Source: Planctomycetota bacterium (GTDB lineage Bacteria > Planctomycetota > UBA8742 > JACQVU01 > JANLHZ01). Taken from it: a stretch of DNA of 36,011 nt. Below the pieces are notes generated by a model that saw nothing but the letters and a program-made list of their open reading frames with translations, was not told where the DNA came from and ran no database searches. Below are positions 1 to 36,011 of the stretch, piece by piece. How positions within the stretch are numbered: position 1 is the first letter of the stretch; each line of letters opens with the position of its first letter. The stretch lies in NCBI GenBank assembly GCA_024653775.1, contig JANLHZ010000040.1, forward strand, positions 1 through 36,011, read 5' to 3'. The translations under genes and the position numbers were made by a program.

Positions 1-3000
1 AGCGCGACGGGGACCGCGCTCACCGGGAGCTACGATTTCCGGTTCTCGCTCTTCACCGACGCGACAGTCGGCGAGAGTCTCTGGACCAGCGACCACGCAG
101 CGGTCACGGTACAGAACGGATTCTACTCCGTTCGTCTTGGGTCTCTTGTCCCGATTCCCGCGTCGACGCTCATCTCCGCGCGGCATCTCGATATCAAGGT
201 CCGTCGCACCGGGACGACTTCCTACGACACTCTCGCGCCGCGGGTGCGGCTGTCGCACTCGCCGTTTGCAGTGAGCGCGGACACGCTCAGCGGTCACGCG
301 GCGAGCGAATTCGCGATGCTCGACGAAAGCTCCGCGGTAATCGCGTCGGGCATCGTTGCGTTTCCCACTGCCGGCAGCGAAGAAGCCGGACCGCCCGCGA
401 TCCGCTATAACGGAACGACCTGGGAATACACGAACGACGGCGTCTCATTCCACGAACTCGGCTCATCGACCGGCGGAGGAGATATCTGGACGGAAATCGA
501 CGGTACGATCGTGAACGTAAACGAAGGCGCCGACCTCGACCTCGGCGGGAATTTGTTCGTCAGCGGCAACGCGCATTTCGGGGGCAGCCTCAATTTGATT
601 CCCGCGGCGGAAATCGTCAGCGACGGCGAAGGCGGGTTCCAGACCATCGAAAGCGACACCGCATTCGTGAACGCGCCGACGTTTCTGCACTTCGCGATGA
701 ACAATCCGAACGGCGACTCGTACGTCGCGATCTACAATAATTCCGAAGGCGGCAGCGCCAACCTTGACGTCGGCGGCAGCATTTTCTTCAGCGGCGAACT
801 CGCCCCCTTCGGCGACGCCGGCGTGATCGGGCAGGTGCTTACGAGTCAGGGGCCGGGAATGGCGCCGATATGGGCGGACGCCGGATCGAACTCCGGTGGA
901 TTCGTGACTTTCGATGACCTCTCGAACTACGTCACGTTCGAAAGTCTCGACGTCACACTTTCCGGCTACGCGCTCTCGAGCGACCTTTCGAACTACGCGA
1001 CGAACTCGAACGTTTCGATCATGCTCGAGGACTTTGTGCCGCAATCCCAGTTTTCGAGCAGCCTGCTGAATTACGCGACCTTCGAGGATCTATCGAGCTA
1101 CGCGCTTTCGAGCGACCTCGATAACTATCTGACTTTGGCGGACGCGGAAGCGAACTACTATTCGAACGTCGGGGGCGTGCTACATCTCGCGCCGATGGAG
1201 ACTCCCGCTTTCGGAAACGTCGGCGACGTGTACACGGACGGCTTCTCGGTTTACTTCTGGGACGGCGGCAAGTGGGCCGACCTCGGCGGCGAGGTAATGG
1301 GCGGCGGAGGTTCGAGCAACCTCTTCGAGGGATTCAACGATCCGGGCGAAATCTACATCGTTCGGACGAACGACACCGAGGGCACGCCCTTCTCGGTGCA
1401 GGGCGGCGACACGGTCGGAGCGGTCCAGTTCGGCGGCTGGGACGGTTCGCAGATCGTCGCGGGGTCCGCGGGCATCGTCGCTATCGCAACGCAGAGCTAT
1501 TACAGCGAAGGCAACGGCACCGCGCTCCAGTTCAACACTACCGCCAATGACTCCGTGTTTCCGGCGACGCGGATGACCGTTTCCTCGGAAGGAAACGTCG
1601 GCATCGGGACCGCCGAGCCTGCCTACCCACTCGAAGTATACGGCGATATGAACGTCAACGGCGAACTGTACGTGTTCGGCCAGCCCATAAGCGGCTCGAT
1701 CGGCGGAGGCGGAAGCCTGTACCACGGAGTCAACGAAGCGGCGATTTTCGAACTCGCGCGTAACAACGAAATCGATTCCATCGAAACAGCGCTCCTCACG
1801 GGAGACACCATCGGTAAGGTCGGCTTTGCTGGTCACGACGGAATCGACCTCAGCCCGAGTCAGGCGTTCATGGAGGTGTTCGCCGCGGACGAATGGACGT
1901 CAACCAGTCACCCGACGACTATGACCTTCTGGGCGACGAACTACGGCTCCATCGAGCCGGAGCAGGTTCTCACCGTCACTCCGAGCGGCAGGGTCGGCAT
2001 CCGGGCGGGAGATCCGGAGGCTTCGCTTTCCGTCACCGGAAGAATCGACAAACCTCTCACCGGAACCATATCGTTGGCGAGCGGAGACGACCGCGTTTTC
2101 GGTACGGGTACCTTGTTCACTTCGGAGCTTGCCGAAGGCGACCTGATCACTTTCGCAGGTCTCATCGGCTATTTCACAGTCAACGCAATCGCCAGCGACT
2201 CGCAGCTTTCAGTCCATGAATTCAACACTGGCGATGCGTTCACGGAAGTCTCTGCGTTCACTGCGGACGCGGACTACCTGCTGATGATCGGAAACGACGG
2301 AGGCGATCCTGCGGAGTTCGTCGTTACTTCCAGCGGAAGAGTCGGAATAAAGAATGAATTCCCTTCGCAGGCTCTCGACGTGAACGGCGCCATCAGATTG
2401 CAGTCGGATGCGCCGCCGGGGGGAGCGACCGGAGGCGAGATCTACAGCGACGGCGTCGACCTGTACTTCTATAACGGCTTCGCCTGGAATCCCGTCCTGC
2501 TCGATATGGGAGGCAGCGTCAGCGCCGGAGGATGGTCCGAAGGAGACGGCGTCGTTTACAGCACGGGTCAGGTCGCCATCGGAACACAGGTCGCGCAGAT
2601 CGGTTATCCGATGACAGTGGATGCCGACGCTTCTTTCGCGGCGATCTTCAACGACGCAAGCGCGATGGGAGCCTCCGGCGCAAACGTAAACATTGTCTTC
2701 GCCGGCGGTGGAGATTCAGGAGGAGTAATTGGGTATAACGCCGGAACTTTTGTTTTCAGCAACGAGATATTCGGAGGAGGTTTCGAGTTTTCGTCATTCG
2801 AGGGAGGCTCGTTTTCGATCTCGCCTGACGGTGGGTTTGTCGCAGCCGGAACTGGCATTTTACTGGACGGCGCAAGACTTAGTCCACGGAGCTTGCCAAC
2901 CGAACCCAACATAGGCGATCTGGTCGTCGATTTAAACGACAACATTCTCAAATGGTACGACGGATTCGACTGGCAGTCTGCCGGAAGCGCCGGAGCGGGA

Positions 3001-4863
3001 GGTGGTGCGACCACTTATTGGAACCTCGAAGGCATTACTCTCGGCTACAGCGATTCGCTCGTCAGCGTCGGCCAGGTTTCGTTCGCCGACGCGGTGCTTC
3101 ACGTCGCATCGGCTCCGGTGGTGATGCAGGACGGATTCGTAAGCGTCACAAACAACTCGTCTACCGTCTTCGGCACAGGAACTACGTTCACGCTTCTAAG
3201 CCCGGGAACTCCCGTCACTTTCGACGGCGATGCCACCATATACGAAGTTTCATCCGTCACGAGCGATACGGAGCTCGAGCTTGCTTTCCCTTACACTGGA
3301 ACGACAAGTAGCGAATCCAGCATGTACGCAAGTCCCGATGCGATTTTCGCGGTGAACGACTTCACGGGGCAAATCGCGCTGAAAGTCAACGGAGCCGGTA
3401 CTACGGAGGTCGGATACACCGGGTTCGTGGGCGCGGCTCTCGACATCTGCGGCGCCGCCGTGTTCGAGCCGATGTCGCAGCCCTCGTCGCCAGAGTCCGG
3501 ATACGTGTATTCCGACGGAACTTCGCTTTTCTTTTTCGATGGATCGACCTGGATCGATCTCGCGGGAGGCGGGACAAGCAGCGCAGCAGGATGGACGATC
3601 GAATCCGGAACCGAATTCCTCGTCTATAACGACAGTACAGTCTCCATAGGCGACAGCGGCTACGGAGCGGCGCTGCAGGTCGCGCCTACGCTTGTCCAGC
3701 AGATTCAGGGAACCGTCGACGTGACGAACGGATCGACGACCGTGGTCGGAACGAATACGTTCTTCAATATCGAACTATCGGGTGGGGATTCCATCAAGAT
3801 CGGTGGAACGGAATACACGATCGCGACTGTTACCGACGATACGAACCTCGAACTTGCGTTGGCCTACGAGAACGGCACCGATTTCGGACTTCCCGCCTAC
3901 AAAAAGACCGCGCAGGCGTTCATCGTCGCAGACTACTTCGGCAACTCCGCGTTCGAAATGACCGGCGACGGACGCGCGATCTTCGGGTCATACACAAGTA
4001 GCAATGAAGAACGCCTTGTCACCGTGGGCGGCGTGTTCCGTCTCGATGGCGCCGAAGGAGTCTTCCCGCCAAGCGAACCCAGTCTAGGCGATATGTATAA
4101 CGACGGCTCGTCGATCCTCGCCTACGACGGAACGACCTGGGTCGACCTCCTCGGCGGAGGCGGAGGCTCATCACTCTGGACCGACGGCGGAGGAAGCATC
4201 TACTACGACGCTGGATACGTCGGAGTGGGCACTACCTTGCCCGCTGCGAATCTCCACGTCGCATCTCTCGGCGAGGACGCGACACTGTTCCTCCAGGGAG
4301 ACCCGCAGGGATTCGGAACCAGGATAAAGATGGAATCCGGGGGAACGCAGAGCTGGAGCATTTACAACGACAGTCTGGACGACTCACTCTGGATCGGAAA
4401 CGACAGTATGGAAGTTCAGGTTCTGTACATCGACGCGACTACCAACAACATCGGTATCCAGAACACAGCCCCGGCGTACACTCTCGACGTCGACGGCGAC
4501 ATCAACTTCACGGGATCTCTGCTTCAGAACGGCTCTCCCTTCTCCGCTGGCGGAGGCGGAACCGCAACTGTTGAAGTGATCTCCGTCGGAACGACTCTCG
4601 ACGCTACGCATGACGTGGTCGTGGTCGATACATCCGCGGGATTGGTCAGTATCACCCTGCCCGATCCATCCGCCAATTCCGGTCGCAGATACACTATCAA
4701 GCGACGGGGTGTTAACGACGTGTTTCTGAGCGTCGACCTGAGCGGAAGCATCGACGGCTACAGCGGAGGCCACGCGATCGATGTCGACTACGGGTTCGTT
4801 ACGCTCGTCAGCGACGGAACCGAGTGGCTCATCATCGCTGGATCCGCGCAAGCTCAGTTCTGA
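1..4863 (+). CDS. Tail-fibre-like repetitive surface protein (5' end missing)
   Basis: The frame is open from base 1, so this is the last 1620 codons of a longer gene; the first in-window start-like codon (GTG at 244) is not the real start. The N-terminal part resembles the domain that opens many large secreted proteins, followed by a LSHSPFAVSAD segment. About residues 300-400 hold stalk-like repeats built on SSDLSNYAT and SSYALSSDLDNY. The rest alternates three module types: YSDG..LYF.DG..W..L modules (about six), VGIGT.EPAYPLEV modules (about five), and three copies of a TNGSTTVVGTNTFF / TSDTELELAF module. These modules are typical of phage tail fibres and bacterial surface fibres. The C-terminal 90 residues form a different, beta-rich domain. 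No anchor or sorting signal is visible at the C-terminus. Probably an extracellular fibre or adhesin; a prophage origin is not supported, since no other phage gene is present. Confidence 0.75.
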   Translation, partial: SATGTALTGSYDFRFSLFTDATVGESLWTSDHAAVTVQNGFYSVRLGSLVPIPASTLISARHLDIKVRRTGTTSYDTLAPRVRLSHSPFAVSADTLSGHAASEFAMLDESSAVIASGIVAFPTAGSEEAGPPAIRYNGTTWEYTNDGVSFHELGSSTGGGDIWTEIDGTIVNVNEGADLDLGGNLFVSGNAHFGGSLNLIPAAEIVSDGEGGFQTIESDTAFVNAPTFLHFAMNNPNGDSYVAIYNNSEGGSANLDVGGSIFFSGELAPFGDAGVIGQVLTSQGPGMAPIWADAGSNSGGFVTFDDLSNYVTFESLDVTLSGYALSSDLSNYATNSNVSIMLEDFVPQSQFSSSLLNYATFEDLSSYALSSDLDNYLTLADAEANYYSNVGGVLHLAPMETPAFGNVGDVYTDGFSVYFWDGGKWADLGGEVMGGGGSSNLFEGFNDPGEIYIVRTNDTEGTPFSVQGGDTVGAVQFGGWDGSQIVAGSAGIVAIATQSYYSEGNGTALQFNTTANDSVFPATRMTVSSEGNVGIGTAEPAYPLEVYGDMNVNGELYVFGQPISGSIGGGGSLYHGVNEAAIFELARNNEIDSIETALLTGDTIGKVGFAGHDGIDLSPSQAFMEVFAADEWTSTSHPTTMTFWATNYGSIEPEQVLTVTPSGRVGIRAGDPEASLSVTGRIDKPLTGTISLASGDDRVFGTGTLFTSELAEGDLITFAGLIGYFTVNAIASDSQLSVHEFNTGDAFTEVSAFTADADYLLMIGNDGGDPAEFVVTSSGRVGIKNEFPSQALDVNGAIRLQSDAPPGGATGGEIYSDGVDLYFYNGFAWNPVLLDMGGSVSAGGWSEGDGVVYSTGQVAIGTQVAQIGYPMTVDADASFAAIFNDASAMGASGANVNIVFAGGGDSGGVIGYNAGTFVFSNEIFGGGFEFSSFEGGSFSISPDGGFVAAGTGILLDGARLSPRSLPTEPNIGDLVVDLNDNILKWYDGFDWQSAGSAGAGGGATTYWNLEGITLGYSDSLVSVGQVSFADAVLHVASAPVVMQDGFVSVTNNSSTVFGTGTTFTLLSPGTPVTFDGDATIYEVSSVTSDTELELAFPYTGTTSSESSMYASPDAIFAVNDFTGQIALKVNGAGTTEVGYTGFVGAALDICGAAVFEPMSQPSSPESGYVYSDGTSLFFFDGSTWIDLAGGGTSSAAGWTIESGTEFLVYNDSTVSIGDSGYGAALQVAPTLVQQIQGTVDVTNGSTTVVGTNTFFNIELSGGDSIKIGGTEYTIATVTDDTNLELALAYENGTDFGLPAYKKTAQAFIVADYFGNSAFEMTGDGRAIFGSYTSSNEERLVTVGGVFRLDGAEGVFPPSEPSLGDMYNDGSSILAYDGTTWVDLLGGGGGSSLWTDGGGSIYYDAGYVGVGTTLPAANLHVASLGEDATLFLQGDPQGFGTRIKMESGGTQSWSIYNDSLDDSLWIGNDSMEVQVLYIDATTNNIGIQNTAPAYTLDVDGDINFTGSLLQNGSPFSAGGGGTATVEVISVGTTLDATHDVVVVDTSAGLVSITLPDPSANSGRRYTIKRRGVNDVFLSVDLSGSIDGYSGGHAIDVDYGFVTLVSDGTEWLIIAGSAQAQF

Positions 4864-4896
4864 TTCCTGCGTGCTTCGATCCGCAGTAGATTGATT

Positions 4897-4936
4897 AAAA
4901 CCAGCCGGACGCGTCAGAGCGTTCGGCTGGTTTTTT
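4897..4936 (+). terminator. Bidirectional Rho-independent terminator
   Basis: A 16-bp stem (left arm 4897-4912, right arm 4919-4934, one G-T pair) closes a 6-base loop and is followed by a T run. The left arm starts with AAAA, so the same hairpin gives a short U tract on the minus strand. It lies between two convergent genes and probably ends both transcripts. Confidence 0.9.
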
Positions 4937-4960
4937 GTCTGCGGATTCTGCGCGGCTGTA

Positions 4961-7159
4961 TCACATTACGTGGAAGACGAGTTCGAGCATTACGTTGTCG
5001 CCTGTGGTCGGGTTCTTCCCGACGAGCAGACTCAGCTTGTCTTCGTGGGAGACAACCACCGAAAGCTGCGGCGAAAGCACAGAAATCCGCGGCGAATGAA
5101 TGCTCCCCGTCGGCGTTCTGCGGGTCGACATTTCCAGAAGTTCGATCAGTTCAGGGTGAATGAGCAGTTCGAAATCGTCGTCCTCTTCGGGATTTCCGAT
5201 GCTACGGAAAATGAATGGCGACTGGTTTCCCGATCGCGAATGAGCGATGACAGGATCGCTTGCCATCGCTGCTGATGCGATCTGCACGTCGTAGTCGCGG
5301 ATGTACGCGCGACTTGTGCGGAGCATCGAATTCGAAAGCGTTTTTTCGAGGCACACGGTCGATCCAGCCGCGACGACGCGTTCGCCGTCCAGAAGTTTGT
5401 AAGTAACCTGCGCCTGGCGCTTCGGGTAAGGCCGCGCGAAGGAAACGGTCTGCGCAAGCGCGTCCGACGCGGCAGCGTACGCGATGCGGTCATCGGGAAA
5501 GTTCCAGATGGACGCGAGCACGATAGAACTTTCCTGGAATTCCCGCAGAAAAAGCTGGTCTCCAAGCGGATCTTCGCCTCCTTGAAACGCCTCGGTGACG
5601 TTGTTATACGCCTCGTCCAGCAACGGAATGAGTTCTACGTTCCCGCCACTAACGTATCGCTCGAACCCGAAGGATCGCGTCAGCGCCGCATAGCCAGAGC
5701 GATCATGCGCGATTTCGATCGACCCGACCATCCGCGGAGGAGCCTCTGCGAGGATTTCGTCGAGGAAATGAATCTTCATGTTTCTGAATTCGACGACGTC
5801 CCAGTAATTCGTCTCGTAAAGATTGATCATCACCGCGATCACCTTTCCTTCCTCGTTCGTCCTGCCGAGGATGACCGCGCTCCCAGTCGGCAGGTTGAAG
5901 CTGGACTCGATAACAAGCTCGTTCATCTCCGGAAGTTCGAGCGGATGCACGGTCGTTCCGAATTCCGTCTGAGGCGACGCGATACGTTCCTCCCTGATCG
6001 TTGCAAGTTCGTTCATCTGGAAAGAGAGGTTCATCTGAACGTTTCCCTCCGACGCGCTGATCGGCTCAATGCACAGCGAGAACCCTTCCTCGATAACGTC
6101 GATCACGGGATCGAATTCGCGCGACGCTTCAGCGATTGCAACTTGGTAGTCCCGGATGTATTCCCTCTTTTGCGTGCTTCTATGAACAAGCATCGAGCCA
6201 AAGATGACGCTGTCGTCAGACCTGTGCAGAAGCCGGATTTTGCCCGTGGAAACGAGATGATCGATCCGCTCGACGTGGCTCTTATCGAGGAATCCGTCCG
6301 CGCCCTGCGCTTCGACGAGCGCGAAGTAGTCCTCGGTTTCGAACACGAGAACGTTCGTCACGAATTTCGCACACCGCGATCTTTCCTGGATGAGAAGCTG
6401 CAGAATTTCGTCGACTCGCATAATCACCCGAGCGGACGCTCTGACGAATAGCGACGATCCGTCGACGTGTAGATCGATACCGCCACTGGGTTCGAGAATG
6501 TATGTCAGGAGTTCGATAAGCTCATCTTCGTCGAATCGGTCGTGCTCGAATTTCCGTTTGAAATAACATTCGAAGCTCGGACATATCTCGTCATCGTAAT
6601 GCGGCGATCCACCGGACCCGCCCCACCCGTATCCTCTGCGGTAGGATTCGTAATCGTGGACGTCCGGATCGCCGAGCGACGGGATCCCCGGCGTCGTCCA
6701 AGGCCTTCGCGGCATCAGAAGCTGAGAGATGTCTATCCTCGCGCGGCTGTCGCCGAACGTGGTCGCGGCTTCGAAGAAATCTCCCAGCAGGATGCCTTCT
6801 TCGCCGAGGCCGAGGTAGAAGCCGAAATTCGCGCCGATGTCTTCGAGAAGGTTGTAAAGCGTCCCGCCCGAGGCTTTATATTCATAATTCGAAGACGGTC
6901 CATCGAAATGGTCCCGCACAGTGTCCGTGAACTCGAACTTCACCTGACTGCGCGTTTCAAGGTATTCGATCGCCTCGTAGATGGACTCGAACTTCGTGTG
7001 TTCAGACTCGATGTTGAAACTCCGGAGCTTCTCGATCAGGCCGCCGAATTTTTCGCCTGCCTCGTCGACGCGCCTGCTGCAAGGTTCCATCGTCAGCGCG
7101 CTCGCAGTAGTTGCAGCCGCGAAACAAAGCGTCAATCCAAAAAATATGGAACGGAACAT
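4961..7159 (-). CDS. Secreted protein with STN/secretin N-type domains
   Basis: 732 residues with a clear signal peptide (residues 1-21, ending TASA). Residues about 55-115 look like an STN domain (a domain of secretins and TonB receptors) that begins SIYEAIEYL. Residues about 210-265 have the pattern of a secretin N1-like domain: a leucine-rich helix, GGIDLHVDGSSLFVRAS, then a helix ending EILQLLIQERSR. No secretin beta-barrel follows. The remainder is a long beta-rich region of unknown fold with two similar stretches containing YIRDY.V.IA. The ATG is preceded by GGGAGGT at good spacing. Likely periplasmic, function unknown; the domain assignments are by eye. Confidence 0.7.
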   Translation of the reverse strand: MFRSIFFGLTLCFAAATTASALTMEPCSRRVDEAGEKFGGLIEKLRSFNIESEHTKFESIYEAIEYLETRSQVKFEFTDTVRDHFDGPSSNYEYKASGGTLYNLLEDIGANFGFYLGLGEEGILLGDFFEAATTFGDSRARIDISQLLMPRRPWTTPGIPSLGDPDVHDYESYRRGYGWGGSGGSPHYDDEICPSFECYFKRKFEHDRFDEDELIELLTYILEPSGGIDLHVDGSSLFVRASARVIMRVDEILQLLIQERSRCAKFVTNVLVFETEDYFALVEAQGADGFLDKSHVERIDHLVSTGKIRLLHRSDDSVIFGSMLVHRSTQKREYIRDYQVAIAEASREFDPVIDVIEEGFSLCIEPISASEGNVQMNLSFQMNELATIREERIASPQTEFGTTVHPLELPEMNELVIESSFNLPTGSAVILGRTNEEGKVIAVMINLYETNYWDVVEFRNMKIHFLDEILAEAPPRMVGSIEIAHDRSGYAALTRSFGFERYVSGGNVELIPLLDEAYNNVTEAFQGGEDPLGDQLFLREFQESSIVLASIWNFPDDRIAYAAASDALAQTVSFARPYPKRQAQVTYKLLDGERVVAAGSTVCLEKTLSNSMLRTSRAYIRDYDVQIASAAMASDPVIAHSRSGNQSPFIFRSIGNPEEDDDFELLIHPELIELLEMSTRRTPTGSIHSPRISVLSPQLSVVVSHEDKLSLLVGKNPTTGDNVMLELVFHVM

Positions 7160-7297
7160 CGCTACCTCCCTGAATGTGACCTGAAATGAATGAGTTCGTG
7201 AATCCTATCCCGGCTCTTCGATTAGAAACAGAAGTTTCCGGCGGAACCGGGATCGTATTAAGTCGAATTCATCGGAGGGTAAAGCGAGTGTACCTCA

Positions 7298-7413
7298 CTA
7301 AGAAACTATATCAAGCAAGCGACATCGATAATTCGGAGCCGTCAAACGAGACGTTTGACGGCTTTTGCGGACGAGGACGTCCGCGGTCCCAGATGCCTAC
7401 GATAGTTTCTAAG
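7298..7413. repeat. MITE-like repeat with terminal inverted repeats, copy 1
   Basis: The ends CTAAGAAACTAT (7298) and ATAGTTTCTAAG (7413) are inverted repeats matching at 10 of 12 bases. Inside are two perfect hairpins: CCGTCAAACG/CGTTTGACGG (7339-7361) and GCGGACG/CGTCCGC (7367-7384). About 75 bases of the interior recur, nearly identical and in reverse orientation, at 28284-28357. The right end lies 5 bases from the stop codon of the next gene. No transposase is present, so this would be a non-autonomous element. Confidence 0.7.
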
Positions 7414-7418
7414 GAGGC

Positions 7419-8543
7419 TCAGTCCACTTCGATCGTCCGCCGGAGCGATTCCGGATTCGAAATGTCGACCGCGAGATTCGCAAAGCCCGAGATCGTCTCG
7501 AGCTTTCTAGCCGGGCGGGAAGAATCGATTCGATCGCGCATCAGGAATCTGCGGTCGAGAACTTCCCAGCGGGAGCCACCGTTACAGAGAATCCAGAGTT
7601 CGATCCTTCGGAAGCTGAAACGTTCGTCGGTTTCGGAATCGAAGCTCGTCTCGGCTACGGGAATCGACGACGCGAGCACGATTTTCGCAAGGCTGCGGTT
7701 ACCCGCCTGCGCGAGGATTTCGAATTCGTCGAAAAAGGACGGAATCTCGTGGATTCGCGCCTCTATCGAGGAAACGTCTTCCGCGGTGAGTTCCGCGCCT
7801 TCCTCGAACTTTTCCTCTCCCGCGAATCCGAGGCCGACTAGCAGGCGGTTTTCGGTTTCGACGAATAGATCGTAGACGCCGCTGACGACGTTTTCGAAGG
7901 TAGCGACACTATCGAAACTCTCGGTTTCGAATTTGTCGAACGAACTCTGGCGGATAAGCACCGCGCGACTGACGGGATTTTCGAGGTTCGTCTCGATTCG
8001 AAGAGTCGCGGGGGCGCGCGCGCTGGCATCCTCGTCCGAGAACACGATCCGCGATACGTAAATGAGGCCATCGAGGGTTTCACCGGCGTTACCGACAAGT
8101 TTCTCCTGAAGGTGGAACCGCTCGCGCGCGTCGTCGGCTTCCACGTAGATCGTCGAAACGAGCACGCCGTCGAACTCCCGGCCCGAGCGAAGCGTCACCT
8201 GGTGGCGCATATCGATCCGCGGGAAGTACTCGTCCAGCATTATTCTTTCCGTGGTGCTTTCTTCCGCGAGCAGAAACGCCTGCTCGAGACGTTCGCTCGT
8301 GACGTACGTTTTTATCGAAGAAACGTCCGGGAGCGGAATCGTGAGGTTTTCCGCGGATTCGCCTTCGCGGAGTCTCAGCGCGCGATACCCCGGAGTGTAA
8401 ACTATCCCGGCGATTTTGCGCCCGGTCGACGTCTCGAGTTCGCCGCGCGCCGCACCGACCGGGATATCTTCCGCTCGCGCCGGTGCAGAGCAGAGCAAGG
8501 CCGCGGCGCCGACCATAAATCCGATGAACCAGGGTCTCTTCAT
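7419..8543 (-). CDS. Secreted protein of unknown function
   Basis: 374 residues from the ATG at 8543, with a standard signal peptide (MKRPWFIGF then a hydrophobic core ending APARA). The mature part is beta-rich with acidic patches and no recognised motif. Two stretches, ELETSTGRKIAGIVY and QVTLRSGREFDGVLVST, look like a repeated small beta fold. An in-frame TTG lies two codons upstream at 8549, but the ATG keeps a normal n-region. The start codon and its GGGA-type ribosome site lie at the edge of an intergenic repeat array (8544-8586). It follows the NtrC gene and may be co-transcribed with it. No function assigned. Confidence 0.7.
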   Translation of the reverse strand: MKRPWFIGFMVGAAALLCSAPARAEDIPVGAARGELETSTGRKIAGIVYTPGYRALRLREGESAENLTIPLPDVSSIKTYVTSERLEQAFLLAEESTTERIMLDEYFPRIDMRHQVTLRSGREFDGVLVSTIYVEADDARERFHLQEKLVGNAGETLDGLIYVSRIVFSDEDASARAPATLRIETNLENPVSRAVLIRQSSFDKFETESFDSVATFENVVSGVYDLFVETENRLLVGLGFAGEEKFEEGAELTAEDVSSIEARIHEIPSFFDEFEILAQAGNRSLAKIVLASSIPVAETSFDSETDERFSFRRIELWILCNGGSRWEVLDRRFLMRDRIDSSRPARKLETISGFANLAVDISNPESLRRTIEVD

Positions 8544-8586
8544 TCCCAATTCCCAATTCTTAACTCTTAATTCTTAACTCTTAATT
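8544..8586. repeat. TTAAGAGTTAAGAATT array, copy 1
   Basis: The whole space between the two flanking genes is a 7-base-period array (AACTCTT / AATTCTT) ending in two copies of the minus-strand motif ATTGGGA next to an ATG. The same array occurs near 12021, 12172, 17317, 22246 and 28207. It reaches the stop codon of the gene at 8585. Confidence 0.85.
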
Positions 8587-9943
8587 ACTCCGGTCGCAGC
8601 CCGTACTTCTTCATCTTGTATTGCAGCGACGTCCGACCCATGCCGAGCTTGCGCGCGGCTTTCGACTGATTCCACCGGCATTCGACAAGCGCCGCGAGGA
8701 TGAGATCACGTTCCATCTCCTGAACCTGCTCGGGCGCGGTCTTTCTCGCCGGCGGCTCATCCTGCGGAACCCTGTCACGGCGCAGTTCCCGAATCTCCGG
8801 CGGCAAGTCCTCGACGCGCATCACGTTCCCAGGGCAGAGCACCATTCCCCGCTCGATGACGTTTTCCAGCTCGCGGATATTCCCTGGCCAACGATAGCCG
8901 CGCAGCAGCGCCATTATTTCCGCTGGAACCGTGACTTCCCTATGAAGCTCGACTCCGAGAAGATCGAGGAAGTGCGCCACGAGTTCGCCAATGTCCTCGA
9001 TCCGCTCCCTGAGCGGCGGCACGTTGATGTGAATCACGTTGATACGGTATAGAAGGTCCTCGCGGAACTTCCCTTCGCTTACAAGCTGTTTCGGATCCTT
9101 GTTGGTCGCGCAGACCACGCGGACGTCGACGCGAATGGACTTGGTCCCGCCGACGCGCTCGAACTCCTTTTCCTGCAGGACGCGAAGCAACCTAAGCTGC
9201 ACCGCGGGGCTGATCTCGCCGATTTCGTCGAGAAAAAGCGTGCCCGTGTGCGCAAGCTCGAAGCGTCCCTTCTTCTCCGCGATCGCGCCCGTGAAGGCGC
9301 CTCGCTCGTGGCCGAAGAGTTCGCTTTCGAGAAGGTTTTCGGACAGCGCCGCGCAGTTCACCGCGATGAACGGCTTCGAATTCCGGACGCCGCGTTCGTG
9401 AATATCCCGCGCGACGAGTTCCTTCCCTACGCCGCTTTCGCCCGTCACCAGCACCGGCGTCGGCGCACTCGCAACCTTCTCGATCAGTTCGTTTATCTGC
9501 TTCGAGATAACGCCCGTGCCGACGAGTCTTCCGGTGCGGTCCTTCAGTTCGTCGCGGAGGAGTTCGTTTTCCTGCGCGAGCCTCGATCTCTCGACGGCTT
9601 TCTGCACGCGAGCCTCGAGCGTGCTCAGCTCGAAAGGTTTCTCGATGAAGTCGCTCGCGCCGTGCTTCATCGCCTCGACCGCGTCCGCGACGCTTCCGTA
9701 CGCGGTGATGATCAGCACCTCCGTCGCGGGCGATTCCATCTTTACGAACTTCAGCAGGTCGATGCCGGTCAGCCCAGTCATACGGAGGTCAGACACGACG
9801 ACATCGAAACTCTGCCCGGACAGCGCGGTCATCGCCGACTCGGCGGATTCGCTTTTGACGACGACGTGACCCGCCTCTACAAGCGCCATCGCGACCATGT
9901 CGCGCATGCTTTCCTTGTCATCGACTACGAGTATGTTGCCCAT
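8585..9943 (-). CDS. NtrC-family sigma-54 response regulator
   Basis: 452 residues in three domains. The receiver domain (1-115) has the acidic pair D8/D9, the phospho-acceptor D52 in VVVSDLRM and K102 in FIEKPF. The AAA+ domain (about 145-375) has Walker A GESGVGKE (168-175), the sigma-54 contact loop GAFTGA (215-220) and Walker B TLFLDEIGE (235-243). The C-terminus is a Fis-type helix-turn-helix (QSKAARKLGMGRTSLQYKM). It should activate sigma-54 promoters when phosphorylated. No partner histidine kinase is in the window. The ATG at 9943 fits the conserved GNILVVDD start and has a GGGAGA ribosome site; an upstream in-frame start at 9973 would add non-homologous residues encoded by a hairpin. 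It is close to the exopolysaccharide genes and could control them, but I could not find a clear -24/-12 promoter there. Confidence 0.95.
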   Translation of the reverse strand: MGNILVVDDKESMRDMVAMALVEAGHVVVKSESAESAMTALSGQSFDVVVSDLRMTGLTGIDLLKFVKMESPATEVLIITAYGSVADAVEAMKHGASDFIEKPFELSTLEARVQKAVERSRLAQENELLRDELKDRTGRLVGTGVISKQINELIEKVASAPTPVLVTGESGVGKELVARDIHERGVRNSKPFIAVNCAALSENLLESELFGHERGAFTGAIAEKKGRFELAHTGTLFLDEIGEISPAVQLRLLRVLQEKEFERVGGTKSIRVDVRVVCATNKDPKQLVSEGKFREDLLYRINVIHINVPPLRERIEDIGELVAHFLDLLGVELHREVTVPAEIMALLRGYRWPGNIRELENVIERGMVLCPGNVMRVEDLPPEIRELRRDRVPQDEPPARKTAPEQVQEMERDLILAALVECRWNQSKAARKLGMGRTSLQYKMKKYGLRPE

Positions 9944-9950
9944 ATTAGTT

Positions 9951-10001
9951 TCTCCCTCTCCCACCGGGAGCACACCTCGTGTGACGGGCCGGGGAGAGGG
10001 C
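9951..10001 (-). promoter_or_regulatory. Inverted repeat covering the NtrC ribosome site
   Basis: On the minus strand CCCTCTCCC pairs with GGGAGAGGG (9 bp), enclosing a second perfect hairpin CACAC/GTGTG (9971-9983). The 3' arm contains or directly abuts the GGGAGA ribosome-binding site of the regulator gene. It could hide that site or be a dispersed palindromic repeat. Confidence 0.55.
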
Positions 10002-10099
10002 TATTCTGATTTCAGCCACGCGCCCGATAGGGCGCCAACATTATTTTAGATTTTAGAATTCGGATCGAGGATTGTAAATCATCTGCGGAACCGCCTTCA

Positions 10100-11179
10100 T
10101 CACAGCGACGCAGCCGCGCGGGAGACGAGAGTCTGAATCTGTTTGTAGGATTCTAGGAAATCGTCGACCGTTCCGCCTATCGGGTCGGGGACGTCGCTGC
10201 CCGGATCGAGAAGACGAATCCTGCCCGCCACGGAAGGATCGATCGACAGCAGCGCGTCGCGGTGGGAGCGCTCCATAGCGAAAATGACGTCGAAGACCTT
10301 CAGCGGAATCGCTGCCGCGTGCTTCGAAAAATGACTCGTATCGAGGTACCCAAGCAGGTTCAGCGCCTGTACGCCCGGCTCAGGAATCGGGATTCCAGTC
10401 GGCGCGTAAGTCCCCGCGCTCATCACCGACACGTCGTACGGAACCCTCCCGTCCTTCTCCGCGTTCTTTCGAAGCAGGTCGCGAAACATTATCTCCGCCG
10501 CGGGACTCCGGCAAAGGTTTCCGGTGCAGACGAAAAGCACCGACACGCCGCTCGCGATACGGATGTCGCGCTCGCTGACGGCTCCTTCCCGCAGGATTTC
10601 GAAGCCCGACGAGCCGAGCTTAGCGACGGTCGACGCTTTCTCGCCGCAGGGTTTCTTCGACGCGAGAATCACCGCAAGCTCGCTGCCGAACTTCGCCTGA
10701 ATCTCCTTCGCGTCGCGCAGAGCAGGCTCGCCTGATACGTTCGCGCTCGTCGAAAGCAGCGGCGTGCGATACTCACCCAGGATTCTCAGCACGGATTTTT
10801 CGTCCGGAACGCGAAACCCGAGGCTCATTTTCCCGGTCTCCGCAACGATCGTCAGCGGCCCCGGCCACAGCTTTCGCGCGACTTTCTTCACCGGAAGCGA
10901 AATTCCCGGGCAAAGTTCTTCGAACCGTTTCGCGCTGGAGACGAACCGCGTAAAAAGTTTCTCCTCGGGCCGCTTCTTCAGTTCCGCGAGCCGTTTTTCA
11001 CCACCCGGCGCGCCTTCGCTGACGCAGAGTCCGTAGACGGTCTCCGTGGGGACCGCGATGATCTCGCCGCGGTCGAGCGCGCGGAGAATCACCTCGATCC
11101 TCCCCGGCGGGAAGAACTCGTCGAACGGCCCGACAATCGTTCCGGGCGGCACTCTGTCGTCGGCTAAGCTGAGCATCAT
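10100..11179 (-). CDS. Fusion of Sua5/YrdC threonylcarbamoyl-AMP synthase and LMW tyrosine phosphatase
   Basis: 359 residues. Residues about 25-208 are a Sua5/YrdC domain (AVPTETVYGL at 42-51, KKRPEEKLF at 69-77, STSANVSGEPA at 143-153), which makes threonylcarbamoyl-AMP from threonine, bicarbonate and ATP for tRNA t6A37. Residues about 212-359 are a low-molecular-weight protein tyrosine phosphatase: catalytic P-loop CTGNLCRS (C218 and R224, the CX5R motif) and a late DP pair in VPDPIGG for the general acid. The ATG at 11179 overlaps the ruvX stop by ATGA, with AAGGG upstream, so translation is probably coupled. The phosphatase half is of the Wzb type that dephosphorylates BY-kinases and is encoded near one here (12380-14599). 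Its substrate here is inferred. Confidence 0.92.
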   Translation of the reverse strand: MMLSLADDRVPPGTIVGPFDEFFPPGRIEVILRALDRGEIIAVPTETVYGLCVSEGAPGGEKRLAELKKRPEEKLFTRFVSSAKRFEELCPGISLPVKKVARKLWPGPLTIVAETGKMSLGFRVPDEKSVLRILGEYRTPLLSTSANVSGEPALRDAKEIQAKFGSELAVILASKKPCGEKASTVAKLGSSGFEILREGAVSERDIRIASGVSVLFVCTGNLCRSPAAEIMFRDLLRKNAEKDGRVPYDVSVMSAGTYAPTGIPIPEPGVQALNLLGYLDTSHFSKHAAAIPLKVFDVIFAMERSHRDALLSIDPSVAGRIRLLDPGSDVPDPIGGTVDDFLESYKQIQTLVSRAAASL

Positions 11180-11595
11180 CCCTTGTCCAAAAAACTCCTC
11201 AGGATAATTATAGCCGCAACTTTGTCCGTAAGCCCCCTCTTCTTTCGATCCCTCCGGGAAATGCCGCGCTCCGAAATCAGCGCGTCCGCCTGGACGCTCG
11301 TTAGCCTTTCGTCGATGAACTCAACGGGGAGTTCGAGCCGCTCTTCGAGAAGACCCGCGAACTCGCGCGTCTTGCGTGCACGATTCCCCTCGCTTCCGTC
11401 CATATTAAGCGGAAGCCCGAGGACGATCAGCGTCACCCCGCGCTCCTTCACCGCGCTCGCGATGATTTCGATCAGTTCCTTGCGCGTTTTACCCTCGATC
11501 GTCTCCATCGGAGTCGCGATTATCCGCATTTCGTCGCTAACCGCAAGCCCGACCCGTTTGTCGCCGTAATCGATCGCAAGAATCCGGCCCTTCAT
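11176..11595 (-). CDS. ruvX: RuvX/YqgF family nuclease
   Basis: 139 residues, the usual family length. It starts with the RNase H-fold signature RILAIDYGDKRVGLAVSD and has the conserved VLGLPLNMDGSEG and FIDERLTSVQA segments that carry the other acidic active-site residues. YqgF matures the 5' end of 16S rRNA in Escherichia coli and has been proposed as a Holliday-junction resolvase in other bacteria. The start overlaps the upstream thioesterase stop by ATGA and its own stop overlaps the next start, so the three genes form one coupled unit. Confidence 0.93.
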   Translation of the reverse strand: MKGRILAIDYGDKRVGLAVSDEMRIIATPMETIEGKTRKELIEIIASAVKERGVTLIVLGLPLNMDGSEGNRARKTREFAGLLEERLELPVEFIDERLTSVQADALISERGISRRDRKKRGLTDKVAAIIILRSFLDKG

Positions 11596-12014
11596 TTCAA
11601 AAACCCCGGCAGTACGAGTTTCGACATCTCTTCCGCAAATCCCTGAGGAAGCCTCGCAGGCAGGCTTTCGCGATCGACGCAGCCGAGCGTGGTCGTGCCA
11701 AGCGCGAGAGTCTGCTCGTCCGAGTTCACGACGCGATACTCGAAAACCATTCTCGCGCCGGTGATCCTGACGATCGCAACGTCGACGAAAATCTGCTGAT
11801 CATATCTCGCGGGCTTTTTATATTTGACTGTCGCTTCGACGACCGCGAGATCAAGCCCATTGTCCCGGAACTCCTTGTAACTGGAGCCTACGTCGCGAAC
11901 GAACGCGGTGCGCGCCTCCTCGAAATACGTGAGGTAGTTCGGGTGATAAACGACGCCCATAATGTCCACTTCGGAAAAGCGGACTCTTAAAGGATGACGG
12001 TATGGGGAAGACAT
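11592..12014 (-). CDS. YbgC/FadM-type acyl-CoA thioesterase
   Basis: 140 residues, a single hotdog fold of the 4HBT family. The signature RVRFSEVDIMGVVYHPNYLTYFEEAR carries the catalytic aspartate of the YbgC type. It should hydrolyse acyl-CoA thioesters in the cytoplasm. In proteobacteria the gene goes with tol-pal; here it heads a coupled unit with ruvX and the Sua5 fusion. The ATG at 12014 is chosen; an in-frame GTG two codons earlier (12020) is equally possible since neither has a clear ribosome site. A repeat array begins directly upstream. Confidence 0.9.
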   Translation of the reverse strand: MSSPYRHPLRVRFSEVDIMGVVYHPNYLTYFEEARTAFVRDVGSSYKEFRDNGLDLAVVEATVKYKKPARYDQQIFVDVAIVRITGARMVFEYRVVNSDEQTLALGTTTLGCVDRESLPARLPQGFAEEMSKLVLPGFLK

Positions 12015-12020
12015 TTGCAC

Positions 12021-12056
12021 AATTAAGAGTTAAGAGTTAAGAATTAAGAATTGAAT
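12021..12056. repeat. TTAAGAGTTAAGAATT array, copy 2
   Basis: Four to five 7-base units (AAGAGTT then AAGAATT) directly upstream of the thioesterase gene, the same family as at 8544. Between here and 12171 I see no gene or structure. Confidence 0.8.
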
Positions 12057-12171
12057 CCGGATTACGTGGAAGTCGCTTCGACCTTGCAACGCTGCGCAAG
12101 AAACAACCATCTTTTTACGAACGAAAAATGCTCGTCGGACAAGTTCACCCAGCAATTCGTATAACACGACT

Positions 12172-12194
12172 CTCAACTCTTAACTCTTAATTCC
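12172..12194. repeat. TTAAGAGTTAAGAATT array, copy 3 (short)
   Basis: Three units, CTCAACTCTTAACTCTTAAT, in the opposite orientation to copy 2. The pair 12021/12172 brackets 115 bases of otherwise featureless sequence just downstream of the tRNA gene. Confidence 0.7.
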
Positions 12195-12203
12195 CCCTGA
12201 AAG

Positions 12204-12275
12204 AGCCAGCGATGGGATTTGAACCCATGACCTGTGCTTTACGAAAGCACTGCTCTACCGCTGAGCTACGCTGGC
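12204..12275 (-). tRNA. tRNA-Thr (anticodon CGT)
   Basis: The minus strand folds as a full cloverleaf: acceptor GCCAGCG/CGCTGGC, D-arm GCTCAGCGGTAGAGC, anticodon stem GTGCT/AGCAC with loop TTCGTAA (anticodon CGT, reading ACG), and T-arm ATGGG-TTCAAAT-CCCAT. The 3' CCA is not encoded. It lies alone between the exopolysaccharide genes and the thioesterase unit. Confidence 0.97.
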
Positions 12276-12379
12276 CTGTACAGGCATTTTATCATTGATA
12301 CCGGAATCTACAAGCTGCGCCCTTTTTTTGCGATGAATTCGCCCTAGCCCGATTTTCGATCTCGGTTTAGGACACGTCA

Positions 12380-14599
12380 TTAGGAGTTGGATGACGGTTT
12401 CGAACCATCCGCTCCTGAAGACGAACCGCCTTCTCCATCGGACGCGCTCGAAACAAGAACCTCGTCGCTCCGCGGCGCTGAAGCCTCCGGCGCGACTACT
12501 TCCGAATCCTCCTCCGAACGCGAGGACGCGTAACCGTAGCCGTAACCATAGCCGTATCCGTAGACGTCGTTTGCGCCGCCCTTCGGCGAGTAGCGATTGT
12601 AGTTGACCACGAGGCCGAGGAGGTTCCCGTGCGCCTTCTGCACCTGAGTGATGGCGTGTTTCAGCGCTTCGGGCTTCGTACCGCCGAGCGAGCAGATGAT
12701 GATAGTCGCGTCGACGACGCTCGAAAGCAGCACCGCGTCCGCGACGTAGTGCAGAGGCGGGCTATCCAGAATAACGATCTCGTACTGCTGACGAATTTCC
12801 GAGAAGAACTTTTCGAATTCCTTCGTGTAGATGAGCCTCGTCGAATCCTCTGGCAGCTTCTCTCCCGCGGGAAGGATCGAGAGGTTCAGGATTTCCGTCG
12901 AGCGGATCAGTTCGCGCCAGTTGCGTTCGCCGCGAAGCACCTCCGCCATTCCCTCCCGCGCCTCGATATCGAGCGCGACCTCTAGCGTCGGCCTACGGAG
13001 GTTGCAGGAGCAGATGACGGTTTTGAACCCCATCTCCGCGAACGCGACCGCGAGGTTTCCCGTGCAGGTCGATTTGCCTTCCTGAGGTCCATGCGAGGTG
13101 ATAAGAAGGGAAATCCCGCTGGTACGCTCCAGACGGTTGATGATGTTCGTCTTCAGAATCCTGAATCTGTCGGAAACGAAAGGATCGGAGCCGTAGTGGC
13201 AGATGATCGGATAGCGCTGCTCGGGCACGCGGTATCCTTTGACGATCATCGCTGGCTTGTCCGGATGCTTTTTCTGACGCTCGCGGGTCTTCTCGCTGTC
13301 TTCGTGAATCTTCGGAATGTAGCCGAGGACTTCGACTCCCGTGACGGCTTCGACCTCCTGGATGCTGCGGAACACCTCCTTCTTGCCCTCCGCGTAGACG
13401 ATGACGGACGCGGCGATCAGAAGCGCGATCAACCCCGCGAAAAGAAACTGCTTCGAATCCATCTGATAGCTGATGTCCCGCGCGATCCCCTTGACGTTCT
13501 GAACCGTAAGAAGCGATTGCTGCGTCGAAATCAGACGCTGGTACTGCTCGATGCTCTGGTTGGAGTTGGACCTTCTGGTCTCGAGCACATGTTTTCTGCT
13601 GAGGAAGTCTTCAAGCTCGCGGCTCACGAGGTCGATTCTCGCCGCGATCTGCGCCGCGGTGAGGCTGGCGGATTCGGACGCGCTCTCCCGTAGCGAAATG
13701 TATTCGCGCCACCTCTCGACGAGAGGCGCCAGCTCTTCAGGAGCCTCGCGACGCTTGTCCTCGATGTCTTCGCCTGTAGTCAGCTTCAGTTCTCCGAGGA
13801 AATCAAGCTCCCGCATGAGCTGCACCACCGGCGGCCAGTTATCGCCGTATCCCTGGCTCCTAAGCCTTTCGAGCCTGAAATTCCGCTCCTCGATCGCCAT
13901 GTCGACTTCGGACTCGATAGTGAACATGGTATCGAGTTTTCTAAGACTCTCCAGTTCCTCCGACTTCTGATTCGCCCTAGAGGAAATCTCCTCGAGTTCC
14001 TTGTTTGTAGCCTCGACGAGTTCCTGGTTTTTCGAGAGTCCCTTGGAGTTTTTGTCCGCAAGTTCCTCGATTTCCATCTTTGTAATCACGGACCTGAGAA
14101 TCTCGGAATATCTCGCGACCTGCTTCGGATCGTCGCCGATCATCGAGACGTGGATGGTCTTGCTCGAGGCATCGGTGCAGGAAATGTTCGAACGAAGCTT
14201 TTCGATCTCGCTGTACTTCTCATCGAGTCTTGCCTCCTGCTCCTCCTCGCTCAGCTTCGATATCGAATCCTCGGACCATTTTTCGGGGTCCACTTCCGCC
14301 AGTACTTCTGAGAGGACGTCGTCGTTTGTCATGAACTTTTTCTTGTCGTCGAGAAGGCTCGAGTCCGTTTCCGACTGAGCCTTCGCTATAAGGAAAGTGA
14401 TTAGCTGTTTCTCCTCCGTGTCCTCCGTCGGAAGCGTGCCGACGCGGACGTCGAATGAAATTTCGTACACGTCGGGCTTAAGAAGCGTGTACGCCACCAC
14501 GGATGACGCCGAGAGGATTTGCAGCAGCAGAATGATACCGAAATACCTTTTTGCAAGAGAGTAAATGCCCTGTACTGAAGTGAGATCCCATGCTTCCAT
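12380..14599 (-). CDS. Wzz/BY-kinase-type polysaccharide co-polymerase with altered kinase motif
   Basis: 739 residues. Residues 20-38 and about 384-402 are membrane segments enclosing a long, charged, coiled-coil-rich periplasmic region, as in Wzz/Wzc chain-length proteins. The cytoplasmic C-terminus is a BY-kinase-like P-loop domain: Walker A GPQEGKST (504-511) and Walker B VILDSPP (609-615) are intact. The Walker A' segment reads VICSCNLRRP (528-537), where the usual motif is close to LLIDADLRRP, so both aspartates are replaced (by Ser and Asn). A tyrosine cluster YGYGYGYGYGY (680-690) follows, as in autophosphorylating BY-kinases, then a Ser/Glu-rich tail. It should set polysaccharide chain length with the export lipoproteins just upstream. 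The ATG has AGGAAA upstream. Whether it is an active kinase is open. Confidence 0.92.
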   Translation of the reverse strand: MEAWDLTSVQGIYSLAKRYFGIILLLQILSASSVVAYTLLKPDVYEISFDVRVGTLPTEDTEEKQLITFLIAKAQSETDSSLLDDKKKFMTNDDVLSEVLAEVDPEKWSEDSISKLSEEEQEARLDEKYSEIEKLRSNISCTDASSKTIHVSMIGDDPKQVARYSEILRSVITKMEIEELADKNSKGLSKNQELVEATNKELEEISSRANQKSEELESLRKLDTMFTIESEVDMAIEERNFRLERLRSQGYGDNWPPVVQLMRELDFLGELKLTTGEDIEDKRREAPEELAPLVERWREYISLRESASESASLTAAQIAARIDLVSRELEDFLSRKHVLETRRSNSNQSIEQYQRLISTQQSLLTVQNVKGIARDISYQMDSKQFLFAGLIALLIAASVIVYAEGKKEVFRSIQEVEAVTGVEVLGYIPKIHEDSEKTRERQKKHPDKPAMIVKGYRVPEQRYPIICHYGSDPFVSDRFRILKTNIINRLERTSGISLLITSHGPQEGKSTCTGNLAVAFAEMGFKTVICSCNLRRPTLEVALDIEAREGMAEVLRGERNWRELIRSTEILNLSILPAGEKLPEDSTRLIYTKEFEKFFSEIRQQYEIVILDSPPLHYVADAVLLSSVVDATIIICSLGGTKPEALKHAITQVQKAHGNLLGLVVNYNRYSPKGGANDVYGYGYGYGYGYASSRSEEDSEVVAPEASAPRSDEVLVSSASDGEGGSSSGADGSKPSSNS

Positions 14600-14665
14600 A
14601 TCTATTTCCTGACGTTACCGATTTTCTGAATTTGCCGCCCCGATTTGTCGCCCCGCTACCCTGGT

Positions 14666-16048
14666 TCAGTCCTCGTTGATGATGGCGCCGCGCGCGGAAT
14701 CTATGTTCGATACCGCGAACGCTCCTCCGGAAACCGGAGACAGAATCCTCCCGATGGTATCGAGCACGTCCGAGAGAGTACTCTCCGGAATGTAGAGCAC
14801 GTCGCCGTCGTGTAGCGGGAGGTTGTATTCGAGCCTTCCGCCTTCGAGAGCCCCGTCGAGATCGAGCTTGTGACTCTCCGGATTTTCTGGCCAGCCCGTG
14901 ACGAGGACCGCCTCGCTCGTCACCGCGCCGAAACGCTCGAACTCCGCAAGCGAAAGCAGGTGCAGAACGCTCGAATCCGGGCCGATCTCGTAAACGCCCG
15001 GCCTTCTGACCATTCCGAGCACGAACACCTGACGTATGCTTTCGTTCCTGCGCGGGACGTGCACCGTGTCTCCCGGCAGCAGCACGATCGTCTCCCGCGC
15101 GGATTCCTGGAACAGCGCGTTTCGAAGGTCGATCTTCGTTATCTCCCCCGCGGGCGAAACTATCTGGACTCTCGCGAGGTCCGCGTTGCCCGCTACTCCC
15201 CCCGCGCTTGTCAGCAACTGCGCGATGCTGACGCCGTTCTGCCTCGGATGGACCTTGTACGTGAATCCGGACGTCTCGACCGCGCCGTTGATTACGATCG
15301 GCCTTCGATCCGCGATGAAGATCTTGTCCCCCTCATCGACGATGATGTTCTCCTCGATTCTTCCGCGCTCGAGGATGTCGGAGAGAACGACTGTCTTCTC
15401 GTCGCTGGTTGCGCCGCGCATCCTGAAAATCCTGACTTCCTCGATCCCCATTCCCGGAGTCCATCCAGCCTCGCTGAGCGCGTCGAGAAGATCGCCCTGG
15501 AACCTGATCCTCACCCTTGGCGCAAGCCCGGTCGCTATTATCTCCACGAATCGCTCGCGCTCCTTCACCATCCTGATGCCAACTTCTACCCGCGGACCTT
15601 CTCCCGAAGCGAGGAAGCCCGCAAGCTTGCCGAGGATCGCCCTTTTCGCGTCCACGATGCTGCGTCCGCCGACTTCGACCTCGCCAATGAAGTCGAGGAT
15701 GATTTTTCCGTCCCGTCCAACCTTCTGCGTCGTCTTAACTGAAGGTTCCGAGTTGATGGTAACGTCCAGCTCGTCGTCCGCGCCGAGGATGTAGTTCGAA
15801 TCGTACGAGCCGGGTCGGTTCGAGAACCAGTCCGGATGGTTCGGCTCCCGCAGCGACCTTTCGCCCAGCCTTCGCTCCGGGTCCGCGAAGAACGCCAGCG
15901 TCTCTGCATCCGCGACTCCGCGCGCGTAGAGCTCAGGCGTTTTCACCTGAAGCGTAGGCGCAGGAGGCCCCGAGCACGCGAAAAGCCCCGCGGCAAATGT
16001 CGAAGTCGCGCACACCAAAGTAAAGAGAGAGAGAGTTTTGCTTTTCAT
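14666..16048 (-). CDS. Wza-like polysaccharide export (OPX) lipoprotein
   Basis: 460 residues with a lipoprotein signal (hydrophobic core then AGLFAC, lipidated Cys25). Residues about 88-175 are a Poly_export domain (ILGADDELDVTI, GRDGKIILDFIGEVEVGG). SLBB-type domains follow: one after RRPIVINGAVETSGFTYKV and one after RQVFVLGMVRRPGVYEIG. The protein forms the outer-membrane/periplasmic channel for capsule or exopolysaccharide. It lies 66 bases before the Wzz/BY-kinase gene and 24 bases after a second SLBB lipoprotein gene, so the three form an operon. The C-terminus lacks an obvious amphipathic Wza-type outer-membrane helix. The ATG has GGCGGAAG upstream. Confidence 0.93.
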   Translation of the reverse strand: MKSKTLSLFTLVCATSTFAAGLFACSGPPAPTLQVKTPELYARGVADAETLAFFADPERRLGERSLREPNHPDWFSNRPGSYDSNYILGADDELDVTINSEPSVKTTQKVGRDGKIILDFIGEVEVGGRSIVDAKRAILGKLAGFLASGEGPRVEVGIRMVKERERFVEIIATGLAPRVRIRFQGDLLDALSEAGWTPGMGIEEVRIFRMRGATSDEKTVVLSDILERGRIEENIIVDEGDKIFIADRRPIVINGAVETSGFTYKVHPRQNGVSIAQLLTSAGGVAGNADLARVQIVSPAGEITKIDLRNALFQESARETIVLLPGDTVHVPRRNESIRQVFVLGMVRRPGVYEIGPDSSVLHLLSLAEFERFGAVTSEAVLVTGWPENPESHKLDLDGALEGGRLEYNLPLHDGDVLYIPESTLSDVLDTIGRILSPVSGGAFAVSNIDSARGAIINED

Positions 16049-16072
16049 AACTTCCGCCTGATGAGAACTGAA

Positions 16073-17302
16073 TTACTTCAGATATTTTTCGACCTGTAAC
16101 GGGTAATAGCCGGGACCGCTGAATCCCGAACTGAAAGTCAATTCATTGAAATTTCCATCGCTCGCGAACGGTGTGTAGGAAGACGGGAGCTGCCTTTCCT
16201 CGCTGTAGCCGGACCAGCTCGTCCCGAGGGCGGAGACGATGCGGTTCGCGTATTCGAGCGCTTCCGCGAGAGTCGTTCTCGGGATGAATATCACCGCGCC
16301 GTCCTCGACAACGGGAACATGCCCCCGGTAACTTCCGGAAAGGAACCGGCTGACGTCGTACACCTTCGGCGCACCGTTTTGCGGCTGGTACACGGTCTCC
16401 TCGAATTTAGAGCCGAACTGAAGGAACCCTGCCATAGAAGCCGCCTGAGTGAGAGATATGGGAGGTCTCGTCACGAACATGCCTCCGCGCAAAACCTCCC
16501 CGAAAACGTAGAAGTGGATCAGCTCCGATTCCTCGGAACTTCCAACTATTTTCGTCCCCGGCGGTACTTCCAGGTTAGCCCAATTTTGGATTTTCACGAT
16601 TTCGAGCCAGGGGATGCGCATCGAGTCGCCTTCCGGAGAGAGAACCGTGACGCTTTTCAGAGACAGGGACTTAGCGGAATCGGACTCCAGCGAAACAGCG
16701 ATCTCGCCCCACGTAATGTTCCGGTCCGTCGTCGGCGAAAGCATCTGAGGCTCGCTCCCAACCCGCGGGATCACCATCACCTTTTTCACCGGCGTCGCGA
16801 TCAATTTGTCCCCCGCGAAAACTTCCCGCGCGAGAAGAGTTACGTTCTCCGGACCTTTGATGTCGTACGTCAGCGCGCGGCTTCCACGAATCTGCAAGAC
16901 GGTTCCGATGAACGAATCATGCTTCAGTCCGGCGAGGGAAAGCGCTCCCGCCACCGACATTCTCGGTTTGTACTCGACTTCGTATAGCCCAGAAGGAGTT
17001 ATGACCCTGACCACACTGACCTCGTCCTCGAAGTACGCCCGCGGGAGGTAGTTTCTCCGTGGCGCAATCTCAGGGCTTTCGAATGAAACCTCCCGTACGG
17101 AATCCAGCTTCGCAAGGAACGACCCGTAATCCACCGCCGCTATGTACTCCGGCACTTCAGTCGTTACCGAAGCCGAGGCGCACCCGAGCAGGGTCAATAA
17201 AATCGAAATTAACGGTAAGTACCTGAGCCGGACGAGTCGAGACCCAAATACCTCGGCGCTGAGGAGGAATCGAAAATCGTCTCGTTTTGCTGATGTTTTC
17301 AT
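16073..17302 (-). CDS. Second SLBB/OPX-like lipoprotein
   Basis: 409 residues from the ATG at 17302. A long basic n-region leads to a hydrophobic core and lipobox LLGCAS (Cys41). The body has SLBB-like stretches (SGLYEVEYKPRMSVAGALSLAGL; FYVFGEVLRGGMFVTRPPISLTQAASMAG) and ends with PVVEDGAVIFIPRTTLAEAL, matching the end of the downstream OPX protein. A canonical Poly_export domain is not clear, so it may be an accessory export lipoprotein. The first residues MKTSAKRDDF and the start codon come from a dispersed repeat (17251-17316) with copies at 23879 and 30615. A TTG seven codons upstream (17323) is an alternative start; no strong ribosome site is seen for either. Confidence 0.8.
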   Translation of the reverse strand: MKTSAKRDDFRFLLSAEVFGSRLVRLRYLPLISILLTLLGCASASVTTEVPEYIAAVDYGSFLAKLDSVREVSFESPEIAPRRNYLPRAYFEDEVSVVRVITPSGLYEVEYKPRMSVAGALSLAGLKHDSFIGTVLQIRGSRALTYDIKGPENVTLLAREVFAGDKLIATPVKKVMVIPRVGSEPQMLSPTTDRNITWGEIAVSLESDSAKSLSLKSVTVLSPEGDSMRIPWLEIVKIQNWANLEVPPGTKIVGSSEESELIHFYVFGEVLRGGMFVTRPPISLTQAASMAGFLQFGSKFEETVYQPQNGAPKVYDVSRFLSGSYRGHVPVVEDGAVIFIPRTTLAEALEYANRIVSALGTSWSGYSEERQLPSSYTPFASDGNFNELTFSSGFSGPGYYPLQVEKYLK

Positions 17303-17316
17303 GCGTAAGCGACTAA
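17251..17316 (-). repeat. MKTSAKRDDF repeat, copy A (overlaps a gene start)
   Basis: About 60 bases match copies at 23879-23972 and 30615-30720. The shared core runs from TTAGTC through ATGAAAACATCAGCAAAACG to CTCAGCGC. Read in frame it supplies the start codon and first 17 or so residues of the SLBB lipoprotein. The GC-rich tail (GCAGAGGCGCAGAG) of the other copies is absent or diverged here. Confidence 0.85.
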
Positions 17317-17367
17317 TTCCCAACTCTTAATTCTTAACTCTTAACTCTTAACTCTTAACTCTTAACT
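17317..17367. repeat. TTAAGAGTTAAGAATT array, copy 4
   Basis: Seven consecutive 7-base units, mostly AACTCTT, the longest array in the window. It fills the space between the FecR-protein stop and the repeat at the next gene start, and overlaps the last two codons of the FecR gene. Confidence 0.85.
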
Positions 17368-19278
17368 CAGTTGAAGGTCTATCGCTGTAACTTCGAATTT
17401 TCCCGTCTGCAAATCTTTTTCCAGGGTTCCGTACACTACAAGGTTTAGAGTCCTCTTCAGTCTGCCGAGATAGAAATACTCTATCTTGAGGTTGACTCTT
17501 CCTATGACTACGCGGACTTCGTCTCCCGGAGGTCCCATGGGCGTGAAGCGTATCGCACTCGGCGAACCCGGCTCGTCCACTCGTTTGACATCCGGAGTAA
17601 CGACCATCCCGTAATCGGGATCGGTTCCGTACGTCCTTGCGATGTCCTTCATCTCGGCTATCGTCCAGATGCTCTTCGGATCATTCGCGTGGAAGGTCAG
17701 CCCCGACACTATCACACTGTCGTCGATCCCCTCCGCGGCGTCAAAATAGCGACGGTCGTTCAGCGCGTCGACTATCCTCCAGAACTCGATAAGGATATTG
17801 GTCCTGTCGGTCGCGTTCACTGAAGGCGTCACGGGCTGCTGATTCTGCCGGTTGTTGTTCTGCGGGTTGTAAATCCACGGGTTCTGGTTTGCGAACTGCT
17901 GGATACTCGTGATGGTATTCGCAATTCCCTGCGCGCGCGCCAAATCCTGAGCGTTCGCGTCGCCAGTCCCGGCGCCCGTAGTAGTCGTCGTCGTCGCGCC
18001 CGTTGTAGTGCCGGTTTCGGTAGTTTCGCTGCCGGTGGACTGGGTCGACGTTCCTGAGCCGCGGTTCGAAGTTCCCGCGGTCTGCCCGGTTTGCTGCGTG
18101 CCAGTTTGCTGCGAATCTGTCTGCTGAGACCCGGTTTGCTGCGTGCCAGTTTGCTGCGTGCCAGTTTGCTGCGATCCCGTCTGCTGCGATCCGGTCTGCT
18201 GCGATCCCTGATTCTGCGCCGGATTCGAGAGGTTTTGAAGGACGTCCTGCATCACTGAATTTGCAAGCTGCTGTTGTTCGGTACTAAGCACGCTAAGCGC
18301 GTTCAGAATCTGCTGCGTCTGCGATTGCTGGTTTCCGGTGGGGGAATTAACAACATCGATTGAATTGAATTTTTTGTTGTGAATGGCAGTCTGTCCCGTC
18401 GAGCACATCGTCAGTCCGGAAAGTCCGGAACCTTGCAATCCGGGGCCTTGCAATCCGGGGCCTTGTCCCCCTGATCCAAGCGCGACATTCTGAATGCTTG
18501 CAGAAAAGTCGTTCAGGAAATTTGCCAGCGACTGGCCCATTCCGCCCAGACCGCTACCAGCAGAACCTCCGCCGGTTCCACCGCCGCCACCAGTACCGCC
18601 CACACCAGAACCACCACCGCCGCCGCCCGTTCCGCCGCCGCCAGTACCACCGCCGCTTTGAAGGCCTCCCGGAAGGTTAATTCCCATTGGTAGCGGTTTA
18701 GTAAACGCTGTGCCGTTTTGGACTACGAGGTCGCCATCACTCGTATTCGCGAGAGTCGTTCCGCGCACGCCGACCACCGACACTGGAGTGGTGACACGGT
18801 ACTTGACCTGATCTTTCATTCCTTCGTACTCGCCAACGTGGGAAAGCAGCGCGCCTTCCGCGATGAATACGTCGGTCGGCCTATCCTTTTCCGGAGGGTT
18901 CGCCTGCATAAGGTGGAGCAGGGAGTTTTCCTCGAGCATGAACCCGGTTTTTGAATCGAGCATGATCTGCACGCGCCCGCCTGGGCCGGTTCTGATCCAG
19001 CTTCCGTTCGAAATGCTGGTGCTGGCGAGGACCGCGGTCCAGTCGCCATCCGGAACGGATTTAATATCCTTCGGATTGAAATGCAGCATCTCCGCCGGTG
19101 GACGGAAATGGACCACTCTCGCGGACGCGACGAAGTCGATCGTGACTGGCGTTCCCATGGCCTTCGGCGCGTTCAGGAGCATGCTCGCTCCGTACGCCAC
19201 CGCGATCACTAGCCAGAACGCGACCGCGCCGAAGATGAATTTCCTGGATAGAACTTTGCTTTTTCTGTCCGTAGACAT
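17362..19278 (-). CDS. FecR-domain membrane protein with Gly-rich and Gln/Thr-rich repeats
   Basis: 638 residues. One membrane segment (about 14-32) anchors the protein with a short cytoplasmic N-terminus. Residues about 75-195 are a FecR-type domain (NGSWIRTGPGGRVQIMLDSKTGFMLEENSLLHL, then VTTPVSVVGVRGTTLA). A glycine-rich linker follows, then a region of QTGSQ/QTGTQ pentapeptides (eight 15-base units). The last 150 residues form a folded domain beginning RTNILIEFWRIVDALNDRRYFDAAEG, which loosely resembles a SnoaL/NTF2 fold. FecR domains outside iron uptake are common in exported and surface proteins. The start lies 3 bases after the upstream stop with GGGGTGAG as ribosome site, so it is co-translated with the 960-residue protein. 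Function unknown. Confidence 0.8.
   Translation of the reverse strand: MSTDRKSKVLSRKFIFGAVAFWLVIAVAYGASMLLNAPKAMGTPVTIDFVASARVVHFRPPAEMLHFNPKDIKSVPDGDWTAVLASTSISNGSWIRTGPGGRVQIMLDSKTGFMLEENSLLHLMQANPPEKDRPTDVFIAEGALLSHVGEYEGMKDQVKYRVTTPVSVVGVRGTTLANTSDGDLVVQNGTAFTKPLPMGINLPGGLQSGGGTGGGGTGGGGGGSGVGGTGGGGGTGGGSAGSGLGGMGQSLANFLNDFSASIQNVALGSGGQGPGLQGPGLQGSGLSGLTMCSTGQTAIHNKKFNSIDVVNSPTGNQQSQTQQILNALSVLSTEQQQLANSVMQDVLQNLSNPAQNQGSQQTGSQQTGSQQTGTQQTGTQQTGSQQTDSQQTGTQQTGQTAGTSNRGSGTSTQSTGSETTETGTTTGATTTTTTGAGTGDANAQDLARAQGIANTITSIQQFANQNPWIYNPQNNNRQNQQPVTPSVNATDRTNILIEFWRIVDALNDRRYFDAAEGIDDSVIVSGLTFHANDPKSIWTIAEMKDIARTYGTDPDYGMVVTPDVKRVDEPGSPSAIRFTPMGPPGDEVRVVIGRVNLKIEYFYLGRLKRTLNLVVYGTLEKDLQTGKFEVTAIDLQLS
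18088..18207 (-). repeat. Eight 15-base in-frame tandem repeats
   Basis: Units such as AGTTTGCTGCGTGCC and CGTCTGCTGCGATCC repeat with exact 15-base period and encode (Q-T-G/D-S/T-Q). Copy-number change would keep the reading frame. A second 15-base repeat encoding GPGLQ lies at about 18418-18465 in the same gene. Confidence 0.9.
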
Positions 19279-19281
19279 TTC

Positions 19282-22164
19282 TCACCCCATGGGAATGTTT
19301 TCGAGGAGAAAATTCCTTAGCTGCTTTCTTGCTTCCTGGTCCGGATTCCGAGGATTGACGTGGAACCTCGCCAGCCGCTTCTTCCCTTCGAACGGAAGCG
19401 AAACAAGTTTCGTCCGCTCATCGTCCTTCGTCCTTACCATCGAAACCGCAATGACGTCGCCGCCGAGAAGCTCTTCGTACCATGAAAGCAGTCCGGAAAC
19501 CTTCAGGATACTATCATCTCGTCCGTCTATGTTCCCATTTATGTTATGGTCTGTTTCAATAATCACACATTTTTTCCCCCCGGACTTCGACTGGAACATC
19601 AGCAGCCCGTGGATCAGCGGCATCATCTCGCGGGCGCCGTTCAGACTCGCGAGCTTCTCTTCGAGTGAAAGCGCCGGAACCTGCGTAATGAGGTCGTCGA
19701 TGGAAACGCGGAACGAAATGTACGCGTGTACAAGCGGCGTCGTCACCGCGATGATCGGCTTTTCCCTGTGCTCCTTCACAGCAACCTGTCTGAACGTCGC
19801 AAGGTCCCCGGCGAACGCGTCCCGGACGACATGACCGAGCGTGTGCAGCGCGAAAATTCTAAACAGCGTCTGATCGAACTTCTCGCCGTACTCGAAGCTC
19901 TCGAGCTCGCTGACCTCGATTTTGCGGAATCCCCTCAGTTTATAATCCTCGAACCAGTCGATCAGCGAAGCGTAATCGTCGGACGCCTCGCCTGCGAGAC
20001 CCTTCTCGATTCTTCGCTCGGACGCGGAAAGCAGCCGCGTCGGCGCGGAATCGTCCAAAGACCCGGCCCGGAACTTCCTCGTCTTGCAAAGATTCTTGTC
20101 CGCGAGCAGATCGCGCAGGTACGCGTACCTCGCCTCGAGCGCTGAAGTCTGCGGCGAATCCTCATCGAGGAGCGCGCGGATTTCTTCAAGCTCCCGCGCG
20201 ACGAGGGATACGATTTCCGCGAGCAATTCGTTTTCCGGAGTCTCGTTCGTCGGGACGCTGACCACGCACGGAAACTCCCGCTCCGTCCGTCGATCCGAAA
20301 GACGGTTCTTGACGTACTCGCTGACGTTCAGCCTGCCGCGCACGTCGCCGCGGAAGCGTCTCGTATCGAGTTCCCGTCCCTCGGACGAAGCACCCCTGAT
20401 CCGCTCGACGATCTTTTCGAGTTCCGTAAGCGAGATAAGAAGTTCGTCCGACTCCTGCGCCTTCCGGAAATCGATCGTGGTTCTGCGAAGCGAAGTCTCG
20501 AGGTCCGGGAAGTGCGAAAAAACGAGCGCCCCCGACTCCTTCAGAATCGCGAGCCGGTCTTCGTCATCAAGCCCTTCGCGCAGCGATCTGGTTTCGTCGT
20601 CCGCGCGATCGTCCGCGAGTTCGTACAGACTCACGCTTTCGCCGCCTGCGGAGGCCAGCAAGGTCAACCTGATCTTGCGAGCGCGAACGTCGGGGAACGG
20701 AAACTCCCGTTCGATTTCCGCGCCGAAGCCGTCCATAATCCGGACTACGATCCCTTTCCGGTCCGTCTCCCGTGGCGGGACGCGGAGAATCGTCAGCTCA
20801 CCGCCTTCTGAAATCTTCGCGAAAGATTCCGTCTCCTCCGAAAGCGAATAGAAATACGGCTCGGTTCCGCCCGCGACTTCGATTCTCGGATTGTACTCCC
20901 GCTCCACGTCGAACGCCGGGAGCGCCTCGGTGACGAAATGAAGCTCCAGGCTTCCCGCAAGCACCGGCCCGGAGGCTAAAAGCTTAGGATAGATCGCGCT
21001 GACTTCCTCGCCCTCCGGAGCCGGTTCGTAAGGCGGGATTCCTTGCGTGGCACGGGCATCTTGCCCGTGATCCATCGGCGAGACGCCGATGCCACTGCCC
21101 AGATCCCTCGCAGCGGCTTCGAAATCCTGCTCGTGAAATTCCGCGTCGAACGCATCCAGGATGCTGTCCATCGAATCTTCCCCGGAAGAACGCTCCTCTG
21201 GAAACTCTACTTGCGCAGCTTCCTCCAACTCCTGCTGCTCCGTCGCCTCCGGTTCCCCCGCTAAGCGGTAATTCGGGTTCTTCGCGACGTTCAGCGTCGC
21301 GCCCGCGAGTTTCTGGAACGGCACCGGACTCGAGTCCCGCACACGAATCGCGAATTCATGCACGCCCGCGCTTTCCGGCTTCGGGAATCCGAAGACGCTC
21401 GCGGACTCCGCGCCTAGCCGGAGACCATCAGGAAGCGACCCTTCGATAACTTCGACGTAATAGGGCTTCCTGCCGCCGTAGATGGTGAAGTTCTGTTCGT
21501 AGTATTCGAGAGCGCGCGCGTCTTCGAGAACCTGCTCCGGAACGTCCAGTTCCGACTGCGGGAGGATTTCGACGTCCACCGACGCGATCTGACGCTGCGG
21601 CGGAGTCCCGGAATCCTCGACTACGAAGAACAGCCTGCAAACGCCGACCGCGTCGTTCGTCGGATGCCCCGAAAGCTTCCCCAATCCAGGGAACCAGAGC
21701 AGTCCCGCGGGCGGGTCCGGAAGTATCGCGGTGTGTACGTACGGAGGAGTCCCGCCGTCCGCCTCGACGAACATGTCGAACGGCTGGTCTTCCGTTCCCT
21801 GGACACGCAGCGGAAGTCTTATTTTCAGCGGGCTTACGATCTTTGGCGCCTCGGAAGGCGTGGATTCGACTTCCTTCTTCGCGATCCTGACCTCGGTTTT
21901 CGGGCGCGCCACCGAACTGGACGCGGCCTTTAAGCGCTGAGCTGCGCCCGAAGACGGAACATCGAGAGTCGCGGTGCTCCTCGAAACCGTCACATGTTTC
22001 GAAGCGACGAGTTTCAGAATCTTTTCGAGACGTTCGCGGATGGCTCCGCCTACCCAGGGAAGCGCGAGTAGTGCGTTGACGCTGTCCGAAACCTCGGCGA
22101 ATTTCTGCTCGCCGAGATCCCGCTTTATTTTCGCCAGTGCGTCATCGATGTTCGCTTTTACCAT
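19282..22164 (-). CDS. Large Ig-like protein with a McrC/DUF2357-like core
   Basis: 960 residues without signal peptide or membrane segment. Residues about 115-200 and 205-297 are He_PIG-type Ig-like domains (GGTPPYVHTAILPD, PAGLLWFPGLGKLSGHP; GGRKPYYVEVIEGSLPDGLRL); a third beta domain lies at about 415-490. Residues about 606-780 resemble the McrC/DUF2357 core: GDVRGRLNVSEYVKNRL, then FPCVVSVP and ETPENELL, helices, and QTLFRIFALHTLGHVV. The last 160 residues would be the place for a PD-(D/E)xK nuclease; the best strand, KKCVIIETDHN (865-875), has ETD rather than ExK. A degenerate VWA domain is an alternative for this region. The AAA gene lies 127 bases upstream and would fit an McrB partner. 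A dispersed repeat is read in frame at residues 359-375. Assignment of the core is by eye. Confidence 0.6.
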   Translation of the reverse strand: MVKANIDDALAKIKRDLGEQKFAEVSDSVNALLALPWVGGAIRERLEKILKLVASKHVTVSRSTATLDVPSSGAAQRLKAASSSVARPKTEVRIAKKEVESTPSEAPKIVSPLKIRLPLRVQGTEDQPFDMFVEADGGTPPYVHTAILPDPPAGLLWFPGLGKLSGHPTNDAVGVCRLFFVVEDSGTPPQRQIASVDVEILPQSELDVPEQVLEDARALEYYEQNFTIYGGRKPYYVEVIEGSLPDGLRLGAESASVFGFPKPESAGVHEFAIRVRDSSPVPFQKLAGATLNVAKNPNYRLAGEPEATEQQELEEAAQVEFPEERSSGEDSMDSILDAFDAEFHEQDFEAAARDLGSGIGVSPMDHGQDARATQGIPPYEPAPEGEEVSAIYPKLLASGPVLAGSLELHFVTEALPAFDVEREYNPRIEVAGGTEPYFYSLSEETESFAKISEGGELTILRVPPRETDRKGIVVRIMDGFGAEIEREFPFPDVRARKIRLTLLASAGGESVSLYELADDRADDETRSLREGLDDEDRLAILKESGALVFSHFPDLETSLRRTTIDFRKAQESDELLISLTELEKIVERIRGASSEGRELDTRRFRGDVRGRLNVSEYVKNRLSDRRTEREFPCVVSVPTNETPENELLAEIVSLVARELEEIRALLDEDSPQTSALEARYAYLRDLLADKNLCKTRKFRAGSLDDSAPTRLLSASERRIEKGLAGEASDDYASLIDWFEDYKLRGFRKIEVSELESFEYGEKFDQTLFRIFALHTLGHVVRDAFAGDLATFRQVAVKEHREKPIIAVTTPLVHAYISFRVSIDDLITQVPALSLEEKLASLNGAREMMPLIHGLLMFQSKSGGKKCVIIETDHNINGNIDGRDDSILKVSGLLSWYEELLGGDVIAVSMVRTKDDERTKLVSLPFEGKKRLARFHVNPRNPDQEARKQLRNFLLENIPMG
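21046..21093. repeat. HGQDARAT-type palindromic repeat inside a gene
   Basis: Two hairpins in tandem: CACGGGCA/TGCCCGTG and ATCGGCG/CGCCGAT. On the minus strand it reads GIGVSPMDHGQDARAT in frame with the surrounding gene. A second, non-coding copy lies at 30794-30842. The insertion sits in a low-complexity acidic linker between Ig-like domains. Confidence 0.85.
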
Positions 22165-22219
22165 CAGTTATCGCTGCAATGTCGGCTTTAGGTTGCCCGT
22201 GTATTCAATTCCTAATTGG

Positions 22220-22291
22220 GTGAGTAGTTTATTGCTGCTTCTTCCATTCCCAATTCTTAACTCTTAACTCTTAACTCTTAATTCTTAATTA
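22220..22291. repeat. TTAAGAGTTAAGAATT array with conserved flank, copy 5
   Basis: Six 7-base units (22246-22291) touch the stop codon of the ATPase gene. The flank at 22220-22245 (minus strand GGGAATGGAAGAAGCAGCAA) is shared with the copy at 28207-28262, so the full element is longer than the array. Confidence 0.85.
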
Positions 22292-23620
22292 CTAGTAGGT
22301 CAGTCTCGACCATATCCTGTCCATGGTTTTGGGGAACTTATGCGGTTTGTCGTCAGGGCCGCGAAGTTCGTTTCCGAAGAAGTCGTAGAGCCTGCGCAGG
22401 ACGGTGCTTTCCCTTCCTGCGAGCAACGGAACGAGACGTGACGCGCATCCGAAATCGAGCGCGCTTACAAGCTGCGCATCGAAGTCCTGATCCGCCGCGG
22501 TTCCGAGGATGTTCGGCCTTACGATACAGGTCTTCATAATGTCGAGGATCGTGCTCGTCCCGAGGTGATGCCCGATCGCGAAACTCTTCTTCGCGCCAGA
22601 AAGGCGATGGTACCGGACGAAGTAAACGATCCTCCGGATGAGGTCGAACACTTTGCCGTAAGGATTCGCGACGTTGAAAACTTCTTCGTGCCGAAGGCTC
22701 CGGGATTCATCTTCTTCGATCGCGGCCATCGAAAGGACGTCCCTGGCGCGGAACTGATCGCCACCCCAATACGGCGACGTGACGCCCAGCGCCAAGACGT
22801 TTCGCGCGACGCGGTTCGTCGCGATGACGAGTTCCCGCGCGAAGTTCATTTCCGCGCCGTCAAGCGTCGGCGGCGCGACCCGAATCGTCTGGAACCTTCG
22901 GGAAAGACCTTCGGACATCTCGTACATGTACTCGCGATCGCTGGCGTTCAGCGTGGCGAGAATCCTGAATCTCGCGGGGACGAAAATCCTTTTCTTGCGG
23001 GCTTCCTCGTGGAAGTATAGCGAAAGTTCCCGCTCGCCTTCTCCGCCGAACACGCTGAAAAGCTCGCCCAGGTATCGATCCGGCTTTCCGCGGGACATCT
23101 CGTCCAGAATGAACCACACCGCCTGCGGTTCGCCCGTGATGCTCGCGTTCATTCCGTCCGCGTAGACCTTGCGCGACATCTGCTTACAGCATTCGAGGAC
23201 GCAGTTCACAAGAGAGCCGTTCCGCGGCTTTATGACCTCCCGGCCATCGACTATCGAAAGACTCAGCCCGCCGATGACGTCGTATCCCGTCCAGTCTTCG
23301 TTCGCGGTGACGACGACGGTTCGCGCGCTAAAAACATCCCGCGCGATCATTTTCACAAGGTCCGTCTTTCCCGTTCCCGGAGGACCCTCGACTATGACGT
23401 TGTCCGTCGCAAGCGCCGAGACGATGTCGAGCAGAACGTCCTTCTCGATGGCGAGATGCTTCTGGATTTCCGCGACCTTCTCGTCAAGCTTTTCTGGCAG
23501 CAGCAGCGGATAGTGCGCGAAATGCTTCGTCCGCTGGTAGTCCTCCTCAAGCTCCATTTCAGCGGGAACCCAGCTCTTCGGGTCAAGCGACCTCACGGAT
23601 AGTATCTTGTCGACAGCCAT
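22292..23620 (-). CDS. AAA_5 family ATPase (McrB/MoxR-like)
   Basis: 442 residues, one AAA+ domain. Walker A GPPGTGKT (79-86), Walker B AVWFILDEMSRG (167-178), sensor-1 ATLNASD (222-228) and an arginine pair in GLSRRF (238-243) are all present. The LDEMSRG and TLNASD forms point to the AAA_5 group that includes McrB and dynein-like ATPases rather than classic MoxR. The 200 C-terminal residues are helical and of no known family. The ATG has AAAGG upstream. It sits between the winged-helix protein gene and the McrC/DUF2357-like gene; McrB-type ATPases usually form hexamers that drive a neighbouring effector. Confidence 0.9.
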   Translation of the reverse strand: MAVDKILSVRSLDPKSWVPAEMELEEDYQRTKHFAHYPLLLPEKLDEKVAEIQKHLAIEKDVLLDIVSALATDNVIVEGPPGTGKTDLVKMIARDVFSARTVVVTANEDWTGYDVIGGLSLSIVDGREVIKPRNGSLVNCVLECCKQMSRKVYADGMNASITGEPQAVWFILDEMSRGKPDRYLGELFSVFGGEGERELSLYFHEEARKKRIFVPARFRILATLNASDREYMYEMSEGLSRRFQTIRVAPPTLDGAEMNFARELVIATNRVARNVLALGVTSPYWGGDQFRARDVLSMAAIEEDESRSLRHEEVFNVANPYGKVFDLIRRIVYFVRYHRLSGAKKSFAIGHHLGTSTILDIMKTCIVRPNILGTAADQDFDAQLVSALDFGCASRLVPLLAGRESTVLRRLYDFFGNELRGPDDKPHKFPKTMDRIWSRLTY

Positions 23621-23969
23621 TATAACCTTTTATATTTCGTCCTTTACGTTACGTGGTGGGAACGCGGACGTCCCGTCCGCGAAATTCATCAAGCGTCCTC
23701 GCTTGATGGATAAACAAGGCCTCCTGTAACCGCAAACGCCAGTGGTGAAATAGAAATTGCGCAGACGAGGACGTCTGCACTCCCAGGCAACCACGTGAAC
23801 GGCTACGAACCTTTTCAATTCTCCTTCCGAATTCTTTGCGGTTTGGCTCCTTTGCGGGGTCGGCGAATTTGAATTTCTATTCTCCGCGAGCCTCCGCGTC
23901 CTCTGCGTCTCCGCGCTGAGGAAATAAAGAAAATCGTCTCGTTTTGCTGATGTTTTCATTGATAAGGGA
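23621..23969. other. Intergenic stretch made mainly of repeat remnants
   Basis: No gene is supported. Short palindromes related to the 7298 element occur (GCGGACGTCCCGTCCGC near 23656; AGACGAGGACGTCT near 23763) and the right third is a copy of the MKTSAKRDDF repeat. Open frames across this stretch use the repeat and run antisense or out of frame into the neighbouring gene. A promoter for the downstream ATPase gene could be here but none stands out. Confidence 0.6.
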
Positions 23970-23972
23970 CTA
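23879..23972 (-). repeat. MKTSAKRDDF repeat, copy B (supplies a stop codon)
   Basis: Same core as the copies at 17251 and 30615 plus the GC-rich tail with CTGCGTCTCCGCGCTGAGG. On the minus strand it begins at CTAGTCCCTTATC; the TAG of this edge is the stop codon of the upstream 500-residue gene, so the gene now ends exactly at the repeat boundary. Confidence 0.85.
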
Positions 23973-25472
23973 GTTTTCCCGGCCCTGGTAGAGCACCCGG
24001 AATTTTTCGAGATGCAGTCGAACCATCCGGGTATAGTCCCCGGAACCGTCGCCAGATGGTTCCGACAAACCCGAAACCGGCGTTTTGCCGACAAGCTGAT
24101 AAAGCCAGCTATCGACTGGAACCGGGATGTCCTCCGAAGTATTGAAGAACTGGATAATCGCGCCGTGAGGAAGCGCTTCCGCGATAGAGGCCGGACATTC
24201 GTAACTGTTCGGCCCGAGCCTTTTCGTATCCGAAACATGCACGGAGAACAAAGGAGCATCCCCACGATCCGATTTTCTCGCGAAGACGTCGGAGACGCTT
24301 CCGAAGTATTCGAACCACATTCGATGGATTTCCGCGTCGCGACTTGCATCCGGGTTCATTCCGCCCTGATTCGACGGTCTCGCGAATTCCGGCCTGAACA
24401 CCGTCCGGCCGATAAGGGTCAGAAGACGATGCATTTCCCTTCGCGCGAGTTTCACATCGTTCTGCCCGGAACCGAAAAATTGTCCGAGTTTCGCTTCGCC
24501 TTCCAAGTGAAGGTAGCAGCCCCGCCTCGGCGAGTAGCCTTCGCCCGACGGGACAAGCGCCATATCCCGAATGGAAAGGAACGGACTGAACGCCAGCAAT
24601 TCCATCACCCGTCGGTGTTTTTCCCCGGCAGAGGTTATCGACCCCGCGGTGTTTTCTCCGGCGGCTTCGATCGAGTCTTCGTTTCTCCTCGAACTTGCGA
24701 TTTCTTTTGCGATGAACGACGGTGGCAAGCCTTCCTTCGCCTGCGTGAGCGTGTGCGCGAACTCATCCGGGCTGAGATAACCGAGAAAATTTTCGGATCG
24801 TTCGAGGTTGTCCAGCACTTCGAGGACGAGGCAGAAGGGCTTTATAATCGGGTTCCCCAGAAGATCGCCTTTCAGGAGAGTGTGGTCGGAAGTCTGCCAC
24901 CGCATAAGCTGAACGCTCGCGAACAGTCCTCCGGCGCCCGAATTCCCGGCGCTTCTGACGTTTCCGATTCTTTCGTTTCCGGCCCAGCCGCCCACGTTAG
25001 AGCCGCCCACGTTAGAGCCGCCCACGTTAGAGCCGCCCACGTTAGAGCCGCCCGCAAGCCAGTTGCATATCGGCGTGATGCTGAAAGTCCCCCCCGCGCG
25101 ATGAGCCCCCGCGTGATAGACCCCCGCGTGATAAACATCGTCTCGCTCGATGAACACTAGTCCGAAGAATTCCGCGAACGCAAGTATTCTCTTCAGCCGC
25201 GCTTCTCCCGGACCACCGGACTTTTCGTCGTCTTCCGAGCCGGGGTCATCCCTTCTCAAAAACGAAGCTATCGACTGGAGAGCGTCCGAGTTCTGAAGTT
25301 TTGCAATCGAAACTCTTCCGAATTCGCCGCGGGAATCGCCCGCGGCGTTAGCCGCAGAGTTTAGGGCGGACGTCGCGTGCAACTCGTAGAACGAAGCGAG
25401 GCTCCTCGCGAGACTGTAAAGATGTCCCGGATCGGAATTTTCGAAAATGTTGATCGGAGGAGGATACTTCAA
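23970..25472 (-). CDS. AlwI-like winged-helix protein with pentapeptide repeats
   Basis: 500 residues. Residues about 88-135 look like a winged helix (LKRILAFAEFFGLVFIE ... FSITPICNWLA), followed by GLFASVQLMRWQ (182-193), PIIKPFCLVLEVLDNLE (208-224) and GYLSPDEFAHTL (231-242). This order recalls proteins related to AlwI-type restriction enzymes and their McrB-linked relatives. No PD-(D/E)xK motif is evident. Two in-frame 15-base repeats sit in loops: VYHAG x3 (about 113-127, the predicted wing) and GGSNV x4 (141-160). The start is TTG at 25472, overlapping the upstream stop as TTGA with GGAG 8 bases before it; the next ATG is far inside. The stop codon comes from a dispersed repeat. Family call is by eye. 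Confidence 0.65.
   Translation of the reverse strand: MKYPPPINIFENSDPGHLYSLARSLASFYELHATSALNSAANAAGDSRGEFGRVSIAKLQNSDALQSIASFLRRDDPGSEDDEKSGGPGEARLKRILAFAEFFGLVFIERDDVYHAGVYHAGAHRAGGTFSITPICNWLAGGSNVGGSNVGGSNVGGSNVGGWAGNERIGNVRSAGNSGAGGLFASVQLMRWQTSDHTLLKGDLLGNPIIKPFCLVLEVLDNLERSENFLGYLSPDEFAHTLTQAKEGLPPSFIAKEIASSRRNEDSIEAAGENTAGSITSAGEKHRRVMELLAFSPFLSIRDMALVPSGEGYSPRRGCYLHLEGEAKLGQFFGSGQNDVKLARREMHRLLTLIGRTVFRPEFARPSNQGGMNPDASRDAEIHRMWFEYFGSVSDVFARKSDRGDAPLFSVHVSDTKRLGPNSYECPASIAEALPHGAIIQFFNTSEDIPVPVDSWLYQLVGKTPVSGLSEPSGDGSGDYTRMVRLHLEKFRVLYQGREN
24991..25050 (-). repeat. Four perfect 15-base tandem repeats (GGSNV)
   Basis: Unit CCCACGTTAGAGCCG, four identical copies, encoding G-G-S-N-V on the minus strand. 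Complete identity suggests recent expansion. Confidence 0.95.
25091..25135 (-). repeat. Three 15-base tandem repeats (VYHAG)
   Basis: Units CCCCCGCGCGATGAG, CCCCCGCGTGATAGA and CCCCCGCGTGATAAA encode AHRAG, VYHAG and VYHAG. They lie 40 bases from the GGSNV array in the same gene. Confidence 0.9.
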
Positions 25473-26521
25473 CGAACGTGCTCCAGGAATAGTTTCTTTA
25501 GTGCCGCGATTTTGGTCTGATCGTACGAGGCGTCAGGTTTAGCTTCCGAAATGCACCTGAATCCAAGATGGCTCTCTTTGGTCGAAATCAAAGCCTTCGA
25601 ATAGTGCTCGATCGTCAGATCGATCGGCCCCGCGAGATACGATCCGCCCTTGATAATGTAATACTTCGGCGACGACTGCCCGAAATAGTCGGTCTGGATT
25701 CCGGTGGTCGTCCACTCGTAGCAGTTGCCCGCCAGATCCTCGATTCCGAACTGATTTGCGCCGCGGGGATAGTTTCCGACGGACACAAGCCCGAAATGTT
25801 CCGAATGATTCGCCTGGCAGCAGTCGAAATTGAAATCCTTTCCCCACGGATAGATCCGACCATCGCTCATGCCCGCGAGATGCAGCCACTCCACAACGTT
25901 CGGAATGCGTTTTCCCGCCCACCTGGCATAATTCTGCGCGTCTTCAAGCGAAACGAATACAACCGGATGGAAGAGCACATCCGACTTCGGCAGCGTCCCC
26001 GCCCACGACGGCGGCCTGGGCGTCCCGGTTTCGAGGCAATAAAGCGCGTACTGAAGGTTCGTTACCGGAAACTTGTCCGCGTAGAAATGCCCGACCTCGA
26101 TTTCACCCGAAAGGCTGTCCTTCACCAGTTTCGACACCATCGAGCCTTCCACGATGAACGTCTCGCCCGGAACGTAGCAGGTTTCGAGCAGGCGTTCGAC
26201 TTCGAACTCGGGACGACGCAAACCGTCCCTGAACGATCCCGATTCCAGCTTCAGAAGCTCACGCGAACCCTCCTCGCGACGCAGTTCGAACAGCTCGTCC
26301 ACCTGATTGTTCGTAAGCGAGCCAAGCTCGTATGCGACAAGCGCCAGCGGCTTCCATACGCCGGTTTGTTCATAACAAAGTTGCTGCTGCGTTTCGATCT
26401 GAGAAAATTCCCCCGCGGCAACCACTCCGGAAATGAAATCGAATTCCCAAATATCGTTGACAGGCAACTCCCGTTTGTGGGAGAACTTCGGTTCCTGGGG
26501 TTTCACTTTGGGACTGCTCAT
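25469..26521 (-). CDS. FGE/sulfatase-modifying-factor fold protein without catalytic cysteines
   Basis: 350 residues. Residues about 25-95 hold two similar helical segments (ISGVVAAGEFSQIETQQQLC; LVAYELGSLTNNQVDELFEL) resembling the small N-terminal regulatory domain seen in some bacterial kinases and GspE/MshE proteins. Residues about 140-335 are the FGE-sulfatase fold: DKFPVTNLQYALYCLETG, HPVVFVSLEDAQNYARWAGKRIPN, EWLHLAG, YPWG, GIEDLAGNCYEWT, IKGGSY and a final HLGFRCI. True formylglycine-generating enzymes have two cysteines after the GGSW segment; here that segment (GGSYLAGPIDLTIEHYSK) has none. It is more likely a ligand-binding C-type-lectin-like domain. It is the first gene of the block and overlaps the next by TTGA. 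The start has only a weak AGG. Confidence 0.85.
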   Translation of the reverse strand: MSSPKVKPQEPKFSHKRELPVNDIWEFDFISGVVAAGEFSQIETQQQLCYEQTGVWKPLALVAYELGSLTNNQVDELFELRREEGSRELLKLESGSFRDGLRRPEFEVERLLETCYVPGETFIVEGSMVSKLVKDSLSGEIEVGHFYADKFPVTNLQYALYCLETGTPRPPSWAGTLPKSDVLFHPVVFVSLEDAQNYARWAGKRIPNVVEWLHLAGMSDGRIYPWGKDFNFDCCQANHSEHFGLVSVGNYPRGANQFGIEDLAGNCYEWTTTGIQTDYFGQSSPKYYIIKGGSYLAGPIDLTIEHYSKALISTKESHLGFRCISEAKPDASYDQTKIAALKKLFLEHVR

Positions 26522-27004
26522 CTTGGCCTGTATTCTTCGCCGATCTGGGCGTTCGAGTGTCTCGGACTTGGCAATAATCTATTCACTAACATTTGCGGTC
26601 TGGTTGTCGACTCTGGATTCTAATCGTCCGCGGGGTTGTTTGAAAGTCTTTTCTGAAGGCGAGCGCTCCCTGGTTGCGTCTTAAGTCGCCTCCGGACCAG
26701 GAACTACCCATGGATTGGAACATCTTTTCCTTATGCAACCCACATAAAAATAAATTACTTTTTGACAAGCGAATGTCCGGTTTCATCGACATCAGGGGAA
26801 AAAACAAGTTGGGAACAAATTACTTTTTATCAGATTCATGTTGATTGATGCTAATTATTGGCAATTTGAATACCAAATTCTGGTTCAAGCCAATGTGAGC
26901 ATGATCACTTCGCCAGTTCGCTCCGGTTTGTGGGGAAATCCGCCATGAACTAGATTAGACTTTGCCGAAGAAATCGAAAAGCCGAGTTTACCGAGTCCAG
27001 ACGA
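26522..27004. other. Divergent intergenic region, AT-rich in its right half
   Basis: No gene is supported. It separates the minus-strand block from larC and must hold both promoters. Candidates are only weak: a TTGACA at about 26763 lacks a good -10 at normal spacing. The stretch 26740-26880 is clearly more AT-rich than its surroundings, and AAATTACTTTTT occurs twice, 66 bases apart (near 26752 and 26818). Confidence 0.5.
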
Positions 27005-28213
27005 ATGGCCGATGACATCCTCTACTTCGACGCGTTCAGCGGCCTCGCCGGCGACATGATCATCGGGGCGCTGCTCGAACTTGTCCCGAATCCTGATTCC
27101 ATCATTTTCGAGTTGCGAAAATTCGAAACCGAATCCGCGAAAATCGAAGTGCGAAAGACGACGCGTAAAGGAATCGCCGCGACAGACTTCGGGGTTCGCA
27201 TCGCGGGAGATCATCATCACGCACACTTTCATTCTGAGGAGCACGGCACATCGCACCTTATTGATATTATCGGAGCGATCGACGCAAGTTCTTTAACGAC
27301 TAGTGTGAAAACACACGCAAAAGCTATCTTTGAACGTCTTGCGAAAGCCGAGGCGGAGGTCCACGGAATCGAGGTCGAGAAAGTCCATTTCCACGAGGTC
27401 GGCTCGATCGACGCGATTATCGATATTTGCGGATTCGCGCTGCTTTACGAAGCTCTTGGCGCGCCGAGGCTCGTGTGCTCCCCGCTTCCGCAGCCGTCCG
27501 GATTCGTGAAGACGCAGCACGGCATGCTTCCTCTTCCAGCGCCTGCCTCAGCCGTGCTTCTGCGGAACGTCCCGGTGTACGGCGTCGATCTGAAGTTCGA
27601 ACTCGTCACGCCCACCGGCGCGGCGATAGTCGCAAACACCGCGGCGGGCTTCGGGACGATGCCCGCGATGACGATCTCCAAAATCGGCCACGGCGCGGGA
27701 GACAAGGACCTCGAGCATCATCCGAACATCCTTCGCGCGTTCCTCGGTTCGAGCGGAGCGGGCGCGGACGCGGGAACCGTTCTCGAAGGCGAGACGAACA
27801 TCGACGATATGAGCTTCGAAGGCGCCGACCTTCTGATGACAAGGCTTTTCGAGGCAGGCGCGCTCGACGTCTGGTTCACTTCCATACAGATGAAGAAGTC
27901 GAGGCCCGGCGTGAAGCTCAGCGTGCTCTGCCCGGATATAGGCGCCAGGCTGCGGATCGAGTCCGTGATTTTCGCGGAGACGACGACCATCGGCGTCCGC
28001 TGGAAGGAGCTTCAGCGCACCATGCTTCCGCGCAGGTTCGAGTACCGCGAAGTAAGCGGCGTGAAGGTCGCGTTCAAGGTGCTGACCTATCCGGACGGCG
28101 GAACCCGCGCGTTTCCGGAACACGATGACGTGGTCCGCCTCGCGACGACTCTTGGGATTCCCTACATCGCCGCGAAGTCGATCGCGGACAAGTCCTTCCA
28201 AATCACGAATTAA
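27005..28213 (+). CDS. larC: LarC, pyridinium-3,5-bisthiocarboxylate mononucleotide nickel chelatase
   Basis: 402 residues, full length, with both halves (LarC1 and LarC2) in one frame. It begins with the signature YFDAFSGLAGDMIIGALLEL, has a His-rich loop (HHHAHFHSEEH, about 69-79), then VHFHEVGSIDAIIDICG, LVTPTGAAIVA, ETNIDDMSFEGADLL and KKSRPGVKLSVLC, all conserved in the family. LarC inserts nickel into the pincer cofactor used by lactate racemase and related enzymes, using CTP. LarB, LarE and a LarA-type enzyme are not in the window. In Lactobacillus larC needs a frameshift to join its halves; none is needed here. No strong ribosome site is seen before the ATG. Confidence 0.95.
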   Translation: MADDILYFDAFSGLAGDMIIGALLELVPNPDSIIFELRKFETESAKIEVRKTTRKGIAATDFGVRIAGDHHHAHFHSEEHGTSHLIDIIGAIDASSLTTSVKTHAKAIFERLAKAEAEVHGIEVEKVHFHEVGSIDAIIDICGFALLYEALGAPRLVCSPLPQPSGFVKTQHGMLPLPAPASAVLLRNVPVYGVDLKFELVTPTGAAIVANTAAGFGTMPAMTISKIGHGAGDKDLEHHPNILRAFLGSSGAGADAGTVLEGETNIDDMSFEGADLLMTRLFEAGALDVWFTSIQMKKSRPGVKLSVLCPDIGARLRIESVIFAETTTIGVRWKELQRTMLPRRFEYREVSGVKVAFKVLTYPDGGTRAFPEHDDVVRLATTLGIPYIAAKSIADKSFQITN

Positions 28214-28262
28214 GAGTTAAGAATTAAGAATTGGGAATGAAAGAAGCAGCAATAAACCATTA
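28207..28262. repeat. TTAAGAGTTAAGAATT array with conserved flank, copy 6
   Basis: Begins in the last codons of larC and supplies its TAA stop. Array units are followed by AATTGGGAATGAAAGAAGCA and GCAATAAAC, the same flank as at 22220-22245 in reverse orientation. Confidence 0.85.
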
Positions 28263-28375
28263 AGTAACCATCTCAAGCACCTCGGACCGCGGACATCCTC
28301 GTCCGCAAAAGCCGTCGAACGTCTCGTTTGACGGCTCCGAATTATCGATGTCGCTTGCCTACGATAGTTTCTAAC
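28259..28375. repeat. MITE-like repeat, copy 2
   Basis: Bases 28284-28357 are the near-identical reverse complement of the interior of the 7298-7413 element, with both hairpins kept. The right end again reads CCTACGATAGTTTCTAA; the left end is diverged. It lies next to array copy 6, so two repeat families are nested or adjacent between larC and hemH. Confidence 0.8.
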
Positions 28376-28463
28376 CACTAACAACTTTCTGACTACTGAC
28401 AACGGGGAACCGCACGAGATGGAAGACAGCAATATTTAAACCCTAACCGGTTTGTGGAACTCG

Positions 28464-29585
28464 ATGACTGAACCTGAGGTAACCTACAAGGTCGTAAAAC
28501 CGCTTTCCAAAGGCCCTGTTCGCGATCGACACGGCGTCGGCGCGGAGAAAGCGAGGGAACTCAAAGTCGCGGTGGTGATGATGAACCTCGGGAGTCCGGA
28601 ATCGCTGGGCGGCGTCGAAAGGTTCCTCTACAACCTGTTCTCGGACCCGCTGATAATTCCTGTGCCGCTGGGATTCATATTCCAGAAGCCGCTCGCGAAA
28701 CTGATTTCGAAACGACGCGCGGAGAAGTCGAGGGCGTGCTACGAAGCCATCGGCGGTTCGCCTCTGCTCGAACAGACGCAGCGCCAGGCAAAGGCTCTCG
28801 AAGCGAGACTATCCGAAGGATTCGTCGTCCCGCATCCTTATCGAGGCGAAGTGCGGATAAGCGCGAAAACGTTCGTCTGCATGCGCTACTCGAGTCCTTT
28901 TTCGGACGAAGTCGCGCGGGAAGTCGCGGATTTTGGCGCGGACGTCGTCGTGCTGCTTTCGCTTTACCCGCACTACTCCGTAGCGACGACCGAAACAAGT
29001 ATCCGCGCGTGGAGCAAGGCCGCGAAGCGAGCGGGGATCGACTCCGCTACTATCGCGGCGGTTTCGTTCTGCGCGGAGTCTTCGTACGTGGCGGCTCTTC
29101 GAAACCGTGTGACTCGCGCGCTCGCCAAAGTTTCCGCCGAGGATCCGAGGAAGGTCGCGATCCTGTTTTCCGCGCACAGCCTGCCGCGGAAACTCATCGA
29201 CAAGGGCGACCCGTACCTTAGCGAGATTCAGAAGACCGTCGCGCTTACGATGAACGGAATCGAAGGTTACAGCCATTTCCTCGCGTTCCAGAGCAAGGTC
29301 GGCCCGATAAAGTGGCTGGAGCCGTCCGTGGAAGTAGCGCTTCGAGACCTGCGCGAGTCGGGTTTCGAGCACGTCGTCGTGTGTCCCGTAAGCTTCGTGT
29401 CGGACCATGTCGAGACGCTTTACGAGATCGACATTCTGTTCAGGAACGTCGCGGACGAACTCGGGTTCAAGTCGTTCATCCGGACCGACGCGCTTCTGGA
29501 CGAACCAGACTTCATCGAATGCCTTTCACGGCTGACGAAGAGTCTGATCGAAGTTCTCGTGACCGAGGTTCCGCCCATACCCTGA
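28464..29585 (+). CDS. hemH: Ferrochelatase
   Basis: 373 residues from the ATG at 28464 (a TTG four codons earlier is less likely; GGAAC precedes the ATG). It has VVMMNLGSPES near the start, YEAIGGSPLLEQT, the porphyrin-site segment VVVLLSLYPHYSVATTETS, the active-site histidine in ILFSAHSLP and the catalytic glutamate in SFVSDHVETLYEID. It inserts ferrous iron into protoporphyrin IX (or coproporphyrin III in the alternative pathway) to finish haem synthesis. The first 35 residues before the conserved domain are an unusual basic extension. No other haem gene is present. Confidence 0.96.
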   Translation: MTEPEVTYKVVKPLSKGPVRDRHGVGAEKARELKVAVVMMNLGSPESLGGVERFLYNLFSDPLIIPVPLGFIFQKPLAKLISKRRAEKSRACYEAIGGSPLLEQTQRQAKALEARLSEGFVVPHPYRGEVRISAKTFVCMRYSSPFSDEVAREVADFGADVVVLLSLYPHYSVATTETSIRAWSKAAKRAGIDSATIAAVSFCAESSYVAALRNRVTRALAKVSAEDPRKVAILFSAHSLPRKLIDKGDPYLSEIQKTVALTMNGIEGYSHFLAFQSKVGPIKWLEPSVEVALRDLRESGFEHVVVCPVSFVSDHVETLYEIDILFRNVADELGFKSFIRTDALLDEPDFIECLSRLTKSLIEVLVTEVPPIP

Positions 29586-29590
29586 TGGAT

Positions 29591-29600
29591 GGGGGGGGGG
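29591..29600 (+). repeat. Run of ten G
   Basis: A G10 tract lies 5 bases after the hemH stop codon. It cannot change hemH itself. Such runs are slippage-prone and also typical places for assembly error. Confidence 0.9.
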
Positions 29601-29655
29601 TGAGGTCGCTCGCGGACGCCTGTGAGGATCGATCCGCGGAATGAAGCGTCGCGAT

Positions 29656-29958
29656 CTACGTCGAGTGAGGTTCGATCGTGCTCAGCACGTCGCTTTCTTC
29701 CTGTCTCGCGACGAACAAGTCCTGCCTCAGTTGAAGGTTTATCCAGAAATCCGATGAAGTTCCAAAGAACTTCGCGAGCCTGAGCGCGATGCTAGGCGTA
29801 ACGCTCCGTCTGCCATTCACGATGTCGTTGACGCGCTGATACGGCACATGAATTTTATCCGCCAGCTCGCGCTGCGAAATCTCCATCGGTTTCAGAAAAT
29901 CCTGAAGTAACACATCGCCTGGAGTCGAAGGTCGTCTGCTAGTTGGAATCCTGACCAT
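29656..29958 (-). CDS. higA: HigA-family antitoxin
   Basis: 100 residues, normal length. A Cro/C1-type helix-turn-helix (ISQRELADKIHVPYQRVNDIVNGRRSVTPSIALRL) is preceded by the usual HigA lead PSTPGDVLLQDFL and followed by FFGTSSDFWINLQ. It should bind HigB and repress its own promoter. The ATG at 29958 has GGGA upstream; a TTG at 29985 would overlap the toxin stop but extends beyond the family's usual start. It follows higB on the same strand, the usual higBA order. Confidence 0.93.
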   Translation of the reverse strand: MVRIPTSRRPSTPGDVLLQDFLKPMEISQRELADKIHVPYQRVNDIVNGRRSVTPSIALRLAKFFGTSSDFWINLQLRQDLFVARQEESDVLSTIEPHST

Positions 29959-29981
29959 AGTTTTTCCCGTTAGTTGTATCT

Positions 29982-30274
29982 TCAATGATAGTCTACAATT
30001 TCAACTTCGTCCGGCCCCGAATCGGTCCACACGAAACAAATTCTATAACGATCGTTTATTCGGATGCTGTGTTGCCCTTTTCGATTTCCTTGAAGTTGTT
30101 CAAGTTTATTTCCCGGCGGCGCCTGCAAATCTTCAAGTGATGCGGCTGAACAAGTTGGTCCAATTTTCTGGTGGCGATCCGGAGCAAGGCGCCTGGACAA
30201 GTCCTGCGGCTTAATTTGGAATCCTTTCCGTTAAAGACATCTTCAGTTCCACTGTTTTTAAAGGACTGAATCAT
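29982..30274 (-). pseudogene. higB: HigB (RelE-superfamily) toxin, frameshifted
   Basis: Two overlapping frames together give a complete HigB. From the ATG at 30274 the first frame reads MIQSFKNSGTEDVFNGKDS to ATRKLDQLVQ; the second frame supplies ASLEDLQAPPGNKLEQLQ through HSIRINDRYRICFVW to VEIVDYH, ending at 29982. The switch is a -1 step (one base missing) near 30146, about residue 43. No slippery heptamer or stimulatory structure is evident there, so programmed frameshifting is unlikely. Either the toxin is inactivated or one base is missing from the sequence. The antitoxin remains intact. Confidence 0.85.
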
Positions 30275-30438
30275 CTTCTAATTTAATCACGTTATCCGCG
30301 CTGTCGATATATCCGAATGTTGGAATTGTATAATGCTGAATTCGATCCGCTTAACCAGATGTAACAAGAAACACCTTGGTTTTTATAAGGTCGAGGGTTA
30401 ATCCATTTGCTTTTCAAACCGAATCTCGTATCGTTAAC
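30275..30438. other. AT-rich region upstream of higBA
   Basis: No gene is seen. The base composition of this stretch and of higBA is clearly more AT-rich than the flanking hemH and the gene at 30977, which suggests acquired DNA. A TATAAT occurs at about 30327 on the plus strand without a convincing -35. Confidence 0.4.
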
Positions 30439-30590
30439 TATGGAGGCGAAAGCCTTCAGGGTTCCACGTTGAGGGCGCGTAGCAGGGTCTACGCGCTCTT
30501 ACATTTTTTGGGGGTCCGGAAATTGACCGGACGCTTCAGGACCGGAAAAATCCGCGCTTCGCCGCTCGTGCGGGCAAACCCTGAAGACAT
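30439..30590 (+). ncRNA. Candidate structured RNA or folded mobile-element remnant
   Basis: CTTCAGGGTT (30454-30463) pairs perfectly with AACCCTGAAG (30577-30586), enclosing a 12-bp hairpin (30471-30500), a 6-bp hairpin GTCCGG/CCGGAC (30514-30532) and possibly a third GC-rich stem (about 30551-30574). A GAAA-tetraloop hairpin AGGC/GCCT lies just before the closing helix, sharing a few bases with it. This looks like a closed multi-branch junction. I do not recognise a known riboswitch or RNA family. The strand is uncertain because stems read on both strands; the T6 after the first hairpin favours plus. Confidence 0.4.
30471..30508 (+). terminator. Terminator-like hairpin inside the folded region
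   Basis: A 12-bp stem (arms 30471-30482 and 30489-30500, two G-T pairs, 6-base loop) is followed after three bases by TTTTTT. It fits a Rho-independent terminator for plus-strand transcription, or an attenuator if the enclosing 10-bp helix competes with it. Confidence 0.5.
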
Positions 30591-30614
30591 CTCCGTCGTT
30601 AGAAGCCGGTGGAC

Positions 30615-30720
30615 TTAGTCCCTTATCAATGAAAACATCAGCAAAACGAGACGATTTTCTTTACTTCCTCAGCGCAGAGGCGCAGAGGCGCAGAGAACGC
30701 GGAGGCTCGCGGAGAAATTA
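30615..30720 (+). repeat. MKTSAKRDDF repeat, copy C
   Basis: The longest copy: TTAGTCCCTTATCA, then the ATGAAAACATCAGCAAAACG core, then a tail with tandem GCGCAGAGGCGCAGAG and GGAGGCTCGCGGAGA. It is not part of a gene here. It matches 17251-17316 and 23879-23972. Confidence 0.85.
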
Positions 30721-30793
30721 GATTGGCTTTTACTCATTCATCCGCACTGTTTGCTACAAACATCGCACCCCTGACGGGGTTAATTTTATGAAT

Positions 30794-30842
30794 CGTGGCA
30801 CGGGCATCCTGCCCGTGTAACATTGGCAGGACGCTGATGTCA
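30794..30842 (+). repeat. HGQDARAT-type palindromic repeat, intergenic copy
   Basis: TGGCACGGGCATCCTGCCCG matches the copy at 21046-21093 closely; the second hairpin is diverged. It forms the CACGGGCA/TGCCCGTG stem (one mismatch). Confidence 0.8.
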
Positions 30843-30844
30843 CC

Positions 30845-30921
30845 CTAAAAATCTGTGTAAATCGGTGTTAATCTGTGGACAAAAAAATGAATCTGCGAAA
30901 TCCGCGTAATCTGCGGATAGT
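30845..30921 (+). repeat. AATCTGTGTAAATCGGTGTTAATCTGTGG-type dispersed repeat
   Basis: Degenerate ATCTGTG-like units (AATCTGTGTAAATCGGTG, then TTAATCTGTGGAC) are followed by ATCTGCGAAATCCGCGTAAT. From memory, repeats of this type are common between genes in Bacteroidetes and PVC genomes. Only one copy lies in this window. Confidence 0.55.
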
Positions 30922-30976
30922 TCGCTTTGGTTCCGGCTCGTCCGGGTTCGGGTCTGTAACCTGAGAATATTTGCCA

Positions 30977-33900
30977 ATGTTTCGAAAGACGCTTCGCGCA
31001 CTTCCGTGGATTATTCTGTTCGCCCCGGCGATCGCGCTCGTCGTCCGCGCGACGCCTCTCTGGCGGCTCGCGCGGCCACTACACGTTGCGATCGTCGAGC
31101 CGCTTATATCGCCGGTCGTTTCGGAGCTTGCGCTTTCGTGGATTCGAGGCCCTGAACCCGGTTCCGCCGAAGTCGAGATCGTAACTTCCGCCGCAATAAA
31201 CAGAACCGACTCGTATGAGCCGAAGCCGCGGACGCAGACGGTGGCGCAATCGCAACCGAGACAGGGCGCGATCCGAGCCGAGCCGGCGCCAGCGGAAGTT
31301 CGCGAGACGCCGCAGCCACATCCGGCAGAGGTTGCGCAGCCCGAAACCGCGCAGAACGCTTCGCAGCCTCGAATCGAAACTCCCGCGCAGTCCGAGGCGC
31401 AGAATCCGGAGCCGGAAGCGGTCGTGAACGTCATGTACAGATTCCAGAACTCAGAAAGCAATCAGCGGATCGCGAGCACGGCGTTCACGTACACCCGCGG
31501 GTTCCGTCCGCTTTCCGCCCGCGGCACTCCGGAGCAGACTGGGGTTCAGGAGGTCTCGATCAACGCCACCACCGACGCTCGCGGCGAGTTCTTCATTCAG
31601 AACCTCCCCGTTGGACGGTACACGATGAAGTTCAGTTTCGATGGATTCAGACCCTCAGCGCTTCCCGAGCGGCCTTTCCAGGCGTCCGCGGCGCCGGTAG
31701 TTTCAGGGGGGCACGTGGTGCTCGAACCCGTCTGCCTCGTATCCGGAAAAATATCCGACCCAGGTCAGCAGGGAATAGCGAATGCAAGCGTCCGGCTATA
31801 CAAAACCGGGACTTCTCTGGAAGGCGCGCTGCAAACGGCTAGCGACGACCACGGCGAATTCAAAATCGAAAACGCCACCTTCGGCGAGGGCTGGTCGATC
31901 AGCGTCAGCGCGGAAGGATACGAACCGAAAGTGATGGACGAAATCAAGATACTCCAGAACACGCGGATCGAAGTTACGCTGAGGAAGTCCGTGGACCTGA
32001 TAGGCACGATAATATCCGAAGACGGAAGTCCGGTAACGGGATTCACGGCAATCTACCTCATATCCGCTAATCTCGCGCTGACTCCGGAGAACATTCGAAA
32101 CGCGCGCAACCTCACCCTCGGCCCTGAAAACCGGACCGGGGATTTCAGGTTCGAGGACGTCCCGCCGGGATTATACAGCATAGTCGTCAATCACCCGGAG
32201 CACAGACCGTTCCAGTCCAACGTCAACATCTACGGAAACGCCGACGAGCAGCGGTACATGCCGAAACTCCGGAGAGGCGCGAACGTGTCCGGAGAAGTCC
32301 GGACTTCCGATAGACCATGGGCGCACATCTCCGGAGTGTGGGTGAACATCGCGTTCGAGGGAGCCGCGAGAGCCGACCGCATCGACTTCCTCGCGTCGAA
32401 ACGCGTCACCACGAATGAAACCGGGACTTTCAACATTCAGGGGCTATACGCCACTGAAACCTACAAGCTTACCTTCTCTAAGCCAGGGTTCACGGAGGAG
32501 GTCTTCACGGGAGTCGCTCCGAACAGTTCGCAGGTGGTCGTCCTCTACCGTCTTTGCAGCGCGAGCGTGCAGGTCTGGCTCGACGCGGGAGACGAGCCGC
32601 CAGAGGGGTTCCAGGTGGACGTCAAGCGCATCGTTCCAGGCGGGCAGCAGGTGCACGTCGATCGAAGGGTCGTCGCGACCTTGCCGACTGCTCGAATAAG
32701 CGAGTCCCCGCAGAAGATCGGAACCATCCTTCCGTTCACGAACCTTCCGCCCGGTCGATACAGGTTCCACGTCAGCGCCGAAGGCATGGCGGACGTCTAC
32801 GATACGATCGAACTCCGCGAAGGCGAAAACGTCGATAGCCACTCCATCACGCTCAGCCGGGGCGGAAGAATCCGCGGGAGACTGATCGACGCGGAAACCG
32901 GGGAATCCGTGATAGGCGCAAAGGTATTTCTCGACCCGGTTTTCCTCCCCGACCCTCTGATTTCAGGAATTCGTTACAACGCCGAGCCGGAGAGGACTCA
33001 GGACGCGGGCTACGAGTTCATATTCCGCGAAGTCCCGTACGGCGTACATGAAGTCGTCGTTTCGCACCCGCACTACGCAAGCGTGATCATCGAGGGCATA
33101 CGCCTCGAAAGACAGCGACGGGAGATTCTGCACGAAGTCAAGCTAACCCGCGGCGGGACCGTTTCCGGCTCCGTCATCGGATTCCATGGAATGCCGATCT
33201 CCGGCGCGTGCGTGAAAGCGTCCGGCGCAGGCGGCTGGTTCGTCGACGGCCTTTCGAACGACCTCGGCAAGTTCGAGTTCACGAAGCTGCTTCCGGGGGA
33301 ATACGTCGTCTCGGTGGATCGCGCGTCGTCGAAGGCTCCGATGGACGTACTCTCGCTCATCGCGCCCGTGACGGTAACGGTGGAGAAACTTCAGACCGCG
33401 GAAGTCGTGCTCGGAAGGGAACTCAACGACGTATCGATTTCCGGAAACGTCGTGGATGAGGACGGCTCATTTTTCCGCGGAAGAATCGATATGTTCGCGC
33501 GGGTCCAGACTTCCGCGCTAAGCTACTCCGGACTTTGCGAAAACGAAGGCGCTTTCGCGTTCAGACACATTTCCGCGGACGATTACGCGCTGCGCGCAGG
33601 GACGTTCGAAACTACGATCAGCGTCCCCGTAAGCGGCTTTACGGACCATGCGATCGTTCGCAATGGCCGGACGATCCGCGGCAGACTTTTCGATCGCGCA
33701 AGCGGGACTCCGGTAAGCTCAGGCTCGATCTTCTGGCAGCGGGCGCGCAGGTTCGCGAACCCGCTCGAGCAGGTTCTGGAGGCGTATCGCGCCCCCGTCC
33801 GGACGAACGAAGCCGGGCAGTTCGTGCTCGAGTTCCTTCCGGAGGAGGAGCTTTTCATCGGCGCGATCGCGCCCGGAAAGGGACGGACGATGGTGCATGT

Positions 33901-34510
33901 TCCCGCGGGAACTGACGACGTGGTTCTGAGCGCGCTCGATCTCGTGCGGGAATGCGCGATGCGCGTGAAGGTCGTAATCGCGGACGGCTCCGCAGTTCCA
34001 GGCGCCGAGATTTTCGTCCTCTCTCCCGACGGAAGCGTCTGCATCAACTTCGGCGATCGATTCATCGCGGACGATTCCGGCGAACTCTACATCCGCGGCC
34101 TCGGCGAAGGGGACTACATCCTGAAGGCGCAGAAGGACGGCTTCCACCCGGAATACTGGGGAGTGAGTCTCCGCCGCGGTCCCCCACAGGAGGTGACTCT
34201 GAAGATGACGCTCGCGCTTGCGCACGAGGTCCACACGGTCCGCGTCGTCGATTCGGGTGGCGCGCCGGTGACGAACGCGTACATCGTCGTGATGGACCAG
34301 GCGCAGCGCGTCCTGAACCCCGCTGAGACGACGGACAGCATCGCTTCCGGGCGGCCTACGTACTTCTTCACGAACAAGGAAGGCGTCGCGGTGCTGCCTT
34401 TCATCACGCCTTGGGAATACTACCTCGATGTCTACATCGAAGGCGTCCACGTGAAGCAGTTCATGAAACGCCTCTCGCCCGAACGCACCGTGGAGCTAAG
34501 GCTCGACTGA
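30977..34510 (+). CDS. Membrane-anchored protein of carboxypeptidase-regulatory-like repeats
   Basis: 1177 residues from the ATG at 30977 (a TTG two codons earlier is possible). A membrane segment near residues 9-22 (ALPWIILFAPAIALVV) serves as anchor or uncleaved signal. A Pro/Gln/Glu-rich linker (about 70-150) leads to about nine tandem CarboxypepD_reg-type beta-sandwich domains, each with the pattern G.V....G.P...A.V followed by T...G.F....L..G.Y. Examples are GKISDPGQQGIANASVRLYK and GSVIGFHGMPISGACVKA. These domains are structural and often bind sugars or proteins on the cell surface. No catalytic domain is seen. The organisation resembles very long surface proteins of planctomycetes and myxobacteria. 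Confidence 0.85.
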   Translation: MFRKTLRALPWIILFAPAIALVVRATPLWRLARPLHVAIVEPLISPVVSELALSWIRGPEPGSAEVEIVTSAAINRTDSYEPKPRTQTVAQSQPRQGAIRAEPAPAEVRETPQPHPAEVAQPETAQNASQPRIETPAQSEAQNPEPEAVVNVMYRFQNSESNQRIASTAFTYTRGFRPLSARGTPEQTGVQEVSINATTDARGEFFIQNLPVGRYTMKFSFDGFRPSALPERPFQASAAPVVSGGHVVLEPVCLVSGKISDPGQQGIANASVRLYKTGTSLEGALQTASDDHGEFKIENATFGEGWSISVSAEGYEPKVMDEIKILQNTRIEVTLRKSVDLIGTIISEDGSPVTGFTAIYLISANLALTPENIRNARNLTLGPENRTGDFRFEDVPPGLYSIVVNHPEHRPFQSNVNIYGNADEQRYMPKLRRGANVSGEVRTSDRPWAHISGVWVNIAFEGAARADRIDFLASKRVTTNETGTFNIQGLYATETYKLTFSKPGFTEEVFTGVAPNSSQVVVLYRLCSASVQVWLDAGDEPPEGFQVDVKRIVPGGQQVHVDRRVVATLPTARISESPQKIGTILPFTNLPPGRYRFHVSAEGMADVYDTIELREGENVDSHSITLSRGGRIRGRLIDAETGESVIGAKVFLDPVFLPDPLISGIRYNAEPERTQDAGYEFIFREVPYGVHEVVVSHPHYASVIIEGIRLERQRREILHEVKLTRGGTVSGSVIGFHGMPISGACVKASGAGGWFVDGLSNDLGKFEFTKLLPGEYVVSVDRASSKAPMDVLSLIAPVTVTVEKLQTAEVVLGRELNDVSISGNVVDEDGSFFRGRIDMFARVQTSALSYSGLCENEGAFAFRHISADDYALRAGTFETTISVPVSGFTDHAIVRNGRTIRGRLFDRASGTPVSSGSIFWQRARRFANPLEQVLEAYRAPVRTNEAGQFVLEFLPEEELFIGAIAPGKGRTMVHVPAGTDDVVLSALDLVRECAMRVKVVIADGSAVPGAEIFVLSPDGSVCINFGDRFIADDSGELYIRGLGEGDYILKAQKDGFHPEYWGVSLRRGPPQEVTLKMTLALAHEVHTVRVVDSGGAPVTNAYIVVMDQAQRVLNPAETTDSIASGRPTYFFTNKEGVAVLPFITPWEYYLDVYIEGVHVKQFMKRLSPERTVELRLD

Positions 34511-34558
34511 CGTGGTTTTCGAATTTCGCCTCCGACCGAGCCGCCGGATCGGAGCGAA

Positions 34559-35737
34559 TCAAAAAATTCCGCCGCCGTGCAGCTTCGATAGAAACGTCGT
34601 CACTGGAAGCACTTCGAAGCCATCGAACTTGTATTCCCGCTCTCCGGTGTATACGCCTATCATCCGCTGCACGTCGATTTTTCCAGTTTTCGAAAGATCG
34701 CGGAGCGGTCTTTCCCATTTACGGTTCCAAGCTTTCGAATGCTTGACCTCGATGCCGATTATTGCAGCTTTTTCATTTCCGTATCTCTTTCTTGTTTCGA
34801 CGACGAAGTCGATCTCGACCCCTGATCCGGTTCTGTAATAAGAGAACTGATTCCATTTTGAGCGTGAAATCGCGTACACGCGCATCTCATTCAGGATGAG
34901 AGTTTCGAGGGATCTCCCAAGCCAGTCGTCGCCTGGATTTTCCCCGAGCAAGCCCGCCGAGGCACGCGCGACACCAGCGTCGAACCAATAGAACTTGGGA
35001 TGGGTTTGTTCCCTGACTTTCAAACCTGCTCGATATGCCGGAAGTGTGGAGCAGAGCAGCGTGTCGATCAGGATGGAAAAGTAGTTTTCCACGCTGCTCC
35101 TCGGTACTGAAACTTCCCGGCTGATGTTCGAATAGTTTAGGAGTTGCCCATTCGACATTCCCACTATCTGCAGAAACCTTAGAAATGGCTCCAGTCTCCT
35201 GACTGCACCTTCTTCTCTTATCTCCTCCTTGATGTACGTCCCGACATACGCGCTCAGTGTTTGTTCTGATGTTTCCCGGTCCTCGATCACGCTCGGGAGC
35301 CCACCGTAACGAAGAGCGAATTCGAGATCGAAATCTGCCCCAAGTTCGGAAGAAACCATGCTGGACATGGACATTGTAATCGCGCGTCCTGCAAGCAGGT
35401 TCGCGCCACCCAGTCTTAGTTTGCGCGCGGATGAGCCGCATAACGCGAACTTCCACTTTCGTTTCTGCATCAGCCTGTGAACGACGTCGAGAAGCACAGG
35501 GTTCTTTTGCACTTCGTCGATAATAATCCACGAATCCTTTGCCCGGGGCTCAACGTGGGACGCGAGATTTTCAGGATTCGCGACAAGTTCGCGATTTGTT
35601 TCAGGATCGAGCAGGTCGATCCGAAGCGCATCGGGAAACCTCTCCATAAGCCAGAAGCTCTTACCCACTCCCCTTGGACCGAAAAGAAAAAACGACTTCG
35701 CAGGCGGCGCGAGCAGTCTGTTGTAAGTCTTTTCCAT
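34559..35737 (-). CDS. AAA_14/DUF4143 ATPase
   Basis: 392 residues. Walker A FGPRGVGKS (19-27), Walker B WIIIDEVQKNP and sensor ALCGSSARKLRLGGANLLAGRA are typical of the AAA_14 family. The C-terminal DUF4143 half has SVPRSSVENYFSILIDT and a PD-(D/E)xK-like core GSGVEIDFVVETR ... AAIIGIEVKHSK. Members are widespread, often horizontally moved, and of unknown role; ties to toxin-antitoxin or defence have been suggested. The ATG at 35737 is chosen over the TTG just before it; the ribosome site is weak. It is convergent with the gene at 30977, and a palindrome lies directly upstream. Confidence 0.92.
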   Translation of the reverse strand: MEKTYNRLLAPPAKSFFLFGPRGVGKSFWLMERFPDALRIDLLDPETNRELVANPENLASHVEPRAKDSWIIIDEVQKNPVLLDVVHRLMQKRKWKFALCGSSARKLRLGGANLLAGRAITMSMSSMVSSELGADFDLEFALRYGGLPSVIEDRETSEQTLSAYVGTYIKEEIREEGAVRRLEPFLRFLQIVGMSNGQLLNYSNISREVSVPRSSVENYFSILIDTLLCSTLPAYRAGLKVREQTHPKFYWFDAGVARASAGLLGENPGDDWLGRSLETLILNEMRVYAISRSKWNQFSYYRTGSGVEIDFVVETRKRYGNEKAAIIGIEVKHSKAWNRKWERPLRDLSKTGKIDVQRMIGVYTGEREYKFDGFEVLPVTTFLSKLHGGGIF

Positions 35738-35740
35738 CAA

Positions 35741-35803
35741 TGCAATTTAACAACACAGATGTGAATTTGCACGACATTTTCACATCAGCGATGTTAAAAT
35801 GCA
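35741..35803. promoter_or_regulatory. Imperfect palindrome upstream of the AAA_14 gene
   Basis: GATGTGAA (35758) pairs with TTCACATC across 13 bases, and further out TTTAACA/TGTTAAA and terminal TGCA repeats continue the symmetry over 63 bases. Its place directly before the start codon suggests an operator or overlapping divergent promoters. Confidence 0.45.
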
Positions 35804-36011
35804 CGAGTGTGCGGCAGTCTATCGCGGCGTTTGGCATCGACGCCTCGTCGATGTACTCGGTGACACGCGCGGGGGGCGCTGCCAGCCGCTTTTCTGCTTT
35901 CCGCCTATTTTGTCCTTCCCGCTCGCGGCGAGAAAGGATCGAGGGCGCCCTCGGTGGACCCGAAGTCATCGCGTCGCCGGAGAAACTCGACGGCAACTTG
36001 ATGGCTTCGGG
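35791..36011 (+). CDS. Possible partial gene at the right edge
   Basis: A frame opens at the ATG at 35791 (MLKCTSVRQSIAAFGIDASS) and is still open at the window end (73 codons). No family is recognised and codon use is not convincing. A minus-strand frame across the same stretch is equally long, so this may be non-coding. Confidence 0.2.
   Translation, partial: MLKCTSVRQSIAAFGIDASSMYSVTRAGGAASRFSAFRLFCPSRSRRERIEGALGGPEVIASPEKLDGNLMAS

What the first reader, a model, noticed from the sequence alone, without database searches (positions are those of the whole stretch)
19282..22164. McrC/DUF2357-like core fused to Ig-like domains, with an altered nuclease site
The motif series GRLNVSEYV, FPCVVSVP, ETPENELL and LFRIFALHTLG is in the order expected for McrC/DUF2357 proteins, and the gene lies beside an McrB-like ATPase. 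He_PIG-type Ig domains at the N-terminus of a protein with no signal peptide are unusual. The strand where a nuclease would have ExK reads IIETDHN, so the effector may be inactive as a nuclease or may be something else.
Basis: inference. Interest (0 to 1): 0.58.

Follow-up and report, generated by a model that had tools for sequence, protein, structure and literature searches.

The report
Restriction-enzyme relative in a polysaccharide-export operon
A gene pair related to the DNA-cutting McrBC restriction enzyme, with its cutting site apparently lost and sugar- or protein-binding-type domains added, sits inside genes for exporting a polysaccharide coat, which suggests a bacterial defence motor that was reused for another job.

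Summary
Window 19282-22164 (-) encodes a 960-aa soluble protein: Ig-like (He_PIG) domains, then an McrC/DUF2357-type core, then a PD-(D/E)xK-like fold without the catalytic residues. Evidence: an HMM built only from four plasmid McrC-like proteins finds it at E=1.4e-15 (next unrelated ORF 0.19; best of 1000 shuffles 4.7), and a weak AlphaFold model (pLDDT 52.6) matches McrC structures at ranks 1-5. No vWA domain appears. The neighbour 22292-23620 is an McrB-like AAA+ protein. In plasmid and viral-contig relatives the pair lies in restriction-modification operons and keeps an intact nuclease motif in 12 of 12 proteins; in the window and its one ortholog (G011) it is lost in 2 of 2. A third genome has a related ATPase beside Poly_export, whereas 0 of 20 other McrB-like loci do. 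Best reading: an McrBC-derived, non-cutting AAA+ module reused for polysaccharide export or its control. Identity is well supported; function is inferred. New variant of a known kind.

The parts
19282..22164 (-). He_PIG/McrC-like protein, 960 aa (the finding)
21547..21840 (-). first Ig-like domain, residues ~109-206
   Evidence: BLAST to He_PIG repeats of the G011 ortholog; not called by Pfam in the window
21265..21546 (-). second Ig-like domain (He_PIG, residues ~207-300)
   Evidence: PF05345 29.1 bits, cut-off 24
20665..20970 (-). possible third Ig-like stretch, residues ~399-500
   Evidence: by eye only (printout)
19729..20547 (-). McrC finger/DUF2357-like region, residues ~540-812
   Evidence: the ortholog matches PF09823
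19354..19647 (-). degenerate PD-(D/E)xK-like domain, residues ~840-937
19543..19563 (-). IIETDHN (868-874), in place of the D-x-K strand
22292..23620 (-). McrB-like AAA+ ATPase, 442 aa (AAA_5), NxxD motif NASD
23970..25472 (-). unknown 500-aa protein, conserved upstream of the ATPase in G011
   Evidence: BLAST E=5e-10; G011 copy has a below-cut-off BpuJI_N hit
25469..26521 (-). FGE-sulfatase-domain protein, 350 aa, overlaps the next gene by 4 bp
   Evidence: PF03781 99.4 bits; G011 copy E=4e-38
17362..19278 (-). FecR-domain protein, starts 3 bp after the finding's stop
   Evidence: PF04773 36.7 bits
16073..17323 (-). SLBB-like, lipoprotein-like protein
   Evidence: weak SLBB hit below cut-off
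14666..16048 (-). Wza-type polysaccharide export protein (Poly_export + SLBB)
   Evidence: PF02563 50.8 bits
12380..14599 (-). Wzc-type chain-length/BY-kinase
   Evidence: TIGR01007 over cut-off

Best explanation
An McrBC-derived AAA+ module that no longer cuts DNA and has been taken into a polysaccharide-export operon. Shown by computation: the protein is a homologue of McrC (DUF2357-type finger plus a PD-(D/E)xK-like fold), its neighbour is McrB-like, the nuclease residues are lost, Ig-like domains are added, and the gene heads a FecR-SLBB-Wza-Wzc operon (gene order varies) in two genomes. Inferred: the ATPase forms a hexameric ring with the McrC-like finger in its pore, as in McrBC; ATP (perhaps not GTP) hydrolysis moves or remodels a partner; the dead nuclease is kept as a scaffold; the Ig domains and the FGE-domain protein pick the target, most likely a cytosolic face of the export machine (Wzc/FecR) or a regulator of it. 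So the module would act as an assembly or activity switch of polysaccharide export, not as a restriction enzyme.
For: Homology: plasmid McrC HMM finds window 1.4e-15 and G011 1.9e-14 of 1357 ORFs, next 0.19; seven viral-contig McrC-likes score 1.2e-44 to 1.8e-57 with the same HMM and five of them were aligned with the window. Fold: Foldseek ranks 1-5 are McrC chains (best E 1.6e-4); VIA ranks 1-5 McrC, Z 9.0-7.7. Partner: ATPase profile best in PDB is McrB (8.1e-10 for two rows; 9.4e-24 for seven). Nuclease: intact PD/ID...D-x-K in 12 of 12 relatives (L093-L097, L157-L163; ten by pattern, L157 and L097 by eye), 0 of 2 in window and G011. Operon: the finding and FecR 3 bp apart; G011 ortholog followed by SLBB-type, Poly_export, Wzc, FecR genes; G001 has a clade member close to Poly_export (4.6e-12). 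Control: Poly_export HMM hits 8 of 8 positive loci and 0 of 20 other McrB-like loci. Origin: ATPases of window and G011 (100/99) lie inside a clade with eight R-M-linked ATPases (99/96).
Against: Only one true ortholog (G011) was found. In G011 the ATPase/FGE/unknown block is on another contig, where no export gene was seen, so the ATPase is polysaccharide-linked in 2 of 3 genomes only. No experiment or expression data. The window protein alone fails Pfam; A1 against canonical DUF2357 by hhalign gave only 23% probability, E 8.9e-4, and HMM A4 gives E 3.9 for the window. The window's nuclease part is not aligned by HMM beyond about residue 808. The AlphaFold model is weak (pLDDT 52.6, pTM 0.36). 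G001's McrC-like fragment is supported by eye only.
Confidence: 0.5

Rival explanations
1. A defence module: the McrBC-like pair senses an invader and, having lost its nuclease, acts by changing the surface polysaccharide or by stopping growth; the operon context reflects the output.
For: The nearest relatives are R-M operons with DNA methyltransferases on plasmids and viral contigs. Dead-nuclease McrC proteins with Ig domains exist in CoCoNuT defence systems. FGE domains occur in conflict systems (recalled).
Against: No methyltransferase or known effector among the window genes scanned; no PADLOC hit for the McrC-like or unknown proteins.
Confidence: 0.2
2. Still a restriction nuclease with a rearranged active site (for example E870 with a displaced lysine, or EGK at 926-928).
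For: Two E-x-K triplets exist in the C-terminal part of the window protein (starting at residues 835 and 926 in the listing); PD-(D/E)xK sites tolerate swaps (recalled).
Against: The PD aspartate and the D-x-K lysine are absent in the aligned register; the E-x-K triplets lie outside the strand that carries the motif in relatives; the ortholog lost different residues; no methyltransferase nearby.
Confidence: 0.1
3. A decaying or neutral remnant: a former R-M module inserted next to export genes and losing function.
For: Catalytic residues lost; a dispersed-repeat insert (residues 355-376) lies inside the protein; rare distribution.
Against: 960- and 1020-aa frames are open; the finger region is 28% identical over 300 residues and the ATPase 39% identical between distant genomes, with Walker A/B, NxxD and arginines kept; same export neighbours in both.
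Confidence: 0.12
4. A MoxR-vWA type chaperone of the ternary conflict systems (Kaur et al. 2020) rather than McrBC.
For: bpMoxR hit for the ATPase (25.5 bits) and FGE neighbour.
Against: bpMoxR is below its cut-off (27), McrB scores best in PDB, no vWA domain found, fold matches McrC.
Confidence: 0.03

Closest known systems
McrBC-like restriction-modification operons on actinobacterial plasmids and viral contigs (methyltransferase, methyltransferase, X, AAA+, McrC-like), resembling BsuMI (BsuMI likeness recalled; a YdjA-YdiS model appears at rank 21)
   Same: Homologous ATPase and McrC-like protein as adjacent genes
   Different: Relatives have DNA methyltransferases and an intact nuclease, and no Pfam He_PIG hit in those scanned; the window has a lost nuclease motif, He_PIG domains and export genes
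E. coli / Thermococcus McrBC (type IV restriction)
   Same: AAA+ with NxxD and two arginines; DUF2357-type finger plus PD-(D/E)xK-like fold
   Different: No DNA-binding domain detected on the ATPase; residue after GKT is Asp/Glu, not an aromatic or Arg; nuclease residues lost; Ig domains added
CoCoNuT systems (Bell et al. 2024, PMC11090510, passages read)
   Same: McrC proteins with an N-terminal Ig-like domain and, in some types, an inactivated nuclease
   Different: CoCoNuT ATPases have NxD, here NxxD; none of their accessory genes was seen here; export operon instead
MoxR-vWA ternary conflict systems (Kaur et al. 2020, PMC7159879, sections 8, 22, 24 read)
   Same: AAA+ plus a large partner
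   Different: Partner is McrC-like, not vWA

Membership tests
McrC (DUF2357 + PD-(D/E)xK) | sequence homology of the finger/DUF2357 region | tested here: met
   HMM of intact plasmid members E=1.4e-15; ortholog matches PF09823 at 23.6 bits in the genome search (cut-off 23.3) but 20.6-22.0 bits in hmmscan
McrC (DUF2357 + PD-(D/E)xK) | McrC fold with C-terminal nuclease-like domain | tested here: met
   Foldseek and VIA ranks 1-5 McrC; nuclease-like part also matches nuclease chains; model confidence low
McrC (DUF2357 + PD-(D/E)xK) | intact PD...(D/E)xK active site | tested here: not met
   0 of 2 (window, G011), against 12 of 12 relatives
McrC (DUF2357 + PD-(D/E)xK) | basic residue that stimulates McrB (Ec K157 / Tg R263) | tested here: inconclusive
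   K157 lies in GGKNTRYY of E. coli McrC; no basic residue is clearly conserved there in this subfamily, intact members included (by eye)
McrB GTPase | Walker A/B, NxxD consensus loop, tandem arginines | tested here: met
McrB GTPase | aromatic or Arg after GKT for base stacking (PMC7680126 passages) | tested here: not met
   Asp in window, Glu in G011, Thr/Ser in the R-M relatives L093-L096
McrB GTPase | GTP rather than ATP hydrolysis | not testable with these tools
   needs enzymology
CoCoNuT | NxD in place of NxxD | tested here: not met
   NASD in window, NSVD in G011
MoxR-vWA beta-propeller ternary system | vWA component | tested here: inconclusive
   no vWA hit in Pfam; McrC fold found instead
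Restriction-modification system | cognate DNA methyltransferase in the operon | tested here: not met
   none among the window genes scanned

The most novel reading that the evidence does not exclude
A restriction-enzyme motor was exapted, perhaps more than once (window/G011 and, separately on the tree, G001), as a non-cutting AAA+ machine for exopolysaccharide export or its regulation, with Ig and FGE domains as target readers: a McrBC-type module whose substrate is not nucleic acid.
Probability: 0.3. Interest if true: 0.8.

Novelty: new variant of a known kind. Interest (0 to 1): 0.6.

Why it matters
McrBC is known as a DNA (or, in CoCoNuTs, proposed RNA) restriction machine. A version that lost its nuclease and travels with Wza/Wzc/FecR would show that this motor can be reused outside nucleic-acid defence, or that defence and surface polysaccharide are wired together. 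It also makes testable what the McrB ring and McrC finger do without cutting.

Tried and rejected
vWA/MoxR reading: rejected, see rivals. Single-sequence AlphaFold of residues 501-960 was poor (pLDDT 39.8) and was not searched. PDB sequence searches with the finding, with A1 and with A6 gave nothing relevant; A4 gave only unrelated chains. The scan of genome contigs with the C-terminal part found no relative; with the ATPase pair it found 35 remote loci only. Viral contigs with A2, A6 and the L093 McrC gave none; with A7 63 loci, of which the first seven are close. hhalign of the unknown upstream protein against canonical McrC: E 0.31, no relation; BLAST shows no relation to the 'X' proteins of the plasmid operons either. 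Whether DHNINGNIDGRDD is an EF-hand-like loop: looked at by eye, it breaks the PROSITE pattern as I recall it at two positions; not claimed. A search of 26 genomes reached through for DUF2357 gave 2 matches, used only to start the canonical alignment. Paper searches for McrBC with polysaccharide export listed no paper on such a link; only the listings were read. A BsuMI search listed nothing useful.

G270, third hit (E 0.0095), was dropped: its frame lies antisense to a kinase-like ORF. In one search, 39 of 392 genomes matched, but only G000 and G011 matched in the McrC-like region; the rest match the Ig part (or, in G244, residues 407-478). The phylum draws overlap, so their genome numbers must not be added up.

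Full report
1. What is there. Pfam calls one He_PIG stretch (29.1 bits, cut-off 24) and nothing else above cut-off. The protein has no membrane-grade segment. It belongs to a minus-strand run of genes: FGE-sulfatase protein, unknown 500-aa protein (4-bp overlap), AAA_5 ATPase, the finding, then FecR only 3 bp later, an SLBB-like protein, Wza-type Poly_export/SLBB protein and Wzc-type BY-kinase. The 349-bp gap between the unknown gene and the ATPase and the gap before the SLBB-like gene share a 67-nt repeat.

2. The ortholog. In 392 genomes of the phylum 39 had some match, but only one other genome, G011, matched the McrC-like part (28% identity over 300 residues, E 8e-37 in a pairwise test). 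Its 1020-aa protein has five He_PIG stretches and a DUF2357 match: 23.6 bits in the genome search (cut-off 23.3), 20.6-22.0 in hmmscan, that is below cut-off. It is followed on the same strand by an SLBB-like gene (by eye), Poly_export (54.1 bits), a Wzc-type kinase and a FecR-like gene (FecR 21.8 bits, below cut-off 24). The ATPase ortholog (39%, E 9e-94) is on another contig of G011, again in the order FGE, unknown, ATPase; no export gene was seen among that contig's ORFs, and the Poly_export search placed none there.

3. McrC identity. An HMM from nine canonical DUF2357-nuclease proteins finds the G011 ortholog first among non-training ORFs (E 5.3e-5 of 1357) but the window only at 3.9; profile-profile comparison gave E 8.9e-4 but 23% probability, in the register ETPEN opposite DVYEN. 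The decisive link came from plasmids: tblastn with the window ATPase and, separately, with the McrC-like parts of the window and G011 hit neighbouring genes on plasmids of Arthrobacter, Pseudarthrobacter, Paenarthrobacter, Cryobacterium and Mycobacterium paragordonae. An HMM of four of these McrC-like proteins finds the window at 1.4e-15 and G011 at 1.9e-14; the next ORF is at 0.19 and the best of 1000 shuffles at 4.7. One of the four has a Pfam McrBC hit (19.1 bits, below cut-off 23.9). Seven viral-contig loci carry the same pair. An AlphaFold model from the window plus five viral-contig rows (three of them nearly identical) has low confidence (pLDDT 52.6), yet McrC chains take ranks 1-5 in Foldseek (1.6e-4 to 1.1e-2) and ranks 1-5 in VIA (Z 9.0-7.7); the last third also matches several nucleases. 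Z near 8 can be common for unrelated helical folds, as the tool warns, so the agreement with the sequence result is what counts.

4. The nuclease. In the alignment with viral-contig relatives the window strand CVIIETDHN lies opposite CRILIDAKN and the helix DDSILKVSGLLSWY opposite SEETYKMLGYFENF. Ungapped, D and K are replaced by T and H; shifted by one, by E and D. Other alignments put MFQSK there, with Q for D. In no register is the D-x-K with its upstream PD present. G011 keeps the first aspartate (PSCDFIF) but has LVLPES for the D-x-K. The intact motif is present in 12 of 12 relatives (L093-L097, L157-L163; L159 and L160 are the same protein; ten by pattern, L157 and L097 by eye). L097 lies outside the ATPase clade.

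5. The ATPase. Best solved relatives are McrB proteins, ahead of midasin. Walker A and B, NxxD (NASD) and the two arginines are kept; the residue after GKT, which stacks on the base in McrB (PMC7680126, passages), is Asp or Glu, and Thr or Ser in the R-M relatives, so ATP use is plausible. A tree of 27 AAA domains puts window and G011 together (100/99), inside a clade with eight R-M-linked ATPases (99/96), with G001 as the next branch (100/99).

6. The operon link. G001's ATPase is fused to a DUF4340 domain; a Poly_export gene lies close downstream (4.6e-12) and an ORF without a Pfam family upstream. A truncated ORF at the contig end looks McrC-like by eye but scores nothing. The three genomes have only 3, 3 and 5 Poly_export genes. 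As control, 20 further McrB-like loci of the phylum (the 20 best after the clade members; stretches of 3.9-20 kb) were scanned: 0 of 20 have Poly_export, while the same HMM finds 8 of 8 known ones. Several of the 20 stretches are short, so a distant export gene could be missed there. The link is thus peculiar to this small group, though the numbers are small and G011's ATPase lacks it.

7. How it probably works. By analogy with McrBC the ATPase should form a ring around the McrC-like finger; without a nuclease the output must be movement or remodelling of a partner. The Ig domains, the FGE-domain protein and the operon point to the polysaccharide-export machine or its control. This last step is inference. 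A defence role with a changed output, a still-active unusual nuclease and a decaying remnant are the rivals.

8. Novelty. Ig-like domains and dead nucleases on McrC are known from CoCoNuTs (passages of PMC11090510). I found no paper on McrBC in polysaccharide export (listings only). The finding is a new variant of a known kind, in an unusual setting.

Noticed in passing
window 21037-21102 (residues 355-376): An in-frame insert (GIGVSPMDHGQDARATQ) that recurs at G000:C53:5629-5694 and G000:C97:34827-34907: a dispersed repeat inside coding sequence.
   Followed up: partly
window 17252-17318 and 23909-23975; 17302-17372 and 22232-22302: A 67-nt repeat (84% identical) and ACTCTTA-type short repeats at the gaps between genes of the operon.
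   Followed up: no
window 24986-25060 and 18086-18220: 15-nt tandem repeats inside the unknown gene (GSNVG repeats) and the FecR gene (GSQQT-type repeats).
   Followed up: no
window 19513-19551 (residues 872-884): DHNINGNIDGRDD, loosely like a calcium-binding loop, sits where the nuclease's catalytic strand ends; not supported by any search.
   Followed up: no
L090:1782-3872 (G001:C48): DUF4340-AAA_5 fusion of the same McrB-like clade beside Poly_export.
   Followed up: partly
L093:2117-9800, L094, L095, L096, L157-L163: A family of restriction-modification-like operons (methyltransferases, X, AAA+, McrC-like) on actinobacterial plasmids and viral contigs whose McrC-like proteins get no PADLOC hit in the members scanned; X is MTaX1 in L093.
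   Followed up: partly
L038:2496-3680 (G011 upstream gene): Below-cut-off match to the N-terminal domain of the restriction enzyme BpuJI (19.7 vs 25 bits), the only hint to the unknown gene's role.
   Followed up: partly
window 10100-11179: Sua5-type domain fused to a low-molecular-weight phosphotyrosine phosphatase close downstream of the BY-kinase.
   Followed up: no
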